A program made the translations under genes and the position numbers. From Pseudomonas sp. KUIN-1 (GTDB taxonomy: Bacteria; Pseudomonadota; Gammaproteobacteria; Pseudomonadales; Pseudomonadaceae), in NCBI RefSeq assembly GCF_009176725.1, contig NZ_AP020337.1, forward strand, positions 1,860,001 through 1,924,000: a DNA stretch of 64,000 nucleotides. Reading direction: 5' to 3'. The notes under the pieces were generated by a model. The model was given only the letters and a program-made list of their open reading frames with translations. It made no database searches and had not been told where the DNA came from. Position 1 is the first letter of the stretch. The number at the start of each line of letters is the position of its first letter. Shown here piece after piece: positions 1 to 64,000 of this stretch.

Positions 1-2
1 TG

Positions 3-473
3 CTTGAAGTGTCGTACGCATTGGCGGCACTCGCCCTGGGCATGGCGTTCGCGCAGCGCGTACTGGTACGCAAGCTGACGCCAATCATGTCCAACCAGCG
101 GATCATCGTTACAGGTTATGCCTGTTGCCTGCTGGGTTATGGTTTCTATACGGCTGCTGCAAGCGTCTGGCTGACGGTGGTGGGCATGTGTTTCCATGCT
201 GTCGGACTGATCGCCGAGCCGGCATTGCGCAGTGAGCTCTCGCGTCATGCCAGTGCAGGGCATCAGGGCGAGTTGCAGGGCGGGCTGACATCCCTGTTGA
301 GTCTGGTGGGCGGTGTAGCGCCAGTGATTGGCGCCCTGATATTTGCGGGTAACGTTGGCTCAGGCCAGCATGTCCTGTGGCTGGGCGCTCCCTTTCTGGT
401 CAGCCTGTTGATGTACGTGCTGGCGATAGGCTGCATCCAGAGGGGGAGAACTTCAGCCGCCTGTAACGGTTGA
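3..473 (+). CDS. MFS transporter, C-terminal part (5' end outside window)
   Basis: The reading frame is open to the left edge, so only the last ~157 residues are present. They are strongly hydrophobic, with about four to five membrane segments separated by short loops. The loop VRKLTPIMSNQR resembles the basic loops of major facilitator exporters, and a later segment (LLSLVGGVAPVIGALIFAG) is typical of the C-terminal half of TetA/DHA1-type drug:H+ antiporters. It lies in the inner membrane and substrate cannot be told. It ends 20 bp before the convergent GntR gene. Family call is moderately sure; a more specific name would need the N-terminal half. Confidence 0.6.
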   Translation, partial: LEVSYALAALALGMAFAQRVLVRKLTPIMSNQRIIVTGYACCLLGYGFYTAAASVWLTVVGMCFHAVGLIAEPALRSELSRHASAGHQGELQGGLTSLLSLVGGVAPVIGALIFAGNVGSGQHVLWLGAPFLVSLLMYVLAIGCIQRGRTSAACNG

Positions 474-492
474 TCCTCGCGCTGGTAACCCA

Positions 493-1206
493 TCAGCCTC
501 CGCCGAGCACCACACTCAGCGCGTTGCGTGCATCGTCCAGTTGCACCAGCGAGGCGTGGCGTGCGCCCAGCGCGTCGCGGTTCTGGATGGCGGTGAGGAT
601 CGCCTTGTGACGCGGCATGGCCAGTTCGTGCAGGTTGGGACGCTTGTTGGAGTATTTGAGCGCTTCGCGCAACGCCAGTGACAGCATGTTGCACAGGTGA
701 GCCAGCAAGTCGTTGTGGGTGGCGTCGGCGATGCGGCTGTGGAAGTCGAGATCGGGTTGCAACAGGTCTTCCGGCGTCGGTGCGGCTTCCATGCGCAGGT
801 AGGCTTCGTGGATCGACTCGATCTCTGCGTCGGTGGCATGCTGCGCGGCCAGCGCTGCAACTGCTGGTTCGATGACAGCGCGTACGCTGGTCAGCAGATT
901 GAAGAAATCATTCTGCGGCGAGCTTTGCATGACCCAGTGCAGTACGTCCGGGTCCAGCAGATGCCATTCGCGACGCGCCTTGACCACCGTGCCGACACGC
1001 GGCCGCGAATAAACCAGACCCTTGGCCACCAGAACCCGCGTGGCTTCACGCAGGACCGGGCGGCTGACGGCATACTCTTCGCAGAGCAACGCTTCGGCAG
1101 GCAGCTTTTCGTCAGGCTTGAAACGGCCGGACACGATTTGCATGCCCAGTTCCTGGACAATACGGGCGTGCATGCTTTTTCGGTCGGAAGGCTTTCGATA
1201 ATCCAT
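493..1206 (-). CDS. GntR-family (FadR subfamily) transcriptional regulator
   Basis: A 237-residue DNA-binding regulator. Residues ~10-75 form the winged helix of GntR proteins (GRFKPDEKLPAEALLCEEYAV, then SRPVLREA as recognition helix). Residues ~95-225 are an all-helical FCD ligand domain with the usual metal-site residues: Asp/His in DLDFHSRIADATHN, His in MPRHKAIL and His in ARHASLV. It is transcribed in the same direction as the upstream dehydratase gene, 95 bp behind it, so probably from the same transcript. FCD regulators of this kind usually repress sugar-acid genes and release DNA on binding the acid or a breakdown product. The divergent promoter region at 3045-3258 carries a perfect match to the FadR-subfamily operator. 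The inducer is not deducible. Confidence 0.85.
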   Translation of the reverse strand: MDYRKPSDRKSMHARIVQELGMQIVSGRFKPDEKLPAEALLCEEYAVSRPVLREATRVLVAKGLVYSRPRVGTVVKARREWHLLDPDVLHWVMQSSPQNDFFNLLTSVRAVIEPAVAALAAQHATDAEIESIHEAYLRMEAAPTPEDLLQPDLDFHSRIADATHNDLLAHLCNMLSLALREALKYSNKRPNLHELAMPRHKAILTAIQNRDALGARHASLVQLDDARNALSVVLGGG

Positions 1207-1301
1207 GGGAACGCTGGTCGGTCCTGGCGGTAATTGCTGGGCATCATACCATTGCGTAACACTTGCGGCGGCTGCCTGCGTCAGGCAAACCGCCGCTTTG
1301 G

Positions 1302-3044
1302 TCAGTGCGAGTGGCGGGGCACTTCGGAACCTCTGCAGCCGACCAGGAAGTCGAAATCACAGCCCTGATCCGCCTGCATCACCCGGTCTACGTACAGTTG
1401 ACGGTAGCCACCGAGCAACAGCTGCTGCGGTGCCTGCCAGTCGGCGAGGCGCGATGCCAGTTCGGCTTCCGGGATGTCCAGATGCAGACGCCCGCCAGCG
1501 CAGTCCAGCTCGATCCAGTCGCCTTCCTTGACCACCGCCAGCGGTCCGCCCGCTGCGGCTTCCGGCGCCACATGCAGAACCACGGTGCCGTAAGCTGTGC
1601 CGCTCATGCGCGCATCGGAAATGCGCACCATGTCAGTCACGCCCTGCGCCAGCAGCTTGGCTGGCAAGCCCATGTTGCCGACCTCGGCCATGCCCGGATA
1701 ACCCTTGGGGCCGCAGTTCTTCAGCACCATGACCGAGTTGGCATCGATGTCCAGATCCGGGTCGTTGATCCGTGACTTGTACATCTCGAAATTCTCGAAC
1801 ACCACTGCGCGTCCACGGTGCTGCATCAGCGCCGGCGTCGCGGCCGAGGGCTTGAGCACGGCACCCAGCGGCGCGAGGTTGCCGCGCAGCACGCAAATCC
1901 CGCCGTCGGCGCGGATCGGGTTGTCCAGCGCGCGGATCACCTGATCTTCGCCATAGATGGGGGAGTTGCAGGTGTTTTCACCGATGCTTTTGCCATTGAC
2001 GGTCAAGGCATCCGGGTTGGGCAGCAGCCTGGCTTCGTTCATGCGCCGCAGCACGGCGGGCAGGCCACCGGCGTAATAAAACTCTTCCATCAGGAAGCGC
2101 CCCGAAGGTTGCAGGTCGACAATCGTCGGCATGCCACGGCCCATGCGTGACCAGTCATCCAGGTCCAAGTCGACGCCGATGCGTCCGGCGATGGCCTTCA
2201 GGTGAATCACGGCGTTGGTCGAGCCACCGATGGCCGCGTTGACCCGGATGGCGTTTTCGAATGCAGCCTTGGTGAGAATCTTCGACAGGCGCAGGTCTTC
2301 ACGGACCATATCGACGGCGCGCATGCCGGACATGTGCGCCAGCACGTAACGCCGCGAATCCACCGCCGGAATGGCCGCGTTGTGCGGCAGCGAAGTGCCC
2401 AGCGCTTCGGCCATGCAGGCCATGGTCGAGGCCGTGCCCATGGTGTTGCAGGTGCCTGCCGAGCGCGACATGCCGGCTTCGGCGGACAGGAATTCATCCA
2501 GGCTGATGGTCCCGGCCTTGTAGGACTCGTGCATCTGCCAGACGATGGTGCCGGCGCCGATGTCCTTGCCTTCATGCTTGCCATTGAGCATCGGTCCGCC
2601 GGTGACGACGATGGCGGGGATGTCGCAACTGGCAGCACCCATCAACAGGGCAGGGGTGGTCTTGTCACAACCGGTCAACAGCACGACCCCATCGATAGGG
2701 TTGCCGCGAATCGCTTCTTCAACGTCCATGCTCGCCAGGTTGCGGGTGAACATTGCGGTAGGGCGCAGGTTGGATTCGCCGTTGGAAAACACCGGAAACT
2801 CGACCGGCCAGCCGCCTGCTTCGATCACGCCACGTTTGACATGCTCGGCGATCTGCCGGAAATGCGCGTTGCAGGGGGTCAACTCCGACCAGGTATTGCA
2901 GATGCCGATGATCGGCTTGCCCTGAAACTGGTGGTCGGCAATACCCTGATTCTTCATCCAGCTGCGGTACATGAAGCCATTCTTGTCGGCAGTGCCAAAC
3001 CACTGGGCAGAACGGAGGGTCGGTTTTTTATCGGAGTCAGACAT
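1302..3044 (-). CDS. IlvD/Edd-family sugar-acid dehydratase (L-arabonate dehydratase-like)
   Basis: A 580-residue Fe-S dehydratase of the IlvD/Edd family, which removes water from 2,3-dihydroxy acids to give 2-keto-3-deoxy acids. Conserved cysteines at ~58 (ELTPCNAH), ~126 (LTGCDKTT) and ~198 (SAGTCNTMG) have the spacing of the 2Fe-2S ligands of pentonate dehydratases. The catalytic serine motif SDARMSGTAYG is near the C-terminus. The N-terminus (RSAQWFGTADKNGFMYRSW) is typical of the L-arabonate/D-xylonate/D-galactonate branch and not of true IlvD of valine synthesis, which starts differently. Neighbours (GntR regulator, MFS permease, FAH-fold enzyme) fit sugar-acid catabolism. Exact substrate (arabonate, galactonate or another aldonate) is inferred only. 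Confidence 0.85.
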   Translation of the reverse strand: MSDSDKKPTLRSAQWFGTADKNGFMYRSWMKNQGIADHQFQGKPIIGICNTWSELTPCNAHFRQIAEHVKRGVIEAGGWPVEFPVFSNGESNLRPTAMFTRNLASMDVEEAIRGNPIDGVVLLTGCDKTTPALLMGAASCDIPAIVVTGGPMLNGKHEGKDIGAGTIVWQMHESYKAGTISLDEFLSAEAGMSRSAGTCNTMGTASTMACMAEALGTSLPHNAAIPAVDSRRYVLAHMSGMRAVDMVREDLRLSKILTKAAFENAIRVNAAIGGSTNAVIHLKAIAGRIGVDLDLDDWSRMGRGMPTIVDLQPSGRFLMEEFYYAGGLPAVLRRMNEARLLPNPDALTVNGKSIGENTCNSPIYGEDQVIRALDNPIRADGGICVLRGNLAPLGAVLKPSAATPALMQHRGRAVVFENFEMYKSRINDPDLDIDANSVMVLKNCGPKGYPGMAEVGNMGLPAKLLAQGVTDMVRISDARMSGTAYGTVVLHVAPEAAAGGPLAVVKEGDWIELDCAGGRLHLDIPEAELASRLADWQAPQQLLLGGYRQLYVDRVMQADQGCDFDFLVGCRGSEVPRHSH

Positions 3045-3132
3045 GATCGGCTCTCTTATTGTAAGACTTAATGGCGATACTGCTGGCTAAGGTAAGCCTA
3101 AAAAACGCGTATTGGAAGAGTTGTCAGTTTAA

Positions 3133-3145
3133 ATAGTATTACTAT
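3133..3145. promoter_or_regulatory. Predicted operator for the GntR/FCD regulator
   Basis: The 13-mer ATAGTATTACTAT has two 5-bp arms around a 3-bp centre. Its core TAGTATTACTA fits the FadR-subfamily consensus T-N-GT-N3-AC-N-A at every fixed position. It lies in the 214-bp divergent spacer between the dehydratase gene and the MFS gene, about 90 bp upstream of the dehydratase start. That is where a local repressor could control both directions. Binding by the adjacent regulator is inferred. Confidence 0.55.
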
Positions 3146-3258
3146 ATAGTCGGTCGTAGACGAGGGATCATCCTGGCGCATGTGCAGTGTTATTCAGCCC
3201 CCAGGCACAGAGGCGATCCCCGCAGGTTCCATAACAAAAACAATGGGAGACCGCCTAC

Positions 3259-4572
3259 ATGAGCCAGGAACTGCGGCTTATACGCCGCATCACGTTCAAA
3301 CTGATTCCTTTCCTCATCCTGCTGTACCTGATCGCTTATGTAGACCGCTCTGCCGTGGGCTTCGCCAAGCTGCACATGGGCGCGGACATCGGTATCGGCG
3401 ACGCGGCCTATGGTTTGGGTGCCGGGCTGTTCTTTATCGGTTACTTCCTGCTGGAGATCCCCAGCAACCTGATGCTCGAGCGTTTCGGCGCACGTCGCTG
3501 GTTCGCGCGGATCATGATCACCTGGGGCGCGATCACCATCGGCATGGCCTTCGTCCAGGGGCCGCACAGCTTCTATGTGATGAGGTTTTTGCTGGGCGCT
3601 GCCGAGGCGGGCTTCTTTCCCGGTGTGCTGTACTACATCACCCAGTGGTTTCCGGTGCGCCATCGCGGCAAGATCCTTGGCCTTTTCATCCTCTCGCAAC
3701 CCATCGCCATGATGATCACCGGGCCCGTGTCCGGCGGTTTGCTGGGCATGGACGGCATACTCGGCCTGCATGGCTGGCAATGGCTGTTCATCGTCATCGG
3801 CACGCCGGCGATTCTGCTGACCTGGCCGGTGTTGCGCTGGTTGCCGGATGGTCCGCAGCAGGTCAAATGGATGGACCAGGCCGAGAAGGACTGGCTGACC
3901 GGTGAGCTGAAAAAGGACCTTGAAGAGTACGGCCAGACTCGCCACGGCAATCCGTTGCATGCCTTGAAAGACAAGCGTGTGTTGCTTCTGGCGCTGTTCT
4001 ACCTGCCGGTGACCTTGAGCATTTACGGTCTGGGCCTGTGGCTGCCGACGCTGATCAAACAGTTTGGCGGCAGTGACCTGACCACCGGCTTCGTGTCATC
4101 GGTGCCTTACATTTTCGGCATCATCGGCCTGCTGATCGTGCCGCGCAGTTCCGATCGCCTCAACGACCGTTACGGGCATCTGGCCGTGCTTTATGTGCTG
4201 GGGGCCATCGGCCTGTTCTGCAGCGCCTGGCTGACCATGCCGGTGGCGCAGCTGGCTGCATTGTGCGTCGTGGCGTTCGCGCTGTTTTCCTGCACGGCGG
4301 TGTTCTGGACCTTGCCGGGGCGGTTCTTCGCCGGTGCCAGTGCCGCAGCCGGTATCGCGCTGATCAATTCGGTCGGCAACCTGGGCGGCTACATCGGTCC
4401 GTTCGTGATCGGCGCGTTGAAGGAAATCACCGGCAGTCTGGTATCAGGCCTGTATTTCCTGTCGGGCGTCATGGTCTTCGGGCTGCTGCTGACCGGCATC
4501 GTTTATCACGTGCTGGAGCGCAAGCATGCGCTGCCAGCGTCCGACTTCGCGGCGAGTGCCAGGGCGAGATAG
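3259..4572 (+). CDS. MFS transporter, anion:cation symporter type (probable aldonate permease)
   Basis: A 437-residue permease with about twelve membrane helices. The start RRITFKLIPFLILLYLIAYVDRSAVGFAKL is the signature of the ACS (phthalate/glucarate/galactonate) MFS family, and the sequence after helix 2 has the family motif around LMLERFGARRWFARIMITWG. Such proteins import organic anions with protons across the inner membrane. It is divergent from the dehydratase and followed 35 bp later by the FAH-fold enzyme, so it most likely brings in the sugar acid degraded by this locus. The start at 3259 is chosen because TAGACCG-type family N-termini align from MSQELRLIRR and a GGGAG element precedes it. 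Confidence 0.85.
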   Translation: MSQELRLIRRITFKLIPFLILLYLIAYVDRSAVGFAKLHMGADIGIGDAAYGLGAGLFFIGYFLLEIPSNLMLERFGARRWFARIMITWGAITIGMAFVQGPHSFYVMRFLLGAAEAGFFPGVLYYITQWFPVRHRGKILGLFILSQPIAMMITGPVSGGLLGMDGILGLHGWQWLFIVIGTPAILLTWPVLRWLPDGPQQVKWMDQAEKDWLTGELKKDLEEYGQTRHGNPLHALKDKRVLLLALFYLPVTLSIYGLGLWLPTLIKQFGGSDLTTGFVSSVPYIFGIIGLLIVPRSSDRLNDRYGHLAVLYVLGAIGLFCSAWLTMPVAQLAALCVVAFALFSCTAVFWTLPGRFFAGASAAAGIALINSVGNLGGYIGPFVIGALKEITGSLVSGLYFLSGVMVFGLLLTGIVYHVLERKHALPASDFAASARAR

Positions 4573-4607
4573 GTTTTCAGCGGCCCATTATCTGGAAGGA
4601 GAATTTC

Positions 4608-5600
4608 ATGCGGTTAGTACAGTTTGAATTGAGCGACGGTCAGCGCCGGGTCGGGCTGGTCGATGGTGATCAGGTGCGTGAGGTCCAGGGTGTCGAAAGT
4701 GTTCGCGAGCTGGCGCTGGTGGCTATCGAGGCAGGGTCGGCTCTGGCGCATCAGGTCGAGCAGCGTGGCGTTGGCGAGACGCACGACTATTCGCAGTTGC
4801 TTGAGGAGTTGCGGATCCTGCCGCCGCTCGACCATCCTGATCCGGCGCACCTGCTGGTCAGCGGCACCGGGCTGACACATCTGGGCAGTGCATCGGCACG
4901 CGACAAGATGCACCAGCAGTCCGGCGACGAAGCCTCGATGACCGACACCATGCGTATCTTCAAATGGGGCGTCGAAGGCGGCAAGCCGACGGCGGGGCAG
5001 GCCGGTGTTCAGCCCGAGTGGTTCTACAAGGGTGACGGCAGCATTGTCGTGCGTCCCGGACATTCGTTTTCGCTGCCGCCCTTTGCCGAAGACGGCGGGG
5101 AAGAGCCCGAGCTGAGCGGCCTGTATGTGATCGGTCATGATCGCAAGCCTTATCGCCTGGGCTTCGCCATCGGTAATGAATACTCCGATCACGTCATGGA
5201 GCGTCGCAACTACCTGTATCTGGCGCATTCGAAACTGCGCGCCTGTTCGTTCGGGCCGGAGTTGCGCGTGGGCGACTTGCCGCAAAGCCTGTCGGGCACC
5301 AGTCGGGTCTGGCGCGATGGCAAGGTGCTGTGGGAGAAAGAGTTCCTCAGTGGCGAAGCGAACATGTGCCACAGCCTGGAAAACCTTGAATACCACCACT
5401 TCAAGTACGCGCAATTCCTCAGGCCGGGTGACGTGCATGTGCACTTCTTCGGCACCGCCACCCTGTCGTTCGCCGATGGCGTGCGCACCCAGCCGGGCGA
5501 TCGTTTCGAGATCAGTCAGGCCGAGTTCGGTCAGCCGCTGGTCAACGGCCTGGCATCGAGCGAGCCGGTGTTTCAGCCGGGCGGCATCGGCAAGCTGTAA
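4608..5600 (+). CDS. FAH-fold enzyme, AraD1/GguC family
   Basis: A 330-residue protein starting MRLVQFELSDGQRRVGLVDGDQ, with AAGGAG 6 bp upstream of the ATG. The C-terminal two thirds have the fumarylacetoacetate-hydrolase fold. They contain the conserved acidic/metal region (YVIGHDRKPYRLGFAIGNEYSDHVMERRNYLYLAHSK) and a late motif HVHFFGTATLSFADG. The family is called AraD1 or GguC and is found with sugar-acid genes. Members of the FAH superfamily dehydrate 2-keto-3-deoxy acids or hydrolyse 2,4-diketo acids. It is cotranscribable with the MFS permease. I infer that it acts on the 2-keto-3-deoxy product of the dehydratase; the exact reaction is not proven by sequence. Confidence 0.8.
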   Translation: MRLVQFELSDGQRRVGLVDGDQVREVQGVESVRELALVAIEAGSALAHQVEQRGVGETHDYSQLLEELRILPPLDHPDPAHLLVSGTGLTHLGSASARDKMHQQSGDEASMTDTMRIFKWGVEGGKPTAGQAGVQPEWFYKGDGSIVVRPGHSFSLPPFAEDGGEEPELSGLYVIGHDRKPYRLGFAIGNEYSDHVMERRNYLYLAHSKLRACSFGPELRVGDLPQSLSGTSRVWRDGKVLWEKEFLSGEANMCHSLENLEYHHFKYAQFLRPGDVHVHFFGTATLSFADGVRTQPGDRFEISQAEFGQPLVNGLASSEPVFQPGGIGKL

Positions 5601-5632
5601 GCGCAGACGCGCCATACCTGTTTGATTGCTCA

Positions 5633-5659
5633 CCGTGCCAGCGCTCGGCGCTGGTACGG
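5633..5659 (+). terminator. Strong hairpin after the FAH-fold gene
   Basis: Twelve paired bases (CCGTGCCAGCGC against GCGCTGGTACGG, one G-U pair) close a 3-nt TCG loop, starting about 32 bp after the stop codon. No run of T follows, so it may act as an mRNA 3' stabiliser or weak terminator. Confidence 0.45.
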
Positions 5660-5735
5660 CTCTACTTGCGCTCCGACTGTATCTGCGCCTGCCTTTTGCC
5701 CTATCATTCGCGCTTTTGCTGGCCGGATGAATTTC

Positions 5736-6023
5736 ATGACTACCATACCCACCACACTGCTCGCCGCGCTCAAAGCCACCACCATGCTGGAAATCGACGG
5801 CCTGCACGCCTGGGACTTCTCTCTGGGCGAGGAACTGAACGTCGAATGCATGGACGGCCGCGAGCGCAAGGTATGGCGTTTCACCACGGCGCAAATCGAC
5901 GCTGCGACCTTCGATGAATCCCTGCAAAGCTGGGTGATCAATGACGGCAACGCCGATCACCGGATCATCTGCTGCCTGGATGCCTTTACCCCTTCCGATG
6001 AAGATGATTCCGCGCAGGATTGA
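5736..6023 (+). CDS. Small conserved protein (DUF5629-like)
   Basis: A 95-residue protein, acidic at its C-terminus (TPSDEDDSAQD), with no signal peptide or membrane segment. The pattern ALKATTMLEIDGLHAWDFSL...VECMDGRERKVWRFTTAQIDAATFD is that of a small Pseudomonas family of unknown function that I recall as DUF5629. Start at 5736 (MTTIPTT) is preferred. An in-frame ATG lies 9 bp upstream at 5727 (MNF), and GGCCGG upstream is a poor ribosome site for either. It stands alone between the sugar-acid locus and the lactonase. No function can be given. Confidence 0.6.
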   Translation: MTTIPTTLLAALKATTMLEIDGLHAWDFSLGEELNVECMDGRERKVWRFTTAQIDAATFDESLQSWVINDGNADHRIICCLDAFTPSDEDDSAQD

Positions 6024-6089
6024 GTAAATGCGGGCTGGCGCTGTCATAGACCCGACCGTGCCGTAACAGGCATCAATAACCTCAACAAA

Positions 6090-7274
6090 ATGGATGCCCC
6101 CATGCCCCATAAATTTCTGCCGTGGCTGGCGATTGCCAGTGCCATGAGCGCATTTACCCTGCAGGCCCAAGCCATGCCAGATACTGAATTGCTGATCGGT
6201 TCCTACACGCAAGGCAAGAGTGAAGGGATCTATCGTTTTGCCTTCGACAGCGAAACCGGAATGATCGGCGCCAAGCCGCTGCAAGTGGTCAAAGCCGAAA
6301 ACCCGTCGTGGCTGACCGTCTCCAGAGACCAGCGCTATCTGTTCGCAGTCAATGAAAACGGCCCCGGACAAAAAGACGTGGTCGGTAAGGTCAGCAGCTT
6401 TGCGATCGACCCGAAAACCCGTCAGATCACGCCGATCAATCAGGTTCAAAGCCGCGGTGAAGAACCGACGCACTCCAGCCTGAGCTACGACGGCCGTTAC
6501 CTGTTCGTGGCCAACTACGCGGTAAACCCTGACCCGGGCGGCGCGCTGACCGTGGTGCCGGTGGGCAAGGACGGCACCTTGAGCGAAGCCGTTCAAGTCC
6601 TGCCGCTGGGGCCTGGAAGCAAGGTCAACAGTGAGCGGCAGATGTCCTCACATGTGCACCTGGCCGTGCCGACGCCGGATGACAAGTACGTAGTGACTGC
6701 CGACCTGGGCGCTGACAAGCTGTTCGTGTATCACTACGACGCAAGCCAGGCCAAGCCATTGCAGCCAGCCAAGGTGCCGTTCGTGCAGTTGCCGGGCGGC
6801 TCCGGACCCCGTCATACGCTCTTCAGCGCTGATGGCAAGCATGCCTGGCTGGTGCTGGAAATGACGGCTCAGGTCGCGGTGTTCGACTACCACGACGGCG
6901 TCTTCAAGCAGACCCAACTGGTCGACATGAAGAACAAGGGCGTGGACGAGAAAAACGGTGGTGGCGCCTTGCACACTTCACCGGATGGCAAGTTTCTGTA
7001 CGTGACCAATCGGGGTGACGCGAATCAGGTCGTGGTGTTCCGCATCGATCAGGCCAGCGGCAAGCTTGAAGAAATTCAGCGTCGTTCCCTGGAAGGCAAG
7101 GAGCCTCGCGAGTTCGCTTTCGATCCGACTGGCCAGTTCATGCTGTTCGCCAATCAGAAGAGCAACCAGATCGTGACCGTACGCCGTGATCCGCAGAGCG
7201 GCAAGATCGGTGAAACGGTACAGAAATTCGATGCAGATGCACCTTCTTACCTGCGTTTTCTGACCGACAAGTAA
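6090..7274 (+). CDS. Exported beta-propeller lactonase (6-phosphogluconolactonase/YbhE-like)
   Basis: A 394-residue protein, or 390 if the ATG at 6102 is used. From 6102 on the N-terminus is a clean Sec signal peptide (MPHKFLPWLAIASAMSAFTL, cleavage after QAQA). That favours 6102 as the real start. The mature part is a seven-bladed propeller of the lactonase family. It has LLIGSYTQGKSEGIYRFAFD at the first blade, HLAVPTPDDKYVVTADLGADKLFVYHYD in the middle, and GPRHTLFSADGKHAWLVLEM and GGGALHTSPDGKFLYVTNRG later. These contain the conserved H/R/E residues of the family. It should open sugar lactones in the periplasm. Its place beside an aldonate pathway suggests it supplies the acid, but it is not in the same operon for certain. 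Confidence 0.8.
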   Translation: MDAPMPHKFLPWLAIASAMSAFTLQAQAMPDTELLIGSYTQGKSEGIYRFAFDSETGMIGAKPLQVVKAENPSWLTVSRDQRYLFAVNENGPGQKDVVGKVSSFAIDPKTRQITPINQVQSRGEEPTHSSLSYDGRYLFVANYAVNPDPGGALTVVPVGKDGTLSEAVQVLPLGPGSKVNSERQMSSHVHLAVPTPDDKYVVTADLGADKLFVYHYDASQAKPLQPAKVPFVQLPGGSGPRHTLFSADGKHAWLVLEMTAQVAVFDYHDGVFKQTQLVDMKNKGVDEKNGGGALHTSPDGKFLYVTNRGDANQVVVFRIDQASGKLEEIQRRSLEGKEPREFAFDPTGQFMLFANQKSNQIVTVRRDPQSGKIGETVQKFDADAPSYLRFLTDK

Positions 7275-7282
7275 TCCGCTTC

Positions 7283-7315
7283 GGCTCCAGCCCGCACGAT
7301 ACAAGGGCTGGGGCC
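7283..7315 (+). terminator. Hairpin terminator after the lactonase gene
   Basis: GGCTCCAGCCC pairs with GGGCTGGGGCC across an 11-nt loop, beginning 8 bp after the stop codon. The following sequence (GTTATCATTCTT) is T-rich but not a clean T run. Confidence 0.5.
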
Positions 7316-7449
7316 GTTATCATTCTTGATGATATGGGTTAGTGCTACAAAAGATTTCTGCTGAACCACCCTCGGGCGTAAGTTTGAGTCACGGCCATAA
7401 CGGTCAGGACTTCAAACCAGCGTACAGACAGACAAGAGGGGTGACCGAC

Positions 7450-7632
7450 ATGAATTTCAATCTTTTCTCCATCATCGCTGCATCTGCTATCTCGGCAAGC
7501 GTCGCTCTCCCGGCCAGCGCCAGCGTCGAAGTGAACGACAAGAAAGCCCACTCGACTCAGACCTACACCACCAAATACCTGCAACAGAGCGCTAATTTCT
7601 ACGCAGCGCTGGACCACAAATCCGCTCAATGA
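7450..7632 (+). CDS. Small exported protein of unknown function
   Basis: A 60-residue protein with a typical Sec signal (MNFNLFSIIAASAISASVAL, likely cut after PASA or ASA). It leaves a mature peptide of about 34-35 residues rich in Lys, Tyr, Thr and His. The start is supported by a good ribosome site, AGAGGGG, 8 bp upstream. No cysteine remains in the mature part, so it is not a lipoprotein. Not recognised. Similar small signal-bearing proteins are common in Pseudomonas. The gene ends just before a repeat cluster. Confidence 0.6.
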   Translation: MNFNLFSIIAASAISASVALPASASVEVNDKKAHSTQTYTTKYLQQSANFYAALDHKSAQ

Positions 7633-7639
7633 TTGATCA

Positions 7640-7970
7640 GCCGTCACGCTTTCGCGAGCATGTTCGCCCACACAGGTCCCTGCGACTTACTGCCCAATGC
7701 GCGGCAGACCAGGCATGGAATGTCAGGCGAGCCTGTTCGCGAAAGCGCTGGTGGCGGCACATCCGCGCCTGGAAACAAGGCTTCTGCCCAGCGGGCGTAG
7801 GAGCGAACTTGTTCGCGAAGGCGGTACTTCGGGCGCTACATTTTCTCTGAATTTAACGTCCCTTTCGCGAACAAGCGAAGCGTCGCCCGGTCCACTCCTA
7901 CGCCCTCCCGGGCAGAATCAAAAGCTGAAGACTGTCAGGCGAGCCTGTTCGCGAAAGCGCTGATGGCACA
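7640..7970. repeat. REP-like repeat cluster (TTCGCGAA type)
   Basis: The segment holds a near-perfect direct repeat: TGTCAGGCGAGCCTGTTCGC continuing into GAAAGCGCTG, at about 7721-7755 and 7933-7966. It also holds an inverted pair, GGGCGTAGGAGCGAACTTGT near 7793-7821 against its imperfect complement near 7861-7905. A further GCTTTCGCGAGCATGTTCGC copy lies at about 7646. The common core is CGAAC/TTGTTCGCGAA, a frequent intergenic repeat of fluorescent pseudomonads. No gene is apparent in 7633-8071. Confidence 0.75.
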
Positions 7971-7982
7971 ACATTCAAGAGC

Positions 7983-8037
7983 GGACGCAGAGCGTCCAGA
8001 ACGGCATTCCCACGCGGAGCGTGAGGAACGATAGTCA
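7983..8037 (+). repeat. Two-hairpin convergent-gene repeat, copy 1
   Basis: GGACGCAGAGCGTCC is followed by ATTCCCACGCGGAGCGTG and GGAACGATAGTCAAC. Related copies are at 38708-38761 (same strand) and 43381-43432 (opposite strand). Each unit has two small palindromic elements centred on a GAGC or GGAGC loop. This copy lies between the small exported gene and the 3' end of sbcC, which converge. Confidence 0.75.
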
Positions 8038-8071
8038 ACTGCCGTGCCTCACGTTCCGCGTCACAGGTCTC

Positions 8072-11000
8072 TCAGTGCCCCACCTCGATGGTGCTCAATC
8101 CATTGCCCTGACGACGCACCTTGATCTGCACCGGGATTCGTTCGTGCATTTCCTGGACGTGGGAGATCACGCCGACCTTGCGACCCTGTGCCTGCAAGCC
8201 GTCGAGAGCGTCCATCGCCAGTTGCAGCGACTCCGGATCGAGGCTGCCGAAGCCTTCGTCGATGAACAGTGACTCGATGCGCAAGGTGCTGGATGCCATG
8301 GAAGCGAGGCCCAGCGCCAGCGCCAGCGAGACAAGGAAGGTTTCCCCGCCGGACAGCGAGTGAACCGAGCGCAGTTCGTCGCCCATTTCCGTGTCCATGA
8401 CCAGTAGACCGAGCATGCTGCCGCCGCGTTTCAGGCGGTAGCGGCGCACCAGTTGCCTGAGCTGCGCATTGGCGTGATGGACCAGCAAGTCGAGGTTGTA
8501 GGCCTGGGCGATTTTGCGAAACCTGTCGCCTTCTGCCGAGCCGATCAATGAGGCCAGACGTGCCCAGCGCAGGTATTCGCTGTTGGCGTCGGCGATGCGC
8601 GCCTGCAGTTCGCTGTTGGCGTTGCGGCGGCGCTGATCTTCACTGAGCTCGGCCCGCAGGTCGGCGCAGTGCTGCTCGCTGAGCGCCGACAGTTCAAGGG
8701 CCTGTTGCAGTGCTGTCGCCAGTTGCGCACTGTCGGTCAGGTCACTGTGTTGCGCCTGATGCTGTTGCAGACGCTGATCGCGTTCCTGCAGCAACACTTT
8801 TGCCTGTTCCAGCGCCTTGTCGGTGCTATTCAATTGCACACGCAGTTGCTCGACATGCGCATCGTCGTAGGTCAGCAAGGTGTCCAGCGCGCTATCGTCC
8901 AGCTGAGGATGCTGAGCGCGCCATTCGCTGATCTGCACATCAAGTTCAGCCAGTTCCTGTTGCAGGGACTGCTGTTGTTGCTGTCCGGACTTGAGTTCGG
9001 CAGCCAGTTGAATCAGCTGATTGTGGATGTCCTGCAGCGCCTGCGCCGCCAGACTTTCCGCCTGCCTGGCCTGCTCGATGGTCTGCTCCAGCGTCTGCTG
9101 CCATTGCTCTGCGCTGGCGTGGTCGCCCAGCAGACCGGCAAGCGTCTGCTGACTGGTCTGCTGTTGCTCGCCGAGCCGGGTGAGTTCCTGCGCCAGTTCG
9201 GTCTGGCGGTGCAGACGCGTCTGCTGCTCGACCTGCTGCTTCTCGATCTTCTGCTGACGCTCGGTTTGCTCTTGCTGCTCTTCGTGTTGCTGCTCCAGCT
9301 GATCGAGACGCTGGGTCACCTGCTGTTCGAGCTGCAGCACGGTCGCCGATGCATCACTGCGCAGCCCTTCAAGCACCTGCGGTGATACCAGCGGCGTGAA
9401 TGCCGTCAGTTCTTCTTCCAGTCGCTGCCCGTCGGCCTCCAGTTGTTTGAGCTGCTCGGCAACATGACCCGCAGCGGTCTGGCTGGCTTCGGTCGCCGCC
9501 TGAAGCTGCTGCTGCAGGCGGGCGGCGTCTTTTTGCAGGGTCAACAAGGCTTGCTGACGTTGCTCGTCACGGATGATGACTTCGCTCAGTTGACTCAATT
9601 GCTGGCTCAACCAGGTGTCGCGCTTGTCGGCGTCGCGGTCGAGCAATTGGGCGGCGAGGGGGTGTGACTCCAGGTCCGGTGCCAAAGCCTGATGGCGCAC
9701 GGTGAGCTGCTCATGCTGGCGCAGCAGCTCTTTCTGCCGGGCGATTACGCCGCCGACCTGTTCACGCAACTGATTGCGTTGCTCGGTCAGCAGGTCCACG
9801 GCTTTCTGCGCGCTGGCCTGCTCGTTGTCGTCGTGTTGCGTGAGGCTTTCGAGCAGCGCCTCCGGCTGATGCCAGGGGTGTTCAATGCTGCCACAGACCG
9901 GGCAGGGCTGGTCGTCCTGCAACTGCACGCGTAACTCCTCGACACTGGCGCTGCGGGCCAGCCGCTGGCGCTCCAGCAGTTGCCGGGTGACGGTCAGGGT
10001 CTGCTCGGCGACGGTCAGTTCATCACGAACGCGAAGGCCTTCGCTATTGAGCTGTTCGCGTTGCTGCTGGGCGCTCTGCTGTTGCTGGGAGAGGTCGGCA
10101 AGCTGGCGGTCGACGTCCTGCTGACTGGCCCATAGACGGGCCAGCTCCTCGAATGCACGTTGCTGTTTGCGGTTGTCCTGCAACAGGCTGCCGAGAATCT
10201 GCACCTGCTCGGCCACTGCCTCCACTTCGCAATCGGCTTCGCGGTACAGCAACTCCAGCGCGCTGCGTTGCTCGGTCAATTGCTGATCGGCAGTGCTGGC
10301 ACGCTGCTGCAGCGCCGGCAGCTCACTGTGGCCGTGCTTGAGACGATTGGCGATCAGCGTGAGGGATTTCAGCCGGTCACGCCACGCGTTCCAGGCCTGA
10401 GCCAGCGGTGCCAGTTCGCTGCTGTGCTGCAGTTGCCCGGCAATACGCTCCAGACGTTGAGCCACCTGCTGTTGCTGATCGAGCAGGGTTTGCAAGCTGG
10501 TCTGGCCCTGGATGCAGAGCTGCTGGCTCTGCTGGTGCAGGTCGGACGCCTTGGCCAGTTCCTGGGCCAGGTGGTTCAGAGTGTTCTGTGCTTCGAAAGC
10601 CTGCAGCAACAGCGGTTTGGCGCTGCTGTGCGCTTGCTGTGCTTCCAGCAGACTGGTCTGCGCCTGAGTACGGCGGCTTTCCAGCTGTTGCTGCTGGTCG
10701 TGCAGCGAGGCCTGCTGTTGCTGATGCTGGCGAATCTGTTCAGCCAGCGGATCAAGCTGAGCGTTCAGTGTGACCCGACGCGCGAAGCGATGGCGCTGCG
10801 GGCCCAGGCGTTTCAGCTGGCCGAGGGTCTGGCGTGCACCGCTGTGGTCGTCCCAGGCCTGTTGCGCACTGTTCAGTGCTTCCTGGGCAGCGAGCTGTTC
10901 GTCACGCAGACGGTGCAGCTCGGTCAGCCACTGCTGTTTGATTTCCAGTTGCCGTTGCTGTGTCTGATGGGCCTTGAGCTGTTGCTGCGCGTCGCTCAGG

Positions 11001-11716
11001 CGCTGCTCCAGTTCAGCCAGCAGTTCCGGGGCCAGCGGGATGATGTTGCTGGCCTGCGCGGTCAGGGTTTTCAGGGCGTCTTCGGCTTCCTTGCTTTTAC
11101 TGTAGGCGCGTCGACCGAGCTGGCTGTAGATCGCGGTGTTGGTGAGCTTTTCCAGCAGTTCGCTGCGTTCCTTGTCATCCGCCTTGAGGAATGCGCTGAA
11201 CTCACTCTGGGCAAGCATTACGGCACGGGTGAACTGCTCGAAGTTCAGGCCCAGGCGGTTTTCGATCAGTTGCTCGAATTCGCGTTTGCTCTGGTTGCTG
11301 AGGATTTGCTCGCTGTCCAGATCGGTCAGGGTCTGGCGGCTGGCCTGCAGCTTTTTGGTCGCATTGTCGCGCGCGCGATTGGTTTCCCAGCGCGCGCGAT
11401 AACGCCGCTGATCAATGCCGATGAAGTCCACCTCGGCGTAACCGCTGCCCGTGCCGCGGCGCAGCAGGGTACGTGGGTCGCTGGTGGTGATGTCGCCGTC
11501 GATGTCCGGGACCTTGGACTGACCAATATTACTCAGCCGCGGAATCGCCCCGAACAGCGCCAGGCACAGGGCATCGAGCAGCGTGCTTTTGCCCGCGCCA
11601 GTCGGGCCGGTGATGGCAAACAGTCCGGCGCTGGCCAGCGGCTCGGCAGTGAAATCGATTTCAAAGGGTCCGGCCAGCGAGGCCAGGTTTTTCAGGCGAA
11701 TGGCGAGAATTTTCAT
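8072..11716 (-). CDS. sbcC: SbcC exonuclease subunit (SMC-like ATPase)
   Basis: A 1214-residue Rad50-type protein that, with SbcD, cuts hairpins and opens blocked DNA ends in the cytoplasm. The Walker A motif GPTGAGKST is at residues 37-45. Two long Gln/Leu/Glu-rich coiled coils flank a zinc hook, CPVCG, at ~604, almost exactly mid-protein. The C-terminal ATPase half has SLSGGETFLVSLALALGLA (signature) and SLFIDEGFGSLD (Walker B). Length and motif spacing are normal for Pseudomonas SbcC. The start codon overlaps the end of sbcD by 4 bp, so the two are translationally coupled. It is the last gene of the pair; its 3' end faces a repeat-rich spacer. The coiled coils are unusually rich in CAG/CTG codons, giving low-complexity DNA. 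Confidence 0.95.
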   Translation of the reverse strand: MKILAIRLKNLASLAGPFEIDFTAEPLASAGLFAITGPTGAGKSTLLDALCLALFGAIPRLSNIGQSKVPDIDGDITTSDPRTLLRRGTGSGYAEVDFIGIDQRRYRARWETNRARDNATKKLQASRQTLTDLDSEQILSNQSKREFEQLIENRLGLNFEQFTRAVMLAQSEFSAFLKADDKERSELLEKLTNTAIYSQLGRRAYSKSKEAEDALKTLTAQASNIIPLAPELLAELEQRLSDAQQQLKAHQTQQRQLEIKQQWLTELHRLRDEQLAAQEALNSAQQAWDDHSGARQTLGQLKRLGPQRHRFARRVTLNAQLDPLAEQIRQHQQQQASLHDQQQQLESRRTQAQTSLLEAQQAHSSAKPLLLQAFEAQNTLNHLAQELAKASDLHQQSQQLCIQGQTSLQTLLDQQQQVAQRLERIAGQLQHSSELAPLAQAWNAWRDRLKSLTLIANRLKHGHSELPALQQRASTADQQLTEQRSALELLYREADCEVEAVAEQVQILGSLLQDNRKQQRAFEELARLWASQQDVDRQLADLSQQQQSAQQQREQLNSEGLRVRDELTVAEQTLTVTRQLLERQRLARSASVEELRVQLQDDQPCPVCGSIEHPWHQPEALLESLTQHDDNEQASAQKAVDLLTEQRNQLREQVGGVIARQKELLRQHEQLTVRHQALAPDLESHPLAAQLLDRDADKRDTWLSQQLSQLSEVIIRDEQRQQALLTLQKDAARLQQQLQAATEASQTAAGHVAEQLKQLEADGQRLEEELTAFTPLVSPQVLEGLRSDASATVLQLEQQVTQRLDQLEQQHEEQQEQTERQQKIEKQQVEQQTRLHRQTELAQELTRLGEQQQTSQQTLAGLLGDHASAEQWQQTLEQTIEQARQAESLAAQALQDIHNQLIQLAAELKSGQQQQQSLQQELAELDVQISEWRAQHPQLDDSALDTLLTYDDAHVEQLRVQLNSTDKALEQAKVLLQERDQRLQQHQAQHSDLTDSAQLATALQQALELSALSEQHCADLRAELSEDQRRRNANSELQARIADANSEYLRWARLASLIGSAEGDRFRKIAQAYNLDLLVHHANAQLRQLVRRYRLKRGGSMLGLLVMDTEMGDELRSVHSLSGGETFLVSLALALGLASMASSTLRIESLFIDEGFGSLDPESLQLAMDALDGLQAQGRKVGVISHVQEMHERIPVQIKVRRQGNGLSTIEVGH

Positions 11717-12957
11717 GGCTGCTCGCTCTCCTGCTGGACTTCACGCAGCAGCGTGGCGAAATCGGTCAGCGTCTGTTCGTCGACCTCGCTGCCGAAGTTG
11801 TCCTGCCAGGCACGGCTGAACAGTTCCTGAGGCGTGAGCTGGTCCAGTTCGATCAGCGTGGCGTCACCCTCGCTGCCGTCCGCGCTGCCTTTACCGGCGT
11901 ATTCGGCACCGATGCGCACCAGCCGCACGGCCTTGCCCTGTAGGGCGTTTTCGATCTGGTTGCGCAGGTCCGGCTGGGGTTCATCCAGACGCACGCGCAC
12001 TTCCAGCCACGGCTGGCGGTCCGGGTCGGCAAGCAGGTCGATGTCGGGCAATGCTTTGAGCTGCACCAGCAGGTCGGCCAATGGTGCAGGCCCGAGGCGT
12101 TGCAGGTTGACGGCGCGAGGGATCAGCAACGGCTCGACGCTGGTCAGCGTCTCGCCGTCGCAATTGATCTCCAGAATCTGGTGCTGGTAGCTGATTTCCG
12201 AAAAGGACAGCGGGATCGGCGAGCCGCTGTAGCGAATGCGCTCTTCGCCGTTGACCCGCTGCGGTTTGTGCAGGTGGCCCAGCGCAACATAGGTGATGCT
12301 CGGCCCGAACAGGCTGGCCGGCAGGGCTTCGGCGTTGCCGATGATCAGGCTGCGCTCGGAGTCTTCCGAGACCGAGCCGCCTGCCATGTGGGCGTGGCTG
12401 ATGGCTATCAATGCCTGACCGGGCTGGCGCTTGAGGTCAGCCGCCGCGATCAGCAGCTCATGCACCCGGCCGATGCCACGCAGGTAGTCATCGCCCAGGG
12501 TCGGGCCGGTGACTTCGGCGGGACGCAGGAAGGGCAGCGCCAGGCACCAGGCCTTGATGTCGCCATTGGCGTCTGGCAATGGCAACAGCAGGCGTTCGGC
12601 ATCCAGCACGCCGTCGTCCAGCCACATCACCCGGCCCAGCGCGTGAGTGCGCAAGCGGCGCATCAGCGGGGCGGGAAGTTCGATACGCGAGCCGGAGTCA
12701 TGGTTGCCGGCGATCATCACGATGGTCAGCAATGGCTGCTGTTCGTGGGCGTTGACGATGAAGTCGTACAGGCGCTCCTGCGCTTTGACCGGCGGGTTGA
12801 CGGTGTCGAAGATGTCGCCCGCGATCAACAGTACATCCGGTTTACGGTCGGCCAGACGGGCCAGCAGCCAGGTCAGGAAGCAGGCGTGTTCGAAATCCCG
12901 CTCCTGGCCGTGCAGGTTCTGACCCAGGTGCCAGTCAGAGGTGTGAAACAGACGCAT
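11713..12957 (-). CDS. sbcD: SbcD nuclease subunit
   Basis: A 414-residue Mre11-type phosphoesterase, the nuclease partner of SbcC. The metal-site motifs are in order: SDWHLG (Asp8, His10), AGDIFD (Asp48), AGNHDSG (Asn85-His86-Asp87) and later ISHAHMAGG and LGHLHKPQ. A capping domain and a C-terminal SbcC-contact helix region follow. It is expressed ahead of sbcC with a 4-bp overlap. The complex acts on palindromes and double-strand ends. Upstream, 42 bp separate it from batD, which is transcribed in the same direction, so some read-through from the Bat operon is possible. The length fits the family. Confidence 0.95.
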   Translation of the reverse strand: MRLFHTSDWHLGQNLHGQERDFEHACFLTWLLARLADRKPDVLLIAGDIFDTVNPPVKAQERLYDFIVNAHEQQPLLTIVMIAGNHDSGSRIELPAPLMRRLRTHALGRVMWLDDGVLDAERLLLPLPDANGDIKAWCLALPFLRPAEVTGPTLGDDYLRGIGRVHELLIAAADLKRQPGQALIAISHAHMAGGSVSEDSERSLIIGNAEALPASLFGPSITYVALGHLHKPQRVNGEERIRYSGSPIPLSFSEISYQHQILEINCDGETLTSVEPLLIPRAVNLQRLGPAPLADLLVQLKALPDIDLLADPDRQPWLEVRVRLDEPQPDLRNQIENALQGKAVRLVRIGAEYAGKGSADGSEGDATLIELDQLTPQELFSRAWQDNFGSEVDEQTLTDFATLLREVQQESEQP

Positions 12958-12999
12958 TGGTTTACCTTGTCGTATAGGGGTGTTGCCTGAGCTGCATCC

Positions 13000-14658
13000 T
13001 TACTTGGGATACAGCGGCGGCAACCCGGCATCACCTGCCGGGTCCTGAATATGTTCGGCGGCGGGCAGTTTGCGCACCGCGCGCCAGAGGTCCTCGCCCA
13101 GCCACAGCTTGCCGGTTTCGCTGTACAGCGCACCGTTGAGACCGTCCAGAGCATCGGACAGCGGCACGAAACGCGCGGCCATTTCGGCCAGGGTTTCCGG
13201 CTGCTGACGTGCCCAGGCGTCGAGCGCCTGACGGGTGCCCTGCGGGTCGTTGGCCAGGCAGGCGCGTTTGAGGTCATCGAGTACGGTACGCGGGCTGGGC
13301 CCGGTCTGCACGGCCCGGGCGATTGCCGGCTGTCCACGGGCGCGCCACCACAGGCCGAAACCGAGCAGGGTGGTGCAGGCCAGCAGCAATGTGCTCATCT
13401 GCCACGGCCAGACTGGCGGGCCGATCACGGTCACACCGCTCATGTCGTTGTTCACCGGCGTGTCCACCGCCAGACCGGGGTTGCTGCTGATCTGCAGGGT
13501 GCGCGCGGGCAGGCTGCTGTGCTCCAGATGATCTTCGCGGGTGTTCCACCAGGTCACTTCAACCGCAGGCAGGTCGATTGCGCCGGCGCGGGCGGGCACC
13601 AGGGCTTCGCGTTCTTCGCGCGTGCCGATCAGGCCGCGTTCGCTGGGCAGGTTGCGCAGTTGTGGCTGATCCGGGTAACGCCGCAGGCCGGGTACTTCCG
13701 TGGGCGGCAGGGGCGGCAGTTGCGCGCCGGCCAGCCCTTCGGCCTTGAGCGTCAGGGTGCGGGTCAGCGAATCGCCGACCTGCGTAGTACCGGGCTCCGG
13801 GCTCCAGTTTTCTTCCAGATTGATACTGCGTGCCGGCAGCCAGGCGACATCGGCCGGGTAGTCGGCAGGCTTGTGCTTGACGGTCAACGGTACTTCGGCG
13901 GATTTGACCCGCACCGATCGGCCCGGCTGCGGGCCGAACGGATTGCTGTCCTGGGCTTGCGAACCCTCGGCAGGCGTCTGCACCAGCGTGGCACTGAACA
14001 CTTGCGCCGGTATCTTCAGTACGCCGCTCTGCTGCGGGTAGATCGCGTAGCGTGTCTCGATCACCCCATGGCGCACACCGTTGATCAGCTTTTCGTAGGT
14101 GCGCGAATCACCCAGTTTTTCGACCCGTGCGTCCGGCACTTGCAGCGGGCTCAGGCTGCTGTCGTCGAACAGTGACACCGAGTGGTAGACGCGCAGGGTC
14201 AGCACGGCCTGGGCCTGAACATACACGCTGTCCTGATCCAGGCTCGCTTCGATGAAGATCGATGCCAGATGGTTGCCTGGCTCCTGGGGTTCGCTCTGCA
14301 GGACCTGCAGGGTCAGCGGCTGGCTTTTCAGTTCGCCCAGTTGCAGCGACGGAATCAACACGCTTCCGGTCTCGCGGGGCAGCAGAGTGACGATCCAGCG
14401 CGTCGTGGCCTGGCTGCTGCCATCCAGGGTTTTCAGGCTGTTGAGCTGACGCGTGTCACGCACCTCGAAACTGCTTTCCAGCGCGCTCATGTCCGGTTTG
14501 CCGAACTGCGTCACATCGTCTGTTTCCAGCGTCAGTTCGACGGTTTCCCCGGCGTTGAGGCGCGTGCGGTCAACGCTGGCGGTCAGTTGCGCAGCCTGCA
14601 GCGACAAGGTGACCAGGCTCAGCAGCAGGCTGATCAATAAGGTGTACACGCGACTCAT
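13000..14658 (-). CDS. batD: BatD-family membrane protein
   Basis: A 552-residue protein with a signal peptide (MSRVYTLLISLLLSLVTLSL, cut after LQA). It has a large periplasmic part of beta-sandwich repeats (LTASVDRTRLNAGETVELTLETDD at the start) and one membrane segment near residue 425 (WQMSTLLLACTTLLGFGLWW). A ~100-residue cytoplasmic tail ends the protein. This is the layout of BatD/oxygen-tolerance proteins. It ends the six-gene MoxR-Bat operon and overlaps the previous gene by 4 bp. In other bacteria Bat proteins are linked to envelope stress and oxidative stress resistance; the biochemical role remains open. Confidence 0.85.
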   Translation of the reverse strand: MSRVYTLLISLLLSLVTLSLQAAQLTASVDRTRLNAGETVELTLETDDVTQFGKPDMSALESSFEVRDTRQLNSLKTLDGSSQATTRWIVTLLPRETGSVLIPSLQLGELKSQPLTLQVLQSEPQEPGNHLASIFIEASLDQDSVYVQAQAVLTLRVYHSVSLFDDSSLSPLQVPDARVEKLGDSRTYEKLINGVRHGVIETRYAIYPQQSGVLKIPAQVFSATLVQTPAEGSQAQDSNPFGPQPGRSVRVKSAEVPLTVKHKPADYPADVAWLPARSINLEENWSPEPGTTQVGDSLTRTLTLKAEGLAGAQLPPLPPTEVPGLRRYPDQPQLRNLPSERGLIGTREEREALVPARAGAIDLPAVEVTWWNTREDHLEHSSLPARTLQISSNPGLAVDTPVNNDMSGVTVIGPPVWPWQMSTLLLACTTLLGFGLWWRARGQPAIARAVQTGPSPRTVLDDLKRACLANDPQGTRQALDAWARQQPETLAEMAARFVPLSDALDGLNGALYSETGKLWLGEDLWRAVRKLPAAEHIQDPAGDAGLPPLYPK

Positions 14659-16373
14659 CGGGTCTTTTCCTGATGTTGCTGTTCGTAGCGAAATTTGCGC
14701 CGCAACAGTTCGCCCGGATCATCCGGAATCTGCCTCAGCCACTGCTCCAGTTCCTGACGCCGCTCGCCGGTCATGGGGCTGTCGGCGGACTGTAGCGGCG
14801 GGCGGGTGGTCTGTTCGTCGTCGGTCGACTCGCCCGAGGTGGCCTTACCACTGGTGTCTGGCGGCAGGCTTTCGCTGGTGCCGGGTTGATCCGATCGGGA
14901 CGGGTTCTGCTCGGCGGGTGATGCGCTGCTGTTGGGGTCTTGCGACGCCTGCTGACCTTCTTCGCCCTGATCGGCCTTGTTCTGTTCATCCTGGGCAGGC
15001 TTCTGCTCATCGGCCTGATCCAGCAGGCCTTGCACCAGCGCCCGATTGGTTTGCGCCGCAGGGAAGTCGGGTTGTCGGTCCAGGGCCTGCTCGTAGGCAT
15101 CCAGTGCCGCTGCCAGCTCACCGCTGCGGGCCAGGGCATTGCCACGATTGTAGTGGTCGGCGGCGCTGTTGCCTTCGGCAAACTGCCGGGCGGCGCTGGC
15201 GTAGTCTTGCGCCTGGTACAACGCCACGCCTTTCCAGCGCGAGTCTTCGAAGCGCTGCGCGGCCTCGGCCGGCCGATGCTGTTCCAGCAGGCGCTGGCCC
15301 TGTTGGTCGGGACGCAGCCACAGGTCCTGAAACTCGAACGCCTGGCTGTTCTGCGGAAACATGAACAGCAGCGGCAGGCAGAACAGCCAGCCGCGCCGGC
15401 CGGCCAGTGCCGCGATCAGCAACAGCGGCAGCAGCAACCAGTGGCCCTGGTCAGCCCAAGTGTCGAGCTGCACGACCTGACCGTCGCGGGTCATGTGTCG
15501 GGGGCTGGCCAGCAGACCGAGGCTGCGCAAGTCTTCTTCATCGCCGCGTGCCTGACGATAGCTGCCACCCACCTGATCGGCGAAGTCGTTGAGGCTGGTA
15601 CTGTCCAGACGCGGCACCAGAATCGCACCTTGATCATCCTTGAGCAGGCTGCCGTTTTCCTGCGTGACCGGTGCGCCTTCCGCTGTGCCGACCCCGAGAA
15701 TCAACAGCGGCGGCGATTGCCCGCGCAACGCGGCGCGGATGCCCTGACGTTCCTGTTCGCTCAGCGACGAGGTGATCAGCAGAATCCGCCCCTGACCCAA
15801 TGCGCCCTGTTTGAGCAGGTGCAGCGCTTTCTGCACGGCCAGATCGGCGCGCTGGCCGGTCACCGGCATGATCGACGGTCTGATGGCTTCCAGCAGGTTG
15901 TGGCTGGTGACCAGATCATCGGACAGCGGCACCAGGGTGTGTGCGCTGCCTGCGTAGACGACGATGGCGGTCTGTGCATCGCTGCGTTTTTGCAACAGGT
16001 CCAGCAGCTTGCGTCTGGCCTGTTCCAGGCGGGTAGGCGGCGTGTCGGTGGCGAGCATCTGCGGGGTGAGCTCGAGAATCACCACCAATGGATCGACCGG
16101 TTTCTGGCTGATCTGTTCGACGCGCTGCCAACTGGGGCCCAGCAAGGCGAAAAGGGCCAGCAACCAGGCGAGCCCCAGCGCGATCCATGGCAGTTTGCTG
16201 TTGCTGCCGCGCCCGCCGTTGAGCAACACCTCATGAAAGTGAGTGGGCAGAAGCATTTGCCAGCGTCCGGCGCGTTTCTGCCGGTGCCAGAGTCGCCAGA
16301 TCAGCAGCGCCAGCAAGGGCGTGATCAGCAGCCATTCCGGGCGAAACCAGTGCGGCCAGAGTCCGCTGATCAT
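14655..16373 (-). CDS. batB: BatB/BatC fusion: VWA domain plus TPR protein
   Basis: A 572-residue protein. The start at 16373 (MISGLWPHWFRPEWLL) overlaps the batA stop as ATGA; a longer frame upstream lies inside batA and is unlikely. Two membrane helices (LITPLLALLIWRL and ALGLAWLLALFALLG) precede a von Willebrand A domain at ~85-290. A third helix, HWLLLPLLLIAALAG, follows near 330. TPR repeats at ~375-450 (YNRGNALARSGELAAALDAYEQAL) lead to a Gln/Glu/Ser-rich acidic tail. The metal-site motif DxSxS of VWA domains is replaced by ELTPQ, so this domain may not bind metal in the usual way. The fusion joins what are BatB and BatC in other bacteria. Confidence 0.85.
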   Translation of the reverse strand: MISGLWPHWFRPEWLLITPLLALLIWRLWHRQKRAGRWQMLLPTHFHEVLLNGGRGSNSKLPWIALGLAWLLALFALLGPSWQRVEQISQKPVDPLVVILELTPQMLATDTPPTRLEQARRKLLDLLQKRSDAQTAIVVYAGSAHTLVPLSDDLVTSHNLLEAIRPSIMPVTGQRADLAVQKALHLLKQGALGQGRILLITSSLSEQERQGIRAALRGQSPPLLILGVGTAEGAPVTQENGSLLKDDQGAILVPRLDSTSLNDFADQVGGSYRQARGDEEDLRSLGLLASPRHMTRDGQVVQLDTWADQGHWLLLPLLLIAALAGRRGWLFCLPLLFMFPQNSQAFEFQDLWLRPDQQGQRLLEQHRPAEAAQRFEDSRWKGVALYQAQDYASAARQFAEGNSAADHYNRGNALARSGELAAALDAYEQALDRQPDFPAAQTNRALVQGLLDQADEQKPAQDEQNKADQGEEGQQASQDPNSSASPAEQNPSRSDQPGTSESLPPDTSGKATSGESTDDEQTTRPPLQSADSPMTGERRQELEQWLRQIPDDPGELLRRKFRYEQQHQEKTR

Positions 16374-17428
16374 CGCGACCTCCACAGGCTTTTGCAGCGC
16401 TCGCGCCAGTTGATGGAACGCACCACCGCCAGCAGGCGTTGCAGTGCGTTGTTCGGCCATAACTCGCGCAGCACCAGCAGCACACTCAACAACAGGGCTG
16501 TCGCCAGTGGCCATTGATAAAGCGCTTGCGCCGGGCGCGCCTGGGTGGGCTGCTGTGCAACCGGCTCCAAGGCATCGAGGGTGGCGCGGATCTTTTCCAG
16601 CTGATCGCCATCGCGCGCGCGGAAGTACTGGCCACCGCTGAGGCTGGCGATTTCCTTGAGCGTCGGTTCGTCCAGATCAAGGCTGGGGTTGAGGCCCAGC
16701 ACGCTTTGCAGCGCGTCTTTGTCCGGGTCCGAGCCGATGCCGATGGCGTAGATTTTTACGCCTTCTTCGGCAGCCAGTCGTGCAGCGGTGACCGGATCGA
16801 TCTGACCGGCGTTGTTGGCGCCGTCGGTGACCAGCACCAGCGCACGACTGGTGGCCGGACGCATACGCAGACGTTTCAGGGCCAGGCCGATCGCATCGCC
16901 CAGCGCAGTGTTCTTGCCGGCAATGCCTATCCTCGCCTCGTCGAGCCAGACCCGCACGGTGCGGCGGTCATAGGTGAGTGGCGCCTGGACAAACGCCTGG
17001 GTGCCGAACAGGATCAGGCCGACCCTGTCGCCCTTGCGGCCCTCGAGAAAGTCACCGAGCAGTTGTTGCACCAGCACCAGCCGGCTGACTTCATCGCTTT
17101 TCCATTGCATGTCCGGGTAGTCCATCGAGCCGGACACGTCGACCGCCACCAGCAGATCGCGGCCACTGGCGGCGACCGGCAGTGGCTCGCCCAGCCACTG
17201 CGGTCGCGCTGTGGCGATCAGCAGCAACAGCCAGATCAACAGAAACGGCGCACGCTGTCTCCAGACCGGCAGATTGGCTTTGGCGCGGCGACCGCTCAGG
17301 CCTTCGAGTTCACTGAGAAAGCTGACCTTGAGCGCCGGCTCGCCGCTGTCGGCCATGGGCAGCAGGGCGCGCATCAGCCACGGCAAAGGCAGCAGCACGA
17401 AAGCCCACGGCCAGGCGAACTCAAACAT
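16370..17428 (-). CDS. batA: BatA, von Willebrand factor A membrane protein
   Basis: A 352-residue protein with an N-terminal membrane helix (FAWPWAFVLLPLPWLM), a second helix near 62-72 (FLLIWLLLLIATA), a VWA domain from ~90 to 290 and a C-terminal helix (PLATALLLSVLLVL). The MIDAS motif is intact: DVSGSMDYPD with Asp97, Ser99 and Ser101, then TALGDAIG and VLVTDGANN. It probably sits in the inner membrane with the VWA domain acting as a protein-binding module for the MoxR/DUF58 partners. It overlaps its neighbours on both sides, showing tight coupling in the operon. Confidence 0.88.
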   Translation of the reverse strand: MFEFAWPWAFVLLPLPWLMRALLPMADSGEPALKVSFLSELEGLSGRRAKANLPVWRQRAPFLLIWLLLLIATARPQWLGEPLPVAASGRDLLVAVDVSGSMDYPDMQWKSDEVSRLVLVQQLLGDFLEGRKGDRVGLILFGTQAFVQAPLTYDRRTVRVWLDEARIGIAGKNTALGDAIGLALKRLRMRPATSRALVLVTDGANNAGQIDPVTAARLAAEEGVKIYAIGIGSDPDKDALQSVLGLNPSLDLDEPTLKEIASLSGGQYFRARDGDQLEKIRATLDALEPVAQQPTQARPAQALYQWPLATALLLSVLLVLRELWPNNALQRLLAVVRSINWRERCKSLWRSR

Positions 17429-17915
17429 GTTTGCGAATCCAGGTATCGACCGCCTGAGTCAGGCCGGTGATGGCCTTGTCGTCCAGTTTGCACTCGGGCT
17501 TGTAAGCGCCTTCGACCAGGATCATCCAGCGCGTCAGACCGGCAGCCGGGCAGCGGTTGTCGAGGAACGCCAGCCATTTGCGGCCGTTGAGGGTATGGCT
17601 CTGGCTGTGCGGGTAGTGGTTACGGCACAGGCGCTTGAGCAGGCCGTTGATCTGCTGCAGCCAGGCACCGGCCGGCGCGCCGTCGTAGGGTTTCGGCAGG
17701 CTCGCCAGTTCTGCCAGCGCGGCGAGGCGAACCGGGTCCAGCGGCTGTTCGCTGCGCACCTTGCGAGCTTTGGCCGGCAGCAGTTTGCGCAAGCGCCACA
17801 GGCCCCAGCCCGCCACGGGGATCAGCAACAGCAGCAGCCACCAGCCCGGCGCAAGCGGCCAGAAGCCGACGGCTTCGGGCGCAATCAGTGGCTCCAGCTG
17901 ATCGAGGGGATTCAT
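17421..17915 (-). CDS. DUF4381 membrane protein of the MoxR-Bat operon
   Basis: A 164-residue protein starting MNPLDQLEPLIAPEAVGFWP, with one strong membrane helix (GWWLLLLLIPVAGWGLWRL) near residues 24-42 followed by a basic linker and a helical cytoplasmic domain. DUF4381 proteins are nearly always found between the DUF58 and BatA genes, as here. The chosen start overlaps the stop of the DUF58 gene as ATGA; longer frames upstream are inside that gene. The 3' end overlaps batA by 8 bp. Function is unknown beyond membership in the complex. Confidence 0.85.
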   Translation of the reverse strand: MNPLDQLEPLIAPEAVGFWPLAPGWWLLLLLIPVAGWGLWRLRKLLPAKARKVRSEQPLDPVRLAALAELASLPKPYDGAPAGAWLQQINGLLKRLCRNHYPHSQSHTLNGRKWLAFLDNRCPAAGLTRWMILVEGAYKPECKLDDKAITGLTQAVDTWIRKHV

Positions 17916-18856
17916 TTGCGCTTCACCGGACGACGCGCATTGAGGTATTCGCGCAGTTGTTCGACGAGCTCCGCCTGAGTGCTCAATGGCATGAGCAATA
18001 CCCGCAGCTTCTGCGCCAGCAACTCCCAACGCGCCGTGCGCTCCTCGCCCTGTTGCCGATAGGCGCGGCGCAGCTCGGGGTTGAGCGTATCGATCTCCAG
18101 TTGCGCGCCGCGCTCGGCAAAGCGCAGCAGACCGGCAGCGGGCAGGGCGCGGTCCAGTGGGTCGGACAGCGGCAGCAACAGCAGGTCGCTGTGGCGTGAC
18201 AGCAGGCTCAGTTGTTGTTCGGCGGCATCGGACAGGGCGCGCTCGTCGCACAGGACGATGACCAGACTGCCGGGGCGCAGCACTTCCCGGGCACGACGCA
18301 GCGCAGTGCCGAACGCATCGCGGTCTGGCGGAATCTCGGTATGCAACGACTGATTGACCCGCACCAGCCGGTTGAGCAGTTGCAGCAGGCTTTGTTTGCT
18401 GCGCCGGGGCTTGATCTCGTAGTGTTCGTTATCGCCGAACACCAACCCGCCGACCCGGTCATTGTGTTCCAGCGCCGCCCAGCCGATCAGCGCCGCCGCC
18501 TGAGCGGCGAGTACCGACTTGAACATCAGGCCGGAGCCGAAGAACAGCCGTCGGCTCTGTTCCACCAGGATAAAAATGGGCCGTTCGCGTTCCTCATGAA
18601 ACAGCTTGGTGTGCGGCTCCTGCGTACGTGCCGTCACGCGCCAGTCGATGCTGCGCACGTCGTCACCGGCCTGATAGACCCGCACCTGATCGAAATCCAC
18701 GCCACGCCCGCGCAGCTTGGAATGGTGCAGGCCGATCAGCGGGCTGCGCTGGCTCGGGGTGGAAAACAGCTGCACTTCCCGCACCCGATGACGCATCTCG
18801 ATCAGCTCGCTGAGGCTGACGCGGATGCCCGGCTGGGGGATCAGGTAGGGTTGCAT
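17912..18856 (-). CDS. DUF58-family protein of the MoxR-Bat operon
   Basis: A 314-residue cytoplasmic protein. The DUF58 core is clear at residues ~48-95: LRGRGVDFDQVRVYQAGDD followed by VRSIDWRVTARTQEPHTKLF. The rest has the VWA-like Rossmann pattern (IFILVEQSRRLFFGSG as the degenerate MIDAS strand, LVIVLCDERALSD later). DUF58 proteins partner with MoxR ATPases. It begins 4 bp after the MoxR stop and overlaps the DUF4381 gene by 4 bp. Confidence 0.88.
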   Translation of the reverse strand: MQPYLIPQPGIRVSLSELIEMRHRVREVQLFSTPSQRSPLIGLHHSKLRGRGVDFDQVRVYQAGDDVRSIDWRVTARTQEPHTKLFHEERERPIFILVEQSRRLFFGSGLMFKSVLAAQAAALIGWAALEHNDRVGGLVFGDNEHYEIKPRRSKQSLLQLLNRLVRVNQSLHTEIPPDRDAFGTALRRAREVLRPGSLVIVLCDERALSDAAEQQLSLLSRHSDLLLLPLSDPLDRALPAAGLLRFAERGAQLEIDTLNPELRRAYRQQGEERTARWELLAQKLRVLLMPLSTQAELVEQLREYLNARRPVKRK

Positions 18857-18860
18857 GGGC

Positions 18861-19820
<960 letters not shown>

Positions 19821-20029
19821 CGGTGACGGTTCCTGGCAGGGCGAACAGCGGTGTCTGATGACTGCTGAGCTGGGGGCGATACTTTAATCCATCCGGGCAG
19901 CTATCGACTAACGACTCCCGCGTTTTTTATTGCATTTAGAGAAGTGCCTGTCATTTATGCAGGTATTGTCCTACATGATCCATGGGTGTCCATGTAGGAC
20001 GACTGGCTCGGGCTCCCGGAGCCGCGGCG

Positions 20030-20776
20030 TCAGAGTCGATAGAAGCTCGCCGCGTTATCCCACAGCGCCTGACGAGCGCCGCTTTCGCCCAGTGCGTCGA
20101 TCAACAGGTCGATATCGTCGGGCCGGAAGGGACGGGGTGCGCGGGTCGACGGCAGGTCGGTGCCGAACATCAGGGCATTCGGGTTGGCGGCGTGGATATC
20201 CCTGAGGGCCTCGCGCACCGGAAAGTCCACACGCCCGAAACCACAGGCCTTGACGCGTACGCCGTGCTCGGCAAGGCGCAGCACCACGGGCAGCCCTTCG
20301 GCACTCAGCCCCAGATGATCAATACTGATGGCCGGGAGTTTGCGCAGGCGTGTTTCGATGGGCGCCAGTTCCCGCGAGTCGATGTACAGCTCGGAGTGCC
20401 AGCCTGCGTGCTCATGGACACGCACGGCCAGGGCCTCCAGCTGGTCGAGCTGCTCCGAGCCGCCGCGCTTGAGGTTGAAGCGCAAGGCGCGCACGCCTGC
20501 GGCATTCAGGGTGTCCAGTTCCGCATCGGTGACGCTGGCGGGCAATTGCGTGACACCGACGAAGCCCGGTCCCAGCAGACGCAGCGCCTGGAGCAGATAG
20601 CCCTGATCAAAACCCTGAAAGGAGCCCGATACCACCGCGCCGCCCTTAACGCCCAGCGGCTGGACCGTCGCAAGGTAGTCACTGACAGCGAACGGCTCCG
20701 GCAGATAACCGTTATTGGCGATCAGCGGGAAACCAGGATCGATGATGTGGCAGTGGGCGTCGAAAATGCGGTTCAT
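20030..20776 (-). CDS. Amidohydrolase-family protein (TIM-barrel metal-dependent hydrolase)
   Basis: A 248-residue protein starting MNRIFDAHCHIIDPGFPLIANNGYLP. The HxH metal motif (His8, His10) opens the barrel, SIDHLGLS carries a later His, and MFGTDLPSTRAPRPFRPDDI carries the catalytic-site Asp. This is the amidohydrolase-2/PDC lactonase-like family (2-pyrone-4,6-dicarboxylate hydrolase and relatives). These hydrolyse lactones or decarboxylate acids. No neighbouring pathway genes tell the substrate. It is monocistronic or followed by nothing on the same strand until batA-MoxR. Confidence 0.75.
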   Translation of the reverse strand: MNRIFDAHCHIIDPGFPLIANNGYLPEPFAVSDYLATVQPLGVKGGAVVSGSFQGFDQGYLLQALRLLGPGFVGVTQLPASVTDAELDTLNAAGVRALRFNLKRGGSEQLDQLEALAVRVHEHAGWHSELYIDSRELAPIETRLRKLPAISIDHLGLSAEGLPVVLRLAEHGVRVKACGFGRVDFPVREALRDIHAANPNALMFGTDLPSTRAPRPFRPDDIDLLIDALGESGARQALWDNAASFYRL

Positions 20777-20823
20777 GACACACTCCTGTTTGGCGAAGTG
20801 CTCACTTTAGCGCTTTTTGCCCA

Positions 20824-21183
20824 TCAGCTGATTGTGCTGGTGTACTCACCGACGTTTTCGAGAATGATCTGTAACGTCTGGTGAACGTCCTGCAACTCGC
20901 CTGCGTCGGTGGCATGGAGAATTTCGTACTGATGGTGGCCATCGAGCTGCTTGGCGTCCTGCGGTTCGATTTCCACCAGCAGGCGCTCGGCACTGAAGGT
21001 GACCTTCAGGCTGGACACGTTCAGTGACTTGTCGTCGCTGACGGTGATTTCCACTTCGTTCTCGTTCGGGAAACGGGTCAGGGAAAACAGCATGCCGTTT
21101 TCTGCGTGGCAGCAGAGCAGTGCCATATCGTCGTATTCGTCGTCGCACGGGTTGGCGATGAGGCTGGCGGTCTTGATTTGCAT
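20824..21183 (-). CDS. Conserved hypothetical protein
   Basis: A 119-residue soluble acidic protein starting MQIKTASLIANPCDDEYDDM. It has no signal, membrane helix or known motif. The pattern of alternating hydrophobic residues (MLFSLTRFPNENEVEITVSDDKSLNVSSLKVTFSAE) suggests a small beta-rich fold followed by a helix (LQDVHQTLQIILENV). Start at 21183 is chosen because a longer frame has no ribosome site. It is 48 bp upstream of the amidohydrolase and could share its transcript. Not recognised. Confidence 0.55.
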   Translation of the reverse strand: MQIKTASLIANPCDDEYDDMALLCCHAENGMLFSLTRFPNENEVEITVSDDKSLNVSSLKVTFSAERLLVEIEPQDAKQLDGHHQYEILHATDAGELQDVHQTLQIILENVGEYTSTIS

Positions 21184-21550
21184 GGGTGGCTCCGGGTCTG
21201 TCCAGGTAAGGCGTGAGGGGATTTTGCCAGTCCCGGGCAAATTATGTCGGGCGATATTGGCACCATCGTACGCAGTGTATCGCGACCTGATGACCGAATA
21301 TGTCGCAGCCTCGTAAGCAGTGTGCGCTCAGCTCTCGTTAAGCTGCATGACAGACGAGTGGTGTACGGTGTCGGGTGCGCGTAGCGTTTTTTCACCGCGA
21401 TATACAAATGTGACTACCCTGACACAGCGCGCGTTACTACTTTAGCTTTACACTCGATCAGGTGATGCCCACGCGATTGACTGCAAGGGCACACCGGTTT
21501 CAACACCTTCTTCAAGCCTCCCCAATAAAAGCCAAAGCGGAGTACCACAG
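21184..21550. other. Divergent spacer upstream of gdhB
   Basis: A 367-bp spacer between the hypothetical gene (-) and gdhB (+). It must hold the gdhB promoter. I see a ribosome-site-like AAGCGGAG about 10 bp before the gdhB ATG and an AT-richer segment at about 21390-21455, but no operator or promoter I could defend. Confidence 0.5.
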
Positions 21551-24500
21551 ATGGCGTTCTTCACCGCAGCCAGCAAGGCCGACTTCCAGCATCAACTGCA
21601 AGCGGCACTGGCTCAGCACATCAGCGAACAGGCACTGCCACAAGTGGCGCTGTTCGCCGAGCAATTCTTCGGCATCATTTCCCTCGACGAACTCACCCAG
21701 CGGCGGCTTTCCGACCTGGCAGGCTGCACCTTGTCCGCGTGGCGCCTGCTGGAGCGTTTCGAACATGCTCACCCGCAGGTCCGTGTCTACAACCCCGATT
21801 ACGAGCGCCACGGCTGGCAATCGACTCATACTGCCGTTGAAGTGCTGCATCATGACCTGCCGTTCCTGGTCGACTCCGTACGTACCGAGCTGAACCGCCG
21901 CGGCTACAGCATCCACACCCTGCAGACCACCGTGCTGAGCGTGCGTCGCGGCGCTGCTGGCGAATTGCTCGAGCTGCTGCCCAAGGGCAGCACCGGCGAC
22001 GACGTGCTGCAGGAATCGCTGATGTACCTGGAGATCGACCGCTGCGCCAATGTCAGCGAGTTGAACGTGCTGGCGCGCGAGCTGGAGCAGGTGCTTGGCG
22101 AAGTACGCGCCGTCGTCGAAGATTTCGGGCCGATGAAAGCGCGTCTGCACGAACTGCTGGCCAGTATCGATGCCAACGAGTCCAACACCGATGTCGAGGA
22201 AAAGGCCGAGATCAAAGTCTTCCTGCAATGGCTGGTAGACAACCACTTCACCTTCCTCGGCTACGAAGAGTTCGAAGTGCGCAACGACGCCGAAGGCGGC
22301 CAGCTGGTCTACGACGAGTCGTCTTTCCTGGGGCTGACCCGACTGCTGCGCCCCGGCCTGACCCGCGAAGAACTGCACATCGAAGATTACGCGGTGAAAT
22401 ACCTGCAGGAACCGGTGCTGCTGTCGTTTGCCAAGGCGGCGCATCCAAGCCGCGTGCACCGCCCGGCTTATCCGGATTACGTTTCGATCCGGCAGATCGA
22501 CGCGTCGGGCAAGGTCATCAAGGAATGTCGCTTCATGGGCCTGTACACCTCGTCGGTGTATGGCGAGAGCGTGCGGCAGATTCCGTACATCCGTCGCAAG
22601 GTCGCCGAGGTCGAGCGTCGCTCCGGCTTCGACGCCAAGGCGCACCTGGGCAAGGAGCTGGCGCAGGTGGTCGAAGTGCTGCCACGTGACGACCTGTTCC
22701 AGACGCCGGTGGACGAATTGTTCACCACGGTCATGTCCATCGTGCAGATTCAGGAGCGCAACAAGATTCGCGTGTTCCTGCGCAAGGACCCGTACGGCCG
22801 GTTCTGCTACTGCCTGGCCTATGTGCCACGCGACGTATATTCCACCGAAGTACGCCAGAAGATTCAGCAGGTCCTGATGGACCGCCTCAAGGCCAGCGAT
22901 TGCGAGTTCTGGACGTTCTTCTCCGAATCGGTGCTGGCGCGGGTGCAGTTGATTCTGCGCGTGGACCCGAAGATCAATCTGGACATCGACGTCGCCCAGC
23001 TGGAAAACGAAGTCATTCAGGCGTGCCGTTCGTGGAAGGACGACTACGCCAGTCTGGTGGTTGAAAGCTTCGGTGAAGCGCACGGCACCAACGTGCTGGC
23101 CGACTTCCCGAAAGGCTTCCCGGCCGGATATCGCGAGCGCTTTGCGGCGCATTCGGCAGTCGTCGATATGCAGCACGTACTGAGCCTCAGCGAAGCCAAT
23201 CCGCTGGTGATGAGCTTCTACCAGCCACTGGCCGGTGGCCGCCAGCAATTGCATTGCAAGCTGTATCACGCCGATACACCGCTGGCCTTGTCCGATGTGT
23301 TGCCGATTCTGGAAAACCTCGGCCTGCGCGTGCTGGGCGAGTTCCCGTACCGCCTGCATCATGCCAACGGTCGCGAGTTCTGGATTCACGATTTCGCCTT
23401 CACTTACGGCGAAGGTCTGAACCTCGATATCCAGCAGCTCAATGACACCCTGCAGGATGCGTTCGTGCACATCGTGCGCGGCGATGCCGAAAACGATGCG
23501 TTCAACCGCCTGGTGCTCACCGCCGGTCTGCCATGGCGTGACGTGGCGCTGCTGCGGGCTTATGCGCGTTATCTGAAGCAGATTCGTCTGGGCTTCGATC
23601 TGGGCTACATCGCCACCACGCTGAACAACCACACCGACATCGCCCGCGAGCTGACGCGTCTGTTCAAGACCCGGTTCTATCTGGCGCGCAAGCTCGGTTC
23701 CGACGATCTCGACGACAAGCAGCTGCGTCTGGAACAGGCCATTCTGACTGCGCTGGACGACGTGCAGGTGCTCAACGAAGACCGCATCCTGCGTCGTTAT
23801 CTGGACCTGATCAAAGCCACGCTGCGGACCAACTTCTATCAGGCCGATGCCAACGGGCAGAGCAAGAGCTATTTCAGCTTCAAGTTCAACCCGCGCCTGA
23901 TTCCCGAACTGCCCAAGCCGGTGCCCAAGTTTGAAATCTTCGTCTATTCGCCGCGTGTCGAAGGTGTGCATCTGCGCTTCGGCAACGTGGCGCGTGGCGG
24001 CCTGCGCTGGTCGGACCGCGAGGAAGACTTCCGTACCGAAGTGCTGGGCCTGGTAAAAGCCCAGCAGGTGAAGAACTCGGTGATTGTGCCGGTAGGTGCC
24101 AAGGGCGGCTTCGTGCCGCGTCGCCTGCCGACCACCGGCAACCGCGACGAAGTGCAGGCCGAGGCAATCGCCTGCTACCGCATCTTCATCTCCGGGCTGC
24201 TGGACATCACCGACAACCTCAAGGAAGGCGCGCTGGTGCCGCCGGTCAACGTTGTGCGTCATGACGACGATGACCCGTATCTGGTGGTGGCCGCCGACAA
24301 GGGCACGGCGACGTTCTCCGACATCGCCAACGGCATTGCCATCGACTACGGCTTCTGGCTGGGTGACGCCTTCGCTTCCGGTGGTTCTGCCGGTTACGAT
24401 CACAAGAAGATGGGCATCACCGCCAAGGGCGCATGGGTGGGCGTGCAGCGTCACTTCCGTGAACGCGACATCAATGTGCAGCAGGACAGCATCAGCGTGA

Positions 24501-26407
24501 TCGGTATCGGCGACATGGCCGGTGACGTGTTCGGCAACGGCCTGCTGATGTCTGACAAGCTGCAACTGGTCGCAGCATTCAACCACCTGCACATCTTCAT
24601 CGATCCGAACCCGGACCCGGCCAGCAGCTTTGCAGAGCGTCAGCGCCTGTTCAATCTGCCGCGCTCGTCCTGGACCGACTACGACACCAGCATCATGTCC
24701 GCTGGCGGCGGGATCTTCCCGCGCAGCCTGAAGAGTATCGCCATCACCGAACAGATGAAGGCGCGCTTCGACATCAAGGCCGACAAGCTGACCCCGACCG
24801 AACTGCTGCATGCGCTGCTCAAGGCACCGGTCGATCTGTTGTGGAACGGCGGTATCGGCACCTACGTGAAGTCCAGCGAAGAGTCGCACGCCGATGTGGG
24901 CGACAAGGCCAACGATGCACTGCGCGTCGACGGCAACGAGCTGCGTTGCAAGGTGGTGGGCGAGGGCGGCAACCTGGGCATGACCCAGCTGGGCCGTGTC
25001 GAGTTCGGCCTCAATGGCGGAGCGACCAACACCGACTTCATCGACAACGCAGGCGGTGTGGACTGCTCCGACCACGAAGTGAACATCAAGATCCTGCTCA
25101 ACGAAGTGGTGCAGGCCGGTGACATGACCGAGAAGCAGCGCAATCAGTTGCTCGAGAGCATGACCGACGAAGTCGGCCACCTGGTGCTGGGCAACAACTA
25201 CAAGCAGACCCAGGCGTTGTCGCTGGCAGCCCGTCGTGCTTACGAGCGGATTGCCGAATACAAGCGCCTGATGAGTGACCTGGAGGCGCGTGGCAAGCTT
25301 GATCGTGCCATCGAGTTCCTGCCTGCTGAAGAGCAGATTGCCGAGCGGATTGCGGCCAAGCAGGGCTTGAGTCGTGCCGAACTGTCGGTGTTGATCTCGT
25401 ACAGCAAGATCGACCTCAAGGAAGCGTTGCTGGAATCCCGTGTGCCGGATGACGATTATCTGGCGCGTGATATGGAAACCGCGTTCCCGCCTTCGCTGGG
25501 CGCCAAGTTTTCCACGGCCATGCGCGGCCACCGCCTGAAGCGCGAGATCGTCAGCACGCAGATCGCCAACGATCTGGTCAACCACATGGGCATCACCTTC
25601 GTGCAGCGGCTCAAGGAGTCGACCGGCATGAGCGCTGCTGCGGTGGCCGGGGCCTACGTGATCGTGCGTGACATCTTCCACCTGCCGCACTGGTTCCGTC
25701 AGATCGAGGCGCTGGACTACAAGGTTTCGGCCGAAATCCAGCTGGCGTTGATGGATGAGCTGATGCGCCTGGGGCGTCGTGCCACACGCTGGTTCCTGCG
25801 CAGCCGTCGCAACGAGCTGGACGCTGGTCGTGACGTAGCGCACTTCGGTCCGCACCTCGCTGCACTGGGTCTCAAGCTTGACGAACTGCTGGAAGGCCCG
25901 ACCCGCGAGATCTGGCAGACCCGTTATCAGGCCTATGTCGAAGCCGGTGTGCCGGAACTGCTGGCGCGCATGGTCGCCGGTACGACGCACCTGTATACGC
26001 TGTTGCCGATCATCGAAGCCTCCGACGTCACCGGGCAGAACGCTGCGGACGTGGCCAAGGCGTACTTCGCCGTCGGCAGCGCACTGGACATTACCTGGTA
26101 CTTGCAGCAGATCAGCAGTCTGCCGGTGGAAAACAACTGGCAGGCGCTTGCGCGTGAAGCGTTCCGTGACGATGTCGACTGGCAACAGCGGGCGATTACC
26201 GTGTCGGTTCTGCAGATGGCCGACGGTCCTTCGGAAATCGATGCGCGTCTGGCTCTGTGGCTGGAGCAGCACACACTGATGGTCGAGCGCTGGCGTGCCA
26301 TGCTGGTCGAGTTGCGTGCGGCAAGCGGCACGGATTACGCCATGTATGCCGTTGCCAACCGCGAACTGCTGGACCTGGCTATGAGCGGGCAGGGCATCAC
26401 GGTCTGA
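21551..26407 (+). CDS. gdhB: NAD-specific glutamate dehydrogenase, large (180 kDa) type
   Basis: A 1618-residue enzyme, the usual length for the large NAD-GDH class (GDH2/GdhB). It oxidises glutamate to 2-oxoglutarate and ammonia in the cytoplasm and is mainly catabolic. The N-terminal ~700 residues are the regulatory region (ACT-like modules). The catalytic core starts near 780: ARGGLRWSDREEDFRTEVLG, then VPVGAKGGFVPRR with the catalytic Lys near 850, NGIAIDYGFWLGDAFASGGS, and the NAD-binding VIGIGDMAGDVFGNG near 984. A long helical C-terminal domain follows. Start ATG at 21551 follows AAGCGGAG. It ends before a clear terminator. A 1662-codon frame on the opposite strand is a codon-bias shadow. 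Confidence 0.96.
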   Translation: MAFFTAASKADFQHQLQAALAQHISEQALPQVALFAEQFFGIISLDELTQRRLSDLAGCTLSAWRLLERFEHAHPQVRVYNPDYERHGWQSTHTAVEVLHHDLPFLVDSVRTELNRRGYSIHTLQTTVLSVRRGAAGELLELLPKGSTGDDVLQESLMYLEIDRCANVSELNVLARELEQVLGEVRAVVEDFGPMKARLHELLASIDANESNTDVEEKAEIKVFLQWLVDNHFTFLGYEEFEVRNDAEGGQLVYDESSFLGLTRLLRPGLTREELHIEDYAVKYLQEPVLLSFAKAAHPSRVHRPAYPDYVSIRQIDASGKVIKECRFMGLYTSSVYGESVRQIPYIRRKVAEVERRSGFDAKAHLGKELAQVVEVLPRDDLFQTPVDELFTTVMSIVQIQERNKIRVFLRKDPYGRFCYCLAYVPRDVYSTEVRQKIQQVLMDRLKASDCEFWTFFSESVLARVQLILRVDPKINLDIDVAQLENEVIQACRSWKDDYASLVVESFGEAHGTNVLADFPKGFPAGYRERFAAHSAVVDMQHVLSLSEANPLVMSFYQPLAGGRQQLHCKLYHADTPLALSDVLPILENLGLRVLGEFPYRLHHANGREFWIHDFAFTYGEGLNLDIQQLNDTLQDAFVHIVRGDAENDAFNRLVLTAGLPWRDVALLRAYARYLKQIRLGFDLGYIATTLNNHTDIARELTRLFKTRFYLARKLGSDDLDDKQLRLEQAILTALDDVQVLNEDRILRRYLDLIKATLRTNFYQADANGQSKSYFSFKFNPRLIPELPKPVPKFEIFVYSPRVEGVHLRFGNVARGGLRWSDREEDFRTEVLGLVKAQQVKNSVIVPVGAKGGFVPRRLPTTGNRDEVQAEAIACYRIFISGLLDITDNLKEGALVPPVNVVRHDDDDPYLVVAADKGTATFSDIANGIAIDYGFWLGDAFASGGSAGYDHKKMGITAKGAWVGVQRHFRERDINVQQDSISVIGIGDMAGDVFGNGLLMSDKLQLVAAFNHLHIFIDPNPDPASSFAERQRLFNLPRSSWTDYDTSIMSAGGGIFPRSLKSIAITEQMKARFDIKADKLTPTELLHALLKAPVDLLWNGGIGTYVKSSEESHADVGDKANDALRVDGNELRCKVVGEGGNLGMTQLGRVEFGLNGGATNTDFIDNAGGVDCSDHEVNIKILLNEVVQAGDMTEKQRNQLLESMTDEVGHLVLGNNYKQTQALSLAARRAYERIAEYKRLMSDLEARGKLDRAIEFLPAEEQIAERIAAKQGLSRAELSVLISYSKIDLKEALLESRVPDDDYLARDMETAFPPSLGAKFSTAMRGHRLKREIVSTQIANDLVNHMGITFVQRLKESTGMSAAAVAGAYVIVRDIFHLPHWFRQIEALDYKVSAEIQLALMDELMRLGRRATRWFLRSRRNELDAGRDVAHFGPHLAALGLKLDELLEGPTREIWQTRYQAYVEAGVPELLARMVAGTTHLYTLLPIIEASDVTGQNAADVAKAYFAVGSALDITWYLQQISSLPVENNWQALAREAFRDDVDWQQRAITVSVLQMADGPSEIDARLALWLEQHTLMVERWRAMLVELRAASGTDYAMYAVANRELLDLAMSGQGITV

Positions 26408-26431
26408 TCCGCTTGTAACAGGTTGATCCAT

Positions 26432-26462
26432 AAAAAACCGCATCGAGAGATGCGGTTTTTTT
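26432..26462 (+). terminator. Rho-independent terminator of gdhB
   Basis: AAAAAACCGCATC, loop GAGA, GATGCGGTTTTTTT starts 24 bp after the gdhB stop. It has tracts of A and T on both sides, so it can also work on the other strand. It is also the landing site of the group II intron fragment. Confidence 0.9.
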
Positions 26463-26465
26463 GTG

Positions 26466-26882
26466 GTGCGCCAAGCATGGCGCGTTGCGCCTAAGCGCAA
26501 CCAGCTTGGCTGTGGTGACCACGCTGGTGACTTTAAGGTGCAAGTTCTCTACACACCCGGCAAGGGGAAGTGTTAGTCGGAGGCAAGGGTGTCGCGGGTG
26601 ACTGCGAATCTGAAGGAAGCCCGAGGCAAAATGCTGGCCTGATGAACAGGAGGCGGATGGGGCGGCACAGCGGGGTAAGGCGGCCACAATCGTCAAAGCC
26701 CGATACTTGCACGGACGCTGTGACTCCGACAGGCACAAGCAGAAAGGTCGCGCGAATTACCTTGGGAGATCTGCACGCTTGCCATTGTGCTACCGAGCGT
26801 CGAGAGGCGACGGGATGAGCGTGCAGGAGTCAGCTGAAGCCTATTAAGTGACGAATAACCCCGTCATCAAGGGCTGAACAGG
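26466..26882 (+). mobile_element. Group II intron fragment, class C-like, 5' part only
   Basis: The segment starts GTGCGCCAAGCATGGCGC, fitting the group II 5' consensus GTGYG and the class C start GTGYGCC..GCATGG. It then shows class C ribozyme domain I landmarks: GGGGAAGTGTTAG, GGAGGCAAGGGTGTCGCGGG, TGACTGCGAATCTGAAGGAA and later CTTGGGAGATCTGCACGCTTG. The first intron base lies 3-4 bp after the T run of the gdhB terminator, the place class C introns prefer. The maturase gene and domains V/VI are missing. Homology fades near GGGCTGAACAGG at ~26880, where a toxin-tail remnant begins. It cannot splice or move on its own. Confidence 0.8.
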
Positions 26883-26976
26883 TTATGCCGCCAGTAGGCC
26901 TTCACCCCATGTCTGGGGCGGTACTGTAAGCACTTCGTCCATGATCATCTTGGCCGTGACGCTTCCTTTAGGATGT
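26883..26976 (-). pseudogene. Orphan C-terminal tail of a type 44-like toxin (remnant 1)
   Basis: Read on the minus strand this gives ~30 residues ending in a stop. They include GSVTAKMIMDEVLTVPP and TWGEGLLAA, which align with the last part of the complete toxin downstream (GGVTARMIMDKVLAVTP, then EWGDGASVH). There is no start or upstream toxin body; homology stops abruptly. It is a left-over from an earlier toxin copy, truncated on one side by IS-like sequence and on the other by the intron fragment. Confidence 0.75.
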
Positions 26977-27048
26977 GGTCTGCGTGCTACTTGGTGGCTG
27001 CCGGCTATAAAAGAGGTCGATGGTAATGAATAATCCTGCGTTGCTGCC

Positions 27049-27110
27049 TGCCTGAAAGCGTCCGGATGGCCGTGGAATCGGTGTCCGGATACTTGTGGAA
27101 GACGCAGGCT
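27049..27110. mobile_element. Possible IS21-like end remnant
   Basis: The words GTCCGGATGGCCGTGGAATC and GGTGTCCGGATAC are spaced like the repeated end motifs of IS21-family elements. A 26-bp relative of the first motif (TGCCTGAAAG, then GTCTGGCTGGCCGTGG) occurs at 29965-29990 in the same orientation. No transposase gene is present. Assignment is tentative. Confidence 0.35.
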
Positions 27111-27184
27111 AACCCAGTGAATTCGGGGCTATGGGCACGCCTCGGGGACCATAACGTTTGACACTTGCGGTTCTGGAGTGCCGG

Positions 27185-27568
27185 TTAAGGTCGGAAGGGG
27201 GCTGGTCGCCCCACACACTGTTTCAGACGAGCAATGACGTCAGGCGCTGTTTTGGCTGTGTCGATCCTGCCGATATCATCAAGATAGATGTCTATCGTAC
27301 TTCCCCATTCAGGCGTGATGTCGATGCACCTCTGAAAACCCTTGTCGGTCCACCAATCGAACATCATGAAAAAGTCCTTGTCAGGGAATATGTAGCTGAA
27401 CTCAACGGCTGAACCGCCCCCTTTGGGCATGTCACCCTTATAGATTCGATGCTGCGTGTTCCAGATGTACCGAAATTCTTCCTTTCCTTCATGTGAAAAA
27501 TTGACAGCTACGACTGGAGATGCCAAGTACCAAAATGCAATTGGGCAGACTAATAAGGCGCCAAGCAC
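27185..27568 (-). CDS. Putative immunity protein 1 (membrane-anchored paralogue, 5' end damaged)
   Basis: A 127-residue reading frame from a GTG at 27568. A membrane helix (ALLVCPIAFWYLASPVVAV) is followed by a ~105-residue domain. Shared landmarks with the two neighbours are IWNTQH, FSYIFPDKDFFMMFDWWTDK, CIDITPEWGSTIDIYLDD and PDVIARLKQC. The basic lead that the paralogues carry before the helix continues in frame upstream (NAKFRYGRW) but meets a TGA at 27608-27610. Loss of one T in the T6 tract 27603-27608 would restore a GTG start (MKKANNAKFRYGRW). It is therefore either a recently frameshifted gene or one using an internal start. Family not recognised; role inferred from position. Confidence 0.6.
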   Translation of the reverse strand: MLGALLVCPIAFWYLASPVVAVNFSHEGKEEFRYIWNTQHRIYKGDMPKGGGSAVEFSYIFPDKDFFMMFDWWTDKGFQRCIDITPEWGSTIDIYLDDIGRIDTAKTAPDVIARLKQCVGRPAPFRP

Positions 27569-27593
27569 CCATCGGCCATATCTGAACTTAGCG

Positions 27594-27656
27594 TTATTCG
27601 CCTTTTTTCACTGGTGCCTTTCCCCCCCCCCATTCTCCTAGCGTTATTGCAAGAAA
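27594..27656 (-). pseudogene. Orphan C-terminal tail of a type 44-like toxin (remnant 2)
   Basis: On the minus strand FLAITLGEWGGGKAPVKKGE and a TAA stop line up with the end of the complete toxin (VLAVTPSEWGDGASVHVCEKY). In the complete cassette the toxin stop overlaps the immunity start region, and the same overlap geometry is kept here with immunity gene 1. The remnant contains a C10 homopolymer (27622-27631). The coding upstream of it is unrelated, so the toxin body is gone. Confidence 0.7.
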
Positions 27657-27756
27657 CTCACTTGTTGCCGTCGTGCGTAATGTTTCCGTAAGTAAGTCGT
27701 CTCGGTCTGCATGGTGGCCGTGCTGATTGTCTTTTTTGTGTTGCTGGCAGGGCGCT

Positions 27757-28179
27757 TTAGGACCGAAAGGGGGCAGATTCACCCACGCATTGCTTCAACC
27801 GGGCAATAACCTTAGGAGATGTTTTTTCGATATCGACCCTACCAGCCCTATCAAGGTAGATGTCTATCGTTGCCCAGCGCTTAGGTGTGATGTCCATGCA
27901 TTTTCGTAAACCTCTGTCGGTCCACCAAAAGAACACCATGAAGAAGTTCTCATCAGGGAATACATGACCAAACTCCGATGTCGCTTCCCCCGGTAGCATT
28001 CGCTGCCGTGTAATCTGGTCGTGAGTGTTCCAAATTAAGCGCAGTTCGTCCGTGGCTTCTTTAGGGTAGTGGACAATTACGCCTGGAGCAGCAAGGTACC
28101 AAGCCACCAGCGGAGCTATCAATAGGAAAAGGAACAAGTAACGGGCCTTAATTTTCTTTGCATTTGTGCTCAATAACAT
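27757..28179 (-). CDS. Putative immunity protein 2 (membrane-anchored paralogue)
   Basis: A 140-residue protein. A short basic start (MLLSTNAKKIKAR) leads into one membrane helix (YLFLFLLIAPLVAWYLAAPG). A ~105-residue domain follows with LRLIWNTHDQ, EFGHVFPDENFFMVFFWWTDRGLRKCMDITP, TIDIYLDRAGR and SPKVIARLKQC. The basic-inside rule places the domain in the periplasm. It is a clear paralogue of the genes on either side at moderate identity. It is spaced 34 bp from immunity gene 3 and cotranscribed with the toxin. The name immunity protein is inferred from position and multiplicity; no family name is known to me. Confidence 0.65.
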   Translation of the reverse strand: MLLSTNAKKIKARYLFLFLLIAPLVAWYLAAPGVIVHYPKEATDELRLIWNTHDQITRQRMLPGEATSEFGHVFPDENFFMVFFWWTDRGLRKCMDITPKRWATIDIYLDRAGRVDIEKTSPKVIARLKQCVGESAPFRS

Positions 28180-28213
28180 GTGCTACCCATTCTTGCGCGG
28201 CTGGTTGGGCACC

Positions 28214-28639
28214 TTAAGGCCGGAAAGGATCAGCGTCACCCTCACATCTCTTCAAGCGAGCAATAACGTCAGGGCCAGTTTTAGCAGTTTCGATGCGGCC
28301 TCTGTCATCGAGGTAGATGTCTATCACGCTGCCCCATTTTGGCGTAATTGCTATACACCTCCGCAGACTCTTTTCATTCCACCAATCAAAGTTCATAAAA
28401 AACTTCTCATTGGGGAAGATATGCCCGATATCGTATGTGCCTTGACCCGGAAGCATTCCTTCTTTATGAGTGTTGTGCTGGGTGTTCCAGATCACACGAA
28501 GCTCGTCTGTAGCTTCTTTAGAATAATGGACACGAACGATAGGGGTCGCCACGTACCAGAACAGCGCTGGAAGAATTATGAATGCCCCAATAAGATACCG
28601 GGCCTTAATATTTTTCACAGACATGGACACTGGCGCCAT
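28214..28639 (-). CDS. Putative immunity protein 3 (cognate of the intact toxin)
   Basis: A 141-residue protein overlapping the last 35 bases of the toxin gene in another frame, as cognate immunity genes often do. The basic start (MSVKNIKAR) is followed by a membrane helix (YLIGAFIILPALFWYVATPIV). The domain has LRVIWNTQHN, DIGHIFPNEKFFMNFDWWNEK, CIAITPKWGSVIDIYLDDRGR and PDVIARLKRC. The start is uncertain. The ATG at 28639 abuts GGGGAG too closely, a GTG at 28630 has ideal spacing, and an ATG at 28624 matches the paralogue start. All three stay in frame. The mature domain is predicted periplasmic, which suggests where the toxin acts. Confidence 0.7.
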   Translation of the reverse strand: MAPVSMSVKNIKARYLIGAFIILPALFWYVATPIVRVHYSKEATDELRVIWNTQHNTHKEGMLPGQGTYDIGHIFPNEKFFMNFDWWNEKSLRRCIAITPKWGSVIDIYLDDRGRIETAKTGPDVIARLKRCEGDADPFRP

Positions 28640-29768
28640 CTCCCCATTCTGACGGTGTGACCGCGAGTACTTTGTCCATGATCATTCTTGCCGTGACGCC
28701 TCCGTTTGGATTCTCATAGAAGAGTTTAACGCCAATGCTAATAGAAATCCGATCCGGGACGTCATCCCATGCGCGCATCCCTTCCACGCCCTCAGTGGCA
28801 TGAGGTCCTTTGAGTCTCTGATCTTCTTTGGCTTCGAATATCTGCTCTCCCCACCGTCGTAATTGATCTGAAACAATCTGCTCGACACCCGCGCCGTCTA
28901 AAAGGACGCTCTCACTGAGTCCTCCGGCCATGCCCACATAGCCGTAATGAATGTTGGACCAAATATCGTAGTAGTAGTCGTACTTGCCTTGCCTATGGCG
29001 ATACCTGCCAAACTTCGCGTGGATCTTTGGTTTGTGGTCCCAATCACGACCCTGGCCTACTCGCTCAGTCCAAAGGATCATGGCTGCCGCCATGTTTGAA
29101 GCGCCGATAGCTTGAGGGCTGGTGTTCCCTATTTGGGCGTACCAAGGCAGGTCCATTTTTTTACGAGTCTCTTCCGCAACGTCATAGCTGAGCAGCTCAT
29201 TCATCTTCAAGACGGAGGAGTGGTGGATATTGTTGTTCATCTCGTCTGCGATGTAGGTCGCCAGCTTCTCCATCATGTTCGGATGCGTACAGCCTTCAGG
29301 TCCATCATTTGGTACAGCTTCCTCTTCAGGTTTCTCACGGGCCGCATTTGGATTTACCAAAGCGTTTGCCGCCAAGGCTTTCTCCGTGAGCTTCGGGTCA
29401 GCCAACAAGGTCGCCATCTTCTCGTCGTCCACGGAACCGTCTGGCCGGAAGGCCCCCAGCGCCATGAAGTTAATAATGGTCGCGCCACCAGGGTCACCCA
29501 TGACGAAGCCGCCACCGACATTACTGGAGCCCGTGATGATTGTCCCGCCGTGACTGGTTGGGCTTCCCAAGTGGGCCATAGGACGGCCATTCACCTGAAT
29601 AGATGGGAAACCTGAAGTGATGACCGCCTCGCACCCACAGGTATCACCCACGCGTGCCGCGCCCATGCCGTTGATGTTGACGTCACCGGATGCAGAAGCG
29701 ATCGGCGTTGTACCGTGACCCGGCAATGGGCAGGCGTGCTTGTCGCCCAATCGAGCTGAAGAAATCAT
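28605..29768 (-). CDS. PAAR-domain polymorphic toxin, type 44-like C-terminal domain (T6SS effector)
   Basis: A 387-residue protein. Residues 1-~90 are a PAAR domain (MISSARLGDKHACPLPGHGT, then GAARVGDTCGCEAVITSG, PMAHLGSPTSHGG). PAAR domains cap the VgrG spike of the type VI secretion system. A Pro/Glu linker with Cys-His (PEGCTHPNMME) precedes a toxin domain at ~165-387. The toxin has KFGRYRHRQGKYDYYYDIWS, NIHYGYVGMAGGLSESVLLDGAG and RISISIGVKLFY, which I recognise as the polymorphic toxin type 44 pattern. AAGGA lies 9 bp before the ATG. There is no VgrG, adaptor or T6SS core gene nearby, so it is an orphan effector cassette. Its base composition is visibly less GC-rich than its neighbours, as expected for transferred toxins. 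Confidence 0.8.
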   Translation of the reverse strand: MISSARLGDKHACPLPGHGTTPIASASGDVNINGMGAARVGDTCGCEAVITSGFPSIQVNGRPMAHLGSPTSHGGTIITGSSNVGGGFVMGDPGGATIINFMALGAFRPDGSVDDEKMATLLADPKLTEKALAANALVNPNAAREKPEEEAVPNDGPEGCTHPNMMEKLATYIADEMNNNIHHSSVLKMNELLSYDVAEETRKKMDLPWYAQIGNTSPQAIGASNMAAAMILWTERVGQGRDWDHKPKIHAKFGRYRHRQGKYDYYYDIWSNIHYGYVGMAGGLSESVLLDGAGVEQIVSDQLRRWGEQIFEAKEDQRLKGPHATEGVEGMRAWDDVPDRISISIGVKLFYENPNGGVTARMIMDKVLAVTPSEWGDGASVHVCEKY

Positions 29769-30071
29769 TGCAGGCCGTCCTTGTGTCTTTGATCCGTTGA
29801 CAATAATCAGCGTTTAATTGACGGATGGGAGGCTATCGGAGACGTGAAAGGCGGTCTGTAGGAGAAGTCTTAATTTTCGCGTGGTGCCCTGAGAATCTGA
29901 TCGGGATCTCATCTATATTTCTGGCTGTGGTGGGTGACATCGTCGTAGTGGTAGCAAATCTTAGTGCCTGAAAGAGTCTGGCTGGCCGTGGGGGGGAAGG
30001 TGGTGTGAGAGGACGGCGGGTGTGAACCCGCCCCCTACTCGATTCTGCGTTTATAGGTCTCGGGCCGTCAA
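29769..30071. other. Spacer between toxin start and mntP
   Basis: About 300 bp without a gene. It should contain the toxin promoter: TTGACAATAATCAG at about 29806 is the most promoter-like piece on the plus strand, while the minus strand shows AT-rich stretches near 29870 and 29915. A GGCGGG-TGTGAA-CCCGCC hairpin lies near 30017-30034. The IS-like 26-mer is at 29965-29990. Confidence 0.45.
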
Positions 30072-30644
30072 TCAGGCCGCCGCAGACAGGTGCTCATAAA
30101 GAATCGTCGCACCCACCACGATCAACACGATACCGCCAATGATTTCAGCGCGTTTGCCGACCATGGTGCCCAGCACCCGGCCCAGCATCACGCCGATGGT
30201 GACCATGACCGTGGTCGCCAGGCCGATGGCCAGGGCGGCAACCACGATATTGACGTCGACAAACGCCAGGCCTACGCCGACCGCCAGTGCATCGATACTG
30301 GTGGCGAATGCGGTGACGGCGAGAATCCAGAAAGAATGCTGCCCCGGCTTTTCCTGCTCTTCGTCATCGTCGTGCTTGATGCCGTTGTAGATCATGTGCA
30401 GGCCGAGCACCAGCAACAGGGTGAAGGCGATCCAGTGATCCCAGCTCTCGGCGAAGCGCGCAGCCACCTGGCCAATGCCCCAGCCGATGACCGGCGTGAT
30501 GGTTTCGATGGCGCCGAATATGAGGCCCGTGCGCAACGCTTCGAGAAAGCGCGGTTTATGCAGGCTTGCTCCTTTACCAAGAGCCGCAGCAAAGGCGTCC
30601 GTGGACATGGCAAGCGCGAGAAAGAGGAGGGAAATCGGGTTCAC
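30072..30644 (-). CDS. mntP: Manganese efflux pump MntP
   Basis: A 190-residue inner-membrane exporter of Mn2+ with six helices in two inverted halves. The family signatures are [16 protein letters not shown] in the first half and [20 protein letters not shown] in the second; the paired Asp residues in the two DAxA motifs form the metal path. An acidic cytoplasmic loop ([13 protein letters not shown]) separates the halves. It starts at a GTG. The upstream leader contains a yybP-ykoY riboswitch, so expression should rise when Mn2+ is in excess. Confidence 0.93.
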
Positions 30645-30704
30645 GGTTATATCCAGTCGGGCTATGAGTCAACGACGCAACCACACGCCCGACTTTAGGC
30701 ATGG

Positions 30705-30818
30705 ATGCATCGTTGGTCTCGCCAACCAGAAGGTGTTCGCACCACGGCATGCTGCCGAGAATGTTGATACGAACGCTCTGTGACCGGAGTCACGAGCAGG
30801 CTACTCCCCAACAAGGGC
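30705..30818 (-). promoter_or_regulatory. yybP-ykoY manganese riboswitch upstream of mntP
   Basis: On the minus strand the leader has the family core TTGGGGAGTAGC at its 5' side and a stem with TGACTCCGGTCA. It continues with TATCAACATTCTCGGCAGC in the middle and GGTTGGCGAGACCAACGA at the 3' side, matching the conserved GAGACC. The order and spacing fit yybP-ykoY RNAs, which bind Mn2+ and usually sit before mntP. About 60 nt separate the aptamer from the GTG start, enough for control of translation start. Confidence 0.85.
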
Positions 30819-30872
30819 CGCCACTATAGCCATGTGAATGTGAAAAATATATGTACGGGCATGCTCGAAAGC

Positions 30873-30905
30873 AAAAAAACCCCATCACGAGGATGGGGTT
30901 CTTCT
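30873..30905 (-). terminator. Rho-independent terminator of acnB
   Basis: On the minus strand AACCCCATC, loop CTC, GTGATGGGGTT and a run of seven T follow the acnB stop by about 17 bp. Confidence 0.88.
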
Positions 30906-30922
30906 GATGCCTGCTTTCGTGC

Positions 30923-33523
30923 TTACACTTGAACGGCCGGGATGTTGGCGTTCGCTGCGGCTTCACGGAACTCGGCGATTTGATCGAAGCTCAGGTAGCG
31001 GTACACGTCCGCTGCCATGGTGTCGATCTGGTTGGCGTAGCCCATGTACTCTTCGACCGTCGGCAGACGACCCAGAATCGAGGCAACGGACGCCAGCTCG
31101 GCCGAGGCCAGGTAGACGTTCGCGCCATCACCCAGACGGTTCGGGAAGTTACGGGTCGAGGTCGACACCACGGTCGCGTTCGGTTCAACGCGTGCCTGGT
31201 TACCCATGCACAGCGAGCAGCCCGGCATTTCCATGCGTGCGCCAGCCTTGCCGTAGATGCCGTAGTAGCCTTCTTCGGTCAGCTGGTGAGCATCCATCTT
31301 GGTCGGCGGCGACAGCCACAGACGCGTCGGCAACTGGCCCTTGACCTGATCCAGCAACTTGCCCGCAGCGCGGAAGTGGCCGATGTTGGTCATGCACGAA
31401 CCGATGAACACTTCGTCGATCTTCTCGCCCTGTACCGAAGACAGCAGGCGGGCATCGTCCGGGTCGTTCGGCGCGCAGAGCACAGGCTCCTTGACGTCGG
31501 CCAGATCGATTTCGATGATTTCGGCGTACTCGGCGTCCTTGTCGGCTTCCAGCAGCTCCGGGTTGGCAACCCAGGCTTCCATCGCCTGAGCACGACGCTC
31601 CAGGGTGCGAGGATCACCGTAACCCTGTTCGATCATCCAGCGCAGCAGGGTGATGTTCGAATTCAGGTATTCGATGATTGGCTCTTTGGCCAGCTTGATG
31701 GTGCAACCGGCAGCCGAACGCTCGGCAGAGGCGTCGGACAGCTCGAAAGCCTGTTCGATGCTCAGGTTGTCGAGGCCTTCGATCTCCAGGATGCGACCGG
31801 AGAATGCGTTCTTCTTGCCTTTCTTCTCTACGGTCAGCAGGCCAGCCTGAATCGCGTAGTAAGGAATGGCGTGAACCAGGTCGCGCAGGGTGATGCCAGG
31901 TTGCATCTTGCCCTTGAAGCGAACCAGGATCGATTCAGGCATGTCCAGCGGCATGACGCCCGTTGCAGCAGCGAATGCCACCAGGCCGGAACCGGCCGGG
32001 AAGGAGATACCGATCGGGAAGCGGGTGTGCGAGTCGCCACCGGTGCCGACGGTGTCCGGCAGCAGCATGCGGTTCAGCCAGCTGTGGATGATGCCGTCGC
32101 CCGGACGCAGGGAAACGCCACCGCGGGTCATGATGAAGTCAGGCAGCGTGTGGTGCGTCTTGACGTCGATCGGCTTCGGATAGGCCGCGGTGTGGCAGAA
32201 CGACTGCATGACCAGATCGGTCGAGAAGCCCAGGCACGCCAGGTCTTTCAGTTCGTCGCGGGTCATCGGGCCAGTGGTGTCCTGGGAGCCGACGGTGGTC
32301 ATCTTCGGTTCGCAGTAGGTGCCCGGACGAACGCCCGCTACGCCGCATGCCTTGCCGACCATCTTCTGCGCCAGGGTGTAACCCTTGGTGCTTTCGGCTG
32401 GCTGGTCAGGGGTCTTGAACAGGTCGAACTCCGGCAGGCCCAGTTCGGCGCGCGCCTTGCTGGTCAGGCCACGACCGATGATCAGCGGAATACGGCCGCC
32501 AGCGCGGACTTCGTCGAGCAGCACCGGGGTCTTCATTTCGAAGGTGGTGATGACTTCGTCGCTGTCGTGCTTGCAGACCTTGCCGGCGTAGGGGTAGACG
32601 TCGATCACGTCACCCATGTTGATGTTCGAGACATCGAATTCGATTGGCAGAGCGCCGGCATCTTCCATGGTGTTGTAGAAGATCGGAGCAATTTTGCTGC
32701 CGAAGCAGAAACCGCCGGCACGCTTGTTCGGGACGTAAGGGACGTCGTCGCCGAAGAACCAGAGTACCGAGTTGGTTGCCGATTTACGCGAGGAACCGGT
32801 ACCGACCACGTCACCGACGTAGGCAATCGGGAAGCCCTGACCGCGCATTTCTTCGATCTGCTTCATCGGGCCGATGGCGCCCTGAACGTCAGGGACGATG
32901 CCGTCACGGGCCATTTTCAGCATGGCCAGGGCGTGCAGCGGGATGTCCGGACGCGACCAGGCATCAGGGGCAGGGGACAGGTCGTCGGTGTTGGTTTCGC
33001 CGGTGACCTTGAAGACGCGCAGGCTGATCTTGTCGGCCAGCGTCGGGCGCTTCTTGAACCACTCGCCGTCAGCCCAGGACTGCAGCACAGCCTTGGCGTG
33101 GGCATTGCCGTTCTTGGCTTTTTCGGCCACGTCGTGGAAGGCGTCGAACATCAGCAGGGTGTGCTTGAGTTGTTCGGCAGCGACCGGCGCGAGGGTGGCG
33201 TCGTCGAGCAGTTCAACCAGGGTGACGATGTTGTAGCCACCTTGCATGGTGCCGAGCAGTTCGGTAGCGCGTTTTTTGTCGATCAGGGGAGAAGTGGCTT
33301 CGCCCTTGGCCAGGGCAGACAGGAAACCGGCCTTGACGTAGGCAGCTTCGTCAACGCCTGGCGGAACGCGATTGGTGATCAGATCGACAAGGAAAGCTTC
33401 TTCGCCAGCCGGGGGATTCTTCAGCAGCTCGACCAGGCCTGCAGTTTGTTCGGCGTTAAGCGGCTGGGGCACGATGCCCTGGGCGGCACGCTCTTCGATA
33501 TGTTTACGGTAGGCTTCAAGCAC
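30923..33523 (-). CDS. acnB: Aconitate hydratase B
   Basis: An 866-residue citrate-cycle enzyme converting citrate to isocitrate (also 2-methylisocitrate) with a 4Fe-4S cluster. It has the AcnB order: N-terminal HEAT-like domain ([20 protein letters not shown]), a swivel domain ([17 protein letters not shown]), then the three catalytic domains. The cluster cysteines are in [13 protein letters not shown] and [12 protein letters not shown]. The GTG at 33523 is chosen as start because AGGG lies about 8 bp upstream and family proteins begin at LEAYRKH; an ATG 15 bp further up is less likely. It is monocistronic with its own terminator. A large inverted-repeat element lies upstream. Confidence 0.96.
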
Positions 33524-33640
33524 AGTATTAACCCTCATCAGTGGTCCCAAATGGGTGTCCGGGACGCTCATCCAGAAATCGCCCGTACCCACGCAAGGCT
33601 TATTGAGCCTTGTTGGCAGGGTATCGGTGATTCCTAACAG

Positions 33641-33777
33641 AAGCTGTTTTCAAAGTTTTACGCCTGCAGGGCGGGGGGAGTGGCGGTCGACACGGCCATT
33701 CGTGATGAGGGAATGGCCTGTCGACGCCGCACTGCGGGATTAACTTGACTGTGCTCGTGACGCTTTGAAAACAGCTT
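33641..33777. repeat. 137-bp inverted-repeat (cruciform/MITE-like) element
   Basis: Perfect 15-bp terminal inverted repeats AAGCTGTTTTCAAAG (33641-33655) and CTTTGAAAACAGCTT (33763-33777) bound an inner second inverted repeat, GGTCGACACGGCCATTC against GAATGGCCTGTCGAC, with GTGATGAGG at the centre. No coding sequence fits it. It lies in the acnB upstream region (33524-33925), which holds no gene. It may be a miniature transposable element or a folded 5' leader RNA of acnB. Confidence 0.7.
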
Positions 33778-33925
33778 CCAACGGACATTGGCGCCTTAAA
33801 AGGCTCGCTGATTCTACGCCAAAACTTTGCCAAAGGTAAGTTAGCCCCTACATCTTCGGGGGTGAACTTGCTTAGACAAAGGGCTAACATGAGTCCCTGT
33901 TTCGCCTTCCGCAGTCCTGCCTGAC

Positions 33926-34396
33926 ATGCCCGATTACATTATCAAAACTCCCTGCGTCGGCCTCTGCTCCACTGTTTACGGGGATCTGGTGTGCCGTGGC
34001 TGCAAGCGGTTCCACCACGAGGTCATCCACTGGAACGGCTATAACGAAGACGAAAAAAGAGCCGTCTGGCTGCGTCTGGAGCAACTGCTGGTCCAGGTTA
34101 TGACTGCCAAGCTCGAAGTCTTCGATGCCGACAGGCTGCGTGCGCAGCTCATCCAGCGCAAGATCCGCTTTGTGCCGCACCAGTCCGAATATTGCTGGGC
34201 TTACCAGTTGATCGCCCGTGGTGCCCGGGTCATCAGCCAGGTCGAGGCCTATGGTTTTGTGCTGTTGCCGGAGTTCCGCGACTGGACGCTGCCGGAACTG
34301 CGCGATGCGATCGACCGCGAGTTTTTCCTGCTGTCCGAGGCGCACTATCAGCGTTACATCGCGCCAGGCTTTTTGCGCGACGCCTTCGGCGCCTGA
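33926..34396 (+). CDS. DUF1289-domain protein
   Basis: A 156-residue cytoplasmic protein. Residues ~5-55 are a DUF1289 domain with the cysteine pattern TPCVGLCSTVYGDLVCRGCKRFHHEVIHW and the following WNGYNEDEKRAVWLRLE, a short Cys-rich motif that probably binds metal. The C-terminal ~100 residues are an extension seen in Pseudomonas (WAYQLIARGARVISQVEAYG). Function is unknown. It precedes miaE by 84 bp but miaE has its own -10 box. Confidence 0.8.
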   Translation: MPDYIIKTPCVGLCSTVYGDLVCRGCKRFHHEVIHWNGYNEDEKRAVWLRLEQLLVQVMTAKLEVFDADRLRAQLIQRKIRFVPHQSEYCWAYQLIARGARVISQVEAYGFVLLPEFRDWTLPELRDAIDREFFLLSEAHYQRYIAPGFLRDAFGA

Positions 34397-34440
34397 CAAA
34401 CCCGGCATGCTTTTGTGTCGCGGGGCATCGTGGCTCCTCG

Positions 34441-34446
34441 TATAAT
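34441..34446 (+). promoter_or_regulatory. Probable -10 box of miaE
   Basis: A perfect TATAAT, 35 bp before the miaE start. No good TTGACA lies 16-18 bp upstream, so only the -10 element is claimed. Confidence 0.45.
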
Positions 34447-34480
34447 GCCCGGCCGTGCCTCTCCGTCATCCTGTGAGCCT

Positions 34481-35092
34481 ATGTACCCGATCCCTGAAAT
34501 CGAAGCCTTCCTGCTTTGCCGCACCCCCGACAGCTGGGTCCAGGCCGCGCTGCGCAATCTGGACATCCTGCTGATCGATCATGCGAACAACGAGAAGAAG
34601 GCCGCCGGGGCCGCGTTCCAGTTCATGTTTCAGTACAACGACAAGTTCGACCTGCTGAGCAAGATGTCACGTCTGGCCCGGGAAGAACTGCGCCATTTCG
34701 AGCAAGTCATCAGCATCATCAGAAAGCGCCAGATCCCCATGGCCAATATCAGCTCGGCCCGTTATGCCGGAGCGCTGCGCAAGCTGGTGCGCAATCACAA
34801 CCCGTACCGGCTGACCGATGCGTTGATCGTCGGTGCCATCGTCGAGGCGCGTTCCTGCGAACGCTTCGCCGCGCTGGTGCCGCATCTGGACGAAGAGCTG
34901 GCCAAGTTCTATGGCGGTCTGCTGAAGTCCGAAGCGCGGCACTTTCAGGACTACCTCAAGCTGGCTTACAGCTACGGCGACAAGGCTGATGTCGATGCCA
35001 AGATCGAGGAGATCCGTCTGGCCGAGCGTGAGCTGATCGAAAGCCCTGACGAAGAGTTCCGCTTTCACAGTGGCGTACCTGTCGCCGCCTGA
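34481..35092 (+). CDS. miaE: tRNA-(ms2io6A) hydroxylase MiaE
   Basis: A 203-residue non-haem diiron monooxygenase that hydroxylates the isopentenyl side chain of ms2i6A37 in tRNAs reading UNN codons. The diiron ligands appear in two helix-bundle pairs: DHANNEKKAAG with Glu, REELRHFEQV (ExxH), VEARSCERF and KSEARHFQDYL (ExxxH). Length matches the Pseudomonas/Salmonella enzyme. The start MYPIPEIEAF at 34481 is chosen; a frame reaching further upstream overlaps the promoter. Followed by a strong terminator. Confidence 0.92.
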   Translation: MYPIPEIEAFLLCRTPDSWVQAALRNLDILLIDHANNEKKAAGAAFQFMFQYNDKFDLLSKMSRLAREELRHFEQVISIIRKRQIPMANISSARYAGALRKLVRNHNPYRLTDALIVGAIVEARSCERFAALVPHLDEELAKFYGGLLKSEARHFQDYLKLAYSYGDKADVDAKIEEIRLAERELIESPDEEFRFHSGVPVAA

Positions 35093-35111
35093 TTGCTCTC
35101 GCGTTCCCTTC

Positions 35112-35144
35112 AAAAACGACCGCCTTGCCAGCGGTCGTTTTTTT
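35112..35144 (+). terminator. Rho-independent terminator of miaE
   Basis: AAAAACGACCGC, loop CTTGCCA, GCGGTCGTTTTTTT, 19 bp after the stop codon. Confidence 0.9.
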
Positions 35145-35176
35145 ATGGGCATTTAGTAAGCAAGCTAATAAATGCT

Positions 35177-35226
35177 TTGACAACGGCTGCCTAGGCAGTA
35201 ATATTTTGCAATCACTGCCTAGGCAG
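35177..35226 (+). promoter_or_regulatory. Promoter and double palindromic operator of the marR-emrAB locus
   Basis: Two identical 12-bp palindromes CTGCCTAGGCAG are at 35187-35198 and 35215-35226, 28 bp centre to centre. A promoter overlaps them: TTGACA (35177-35182), 16-bp spacer, TAATAT (35199-35204). The first palindrome fills the spacer and the second covers about +4 to +15. A MarR dimer bound to each would block RNA polymerase. The flanking bases also extend the symmetry of the whole 41-bp block. Confidence 0.8.
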
Positions 35227-35242
35227 CTATCTGGGTCAATCC

Positions 35243-35731
35243 ATGAAACATTTCAGCCCCGACAATTTTGAATCCAGCCTCATCGGGCTGCTGGTCGGTC
35301 GTACCAATGCGCTCAAAGACCGCATGCTCGACAAGTACCTGCTGCCCTATGACGTGACGTTCGCGCAATTCAAGGTGCTGATCATCATTGCCCAGTTTTC
35401 TACAGATACTCCCGTGGAATTGTGTCGGCACCTGTCGCTGGACAGCGGTTCGATGACCCGCATGCTCGATCGCTTGGAACAGAAGGGGCTGGTGGTGCGC
35501 CAGCGCTCCGCGACCGATCGCCGTCAGGTGCGTCTGGCGCTGACCGAGCAGGGGCAGGCGCTCTCCGATCTGCTGCCGCAGATTGGCGCGGACGCGATGA
35601 ACGACACGTTCGCGGCGCTCGACAGTGAAGAGGTCGAGAGCCTGAAAAGAATTCTCACCAAAGTGCTGGTGGCTGCTGATGACCACATCACTCTGACTCG
35701 TTTGAGCTTCAACCCCAAAGCTAAACGCTGA
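35243..35731 (+). CDS. MarR-family transcriptional regulator (repressor of the efflux genes)
   Basis: A 162-residue winged-helix regulator. The DNA-binding part at ~50-100 contains TPVELCRHLSLDSGSMTRMLDRLEQKGLV, followed by the wing RQRSATDRRQVRLALTEQG with the usual Asp-Arg tip. The N- and C-terminal helices form the dimer interface. It starts 17 bp after the second CTGCCTAGGCAG palindrome, so autorepression is likely, and it is followed 72 bp later by an EmrAB-type pump. By analogy with EmrR it would release the operator on binding a phenolic or lipophilic compound; the ligand is unknown. Confidence 0.9.
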   Translation: MKHFSPDNFESSLIGLLVGRTNALKDRMLDKYLLPYDVTFAQFKVLIIIAQFSTDTPVELCRHLSLDSGSMTRMLDRLEQKGLVVRQRSATDRRQVRLALTEQGQALSDLLPQIGADAMNDTFAALDSEEVESLKRILTKVLVAADDHITLTRLSFNPKAKR

Positions 35732-35803
35732 GCGGCCGACGTGTTGGCAGGCGTGAGCCTGATCGCCGTCGTTCCGTCGCTTCGCTGATTAAAGGTAACT
35801 GCC

Positions 35804-37012
35804 ATGGCCACTGCTGCCGCTGAAAACACATCTGCCCCGGCTCCTGAACAGGAGCCGAAGTCCGGCAAGCGCACGTTCATGCTGATCGGGCTTGCCATTG
35901 TCGTGGTGATCCTCGCACTGGGCATCTGGGCCTGGTACGAGATCTACGGCCAATGGAGCGAAGAGACCGACGATGCCTATGTGAATGGCAACGTGGTCGA
36001 AATCACCCCGCTGGTCACCGGAACCGTCATCAGTATTGGTGCGGACGATGGTGATCTGGTGCACGAAGGGCAGGTTCTGCTCAAGTTCGACCCGAGCGAT
36101 GCCGAAGTCTCGCTGCAAAGCGCCGAGGCCAATCTGGGCAAGGTCGTGCGCCAGGTGCGCGGCCTCTATAGCAATGTCGATGGCATGAAGGCGCAACTGG
36201 CCGCGCAGCGTGCTGCTGTGCAGACCGCTCAGGACAACTATAACCGTCGTCGCAGCCTCGCAGCCGGCGGGGCGATTTCCCAGGAAGAGCTGTCGCACGC
36301 CAGGGACAGCCTGACCAGCGCGCAGAGCGCCCTGAACAATATTCAGCAGCAATTGAGCACCAGCGTGGCGCTGGTCGATGACACCGTGGTGTCCTCGCAC
36401 CCGGACGTCAAGGCAGCGGCTGCGCAGTTGCGTCAGGCCTACCTGACCAACGCACGTTCAACACTCGTGGCACCGGTCACCGGCTACGTGGCCAAGCGCA
36501 CCGTGCAACTGGGGCAACGCATTCAGCCGGGCACCGCTACCATGGCGGTCATCCCGCTGGATCAGTTGTGGATCGATGCCAACTTCAAGGAGACCCAGTT
36601 GGGCAAGATGCGCATCGGTCAGCCGGTGGAGATCAGCTCCGACCTGTATGGCAGCGATGTGAAGTACAGCGGCACCATCGACAGCCTGGGGGCCGGTACC
36701 GGCAGTGCCTTTGCGTTGCTGCCGGCGCAGAACGCCACTGGCAACTGGATCAAGATTGTCCAGCGTGTGCCGGTGCGGGTGCACATCAATCCTGAAGAGC
36801 TGGCGAAGTACCCGTTGCGCATAGGCCTGTCGACCACGGTTGAGGTCAACCTGCATGACCAGAGCGGTCCGGTCCTGGCGCAACAGCCGCGCAAGCAGGC
36901 CGCTTTCAGCACTCAGGTGTACACCGAGCAACTGGCTGACGCCGACGCGCTGATCGCCCGCCTGATTCACGAGAACAGTGCGCCCGGTGGCAAGACTGCC
37001 GTTCAGCGCTGA
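35804..37012 (+). CDS. emrA: EmrA-like periplasmic adaptor (HlyD/MFP family)
   Basis: A 402-residue membrane-fusion protein. A cytoplasmic lead of ~28 residues is followed by one membrane helix (FMLIGLAIVVVILALGIWAWYEI). The biotinyl-lipoyl-like hairpin part follows (TDDAYVNGNVVEITPLVTGT), then an alpha-helical hairpin (~95-190) and the beta-barrel (VAPVTGYVAKRTVQLGQRIQPG). It would link the EmrB-like pump to an outer-membrane channel, which is not encoded here. It is cotranscribed with the MarR and MFS genes. Confidence 0.9.
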   Translation: MATAAAENTSAPAPEQEPKSGKRTFMLIGLAIVVVILALGIWAWYEIYGQWSEETDDAYVNGNVVEITPLVTGTVISIGADDGDLVHEGQVLLKFDPSDAEVSLQSAEANLGKVVRQVRGLYSNVDGMKAQLAAQRAAVQTAQDNYNRRRSLAAGGAISQEELSHARDSLTSAQSALNNIQQQLSTSVALVDDTVVSSHPDVKAAAAQLRQAYLTNARSTLVAPVTGYVAKRTVQLGQRIQPGTATMAVIPLDQLWIDANFKETQLGKMRIGQPVEISSDLYGSDVKYSGTIDSLGAGTGSAFALLPAQNATGNWIKIVQRVPVRVHINPEELAKYPLRIGLSTTVEVNLHDQSGPVLAQQPRKQAAFSTQVYTEQLADADALIARLIHENSAPGGKTAVQR

Positions 37013-37028
37013 ACCGCCAATCCGTGAG

Positions 37029-37048
37029 CCCCGGCCTGCTGGCCGGGG
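37029..37048 (+). other. Intercistronic hairpin between emrA and emrB
   Basis: CCCCGGCC-TGCT-GGCCGGGG, an 8-bp perfect stem in the 63-bp gap. There is no T run, so it is likely an mRNA-stabilising or ratio-setting element. Confidence 0.5.
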
Positions 37049-37075
37049 TGTCGCATTCGTCTTCAGGGATTCGCG

Positions 37076-38614
37076 ATGAGCAACAACGCCCCCGCTTCTT
37101 TTACCCCGCCAAGTCTGTTGCTGTGCACCATCGGTCTGTCGCTGGCGACCTTCATGCAGGTGCTCGATACCACGATTGCCAACGTGGCGCTGCCGACCAT
37201 CGCCGGCAACCTGGGAGTCAGTTCAGAGCAGAGCACCTGGGTGATCACCTCGTTTGCGGTCAGCAACGCGATTGCCTTGCCACTGACCGGCTGGCTCAGT
37301 CGCCGCTTCGGTGAGGTCAAGCTGTTCCTGTGGGCCACCATTCTGTTCGTGATCGCTTCGTTTCTGTGCGGCATTTCCCAGTCCATGCCGGAACTGGTGG
37401 GCTTCCGGGCGCTGCAGGGCATGGTCGCCGGGCCGCTGTACCCGATGAGTCAGACTCTGCTGATTGCGGTGTACCCGCCCGCCAAAAGGGGCATGGCTCT
37501 GGCATTGCTGGCGATGGTGACGGTAGTTGCACCCATTGCCGGGCCGATCCTCGGTGGCTGGATTACCGACAGTTACAGCTGGCCGTGGATCTTCTTCATC
37601 AACATTCCCATCGGTCTGTTCGCTGTGCTGGTAGTGCGTACGCAGCTGGCCAAGAGACCGGTCAGCACGGCTCGCCAACCGCTGGACTACATTGGCCTGC
37701 TGGCGCTGATCGTCGGTGTGGGTGCGCTGCAGATAGTCCTCGACAAGGGTAATGATCTGGACTGGTTCGAGTCGAACTTCATCATCTTCGGCTCGCTAAT
37801 TTCGCTGGTGGCGCTGGTTTTCTTCGTCATCTGGGAAATGACCGACAAGCACCCGATCGTCAATCTGCGCCTGTTTGCCTACCGCAATTTCCGCATCGGC
37901 ACGCTGGTCATGATCGGCGGCTATTCCGGCTTCTTCGGCATCAACCTGATATTGCCGCAGTGGTTGCAGACCCAGATGGGCTATACCGCGACCTGGGCGG
38001 GGCTGGCTGTCGCGCCGATTGGCATCCTGCCGGTACTGATGTCGCCCTTTGTCGGCAAGTACGCGCACAAGTTCGACCTGCGTCTGCTGGCCGGGCTGGC
38101 GTTTCTGGCGATGGGGCTGAGCTGCTTCATGCGTGCGGGCTTCAACACCGATGTGGATTTCGAACACGTGGCGATGGTGCAGTTGTTCATGGGCATCGGC
38201 GTGGCACTGTTCTTCATGCCGACCCTGAGCATTCTGCTGTCCGACCTGCCGCCTGATCAGATCGCCGATGGCTCCGGACTGGCAACCTTCCTGCGCACCC
38301 TGGGCGGCAGCTTCGCAGCATCGCTGACCACCTGGATCTGGATCCGCCGCGCCAACCAGCATCATGCCTACCTGAGCGAAAACATCAGCACCTTCGACCC
38401 CGCCACCCGCCACGCCCTCGACAGCCTGGGCGGCGCCAGCCCGCAAGCCTACGCGCAACTGGAGCAGACCCTCAACGCACAGGCCTACATGATGTCCACC
38501 GTGGATTACTTCTACCTGCTGGGCTGGATATTCGCCGGACTGATCCTGCTCGTCTGGCTGGCCAAACCCCCATTCGCCGCCAAGGCCGGGCCTGCGGCAG
38601 GCGGCGGGCACTAG
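37076..38614 (+). CDS. emrB: EmrB-like MFS drug exporter (DHA2, 14 helices)
   Basis: A 512-residue exporter of the DHA2 family. It begins with LSLATFMQVLDTTIANVALPTIAG, the classic motif D1 of 14-helix pumps, then WVITSFAVSNAIALPLTGWLSRRFGEVKLF (motif A) and GPILGGWITDSYSWPWIFFINIPIG (motif C). It uses the proton gradient to expel hydrophobic drugs, acting with the adaptor encoded just upstream. Substrate is unknown. Its 3' end converges on lpxH across a repeat. Confidence 0.92.
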   Translation: MSNNAPASFTPPSLLLCTIGLSLATFMQVLDTTIANVALPTIAGNLGVSSEQSTWVITSFAVSNAIALPLTGWLSRRFGEVKLFLWATILFVIASFLCGISQSMPELVGFRALQGMVAGPLYPMSQTLLIAVYPPAKRGMALALLAMVTVVAPIAGPILGGWITDSYSWPWIFFINIPIGLFAVLVVRTQLAKRPVSTARQPLDYIGLLALIVGVGALQIVLDKGNDLDWFESNFIIFGSLISLVALVFFVIWEMTDKHPIVNLRLFAYRNFRIGTLVMIGGYSGFFGINLILPQWLQTQMGYTATWAGLAVAPIGILPVLMSPFVGKYAHKFDLRLLAGLAFLAMGLSCFMRAGFNTDVDFEHVAMVQLFMGIGVALFFMPTLSILLSDLPPDQIADGSGLATFLRTLGGSFAASLTTWIWIRRANQHHAYLSENISTFDPATRHALDSLGGASPQAYAQLEQTLNAQAYMMSTVDYFYLLGWIFAGLILLVWLAKPPFAAKAGPAAGGGH

Positions 38615-38707
38615 TTTCTTGTGCGCCTATCTGAACCGTGTCTATGGCCAAACTGCTCTAAAGTGCTTTTTCAACCACGATGGCACAGACGACGCAGAAC
38701 CGCTGTG

Positions 38708-38761
38708 TGACGCAGAGCGTCACGAACTGCATTCCCACGCGGAGCATGGGAACGATAGTCA
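38708..38761 (+). repeat. Two-hairpin convergent-gene repeat, copy 2
   Basis: TGACGCAGAGCGTCACGAAC then TGCATTCCCACGCGGAGCAT and GGGAACGATAGTCA, closely matching the copy at 7983-8037. It lies in the 189-bp gap between convergent emrB and lpxH, with no other gene, and may terminate both. Confidence 0.75.
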
Positions 38762-38803
38762 ACCGTCCAGCTTTTCGGGGTCAGTTCACGCGATCCCGCA
38801 CCA

Positions 38804-39550
38804 TCAATTCAACAGCGCAACCGTCTCGGGCACAAAGTCGAACGAACTCAGATTGAAACCCTGCTCATCCACCTGCAACACCCAGCCCTGACGATCCCAG
38901 TCACCCAGCACAATGCGCCTGGCCGCCTGATCGCCAATCTGCAATTTATGAATAGCCGGACGATGAGTGTGGCCGTGGACCAACGTACGCACACCGAACT
39001 GCTGCATGATTCGCGGCACCTCGTCCGGCGTCACATCGACAATATCATTGGCCTTCATACGGGTTTGCGCACGGCTCTCATTACGCAACTTGCGCGCCAA
39101 CTTGTGCCGAGTGCCCAGCGGCAAATGGCGCAAAATAAACAGCGTCAGCGGATGGCGCAGATAGCGACGCATCCGGATATAGCCTTCATCGCGGGTGCAC
39201 AGACTGTCGCCGTGCATCAGCAGCACCGGCTCACCGTTCAGTTGCACAACGCTCGGGTCGCTCAGCAGCGTGCAGCCCGCTGCCTTGCAGAAGCCCTTGC
39301 CGAGCATGAAATCACGGTTGCCGTGCATCAGAAAAATTCGTGTGCCGCTGTCGCTCAATTCGCGCAGGGCCTTGCAGATCGAAAGCTGGAACGGCGACAT
39401 CGCGTCGTCACCGATCCAGACTTCAAAGAAATCCCCGAGGATATACAGCGACTCGGCTTCGCGAGCGCGTCCTGCGAGCAGATCCAGAAACGCCCGGGTA
39501 ATGTCCGGGCGCTCCTGTTCAAGATGCAGATCGGAGATCAGCAGTATCAC
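38804..39550 (-). CDS. lpxH: UDP-2,3-diacylglucosamine diphosphatase LpxH
   Basis: A 248-residue metallophosphoesterase of lipid A synthesis. It cleaves UDP-2,3-diacylglucosamine to lipid X and UMP at the inner face of the inner membrane. All metal motifs are present: [36 protein letters not shown] and HGHTHRP. It starts at a GTG that overlaps the ppiB stop as GTGA, so translation is coupled to ppiB. This ppiB-lpxH order is common in gammaproteobacteria. Confidence 0.95.
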
Positions 39551-40050
39551 TCAACGATCTCGGCTTTCTCGATGATCACGTCTTCTACCGGGACGTCCTG
39601 ATGGCCGGCCTTGCTGGAAGTCGCCACGCCTTTGATCTTGTCGACCACGTCGGTGCCTTCGATCACTTCACCGAACACAGCGTAACCCCAGCCCTGAACG
39701 GTCTTGGCGCTGTGGTTCAGAAAGGCGTTGTCAGCGACGTTGATGAAGAACTGCGCAGAGGCCGAATGCGGTTCCATGGTACGGGCCATGGCGACGCTGT
39801 ACTTCTTGTTCGGCAGACCGTTGTCGGCTTCGTTCTGGATGCTCGGGCGCTTGTCTTTCTTTTCTTTCATGCCAGGCTCGAAACCGCCGCCCTGAACCAT
39901 GAAATTGCCGATCACACGGTGGAAAACCGTGTTTTCGTAGTGGCCGGCTTTAACGTATTCGATGAAGTTGGCAACGGTCAGCGGCGCTTTTTCTTCGTTC
40001 AGTTGCAGCACGATGTCGCCGTGGTTGGTAGTCAGCTTTACATTAGGCAT
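39547..40050 (-). CDS. ppiB: Cyclophilin-type peptidyl-prolyl isomerase B
   Basis: A 167-residue cytoplasmic cyclophilin. No signal peptide is present ([23 protein letters not shown]). The active-site residues lie in [18 protein letters not shown] (Arg, Phe, Gln), [21 protein letters not shown] and [18 protein letters not shown]. It speeds proline isomerisation in protein folding. It is divergent from glnS and coupled to lpxH by a 4-bp overlap. Confidence 0.94.
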
Positions 40051-40257
40051 TTGGGAAGTCGCTCTCTAGTCATGCATGAATGGGCGGATTATGACCCTGA
40101 CGCGCAGTTTACAGACGAGGTTACATTTTTCAGCGCTTTTGCAGCTTTTATGCCTTCAAATACGCAGTCTGTTGTCAGGGACTTGACAGCTTCGGCTATG
40201 ATAAGCGCTTTGATTTAGTCGGCCTACCCTGGCCGCGCACGTATGTCCAAGGATCCT

Positions 40258-41952
<1,695 letters not shown>

Positions 41953-41976
41953 TGCTGTACGTTTGAGGGGGAGCAC

Positions 41977-43359
41977 GTGCTTTCTATCTACAACACGCTC
42001 ACCAAGAGCAAAGAAGTTTTCAAGCCGCTGGATGGCAACAAGGTGCGCATGTACGTCTGCGGGATGACCGTGTACGACTACTGCCACCTGGGCCATGGCC
42101 GCAGCATGGTTGCGTTCGATCTGGTGACGCGCTGGTTGCGCTTCAGCGGTTATGAACTGACCTATGTGCGCAACATTACCGATATCGACGACAAGATCAT
42201 CAACCGGGCGCGGGAAAACGGTGAGTCGTTCGACGCACTGACCGCGCGCATGATCGAGGCCATGCACGAGGACGAGGCGCGCCTCAACATCCTCAAGCCG
42301 GACATGGAGCCGCGTGCCACCGACCATATCCCTGGCATGCACGCCATGATCCAGACCCTGATCGACAAGGGCTATGCTTACGCGCCGGGTAACGGCGATG
42401 TGTATTACCGGGTCGGCAAGTTTCAGGGTTACGGCAAGCTGTCGCGCAAGAAGATCGAAGACCTGCGCATCGGCGCACGCATCGAAGTGGACGAGTCCAA
42501 GGAAGATCCGCTGGACTTCGTCCTTTGGAAGGGCGTCAAGCCGGGCGAGCCAAGCTGGGAATCGCCCTGGGGTGCAGGGCGTCCAGGCTGGCATATCGAG
42601 TGCTCGGTGATGTCGACCTGCTGCCTGGGCGAGACTTTCGATATTCATGGTGGCGGCAGCGATCTGGAGTTTCCGCACCATGAAAACGAAATCGCCCAGA
42701 GCGAAGCGGCCACCGGCAAGACCTACGCCAATGCCTGGTTGCACTGCGGCATGATTCGTATCAATGGCGAGAAGATGTCCAAGTCCCTGAACAACTTCTT
42801 TACCATTCGCGACGTGCTGGAGAAATACCACCCGGAAGTGGTGCGTTACCTGCTGGTGTCGAGCCACTACCGCAGCGCGATCAACTATTCCGAAGACAGC
42901 CTGCGTGAGTCGAAGGCGGCACTGGAGCGTTTCTATCACGCGCTCAAGGGCCTGCCGGTCGCCGAACCTGCGGGTGGCGAGGCGTTCGTCGAGCGTTTCA
43001 GCACGGCGATGAACGATGACTTCGGTACGCCTGAAGCTTGTGCGGTGCTGTTCGAGATGGTTCGCGAGATCAATCGTCTGCGCGAATCCGATGTCGCAGC
43101 GGCGGCGGGTCTGGCGGCACGTTTGAAGCAACTGGCCAGCGTGCTGGGTGTTCTGCAGCTCGAAGCCGACGACTTTTTGCGCGCTGGCGCGGAAGGACGG
43201 GTCGATGCGGCTGAAGTGGAGGCGCTGATTCAAGCGCGTCTGGCGGCGCGTGCCGCAAAAGACTGGGCCGAGTCCGACCGTATCCGCGACCAGATCACTG
43301 CCATGGGTGTGCTTCTGGAAGACGGCAAGGGCGGCACGACCTGGCGTCTGGCGGACTGA
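41977..43359 (+). CDS. cysS: Cysteinyl-tRNA synthetase
   Basis: A 460-residue class I synthetase charging tRNA-Cys. It starts at a GTG ([15 protein letters not shown]) behind GGGGGAG. The zinc and HIGH region is [19 protein letters not shown]; further zinc ligands are in HIECSVM and [16 protein letters not shown] is in [18 protein letters not shown]. The C-terminal helical domain is complete. Likely cotranscribed with glnS. Confidence 0.96.
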
Positions 43360-43380
43360 TCAAGGACTGTTCCTGAAACA

Positions 43381-43432
43381 CTATTGTGCCCATGCTCCGC
43401 ATGGGCATGCTGTTCTGGACGCTCCGCGTCCT
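43381..43432 (-). repeat. Two-hairpin convergent-gene repeat, copy 3
   Basis: On the minus strand GGACGCGGAGCGTCCAGAAC then AGCATGCCCATGCGGAGCAT and GGGCACAATAG, the same unit as at 7983 and 38708 with compensating changes in the second stem (CCCATGC against GCATGGG). It lies between convergent cysS and the sigma54 regulator gene. Confidence 0.72.
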
Positions 43433-43468
43433 GTCCTCGATGATGTGCTGCCTGCCGAGCGTCAAACA

Positions 43469-45325
43469 CTAAACGATCCGCTGCTCCCGCAACCGCTTGT
43501 ACAGCGTGTTACGGCTGACGCCCAGACGTTTGGCCAGCTGTGAAATATTCCCGCCTGCCGCTTGAAACAATTGGCCGAGGTCTTCGCTCGAGTGAAGGCG
43601 CGTGGCCGACTCCTGAGTCCTGACCGGGGCACGGCATTCCTCATCCGCGTGAGCGTCGAGCAGAAAGTCCTCGGGCAGATGGTCAGTGCCGATCGGCTGT
43701 TCGTCGGCCAGTGCCAGCGCCACCTGAATCACGCTGTTGAGCTGACGCAGGTTGCCCGGCCAGGGGTGATGCTCGAATAATTCAAGCACTTCTCTGGAAA
43801 AGCCCGCGCGCTGGTGAGCATCACGGTGCCGCTCCCAGATTCGCTGGATCAGCGCATGTTTGTCAGTCCGCTCGCGCAGGGGCGGGAGTTCGATGCTCAG
43901 GCCGCTGATCCGATAATAAAGATCCTGGCGAAAAAGGCCCGCCTGGACCTGATCGCGCAGGCCCCGGTTGGTGGCTGAAATCAGCCGTATATCGACCGGA
44001 TACAGCTCGCTGCTGCCCAATGGCTGAACGCAGCGCTCTTGCAGCACACGCAGCAGTCGCGCCTGTACCGGCATCGGCATGTCGCCCACTTCGTCGAGAA
44101 ACAGCGTGCCTTTGTCGGCCTTGCGGATCAGGCCGATGCTGCCTTTCTGGTTGGCCCCGGTGAAGGCGCCTCTTTCATAGCCAAACAGCTCGGCCTCGAC
44201 CAGGTCGGCCGGGATCGCTGCACAGTTGACCGCGATCAGCGGCTGGCTGGCGCGCACACTGGCCTGATGCAGGGCTTTGACAAACACTTCCTTGCCGACC
44301 CCGGTTTCACCATGAATGAGCAGCGGGATGTCTTTTTCCAGCAGCCGTTGGGCCTGACGCACAGCCTTCTCGACTTTCGCATCGCCCAGGCTGATGGCCT
44401 GCAGGTCAAGGTTTCGTGATGGTGCTGCAGGCACCTGCGCAGCCTGGACGCAATGCAGCTTCAATGGTTTGCGAGTCGGGCGTTTGAGCAGGCACTGAAA
44501 GCGATTGTTGCCAAATGCATGCAGCGCAAACGGACGCGCTTCGGTCTCGCTGAGCAGTTGCAGGATCGGACACTTGAACAGCGTCTCGATGCTGGCACCG
44601 GCCGGAGTCGTCCCCAGCAAAGCGTCGGCACGCCGATTGGCGCACAGGATCTGGCCGCTTTCGTCAAAAATCAGCAGGCCAGCCCATTGGCTGTCGAGGT
44701 TGTTAAGACCGGTATTGAAGATCAGCTGGAAGTGGGAATCGCGAAACTGGTCGAGGATCAGGCGGTTTTCCACCGACTGGCTCATCATTTTGACCATGCC
44801 CAGCGTGTGTGAAGGTGGCAGGAAGCTGTCGCTGGACACATCCAGCACGGCGATGATGCGCCTGTCTGCGTCGAAGATCGGTGAGGCCGAACCGGTCATG
44901 AAACGGTTGGCCTTGAGGAAATGCTCGTCCGGTTCAATATGGATGGCCTCTTCGCAGGCCAGCGCCGTGCCGATGGCGTTAGTGCCCGTGCCGCGTTCGT
45001 TCCAGCTGGCACCTGGCATGAAGCCTTGAGCCTGGGACGATTCGACGAAGCGTTGTGCACCCCATGACTTGAGCAACTGACCTTGAGGGTCGGCCAGCAG
45101 AATCAGACAGCTGGAGTTGCTGAGAATGTTTTCGTAGACCGGCAGGACCTCCTGATGGGTGGTCTGTACCAGTCCGTGATGGCGCTCCAGCAGCCTGGAA
45201 ACCTCCGTCCCTGGCAATTGGCCGAATGAGGGGCACGTCTGATGACTGAGGCCGAAGTCCCGGCAGCGGGTCCATGAATCCTGAATGATGATGTCGTGAG
45301 CAAGCGAAGCGCTGGTTTGAGACAT
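43469..45325 (-). CDS. Sigma54-dependent transcriptional activator (AcoR-like, GAF-AAA-Fis)
   Basis: A 618-residue enhancer-binding protein. Residues ~75-200 are a GAF-type sensor (ETNAIGTALACEEAIHIEPDEHFL-like region), and ~200-290 are PAS-like. The AAA+ core has Walker A GETGVGKE near 338, the sigma54-contact loop GAFTGA near 385 (YERGAFTGANQKGSIG), and Walker B GTLFLDEVGDMP. A Fis-type helix-turn-helix ends the protein (ISQLAKRLGVSRNTLYKRL). It is divergent from the glycerol-type ABC importer and separated by a spacer with a -24/-12 promoter and a direct-repeat array, so it very likely activates that importer. The effector could be glycerol or a related polyol; this is inferred. Confidence 0.88.
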   Translation of the reverse strand: MSQTSASLAHDIIIQDSWTRCRDFGLSHQTCPSFGQLPGTEVSRLLERHHGLVQTTHQEVLPVYENILSNSSCLILLADPQGQLLKSWGAQRFVESSQAQGFMPGASWNERGTGTNAIGTALACEEAIHIEPDEHFLKANRFMTGSASPIFDADRRIIAVLDVSSDSFLPPSHTLGMVKMMSQSVENRLILDQFRDSHFQLIFNTGLNNLDSQWAGLLIFDESGQILCANRRADALLGTTPAGASIETLFKCPILQLLSETEARPFALHAFGNNRFQCLLKRPTRKPLKLHCVQAAQVPAAPSRNLDLQAISLGDAKVEKAVRQAQRLLEKDIPLLIHGETGVGKEVFVKALHQASVRASQPLIAVNCAAIPADLVEAELFGYERGAFTGANQKGSIGLIRKADKGTLFLDEVGDMPMPVQARLLRVLQERCVQPLGSSELYPVDIRLISATNRGLRDQVQAGLFRQDLYYRISGLSIELPPLRERTDKHALIQRIWERHRDAHQRAGFSREVLELFEHHPWPGNLRQLNSVIQVALALADEQPIGTDHLPEDFLLDAHADEECRAPVRTQESATRLHSSEDLGQLFQAAGGNISQLAKRLGVSRNTLYKRLREQRIV

Positions 45326-45410
45326 GAGGATGCCTGCGAATGTGACGTATTGTTTTTGTTTTTAGGTCCCGTCGGCGTGACCATCCTTGCCCGCAACGTC
45401 CGTCCAGTGT

Positions 45411-45480
45411 CGTTCAGTTGTGTTCAAAGTCAATGTTCATTTTGTTCAAGTGTTCAGCCTTTTCTGTTCATTATTGTTCA
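45411..45480 (+). promoter_or_regulatory. Array of seven TGTTCA-like direct repeats (probable enhancer/UAS)
   Basis: CGTTCA at 45411 and TGTTCA at 45421, 45434, 45443, 45451, 45465 and 45475 all lie on the same strand, with 8-14 bp steps. The array lies 75-145 bp upstream of the -24/-12 promoter, the normal place for sigma54 activator sites. It also lies 86-155 bp before the divergent regulator's start, so it could serve autoregulation. Confidence 0.65.
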
Positions 45481-45554
45481 GCTGTGAAAGGCGTTTCGTC
45501 CCCTGAATACGGGCGAACGCTCTGTTTCGGGCTTCACCGGCGATCCGCCTGAGC

Positions 45555-45570
45555 TGGCACGAATGTCGCT
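45555..45570 (+). promoter_or_regulatory. Sigma54 (-24/-12) promoter of the ABC importer operon
   Basis: TGGCACGAATGTCGCT fits TGGCACG-N4-TTGCT with one mismatch and has exact GG-N10-GC spacing. Transcription would start about 12 bp downstream, leaving a ~43-nt leader before the first ATPase gene. Confidence 0.8.
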
Positions 45571-45624
45571 ATCTGCAAACAGTCACGCATTCACCCTTAA
45601 GAAAAAAACAACAAAGGGCACGCC

Positions 45625-46719
45625 ATGTCACTCACGCTGGAGCATGTCAGTCGCGCCGTCGATGGTCAGGTCTGGATCGACAACGCTTCCCTGAGCTTTG
45701 AGCCGGGATCATTCAACGTTCTGCTGGGGCGCACCCTGTCCGGCAAAACCAGCCTGATGCGCCTGATGGCCGGGCTGGACAAGCCGGACAGCGGGCGAGT
45801 GCTGATGAACGGAGTCGATGTCACCCATCGTCCGGTTCGCCTGCGCAACGTCTCGATGGTTTATCAGCAGTTCATCAATTACCCGAGCATGACGGTGTTC
45901 GAAAACATCGCTTCGCCGCTGCGTCAGGCGGGTCTTTCCAAAGACGTGATCCACAGCCGGGTGCAGGAAACCGCGAAGATGCTGCGCATCGAAAAATTCC
46001 TGCAACGCCACCCCCTCGAACTATCCGGCGGGCAGCAGCAGCGCACCGCGATGGCCAGGGCGCTGGTCAAGGACGCCGAACTGATCCTCTTCGACGAACC
46101 GTTGGTCAACCTCGATTACAAGCTGCGCGAAGAGCTGCGCCAGGAAATGCGCGAGCTGTTTGCCGCTCGCCATACCATCGCCATATACGCCACCACCGAG
46201 CCCAATGAAGCGCTGGCGCTGGGCGGCACCACCACCATCCTGCATGAGGGGCGGGTGGTGCAGAGCGGCAAGACCCCCGAGGTCTATCATCGACCTGCGA
46301 CTGTGCTGGCCGCCGAGCTGTTCTCCGAACCGCCGATCAACCTCATGCCGGGCCGTATAGAAGGCAATGAAGTCAGCTTCGCCAACTTCGTGCATTTCCC
46401 GCTCAACGTCGACCTGCGGGCCGTCGGCGATGGCGAGTATCGTTTCGGCGTGCGCCCCAGCCATTTGAGCCTGGTGCCGTCCAACGATGACGACCTGGAA
46501 CTGGCGGTTACTGTCGAACTGGCGGAAATCAGCGGCTCGGAAACCTTCCTGCATGTGCGCAACGAGCTGTTCTCGCTGGTCCTGCATCTGCCAGGCGTGC
46601 ATGCCTATGACGTCGATGCGGCGATTCGGGTGTACATCCCGACCCACAAATTGTTTGTATTCGATCAGCAGGGCGGCATGATTCAGGCGCCGGGCCTGCG
46701 TATGGCGAGGGTTGCCTGA
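45625..46719 (+). CDS. glpS: ABC importer ATPase subunit, glycerol type (GlpS-like)
   Basis: A 364-residue ATP-binding protein of the CUT1/MalK type. The P-loop is unusual, GRTLSGKT (35-42). The signature LSGGQQQR (133-140) and Walker B LILFDEPLVNLD are canonical, but the H-loop histidine is missing (YATTEPNE near 188-195 where VTHDQ is expected). A TOBE/MalK-like regulatory domain follows from ~240. The pair with the next gene mirrors the rhizobial glycerol importer GlpS/GlpT. The stop overlaps the next start by one base (TGATG). It works on the cytoplasmic side and pairs with the next ATPase. Confidence 0.82.
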   Translation: MSLTLEHVSRAVDGQVWIDNASLSFEPGSFNVLLGRTLSGKTSLMRLMAGLDKPDSGRVLMNGVDVTHRPVRLRNVSMVYQQFINYPSMTVFENIASPLRQAGLSKDVIHSRVQETAKMLRIEKFLQRHPLELSGGQQQRTAMARALVKDAELILFDEPLVNLDYKLREELRQEMRELFAARHTIAIYATTEPNEALALGGTTTILHEGRVVQSGKTPEVYHRPATVLAAELFSEPPINLMPGRIEGNEVSFANFVHFPLNVDLRAVGDGEYRFGVRPSHLSLVPSNDDDLELAVTVELAEISGSETFLHVRNELFSLVLHLPGVHAYDVDAAIRVYIPTHKLFVFDQQGGMIQAPGLRMARVA

Positions 46720-47826
46720 TGGCCGAGATCCGCTTGCAGAACCTTGCGCACAGCTACAGTACCAAGCCTGGTCCTGACGACTATGCAATTCGCGAGATGA
46801 GCCACGTCTGGGAGCAGGGTGGTGCTTACGCGCTGCTCGGGCCTTCCGGGTGTGGCAAGTCAACCCTGCTCAACATCATTTCCGGTCTGCTCAGTCCGTC
46901 GCAGGGCCAGGTGCTGTTCGACTCGAAAGTCGTCAATGAGCTGCCCCCGGAACGCCGTAACATCGCTCAGGTTTTCCAGTTTCCGGTGATCTACGACACC
47001 ATGACCGTGTTCGACAATCTGGCCTTTCCGCTGCGCAATCAGGGCATGGACGAGGCACGGATTCTCATCAAGGTCAACGAAATTGCCGATGTCCTGGACC
47101 TGCAGCCGCTGCTGAAAAAGAAGGCGCGCAACCTCAGCGCGGACGAAAAGCAGAAAGTCTCCATGGGTCGCGGGCTGGTGCGCGATGACGTGTCGGCGAT
47201 CCTCTTCGACGAACCGCTGACCGTTATCGATCCGCACCTGAAGTGGAAACTGCGGCGCAAGCTCAAGCAGATCCACGAGCAGTTCAATATCACCATGGTT
47301 TACGTCACCCACGATCAACTGGAGGCGTCGACCTTCGCCGACAAGATCGCGGTGATGTATGGCGGACAGATCGTCCAGTTCGGCACGCCGCGGGAACTGT
47401 TCGAAAAGCCGTCGCACACTTTTGTCGGCTATTTCATCGGCAGCCCGGGGATGAATCTGATTGACGTCACGCCGCAGCCGGGCGGTGTCGGTTTTGCCGA
47501 TATTCACTTGCCGCTGCCTGAGTCGTTGCAGCAAAAACTGGCCAATACGCCGTGGAAAACTCTGAAAGTGGGTATTCGTCCGGAGTTCGTGCATGTCTGG
47601 GACGGGCCTTACGACGATGCGATGTGTGCCGACGTGACCTATGTGGAAGACCTCGGCACCTACAAGATCATCACCCTGAAACTGGCCGGACAACTGCTGA
47701 AGGTGCGTCTGCAGGAGGACAAACCGGTGCCGCAAGGCCAGGCCTGGATCAGCTTTCCGGGGCAATGGCTGATGCTCTATGCAGATGATTACCTGCTCGA
47801 AGCCGGCCCTGCCAGTGAGGTGTCCC

Positions 47827-47834
<8 letters not shown>
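46719..47834 (+). CDS. glpT: ABC importer ATPase subunit, glycerol type (GlpT-like)
   Basis: A 371-residue ATPase, partner of the previous subunit. Walker A GPSGCGKST (41-49) and the H-loop His in VYVTHDQLEAS (~198) are canonical. The signature motif is degenerate, LSADEKQ (139-145) instead of LSGGQ. A TOBE-type C-terminal domain follows. In a heterodimer its intact nucleotide site would face the LSGGQ of the first subunit, giving one good and one degenerate ATP site. The 3' end overlaps the first permease by 8 bp. The name follows the rhizobial glycerol operon glpSTPQUV and not the glycerol-3-phosphate antiporter GlpT of E. coli. Confidence 0.82.
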
Positions 47835-48693
<859 letters not shown>

Positions 48694-48703
48694 GGGGCTG
48701 TTC

Positions 48704-49504
<801 letters not shown>

Positions 49505-49516
49505 GGAGTCGAAAAA

Positions 49517-49789
49517 ATGGAGTGGATGTCCTGGACACTGCCCACTGCGGCGTTCTTCATCAGTATCGGGTTGTTGCTGGTGGGTATGACGGTATGGGAA
49601 TTGCGCTCGGCGAGCATCGAGCGTCGCGGTTTTCTGCCGATTGCCACCACGCGTGGCGACCGTCTTTTCATCGGGCTTCTGGGCAGCGCTTATCTGCATC
49701 TGCTGGTGATCGGCGCGACGGACTGGAGCATCTGGATCGCTTCGGGGGCTTCCCTGGTGTGGCTGTTGGTGGTGATGCGTTGGGGGTAG
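49517..49789 (+). CDS. glpU: DUF2160 small membrane protein (GlpU-like)
   Basis: A 90-residue protein with three hydrophobic segments (PTAAFFISIGLLLVGMTVW, FIGLLGSAYLHLLVIGA, IASGASLVWLLVVM) starting after GAGGAG. DUF2160 proteins are found almost only between the permease and solute-binding genes of glycerol-type ABC operons, as here. This is strong support for the substrate call of the whole operon. Its role in transport is unknown. Confidence 0.82.
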   Translation: MEWMSWTLPTAAFFISIGLLLVGMTVWELRSASIERRGFLPIATTRGDRLFIGLLGSAYLHLLVIGATDWSIWIASGASLVWLLVVMRWG

Positions 49790-49873
49790 AGAGCGGCCGG
49801 GCGTGGCTGCCGGGGTGATCCGGTCGGCAGTATTGAAAAAGCGGGACTACATGAAAGCAACCTGGAGATGACT

Positions 49874-51646
49874 ATGTTCAATAAGAAAAACAAGCTGCAA
49901 CATAGCGTGACGCTGGCAACCATGATCATGCTCAGCGGGTTGAGTGTGTCGGCATGGGCGGATCAGTACGAAGATGCGGCGAAGAAGTGGGCGGCGAGCG
50001 AGTTCAAGCCGAGCACGCTCTCTGATGCCGAGCAGTTGAAAGAGCTGGAGTGGTTCATCGAAGCGGCCAAGCCGTTTCGTGGCATGGACATCAAGGTGGT
50101 GTCGGAAACCCTGACCACCCATGAATACGAGTCCAAGACCCTGGCCAAGGCGTTCACCGAAATCACCGGTATCAAAGTCACCCATGACTTGCTGCAGGAA
50201 GGTGATGTCATCGAGAAGCTGCAGACCGCCATGCAGTCTGACAAAAGCATCTACGACGGCTGGGTCAACGACTCGGACCTGATCGGTACGCACTTCCGCT
50301 ACGGCAAGGCCCTGTCTCTGACGGATCTGATGGCCAGTCCGGAAGGCAGTAAAGTCACCTCGCCGACGCTGGACCTGAAAGACTTCATTGGCACTTCGTT
50401 TACCACTGCTCCAGACGGCAAGCTTTACCAGCTGCCTGATCAGCAGTTCGCCAACCTGTACTGGTTCCGTGCCGACTGGTTCGAGCGTCCTGATCTGAAA
50501 AAGAAATTCAAGGACAAATACGGTTACGAGCTGGGTGTTCCGGTCAACTGGTCGGCTTATGAAGACATCGCCAAATTCTTCAGCGAAGACGTCAAGGAGA
50601 TCGACGGCAAGAAAGTCTTCGGGCACATGGACTATGGCAAGAAAGACCCGTCACTGGGCTGGCGTTTCACCGATGCCTGGTTCTCCATGGCGGGCAGCGG
50701 CGACAAGGGTTTGCCTAACGGTCTGCCGGTGGACGAGTGGGGCATCCGCGTCGAGGATTGCCATCCGGTCGGTTCCAGTATTACCCGCGGTGGCGACACC
50801 AACGGCCCGGCGGCAGTGTTCGCCACGCAGAAATACATCGACTGGCTGAAAGCCTATGCGCCGCCGGAAGCGGCGGGCATGACCTTCTCCGAATCCGGGC
50901 CGGTGCCTTCGCAGGGTAACGTCGCGCAACAGATCTTCTGGTACACCGCCTTTACCGCCGACATGACCAAGCCGGGTCTGCCTGTCATGAACGCCGATGG
51001 CACGCCGAAATGGCGCATGGCACCGTCGCCAAAAGGCCCTTACTGGAAAGAAGGCATGAAGCTCGGCTATCAGGACGTGGGTTCGTGGACCTTCCTGAAG
51101 TCGTCTGACGAGAAAAAGCGTCTGGCGGCGTGGCTGTATGCGCAATTCGTGACTTCGAAGAGCGTTTCACTGAAGAAAACCATCGTCGGCCTGACGCCGA
51201 TTCGCGAGTCGGACATCAACTCCAAGGAAATGACCGCGCTGGCGCCGAAGCTGGGTGGTCTGGTGGAGTTCTATCGCAGCCCGGCCCGCGTGCAATGGTC
51301 GCCTACCGGCACCAACGTGCCTGACTATCCGAAGCTGGCACAGCTGTGGTGGAGCCATGTGGCCGAGGCGGTCACTGGCGAGAAGACTGCGCAGGAGGCC
51401 CTCGACGGTCTGGCCAAGGACCAGGATGCGATCATGATGCGCATCCAGCGTTCTGAGGTGCAGGAACCCAGCAAATGTGCACCGAAGATGAATAAGGAAA
51501 CCACTGCGGAAGTCTGGTACAAGAAGGCCGAAGAGAGCAACGGCGAGTTCCTCGCGCCACAGCGCAAGCTGGCCAACGAGAAACCCAAGGGTGAAACCAT
51601 CGCCTATGCGGACTTGCTGAAAAGCTGGGAAGCAGCCAGGAAGTAA
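49874..51646 (+). CDS. glpV: Periplasmic solute-binding protein, glycerol type (GlpV-like)
   Basis: A 590-residue extracellular solute-binding protein, much longer than the usual 400-430 of CUT1 binders, as known for the rhizobial glycerol-binding GlpV group. The signal peptide is MFNKKNKLQHSVTLATMIML, with cleavage after VSAWA. The start at 49874 is chosen because GGAG lies 6 bp upstream; the ATG at 49868 abuts that GGAG. Body motifs include GMDIKVVSETLTTHEYESKTL and LAKAFTEITGIKV near the N-terminus. A ~200-residue C-terminal extension ends EPSKCAPKMNKETTAEVWYK, with a lone Cys. It is the last gene of the operon, ahead of a bidirectional terminator. Confidence 0.85.
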   Translation: MFNKKNKLQHSVTLATMIMLSGLSVSAWADQYEDAAKKWAASEFKPSTLSDAEQLKELEWFIEAAKPFRGMDIKVVSETLTTHEYESKTLAKAFTEITGIKVTHDLLQEGDVIEKLQTAMQSDKSIYDGWVNDSDLIGTHFRYGKALSLTDLMASPEGSKVTSPTLDLKDFIGTSFTTAPDGKLYQLPDQQFANLYWFRADWFERPDLKKKFKDKYGYELGVPVNWSAYEDIAKFFSEDVKEIDGKKVFGHMDYGKKDPSLGWRFTDAWFSMAGSGDKGLPNGLPVDEWGIRVEDCHPVGSSITRGGDTNGPAAVFATQKYIDWLKAYAPPEAAGMTFSESGPVPSQGNVAQQIFWYTAFTADMTKPGLPVMNADGTPKWRMAPSPKGPYWKEGMKLGYQDVGSWTFLKSSDEKKRLAAWLYAQFVTSKSVSLKKTIVGLTPIRESDINSKEMTALAPKLGGLVEFYRSPARVQWSPTGTNVPDYPKLAQLWWSHVAEAVTGEKTAQEALDGLAKDQDAIMMRIQRSEVQEPSKCAPKMNKETTAEVWYKKAEESNGEFLAPQRKLANEKPKGETIAYADLLKSWEAARK

Positions 51647-51661
51647 GTTTTTTCGGGAATG

Positions 51662-51690
51662 AAAAAACGGCACCTCAGGTGCCGTTTTTT
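51662..51690. terminator. Bidirectional terminator between the ABC operon and folD
   Basis: AAAAAACGGCACC-TCA-GGTGCCGTTTTTT, 16 bp after the binding-protein stop and 21 bp after the folD stop on the other strand. Confidence 0.92.
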
Positions 51691-51710
51691 ATGGGAGCAG
51701 AACAGCCTGA

Positions 51711-52565
51711 TCAGTCGTGCAGGGTTTCTGCCGCGTACAGCGTGTTTTCCAGCAGGCAGGCGCGGGTCATGGGGCCGACGCCGCCCGGAACCGGAGTGAT
51801 CCAGCCAGCGCGGGGCAGGGCGGTCTCGTAAACCACATCGCCTACCAGCTTGCCGTCTTCCTGGCGGTTGATGCCGACGTCGATGACGATCGCGCCCGGC
51901 TTGATCCATTCGCCTTTGACAAGGCCCGGCTTGCCGGCGGCAACCACCACCAGATCGGCACGACCCACGTGGCCTGCCAGATCCCTGGTGAAACGATGGG
52001 TCACCGTGACGGTGCAGCCCGCCAGCAGCAGTTCCATTGCCATCGGGCGGCCGACGATGTTGGATGCGCCGACGACGACGGCATCCAGGCCGTACAGGTC
52101 GACACCGGTGCTTTCCAGCAGGGTCATGATGCCTTTGGGAGTGCACGGGCGCAGCAGCGGAATGCGTTGAGCGAGGCGACCCACGTTATAAGGATGGAAG
52201 CCGTCCACGTCCTTGTCCGGGCGAATGCGCTCCAGCAGCAGCGAAGCGTCGAGGTGCGCGGGCAAGGGCAGTTGCAGCAGGACGCCGTCGACGGCGGCAT
52301 CTTCATTGAGGCGGTCGATCAGATCGGTCAGTGCTGCCTGAGTGGTATCAGCGGGCAAGTCGTAAGCCTGGGAGATAAAGCCGACTTCCTCGCAGTCCTT
52401 GCGCTTGTGAGAGACATAGACTTGGGAGGCGGGGTCGCTGCCGACCAGAATCACCGCGAGGCCCGGCGTACGCAGACCTTGCTGGCTACGTTCGGCGACA
52501 CGTTTGGCGATCTGCTGGCGCAGGCTGGCGGCGATCGCCTTGCCGTCGATTAGTTTTGCAGTCAT
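51711..52565 (-). CDS. folD: Bifunctional methylenetetrahydrofolate dehydrogenase/cyclohydrolase
   Basis: A 284-residue enzyme of one-carbon metabolism that interconverts 5,10-methylene-, methenyl- and 10-formyl-tetrahydrofolate with NADP. Tyr50 and catalytic Lys54 lie in [17 protein letters not shown]. The NADP-binding region has [18 protein letters not shown] and the C-terminal [16 protein letters not shown]. The length is normal. It is monocistronic, with its promoter in the spacer shared with the tRNA operon. Confidence 0.95.
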
Positions 52566-52650
52566 GACGCGTGATTAACCATCGAGAGGAAAAAAATGAG
52601 CGCGCATTCTCTCATGACATGGCGCGAGGGCAAAGGCGATTGCTTTGCAT

Positions 52651-52685
52651 ATTCAGCTAACTCCTTTATCTAGCTGAATTTTTTT
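52651..52685 (+). terminator. Terminator-like hairpin in the folD-tRNA spacer
   Basis: TTCAGCTA, an 11-nt loop, TAGCTGAA, then a T7 run read on the plus strand. Nothing on the plus strand between folD and here would need a terminator, so it may end antisense or readthrough transcripts entering from the folD side. Confidence 0.5.
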
Positions 52686-52695
52686 CAAAAAAAGG

Positions 52696-52724
52696 TTGAC
52701 GACCCCAGGGGGCGTCTATAAGAT
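52696..52724 (+). promoter_or_regulatory. Promoter of the tRNA cluster
   Basis: TTGACG (52696-52701) and a TATAAGAT block (52717-52724) with 15-17 bp between, about 140 bp before the first tRNA. The leader has a direct repeat of AGCACTGGTT. The strong -35 and T/A-rich upstream tract (TTTTTTTCAAAAAAA) fit a stable-RNA promoter. Confidence 0.6.
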
Positions 52725-52861
52725 TCGTCGCACTTGCCGGGCAGAGCCCAGCACTGGTTAAGCTAGCACTGGTTGATTCGGTCAGGCAGAGTTGCAAATC
52801 AGCTCGGTGTGATCGATTGAAAGCCTTTTAGTTTGTTATCGCAAGAGTACAAATTATATAA

Positions 52862-52938
52862 GTGCCCGTAGCTCAGCTGGATAGAGCATCCGCCTTCTAA
52901 GCGGATGGTCGCAGGTTCGAGTCCTGCCGGGTGCGCCA
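52862..52938 (+). tRNA. tRNA-Arg (anticodon TCT)
   Basis: A 77-nt cloverleaf with CCA encoded. Anticodon loop CTTCTAA gives TCT. D-arm GCTCAGCTGGATAGAGC and T-arm CAGGTTCGAGTCCTG are canonical. The acceptor stem GTGCCCG/CGGGTGC has two G-U pairs. Confidence 0.95.
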
Positions 52939-52989
52939 TTCAAGGCAGCTTTGGCACAGCAAGTAAGTTGCATCGTCACGCGCAATATG

Positions 52990-53065
52990 GTGGGCGTAGC
53001 TCAGTTGGTAGAGCACAGGATTGTGACTCCTGCGGTCGTGGGTTCGAACCCCATCGTCCACCCCA
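52990..53065 (+). tRNA. tRNA-His (anticodon GTG)
   Basis: A 76-nt cloverleaf with CCA encoded. Anticodon loop TTGTGAC gives GTG, with D-arm GCTCAGTTGGTAGAGC and T-arm GTGGGTTCGAACCCCAT. The leading G typical of tRNA-His is present. Confidence 0.96.
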
Positions 53066-53076
53066 TATTAAGAAGG

Positions 53077-53105
53077 GCGCCAGATTCATAGTCTGGCGCC
53101 TTTGC
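53077..53105 (+). terminator. Hairpin between tRNA-His and tRNA-Leu
   Basis: GGCGCCAGA-TTCATAG-TCTGGCGCC then TTTGCTTT. A strong stem with a broken T run; it may be a partial terminator or a processing site in the tRNA precursor. Confidence 0.6.
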
Positions 53106-53121
53106 TTTAAAAGTCTGAAAT

Positions 53122-53206
53122 GCGGATGTGGTGGAATTGGTAGACACACTGGATTTAGGTTCCAGCGCCGCAAGGTGTGAGAGTTCGAGTCTCTCCGTCC
53201 GCACCA
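53122..53206 (+). tRNA. tRNA-Leu (anticodon TAG)
   Basis: An 85-nt class II tRNA with a long variable arm (CGCCGCAAGGTGTG) and CCA encoded. Anticodon loop TTTAGGT gives TAG. T-arm is GAGAGTTCGAGTCTCTC. Confidence 0.95.
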
Positions 53207-53251
53207 GATGTACTTTCATCGGGTTCCAGTGAGCGCCGCGAAAGTCAAGAG

Positions 53252-53276
53252 AAGCCCGCCCAGTGCGGGCTTTTTG
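53252..53276 (+). terminator. Terminator of the tRNA cluster
   Basis: AAGCCCGC-CCAGT-GCGGGCTTTTT, about 45 bp after tRNA-Leu. Confidence 0.88.
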
Positions 53277-53451
53277 TTGTCCTGGATTTTTCATTAGGCA
53301 GTTTTATCTGCGGTTTTGGCTGTGTCTGTGAGGTGGTGCGAATTTGGATCTGGTCGGCGATGGCTGAGGGGGAGAGGCTGCGGCGGCGCGAGCGGTAGTT
53401 CATGCTCGCGGCGCGCTGGACTGCAATTTCAGCCTGATGGCGGCTGTATGC

Positions 53452-53925
53452 TTATTCGATAACCAGCAAAACCCTGGATTGGCACAGAAGTGATGAGTGC
53501 TCGCCCGGAATTTCAGTGACTACGCTGTAGCCGCCGGATTCCAGTGAGGATAAATCGGCAGAGAATGAAAAGCCTGATTTCAGGAAGTTTTCATTGCCGA
53601 ACGCTTTGATCAGATCAGGGCGGTCCACGATCACAGGATCTTTGAACGTGACGGGGGTGCCTTTGTAGCCCGTCAGGCGAAGTCTGATTTCCTTGGGGGC
53701 GCGCTGGTTGGCTGTGTCGATGGCCCATCCGTTGAACTGGGCCATGCCTTTGGCTAAATAGACAGTTGAGCCGGTCTTTCCGCCAATCGAGTCGATAGCG
53801 CACTTGTCTGTTGCATAGTTTGTGACTTTGGCTGCGCTTTCTTTGCTCCCGTCTTTATCATTGCACCCCGTCATGATCGCTGAAGTTATAGCGAGAACAC
53901 TTACTGCAGCAATCATCTTGAGCAT
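53452..53925 (-). CDS. Putative lipoprotein of unknown function
   Basis: A 157-residue protein with a lipoprotein signal: MLKMIAAVSVLAITSAIMTG then Cys20-type lipobox (IMTGC). AGGA lies 6-7 bp before the ATG at 53925, which settles the start; a longer frame upstream lacks one. The mature part is soluble and beta-rich (VYLAKGMAQFNGWAIDTANQ, EIRLRLTGYKGTPVTFKD, GFSFSADLSSLESGGYSVVTE), with two cysteines (CAIDS and LLCQS) that may form a disulfide. Not recognised beyond that. It stands alone, antisense to the tRNA and tig genes. Confidence 0.6.
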   Translation of the reverse strand: MLKMIAAVSVLAITSAIMTGCNDKDGSKESAAKVTNYATDKCAIDSIGGKTGSTVYLAKGMAQFNGWAIDTANQRAPKEIRLRLTGYKGTPVTFKDPVIVDRPDLIKAFGNENFLKSGFSFSADLSSLESGGYSVVTEIPGEHSSLLCQSRVLLVIE

Positions 53926-55021
53926 GATTTTTCCTGGGAGATGTCGATGTTGTGGGGAGGGGCTGAGTGGTTTTAACGGTTTGGCAGCGCATTGACGCGA
54001 GGCGGAGATTATATTATTCATCGTCGTCGCAGCCTCTGTCCCCGCTGCTCGGGCAGCAAAATCAGGGGTCTGATTATGGAGTGCTTAGCCCTGCAGCACA
54101 AGGGTGCAGGGTCGCCAGGCTCCGGGGTTGACCAGGTTCTCCCGTTGAATGATCCAGGCGATCCGGCTGGCTTGATCTTTCCGTGCGTCAGGTGGGAGGC
54201 CGGCTTTGCGTGCCGCTCGCTGCGATCCATCGCTTTCAGGCGAATTGACATGAACGTCCCGCTGTTATGAGCTTGTGTCGAGGTGGTTATAAAAGTTCAG
54301 GTGTTTCGCGTGTCGATGTTTTGTAGGTGTCAGGTCAGCAAAAAGTTGTCTTGTCCCCGATAACTTGCAGCGTCGTCGCCTGGATGCTTGATATGTGCGA
54401 AGTGGGGTTATTGCCATAAGTTTCAGTTATTGATGAACAGAGGGCGATCGCCGAGCCGGGGTGTATTTGCCCCCCCCCTGTTCGTTGTCAGGCGGTTGCG
54501 CGACCCGCCTGAGTAAAAAAGGCCAGTCCGGTCAATTGCTTGCCATGGGTGGCGCGGCATCGCTGCGTTGTGTACGATGCGCGCCGGGTTGAATAAGGCT
54601 TCGAAGTTGGAGCAGGCATTTGGTTGATTTTGTAATCGCCATCCGCCGGAGCCTGGATTGCCGGGGCGAGAGCTCCTCGGCTGCACGAAATGGCCGCCTT
54701 GAGCGGTTTTTTTGTTTCAAGGTATTCGTTTTAACGTTTCGCTGGTTCGGTGGTCACATTACCACTGGTCGAGTGGGGCGCTGTGTAGATGGAGTCGGTG
54801 ATCGTCTTGTGCGGATGCGTCCTTATATAAAGGAAGCTGTGCCAGACCTGTCGCGGTTAGTGAGAGGGTCATTTCCATCTCGCCCGGCTGTAGGCCGATT
54901 CCTTCTTGTTAACCCGCCCTTTTTCAGTAGGGTGACTTCTTGAGTTTGACCCACTAGAATGCATGCCCTTGATTCTGGGGTCGGAAACGGCCGGCTAACG
55001 TCTGTGCAACGAGGAATATCC
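53926..55021. other. 1.1-kb spacer upstream of tig
   Basis: No convincing protein gene on either strand. It holds a C9 tract at about 54470-54478, a terminator at 54692-54713, a TTATATAA element near 54821, and the tig leader. Short open frames lack ribosome sites and conserved patterns. A small RNA gene ending at the 54692-54713 terminator is possible. The tig promoter must lie in the last ~250 bp. Confidence 0.5.
54692..54713 (+). terminator. Intrinsic terminator inside the tig upstream spacer
   Basis: GGCCGC-CTTGA-GCGGTT followed by a run of T (GCGGTTTTTTT). It is on the plus strand with no gene before it, suggesting a short untranslated transcript ends here. Confidence 0.6.
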
Positions 55022-56332
55022 ATGCAAGTTTCTGTTGAAAACACTTCCGCTCTTGAGCGCCGCATGACCATTGGCGTACCTGCCGAGCGCATCGAGACTG
55101 AAGTCAACAAGCGTCTGCAACAGACCGCGCGCAAAGCCAAGATCCCGGGCTTCCGCCCTGGCAAGGTGCCGATGAGCGTGATTCGTCAGCGTTACGAGGA
55201 CGGCGCACGTCAGGAAGCACTGGGCGATCTGATTCAGGCTACTTTCTATGAAGCTGTGGTTGAGCAGAAGCTGAACCCGGCCGGTGCTCCTGCTGTAGAG
55301 CCCAAGTCGTTCGAAAAAGGCAAAGATCTGGAATACGTGGCTACGTTCGAAGTATTCCCGGAATTCACCGTTGCCGGCTTCGATAGCATCTCCGTAGAGC
55401 GCCTGTCTGCCGATGTGGCCGACAGCGATCTGGACAACATGCTTGAAGTGCTGCGCAAGCAGAACGTTCGTTTCGAAGTGGCTGATCGTGCTGCCCAGAA
55501 CGAAGACCAGCTGAACATCGATTTCGTCGGCAAGGTCGACGGTGAAGTGTTCGCTGGCGGTTCCGCTACCGGCACTCAGCTGGTTCTGGGTTCCGGCCGC
55601 ATGATCCCTGGTTTCGAAGACGGTCTGGTTGGCGCCAAGGCCGGTGAAGAGCGCGTTCTGAACGTGACCTTCCCTGAGGACTATCAGAACCTCGAGCTGG
55701 CCGGCAAGGCTGCCGAGTTCACCGTGACCGTCAACACCGTGTCCGAACCAAAGCTGCCTGAGCTGAACGAAGAGTTCTTCAAGCAGTTCGGTATCAAGGA
55801 AACCGGTATCGAAGGCTTCCGCACCGAAGTTCGCAAGAACATGGAGCGCGAGCTGCGTCAGGCGATCAAGTCCAAGGTCAAGAATCAGGTCATGGACGGT
55901 CTGCTGGCCGCCAACCCGATCGAAGTGCCTAAAGCGCTGCTGGAAAACGAAGTCAACCGTCTGCGTGTGCAGGCCGTTCAGCAGTTCGGCGGCAACATCA
56001 AGCCTGACCAGCTGCCGGCAGAGCTGTTCGAAGAGCAGGCCAAGCGTCGCGTCGAGCTGGGTCTGATCGTTGCCGAGGTCGTCAAGCAGTTCGACCTCAA
56101 GCCTGATGATGCTCGCGTTCGCGAAATGATTCAGGAAATGGCCTCCGCCTATCAGGAGCCTGAGCAGGTCGTAGCCTGGTACTACAAGAACGAGCAGCAA
56201 ATGAACGAGGTACGTTCTGTTGTGCTTGAAGAGCAAGTTGTAGATACTGTTTTGCAGAAAGCTAGCGTGACCGACAAATCGGTCTCCTACGAAGAAGCTG
56301 TCAAGCCGGTGGAAGCTCCAAAAGCCGACTGA
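55022..56332 (+). CDS. tig: Trigger factor
   Basis: A 436-residue ribosome-bound chaperone. The ribosome-docking tail has a [16 protein letters not shown] loop (residues ~40-55, containing the family GFRPGK signature). The PPIase domain at ~150-240 has [36 protein letters not shown], and the C-terminal helical arms follow. The start [15 protein letters not shown] at 55022 follows GAGGAATATCC. First gene of the tig-clpP-clpX-lon cluster, which handles new and damaged proteins. Confidence 0.97.
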
Positions 56333-56357
56333 TTTCTCTTTTCGTGCGAAAACACCC

Positions 56358-56385
56358 ACAAGCCAGCCTTCGCGCTGGCTTGTGC
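56358..56385 (+). terminator. Hairpin between tig and clpP
   Basis: ACAAGCCAGC-CTTCGC-GCTGGCTTGT, a perfect 10-bp stem without a T run. Likely partial termination or mRNA stabilisation. Confidence 0.55.
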
Positions 56386-56414
56386 GTATTCAAGACTCGA
56401 CTATTTGGGAGTGA

Positions 56415-57065
56415 ATGCAGGACATGTCCCGCAATTCTTATATTCAGCAGAACTCTGACATCCAGGCCGCTGGCGGCCTGGTCCCGATGGTTATCGAGCA
56501 GTCCGCCCGTGGCGAACGCGCCTATGACATCTATTCGCGCCTTCTCAAGGAGCGAGTCATCTTTATGGTTGGTCCGGTAGAGGACTACATGGCCAACCTT
56601 ATCGCGGCGCAACTGCTTTTCCTTGAAGCGGAAAACCCGGACAAGGATATCCATCTCTACATCAACTCGCCGGGCGGTTCGGTGACTGCTGGCATGTCGA
56701 TCTACGACACCATGCAGTTCATCAAGCCGGACGTTTCGACCATCTGTATCGGTCAGGCCTGCAGCATGGGTGCATTCCTGCTGGCCGGCGGTGCAGAAGG
56801 CAAGCGTCATTGCCTGCCCAACTCGCGGATGATGATTCACCAGCCGCTGGGCGGTTTCCAGGGTCAGGCGTCGGACATCGACATCCATGCCAAGGAAATC
56901 CTGCACATTCGTCATCGCCTCAACTCGCTGCTGGCGCATCACACCGGCCAGAGCCTCGAAACCATCGAGCGCGATACCGAGCGTGACAACTTCATGAGCG
57001 CAGAGCGTGCAGCCGAATACGGCCTGATCGACTCGGTGATCAACAAGCGTCAAATGCCTGCCTAA
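56415..57065 (+). CDS. clpP: ATP-dependent Clp protease, proteolytic subunit
   Basis: A 216-residue serine protease subunit. The triad Ser117 (GQACSMGA), His142 (MMIHQPLGG) and Asp191 (ERD) has the spacing of the E. coli enzyme. It assembles into two stacked heptamers and works with ClpX or ClpA. A second in-frame ATG at 56424 (MSRNSYIQ) matches the usual family start. GGGAG before the ATG at 56415 favours the longer form slightly. The first residues are removed on maturation in this family in any case. Confidence 0.96.
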
Positions 57066-57109
57066 GCGGCTCAAAATGTAGGGGGTCGGCACAACCGACC
57101 GCCTGCGGA

Positions 57110-57138
57110 CTTGAAAAAGCCCGCAATAGCCTTCATCT
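57110..57138 (+). promoter_or_regulatory. Heat-shock (sigma32-like) promoter of clpX
   Basis: A perfect -35 CTTGAAA (57110-57116), a 14-bp spacer and CTTCATCT (57131-57138), six of eight matches to CCCCATNT. It lies 34 bp before the clpX start. Confidence 0.6.
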
Positions 57139-57171
57139 TGTGTTGCAAGCCTACCGGATTGGATCGATCGA

Positions 57172-58455
57172 ATGACTGACACCCGCAACGGCGAGGACAA
57201 CGGCAAATTGCTCTATTGCTCCTTCTGTGGCAAAAGCCAGCATGAAGTGCGCAAATTGATTGCCGGCCCCTCGGTCTTTATCTGCGACGAGTGCGTCGAC
57301 CTGTGCAATGACATCATCCGTGAGGAGGTGCAGGAAGCCCAGGCCGAAAGCAGCGCGCATAAATTGCCTTCGCCCAAAGAAATCAGCGGCATCCTTGACC
57401 AGTACGTAATCGGTCAGGAACGTGCCAAGAAGGTTCTCGCAGTAGCGGTGTACAACCACTACAAGCGTCTGAACCAGCGTGACAAGAAGAACGACGATGT
57501 GGAGTTGGGCAAGAGCAACATCCTGCTGATCGGCCCTACGGGCTCCGGCAAGACGCTGCTGGCCGAAACACTGGCCCGCCTGCTCAACGTACCGTTCACC
57601 ATCGCTGACGCCACCACCCTGACCGAAGCCGGTTATGTGGGTGAGGACGTCGAAAACATTATCCAGAAGCTGTTGCAGAAATGTGATTACGATGTAGAGA
57701 AGGCCCAGATGGGTATTGTCTACATCGACGAAATCGACAAGATTTCGCGCAAATCCGACAACCCTTCGATCACTCGTGACGTGTCCGGTGAAGGCGTGCA
57801 GCAAGCCTTGCTGAAACTGATCGAGGGCACCGTGGCTTCCGTTCCGCCGCAAGGTGGTCGCAAGCACCCGCAGCAGGAATTCCTGCAGGTGGACACGCGT
57901 AATATCCTCTTTATCTGCGGTGGCGCCTTCTCGGGCCTGGAAAAGGTCATTCAGAACCGCTCCACCCGTGGCGGCATCGGCTTCAACGCCGAGGTTCGCA
58001 GCAAGGAGGAGGGCAAGAAGGTTGGCGAGTCGCTGCGTGAAGTCGAGCCTGACGATCTGGTCAAGTTCGGTCTGATCCCCGAGTTCGTGGGCCGTCTGCC
58101 GGTGCTGGCAACGCTGGACGAGCTGGATGAGGCTGCTTTGATACAGATCCTCACCGAGCCGAAGAACGCACTGACCAAGCAGTATGCCAAGCTGTTCGAG
58201 ATGGAAGGTGTGGACCTCGAGTTCCGGACCGATGCGCTGAAATCGGTCGCCCGTCGCGCGCTTGAGCGCAAGACCGGTGCCCGTGGCCTGCGTTCGATTC
58301 TGGAAGGCGTGCTGCTCGACACCATGTATGAAATCCCGTCGCAGAGCGATGTGAGCAAGGTGGTGATCGACGAAAGCGTCATCGATGGCACGTCCAAGCC
58401 GCTGTTGATATACGAAAACAGCGAGCCGCCTGCCAAGGTTGCTCCCGACGCATAA
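57172..58455 (+). CDS. clpX: ATP-dependent Clp protease, unfoldase subunit ClpX
   Basis: A 427-residue AAA+ unfoldase that recognises tagged proteins (for example SsrA) and feeds them to ClpP. The zinc domain has Cys16, Cys19, Cys38 and Cys41 (CSFCGKS, ICDECVD). Walker A is GPTGSGKT (121-128), and Walker B is [13 protein letters not shown]. The ClpP-binding loop (GF-type tip) and the pore loop GYVGED are present, and the C-terminal sensor-2 [10 protein letters not shown] is intact. Confidence 0.97.
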
Positions 58456-58487
58456 ACGCATGTTCATAGGCGTGTGAAGTAACACTG

Positions 58488-58512
58488 AAGGGGGCCTTTT
58501 TGGTCCCCTTTT
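58488..58512 (+). terminator. Terminator of clpX
   Basis: AAGGGGGCC-TTTTT-GGTCCCCTT then TTGC, 32 bp after the clpX stop. Confidence 0.8.
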
Positions 58513-58577
58513 GCATTTTTAAGCCGTTCATTCGTTTGGTATGAAGAAACTGATCTTGGCGGGTGGCGCCTCTAGAG

Positions 58578-58606
58578 CTTGTTTTTTTTGGACGCTACCC
58601 CCATCT
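58578..58606 (+). promoter_or_regulatory. Heat-shock (sigma32) promoter of lon
   Basis: CTTGTTT (58578-58584), 14-bp spacer, then CCCCATCT (58599-58606), a perfect fit to the -10 consensus CCCCATNT. It lies about 57 bp before the lon start, consistent with heat-shock control of lon. Confidence 0.75.
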
Positions 58607-58662
58607 TGGCTTCAAGCTAATTCCATCTGTCCCGGCCAATTGGCCGCCGTAGAGGCGAAATC

Positions 58663-61059
58663 ATGAAGACCACTATTGAATTGCCTCTCTTGCCATTGCG
58701 TGATGTCGTGGTTTATCCGCACATGGTGATCCCGCTGTTCGTGGGGCGCGAGAAGTCTATCGAAGCCCTTGAAGCGGCAATGACAGGCGACAAGCAGATC
58801 CTGCTGCTCGCGCAAAGAAACCCGGCTGACGACGATCCTGATGAAAAGGCTCTGTACAGCGTCGGCACCATCGCCACCGTATTGCAATTGCTCAAGCTGC
58901 CCGATGGCACCGTCAAGGTGCTGGTCGAAGGCGAGCAGCGCGGTTCGGTAGAGCGTTTCATCGAAGTCGATGGCCACTACCGCGCAGACGTCGCGCTGAT
59001 CGAAGAAATCGATGCGCCGGACCGTGAATCCGAAGTCTTCGTGCGCAGCCTGCTGGCTCAGTTCGAGCAGTACGTGCAACTGGGCAAGAAAGTCCCCGCA
59101 GAGGTCCTGTCGTCGCTTAACAGCATCGATGAGCCGGGTCGCCTGGTTGACACCATGGCTGCGCACATGGCGCTCAAAATCGAGCAGAAGCAGGAAATCC
59201 TCGAGATTATCGACCTGTCAGCCCGTGTCGAGCACGTGCTGGCCTTGCTGGATGCCGAAATCGACCTGCTGCAGGTCGAAAAGCGCATTCGCGGTCGTGT
59301 GAAAAAGCAAATGGAGCGCAGCCAGCGCGAGTACTACCTGAATGAGCAGATGAAGGCCATTCAGAAGGAGCTCGGCGATGGCGACGAAGGCCACAACGAA
59401 ATCGAAGAGCTGAAAAAGCGTATCGACGCTGCGGGCCTGCCCAAGGATGCTCTGACCAAGGCGAATGCCGAGCTGAACAAGCTCAAGCAAATGTCGCCGA
59501 TGTCGGCTGAAGCGACCGTGGTGCGCTCCTACATCGACTGGCTGGTTCAGGTGCCGTGGAAGGCGCAGAGCAAAGTACGTCTGGACCTTGCGCGTGCCGA
59601 AGCGATTCTCGATGCCGACCACTATGGTCTGGACGAGGTCAAGGAACGCATCCTCGAATACCTCGCCGTGCAGAAGCGCGTGAAGAAGATTCGCGGCCCT
59701 GTGCTGTGTCTGGTAGGTCCGCCGGGGGTGGGTAAAACCTCCCTGGCCGAGTCCATCGCCAACGCGACCAATCGCAAATTCGTGCGTATGGCACTCGGTG
59801 GCGTGCGTGACGAGGCTGAAATTCGTGGTCACCGCCGGACTTACATCGGTTCGATGCCAGGAAGATTGATACAAAAGATGACAAAGGTGGGCGTTCGCAA
59901 CCCGCTGTTCCTGCTTGACGAAATCGACAAGATGGGCAGCGACATGCGTGGCGACCCGGCGTCGGCATTGCTCGAGGTGCTTGATCCCGAGCAGAACCAC
60001 AATTTCAACGATCACTACCTTGAGGTCGACTACGATCTTTCGGACGTGATGTTCCTCTGCACGTCGAACTCGATGAACATTCCGCCAGCGTTGCTGGACC
60101 GGATGGAAGTCATTCGCCTGCCGGGCTACACCGAAGACGAAAAGATCAACATCGCGGTCAAATACCTCTCGCCCAAGCAGATTCAGGCCAATGGCTTGAA
60201 GAAAGGCGAGATCAGCTTTGACGAGGAAGCGATCCGCGACATCATTCGTTACTACACCCGTGAAGCGGGCGTGCGCGGGCTTGAGCGTCAGATTGCCAAG
60301 GTCTGCCGCAAGGCGGTCAAAGAGCACGCGATGGAAAAACGTTTTGCGGTGCAGGTCACGGCCGACATGCTCGAGCACTTCCTGGGCGTGCGCAAGTTCC
60401 GCTACGGGCTGGCAGAGCAGCAGGATCAGATTGGTCAGGTGACCGGTCTGGCGTGGACCCAGGTGGGCGGTGAATTGCTGACCATCGAAGCGGCTGTCGT
60501 ATCGGGTAAGGGCCAGTTGATCAAGACCGGTTCGCTGGGTGATGTGATGGTCGAATCCATTACCGCAGCCCAGACCGTGGTTCGCAGCCGTGCGCGCAGC
60601 CTGGGCATTCCAGCTGATTTCCACGAGAAGCACGACACGCATATCCACATGCCGGAAGGTGCTACGCCGAAGGATGGGCCGAGTGCTGGCGTGGGCATGT
60701 GCACTGCACTTGTCTCGGCGCTTACACAGATTCCGGTGCGGGCAGATGTGGCAATGACGGGCGAAATTACCCTGCGTGGTCAAGTGCTGGCGATTGGTGG
60801 TTTGAAGGAAAAACTTCTGGCCGCACACCGTGGTGGAATCAAGACGGTGATCATTCCAGAAGAAAACGTGCGTGATTTGAAGGAGATTCCTGACAATATC
60901 AAGCAGGATCTGCAGATCAAGCCCGTTAAATGGATTGACGAAGTCCTGCAAATTGCGCTGCAATACGCGCCGGAGCCTTTGCCGGACGTGGCTACAGATC
61001 TGGTCGCCAAGGAAGAAAAGCGCGAGTCTGACTCTAAGGACAGAATTAGCACGCATTAA
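58663..61059 (+). CDS. lon: ATP-dependent protease La (Lon)
   Basis: A 798-residue hexameric AAA+ protease degrading damaged and regulatory proteins. The N-terminal LON domain starts [20 protein letters not shown]. Walker [10 protein letters not shown] is at 352-360 and Walker B is [13 protein letters not shown]. The Ser-Lys dyad is Ser674 ([12 protein letters not shown]) and Lys717 ([13 protein letters not shown]), with the 43-residue spacing seen in E. coli Lon. The last 25 residues are a variable charged tail. Confidence 0.97.
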
Positions 61060-61076
61060 GTCTGGGCAGGCTTCCT

Positions 61077-61105
61077 TGACAGCTTTTTGGAGCCCTTGTT
61101 ATAAA
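61077..61105 (+). promoter_or_regulatory. Sigma70 promoter of hupB
   Basis: Perfect TTGACA (61077-61082), 17-bp spacer and TATAAA (61100-61105), about 100 bp before the hupB start. The leader has an ATAGAGATAAGGGGACT ribosome-site region. Confidence 0.85.
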
Positions 61106-61205
61106 GCGGCTCTTTAAAGCAATCACCGGCAAGCCTTCCAGCGCTCGTTTTGCTTAACACCTAAAACTTAGAAACATACTCAATATAGAGATAAGGGGAC
61201 TTAGA

Positions 61206-61478
61206 GTGAACAAGTCGGAACTGATTGATGCTATCGCTGCATCTGCTGATATCCCGAAAGCTGCTGCTGGCCGTGCGCTGGACGCAGTGATCGAATCCGT
61301 CACTGGCGCTCTGAAGGCTGGCGACTCGGTTGTTTTGGTTGGCTTTGGTACGTTCTCCGTGACTGATCGTCCCGCTCGCATCGGTCGCAACCCTCAGACT
61401 GGCAAGACGCTGGAAATCGCTGCTGCCAAGAAACCAGGTTTCAAAGCCGGTAAAGCCCTTAAAGAAGCTGTCAACTAA
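61206..61478 (+). CDS. hupB: DNA-binding protein HU, beta subunit type
   Basis: A 90-residue nucleoid protein that bends DNA as a dimer. It starts at a GTG ([25 protein letters not shown]) behind AGGGG. The DNA-clamping arm contains the family signature [22 protein letters not shown]. The position directly after lon is conserved in gammaproteobacteria. It is followed by a stem-loop and the tRNA-like element. Confidence 0.96.
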
Positions 61479-61499
61479 GCCTCTCTATGCCTTTGCCCG

Positions 61500-61524
61500 C
61501 TGGATCGGGCCTGTCCTGATCCAG
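61500..61524 (+). other. Hairpin after hupB
   Basis: CTGGATCGGG-CCTGT-CCTGATCCAG, a 10-bp stem 22 bp after the stop codon without a T run, ending 5 bp before the tRNA-like sequence. It may mark the processed 3' end of hupB mRNA. Confidence 0.55.
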
Positions 61525-61529
61525 TAGCG

Positions 61530-61585
61530 GAGCGGTGGTGCATTCGGTTGCGACACCGAAGGGTTCGAGCCCTACCGCTTCGTCA
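61530..61585 (+). ncRNA. tRNA-like element without an anticodon arm
   Basis: GAGCGGT (61530-61536) pairs with ACCGCTT (61574-61580) like an acceptor stem. GGTG/CACC (61537-61540 and 61554-61557) closes a D-like loop containing GGTTG. AGGG-TTCGAG-CCCT (61560-61573) resembles a T-arm with the conserved TTCGA. The 3' end is CGTCA in place of NCCA. There is no anticodon arm or variable loop. It is either a decayed tRNA or a structured RNA element of the hupB transcript. A competing hairpin, TTCGGT/ACCGAA, is possible. Confidence 0.4.
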
Positions 61586-61591
61586 GTTACG

Positions 61592-61622
61592 AGAAGGCGC
61601 ATCCTCGGATGCGCCTTTCTTC
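61592..61622 (+). terminator. Terminator after hupB and the tRNA-like element
   Basis: AAGGCGCATCC-TC-GGATGCGCCTT then TCTTCT, a strong stem that ends the hupB transcript before ppiD. Confidence 0.85.
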
Positions 61623-61683
61623 TATCCGCTTTCTACCCACGCTCCGCGGTTGGTTAGTCAGTACAACCGTTTTGGGGGACGCA

Positions 61684-63567
61684 ATGCTGCAGAACATCAG
61701 GGACAATTCACAAGGCTGGATTGCCAAGACAATTATCGGACTCATCATCGCCTTGATGGCCTTCACCGGCATCGAAGCGATGTTTACCGCTACCAGCAAC
61801 AAACAGAACGCAGCTGAAGTCAACGGCGAGGACATCTCTCAGAATGAGTTGAGCCAGGCCGTGGACATGCAGCGCCGTCAGTTGGCTCAACAGCTCTCGC
61901 AACAGCTGGGCAAGGATTTCGATCCGGCCATGCTGGATGAGAAACTGTTGCGCGAATCAGCCCTCAAAGGCCTGATCGACCGCAAGCTGCTGCTGCAAGG
62001 CGCGGCGGATGCCAGGTTCTCGTTTTCCGACGCGGCACTGGATCAGCAGCTTTTGCAGACGCCTGAGTTTCAGGTGGATGGCAAATTCAACGCAGACCGT
62101 TTCGATCAGGTGATTCGCCAGCTAGGCTACAGCCGTCTGCAGTTCCGCCAGATGCTGGGTCAGGAAATGCTCATCGGTCAGGTGCGTGCTGGTGTTGCCG
62201 GCAGCGCCTTTGTAACCGACGCACAGGTTGAAGCCTTTGCACGCCTCGAAAAGCAGACCCGTGATTTCGCTTCGCTGACCCTGCCTGCCGATACCTCGGC
62301 GGTCAAAGTGACCGATGACGAAGTCAAGGCTCACTATGACGAGCATGCCAAGGAGTTCATGAGCCCTGAGCAGGTCGTACTCGACTACATCGAATTGAAG
62401 AAGTCGTCCTTCTTCGACAAGGTGCAGGTCAAGGACGAGGACTTGCAGGCGGCTTATCAGAAGGAAATCGCCAATCTGTCCGAACAGCGTCGTGCAGCAC
62501 ACATCCTGATCGAAGTGAACGACAAGCTGAATGACGAGCAGGCCAAGGCGAAGATTGAAGAAATTCAACAGCGTCTGGCCAAGGGTGAGGATTTCGCGGC
62601 ACTGGCCAAGGAATACTCGCAGGACCCTGGTTCGTCGAACAAGGGCGGTGATCTGGGCTACGCAGGCAAGGGTGTCTATGACCCGGCTTTCGAAGAGGCG
62701 CTGTATGCCTTGAACAAGGACCAGGTTTCGCAGCCGGTGCGCACCGACTTCGGCTGGCACCTGATCAAGCTGCTGGGCGTTGAAGCACCTTCGGTGCCGA
62801 GCTTTGCCAGTCTGAAAGGCAAGCTGACCAACGATTTGAAATCGCAGCTGGTCGAGCAGAAGTTTGTCGAAGTGACCAAGCAACTGGAAGACTCGGCGTT
62901 CGAATCGTCCGACCTGTCCCAGCCGGCACAGGACCTGGGCCTGAAGGTTCAGACCACTGCACCGTTCGGTCGTGAAGGCGGCGAAGGCCTGACGGCCAAC
63001 CGTGCGGTCATCCAGTCGGCATTCAGCCCTGAAGTGTTGGAAGAGGGCGCCAACAGCAATACGCTGGAGCTGGATCCGGAAACCGTTGTGGTGGTGCGCT
63101 CCAAAGAGCACCTGCAGCCGCAGCAGTTGCCACTTGAGAGCGTTGCCAGCTCGATTCGCGCTCAACTGGTCAAGGAACATGCTTCGGCCGCTGCCAAGGC
63201 CAAGGGCGAGGCGCTGCTGGCCGGTCTGCGTGACGGCAAGATCCCGTTGGCTGCCAAGCAGGAAGGTCGTGACTGGAAGGTGATGGAAGCGGTCACGCGC
63301 AGTCAGGAAGGGGTTGACCCTCAAGTGCTGCAGACGCTGTTCCGCATGCCCAAGCCGACAGGTAAGGACAAGCCGGAATTCGCCAGCATCACTGCTTCGG
63401 ATGGCAGCTTCGTGATCGTCCGTCTCAATGGCGTCAATCAGGCGGCTGCACCGACTGACGCCGAGAAGGCGCAATACCGTCGCTTCCTCTCCTCCCGCGA
63501 GGGGCAACAGGATTTCGCGGCGTACCGTGCACAGTTGGAAAGCAAGGCGAAGATCGAGAAGTTCTAA
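61684..63567 (+). CDS. ppiD: Periplasmic folding chaperone PpiD
   Basis: A 627-residue protein anchored in the inner membrane by one N-terminal helix (IAKTIIGLIIALMAFTGIEAMF). It has a SurA_N-like chaperone part (AAEVNGEDISQNELSQAVDM), a parvulin (PpiC) domain at ~265-365 (RAAHILIEVNDKLNDEQAKAK, then YSQDPGSSNKGGDLGYAGKG) and a C-terminal chaperone part. The start at 61684 follows GGGGGAC. It assists outer-membrane and secreted protein folding near the translocon. Order lon-hupB-ppiD is conserved. Confidence 0.94.
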   Translation: MLQNIRDNSQGWIAKTIIGLIIALMAFTGIEAMFTATSNKQNAAEVNGEDISQNELSQAVDMQRRQLAQQLSQQLGKDFDPAMLDEKLLRESALKGLIDRKLLLQGAADARFSFSDAALDQQLLQTPEFQVDGKFNADRFDQVIRQLGYSRLQFRQMLGQEMLIGQVRAGVAGSAFVTDAQVEAFARLEKQTRDFASLTLPADTSAVKVTDDEVKAHYDEHAKEFMSPEQVVLDYIELKKSSFFDKVQVKDEDLQAAYQKEIANLSEQRRAAHILIEVNDKLNDEQAKAKIEEIQQRLAKGEDFAALAKEYSQDPGSSNKGGDLGYAGKGVYDPAFEEALYALNKDQVSQPVRTDFGWHLIKLLGVEAPSVPSFASLKGKLTNDLKSQLVEQKFVEVTKQLEDSAFESSDLSQPAQDLGLKVQTTAPFGREGGEGLTANRAVIQSAFSPEVLEEGANSNTLELDPETVVVVRSKEHLQPQQLPLESVASSIRAQLVKEHASAAAKAKGEALLAGLRDGKIPLAAKQEGRDWKVMEAVTRSQEGVDPQVLQTLFRMPKPTGKDKPEFASITASDGSFVIVRLNGVNQAAAPTDAEKAQYRRFLSSREGQQDFAAYRAQLESKAKIEKF

Positions 63568-63589
63568 TCTCGAAACGCGCAAACAAAGA

Positions 63590-63617
63590 AGGCCGCTCAT
63601 TGAGCGGCCTTTTTTTG
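63590..63617 (+). terminator. Terminator of ppiD
   Basis: AGGCCGCTC-AT-TGAGCGGCCT followed by T6-7, about 23 bp after the stop. Confidence 0.92.
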
Positions 63618-63669
63618 GATGGCGGTGGGCCAGTTACGTACCTGCGTCAGGGTAAGTCATGACTCGTAT

Positions 63670-63999
63670 TCACTCACGAGACTCTGACCATCCAAGCATG
63701 CTGTCCAGCACTGGACAAAGCCGTTGTCCCCATGGCGTAAGGCGATAATCAACCTGAGGGGGTTTGAAGTCGTGGAGGGTTCGAATGACCAACCCATCGC
63801 TTTCCAGGCTACGTAATTGTTGAGCGAGCATTTTTTGCGATATGCCTGTCACTCGGCGTTCGAGATCTGAAAAGCGCTGAATCTTCCCGTCGAACAGGTG
63901 GAACAAAATCACCAGTTTCCACCTGCCGCGCAACAGCGCGAGTACGCTGTTGACGTCTTCGGCAGCAGAGTCCGGTGTATACAACGTTCGATGGCTCAT
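63670..63999 (-). CDS. HxlR-family transcriptional regulator
   Basis: A 109-residue winged-helix regulator. It has the HxlR start SVLALLRGRWKLVILFHLFDGKIQRFSDLER, the recognition region GISQKMLAQQLRSLESDGLV and the wing PQVDYRLTPWGQRLCPVLDSM. It lacks the N-terminal cysteine that some thiol-sensing HxlR proteins carry. The start ATG is one base from the window edge, so the promoter and any divergent target gene are outside. Target unknown. Confidence 0.9.
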   Translation of the reverse strand: MSHRTLYTPDSAAEDVNSVLALLRGRWKLVILFHLFDGKIQRFSDLERRVTGISQKMLAQQLRSLESDGLVIRTLHDFKPPQVDYRLTPWGQRLCPVLDSMLGWSESRE

Positions 64000-64000
64000 T

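Follow-up and report, generated by a model that had tools for sequence, protein, structure and literature searches.

Why should the 299-bp spacer between two divergent transcription units carry one short hexamer again and again, always in the same direction, upstream of a sigma54-type promoter? The spacer lies in the window, that is, the whole stretch of 64,000 nucleotides of the Pseudomonas sp. KUIN-1 genome analysed here, with a sigma54 activator gene on the minus strand on one side and an ABC transporter operon on the plus strand on the other. A preliminary description, made from the letters of the DNA, had reported seven direct hexamers at 8-14 bp steps and had proposed a direct-repeat enhancer bound by an oligomer or by a second regulator. 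Seven hexamers of common direction do lie within the 70 bp of the array (45411-45480), at start-to-start steps of 10-13-9-8-14-10, but only six are exact TGTTCA (hexamers 2 to 7, plus strand, at 45421-45426, 45434-45439, 45443-45448, 45451-45456, 45465-45470 and 45475-45480), the seventh being CGTTCA with one mismatch (hexamer 1, plus strand, 45411-45416). TGAACA is absent from the 299-bp spacer of the window. When 5000 versions of the spacer were drawn from a first-order Markov model, the best same-strand cluster reached three copies per 80 bp, in 3/5000 versions, against the six observed. The array is also the sole site in the 6.03-Mb genome for the pattern TGTTCA-N1-12-TGTTCA-N1-12-TGTTCA, which it matches four times in overlapping fashion; the genome holds no match on the opposite strand and none for the reversed-pattern control.

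The promoter, described beforehand as near-perfect with exact GG-N10-GC spacing, bears out that account: the sequence TGGCACGAATGTCGCT (45555-45570, plus strand) is of the TGGCAC-N5-TTGC-like type, with GG at 45556-45557, GC at 45568-45569 and ten bases between, and its TGG lies 80 bp downstream of hexamer 7, start to start. The target operon, all on the plus strand, begins with the gene for a first ABC transporter ATPase (45625-46719) and continues with a second ATPase (46719-47834; open reading frame with a family match), a permease (47779-48693; a mechanically called frame, the true start of which is probably later), a second permease (48704-49504; open reading frame with a family match), a small DUF2160 membrane protein (49517-49789; PF09928, E 5.3e-36) and a solute-binding protein (49868-51646; PF13416), the weak match of which to a trehalose/maltose-binding protein (E 2.6e-4) gives no substrate assignment. 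Presumably, the operon resembles rhizobial glycerol ABC operons, and, from name and gene order, we take PP_2259 and PP_2260-2263 of Pseudomonas putida KT2440 to be the likely orthologues. Passages of a study of that strain give PP_2259 as a putative regulator of PP_2260-2263 and report that, under nitrogen limitation, these genes rise 9.75- to 39.87-fold in the wild type and still 6.29- to 8.01-fold in an rpoN mutant, which would argue against a strict dependence on sigma54, provided that PP_2259 is the orthologue (PMC7801951). Downstream of the sigma54 promoter and ahead of the ATPase start, the window (45599-45616) and its orthologues have an A-rich stretch that is partly conserved, namely in columns +44 and +47 to +50 of the promoter-centred profile. 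We assume that this stretch could be a Crc/Hfq-type target. A CA motif is reported for PP_2264 in the excerpts available of another study (PMC12533007). An Rfam scan of positions 45000-46000 returned nothing at the gathering threshold. Farther downstream, at 52862-53206, three clustered tRNA genes follow the operon: Arg(tct), His(gtg) and Leu(tag).

The divergent gene (43469-45325, minus strand) encodes an AcoR/DhaR-type sigma54 activator of 618 aa. Its translation contains the GAFTGA motif and matches the Pfam families Sigma54_activat (PF00158, E 1.4e-64) and HTH_8 (PF02954); the protein thus combines the AAA+ sigma54 interaction domain, the GAFTGA motif and the C-terminal Fis-type helix-turn-helix (HTH) of bacterial enhancer-binding proteins, and the best Foldseek matches of its AF2 model are the AAA+ domains of sigma54 activators. 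Residues 13-266 match the DhaR structure 4lrx (E 2.9e-8), as in an AcoR/DhaR-type sensor. The GAF family is absent among the 25 Pfam matches listed for the protein, PAS_4 appears only below its cut-off, and the cut-off for DhaR proper (NF008485) is missed, with 275.7 bits against 551. Among the best 80 of 590 places, from which records very near the window were possibly excluded, the nearest named relative of the activator, at 95% identity, comes from Pseudomonas cerasi, a member of the P. syringae group.

Conservation of the hexamers in orthologous spacers of other Pseudomonas had been suggested as a check on the array. Our sample of the genus comprised 199 genomes, the source genome included, and in 142 of them the matches listed include one to the activator of at least 56% identity, which is the sense in which we use the word orthologue. 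Four of the 142 matches are partial (in G125, G034, G052 and G161) and three have an internal TGA (G057, G103 and G072); two loci at contig edges (G035 and G167) were left out and 140 analysed. Three paralogues of about 40% identity (L112-L114) are excluded from the 140, and the class-wide homologues (L115-L143, full-length matches no more than 40% identical) lie outside the set; the protein alignment omits L225, which has a stop within its translation. The check came out in favour of the array, which is conserved: between the activator gene and the ABC operon, at least three same-direction copies of TGTTCA and a sigma54-type promoter are present in 140/140 loci, and an ABC ATPase follows in all of them. 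Counted from the activator start to the promoter, exact copies number three in one locus, four in 26, five in 38, six in 68, seven in six and nine in one, a few of the extra copies in the 7- and 9-copy loci lying outside the array proper.

The arrangement is largely fixed as well. The commonest string of steps, 10-22-8-14-10, is found in 58/140 loci, and the additional copy of the window, at offset 23, divides the 22-bp step. In a column profile built from 91 canonically spaced loci, conservation within the six canonical hexamers ranges from 1.23 to 2.00 bits per column; hexamer 1 falls in a conserved column block, hexamers 4 and 6 are invariant, and hexamer 3 is a variable copy that is weak in most of the 91. 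Most gap columns stay below 0.9 bits, the exceptions being columns 61-62 (0.93-1.26 bits) and the promoter-like blocks WWGTCAA and AGTGT. At the best-scoring promoter site of the 140 loci, TGGCA is invariant and is followed mostly by TCGC, sometimes by TGGC, rather than by TTGC; GG-N10-GC is found in 140/140, a count to be read with the fact that the site scoring itself favours GG and GC. In one locus (L056, about 585-662), a tandem duplication of 8 bp has doubled a hexamer unit and the steps read 10-22-8-8-14-10, perhaps through a recent change of the array. Among the 140 loci, the array lies between 36 and 272 bp from the activator start, and in five of them (L047, L059, L068, L071 and L097) the additional length upstream of the activator start includes a AGCAAGCCCGCTCCCAC-like sequence, which, we presume, resembles Pseudomonas REP elements.

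The array is linked to the activator. A core of four hexamers, searched with up to two mismatches, occurs in 151/298 genomes, none of which has more than one match; within the genus it is found in 97 of the 142 genomes with an activator orthologue and in none of the 57 without a listed match of at least 56% identity (Fisher p 5.6e-22, phylogeny ignored). Outside Pseudomonas, three loci of Stutzerimonas and one of Neptunomonas combine hexamers, activator and the same ABC genes; the Neptunomonas activator is 46% identical in the alignment, and its locus has the hexamers, but our promoter scan matched no sigma54 site there. Among the best 80 of 590 places, relatives of 36-42% identity have neither a TGTTCA array nor a match to the ABC ATPases in the 2500 bases upstream. 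Several methylotroph loci contain one to three copies of TGAACA or TGTTCA. Four methylotroph relatives, with activators of about 40% identity (L227, L228, L229 and L240), have palindromes such as TTCTGACACAGTCAGAA, CTGTCACGTGACAG and TAGCACTTGTGCTA upstream of a TGGCAC-type promoter; possibly, these are the relatives' own activator sites.

The distance between array and promoter proved to be quantised. In the 94 of 140 loci that have canonical spacing and were used for the spacer test, the last hexamer stands 59-60, 70-71, 80, 82-83 or 90-92 bp from the promoter TGG. Length changes were mapped on a quick tree from the first 700 bases of the ATPase gene, by a parsimony reconstruction that is one among several possible, so that the counts of events are approximate. 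The 13 spacer changes of at least 4 bp measure 10, 10, 10, 11, 11, 12, 13, 20, 21, 21, 21, 23 and 31 bp; their best period is 10.6 bp, with a score of 0.82 that was unmatched in 20,000 draws of either null. Measured from the central hexamer in all 140 loci, where the distance anchor was found by matching TGTTCA plus GTCAA, 28 events give a best period of 10.7 bp with a score of 0.78 (0.76 at 10.5). At a period of 10.5 bp, the control distances score 0.00 for the leader (to the activator start) and 0.09 for the UTR (promoter to ATPase), and at any period they reach at best 0.12 and 0.23, respectively. Exceptions to the phasing, which is of the kind described for Vibrio qrr loops, are few: among the 28 events, changes of 7 bp (L078) and 8 bp (the duplication inside the array of L056) are out of phase, and one lineage has 82-83 bp spacers, 2-3 bp off the 80 class. 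Phasing inside the array itself is at most suggestive (p 0.08-0.17). Matches to the exact IHF consensus occur in 30/140 loops, about 0.4 being expected from Markov controls, and matches with at most one mismatch in 80/140, against 7.4 in the controls; the loop of the window has no match with at most one mismatch. Quantisation in steps of about one helical turn supports the view that the repeats belong to the sigma54 promoter.

At its other end, the array overlaps a second conserved element, a point absent from the preliminary description. Two blocks, WWGTCAA following hexamer 2 and AGTGT preceding hexamer 1, form on the minus strand a -35/-10-like pair 16 bp apart. In the window, the predicted -35 element is TTGACT (45428-45433, minus strand) and the predicted sigma70-type -10 element, across the 16-bp spacer, is GACACT (45406-45411, minus strand). 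The -10 box reads AACACT or GACACT in 116/140 loci, and its positions 2, 4 and 6 do not vary among the 91 canonical loci; the -35 box reads TTGACA or TTGACT in 140/140, a figure affected by the choice of the distance anchor, which was made partly on that block. The conserved pair looks like the activator gene's own sigma70-type promoter. Both hexamers 1 and 2 are located within the predicted promoter, hexamer 1 sharing one base with the -10 box, so their occupation should repress the activator gene; the overlap of the two predicted elements thus suggests autorepression through the array. TTGAC is found also upstream of some of the methylotroph relatives, and part of the WWGTCAA block could therefore be an operator instead.

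The manner in which an activator would hold such an array is less evident. Across the 140 loci, 756 copies of TGTTCA, from activator start to promoter, stand against 42 of TGAACA in the whole spacer, and to this extent the label of direct-repeat enhancer holds; a purely direct array does not, because TGAACA and YGAA half-sites also occur. Ten base pairs past the last hexamer lies a partly conserved YGAA, represented in the window by a weak inverted half-site (45485-45490, minus strand; plus-strand letters TGAAAG) that makes TGTTCA-N4-TGAA with hexamer 7 and has GAA columns of 1.05-1.20 bits. Two distant loci (L110 and L111) have TGAACA as their second hexamer, TGAACA stands on one or both sides of the array in the three Stutzerimonas loci looked at, and TG--CA is common to both hexamers. 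These half-sites speak for a strong rival to direct binding, namely that the hexamers are the strong halves of conventional Fis-type dimer sites, TGTTCA-N4-TGAACA (TGT-N10-ACA), in which the partner half is degenerate and the appearance of direct repetition superficial; we regard this as quite possible, if short of probable. Counts of pairs do not separate the lineages cleanly: direct pairs are enriched 2.10-fold and inverted pairs 1.72-fold in the array clade (24/140 loci, every sixth), compared with 0.96- and 1.35-fold among non-array relatives (14 loci passing the promoter filter). The excess of TGTTCA over TGAACA, however, is not what dimer sites lead one to expect, and a partly conserved inverted partner accompanies the last hexamer alone, hexamers 4 and 5 having no conserved TGAAC-like partner at +10, so that palindromes in the style of NtrC or NifA sites are not found. 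The protein, too, may depart from the conventional dimer: the first helix of the DNA-binding domain has 7 residues in the model of the activator and 15 in that of its relative L245, a comparison of single models with pTM 0.48 and 0.49, and the Fis-family profile matches the window protein only from position 15. In five array-clade proteins the HTH_8 match begins at profile position 15, 7, 15, 16 and 17, and in five others at 7, 1, 2, 1 and 1, two sets that overlap. Judging from the models, head-to-tail binding by separate HTH units is possible. Its full version, in which an activator lineage with a shortened dimer helix binds some six half-sites, spaced by roughly a helical turn in a largely fixed array, and the DNA templates the AAA+ hexamer with one subunit per half-site in place of three dimers on palindromes, is offered tentatively and with considerable doubt.

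Other explanations dispense with the divergent activator or with selection. A second, unlinked regulator might occupy the hexamers while the activator works from another site; families such as the AraC-type regulators typically use direct repeats spaced by about a helical turn, and the tie between activator and array comes from sequence comparison. We consider this unlikely, given that the four-hexamer core is missing from all 57 sampled genomes without an activator orthologue, that no other comparably conserved block was seen in the stretch that runs from 30 bp ahead of the array start to 110 bp beyond it or within 60 bp on either side of the promoter, and that the triple cluster recurs nowhere else in the genome. 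Hence, of the two binders first proposed, the comparison fits an oligomer of the adjacent activator and offers no positive indication that a second regulator is involved. Slippage between repeats, instead of selection on the loop, could produce length changes within the array, for instance, the 22-bp deletion between hexamers that accounts for 10-22-10 arrays, but as the source of the helical spacing it is improbable, more so than a second regulator: the 13 spacer-only events of at least 4 bp lie outside the array and are still quantised, and an 11-bp indel distinguishes L007 from L008 within non-repeat spacer. A chance cluster or neutral simple repeat, for which the A+T-rich composition of the stretch (38% GC) could be invoked, is scarcely credible in view of the Markov controls, the uniqueness of the array in its genome and its presence in 140/140 loci. 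Both slippage and chance are accordingly set aside as unlikely.

The array is thus probably a helix-phased enhancer, or upstream activator sequence, of the divergent AcoR/DhaR-type activator. The distribution of the core, in 97/142 genomes with an orthologue and in 0/57 without, fits binding by an oligomer of that neighbour, and we infer from the conserved sequence that the activator binds the hexamers, loops the DNA, activates the operon and represses its own gene. Several HTH domains of the oligomer would each grip one TGTTCA half-site, and a loop of roughly 60-90 bp would carry the AAA+ ring to sigma54-RNA polymerase at the promoter of the ABC operon, aided in some species by a bend at an IHF-like site. 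With a loop so short and stiff, the lengths that survive would mainly be those at which array and promoter lie on corresponding faces of the helix. At the opposite end, occupation of hexamers 1 and 2 would mask the spacer of the activator gene's predicted promoter and reach its -10 box, leading to repression.

Parts of this design have precedents. NorR sites are inverted repeats, unlike this array, and BmoR is AcoR-like. Closest in layout, to judge from passages of the reports, is Nla28 of Myxococcus xanthus, a sigma54 activator with clusters of three to five direct or tandem half-sites upstream of sigma54 promoters, its own gene's promoter among the targets; the half-site is an imperfect 8-bp CT[C/G]CG[C/G]AG, tandem means up to 25 bp apart, and binding was tested by EMSA (PMC9765219, PMC7910581). 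Its spacing is loose, whereas here the hexamer is nearly invariant, the spacing largely fixed and the binding predicted. In the same genus, excerpts on GcsR of Pseudomonas aeruginosa describe three tandem sites upstream of a sigma54 promoter and adjoining the regulator gene, but each site is 18 bp with two palindromic arms and the regulator is TyrR-like (PMC4894688). The Vibrio qrr promoters, as presented in parts of one study, have loops of about 80 to 120 bp that cluster in steps of ~11 bp, based on 61 qrr enhancers with tandem LuxO sites (PMC4740811); by contrast, our comparison concerns one orthologous locus, next to an AcoR/DhaR-type activator gene, in 140 genomes, with changes mapped on a tree and the flanking distances serving as controls. 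The three-site enhancer of NorR, where several sites are needed for proper oligomerisation of the AAA+ protein, is likewise similar (cited in passages of PMC8899819). BmoR at PBMO is another sigma54 activator with a looping promoter, but it has a single putative site, an inverted repeat that precedes the core boxes by 193 bp, along with an IHF-like stretch, and deletion of the repeat kept the wild-type level of activation, according to the portions available (PMC8899819). So far as these excerpts go, both activator sites in direct repeat, as for Nla28, and sigma54 loops phased with the helix, as at Vibrio qrr, are already known. The titles, abstract openings and passages searched hold no description of the present array, and their mentions of PP_2259, PP_2260, PP_2261, PP_2263 and PP_2264 concern expression, deletion and proteome contexts. 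The nearly invariant hexamer array, the tree-mapped phasing with its controls, the overlap with a predicted promoter and the shortened helix of the model were not found described.

If the proposed reading is correct, the 140 examined versions of one sigma54 control region would amount to a natural experiment on enhancer geometry, in which the length of the loop has been altered repeatedly, nearly always by approximately whole helical turns, and sites have been lost and gained while the promoter was retained. The locus would offer a compact system for studying the assembly of an AAA+ activator on direct rather than inverted sites. It would also predict a target sequence, together with autorepression, for the little-studied regulator of a transporter that, going by the name of its genes and by the passages available on P. 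putida, is induced there by nitrogen limitation.
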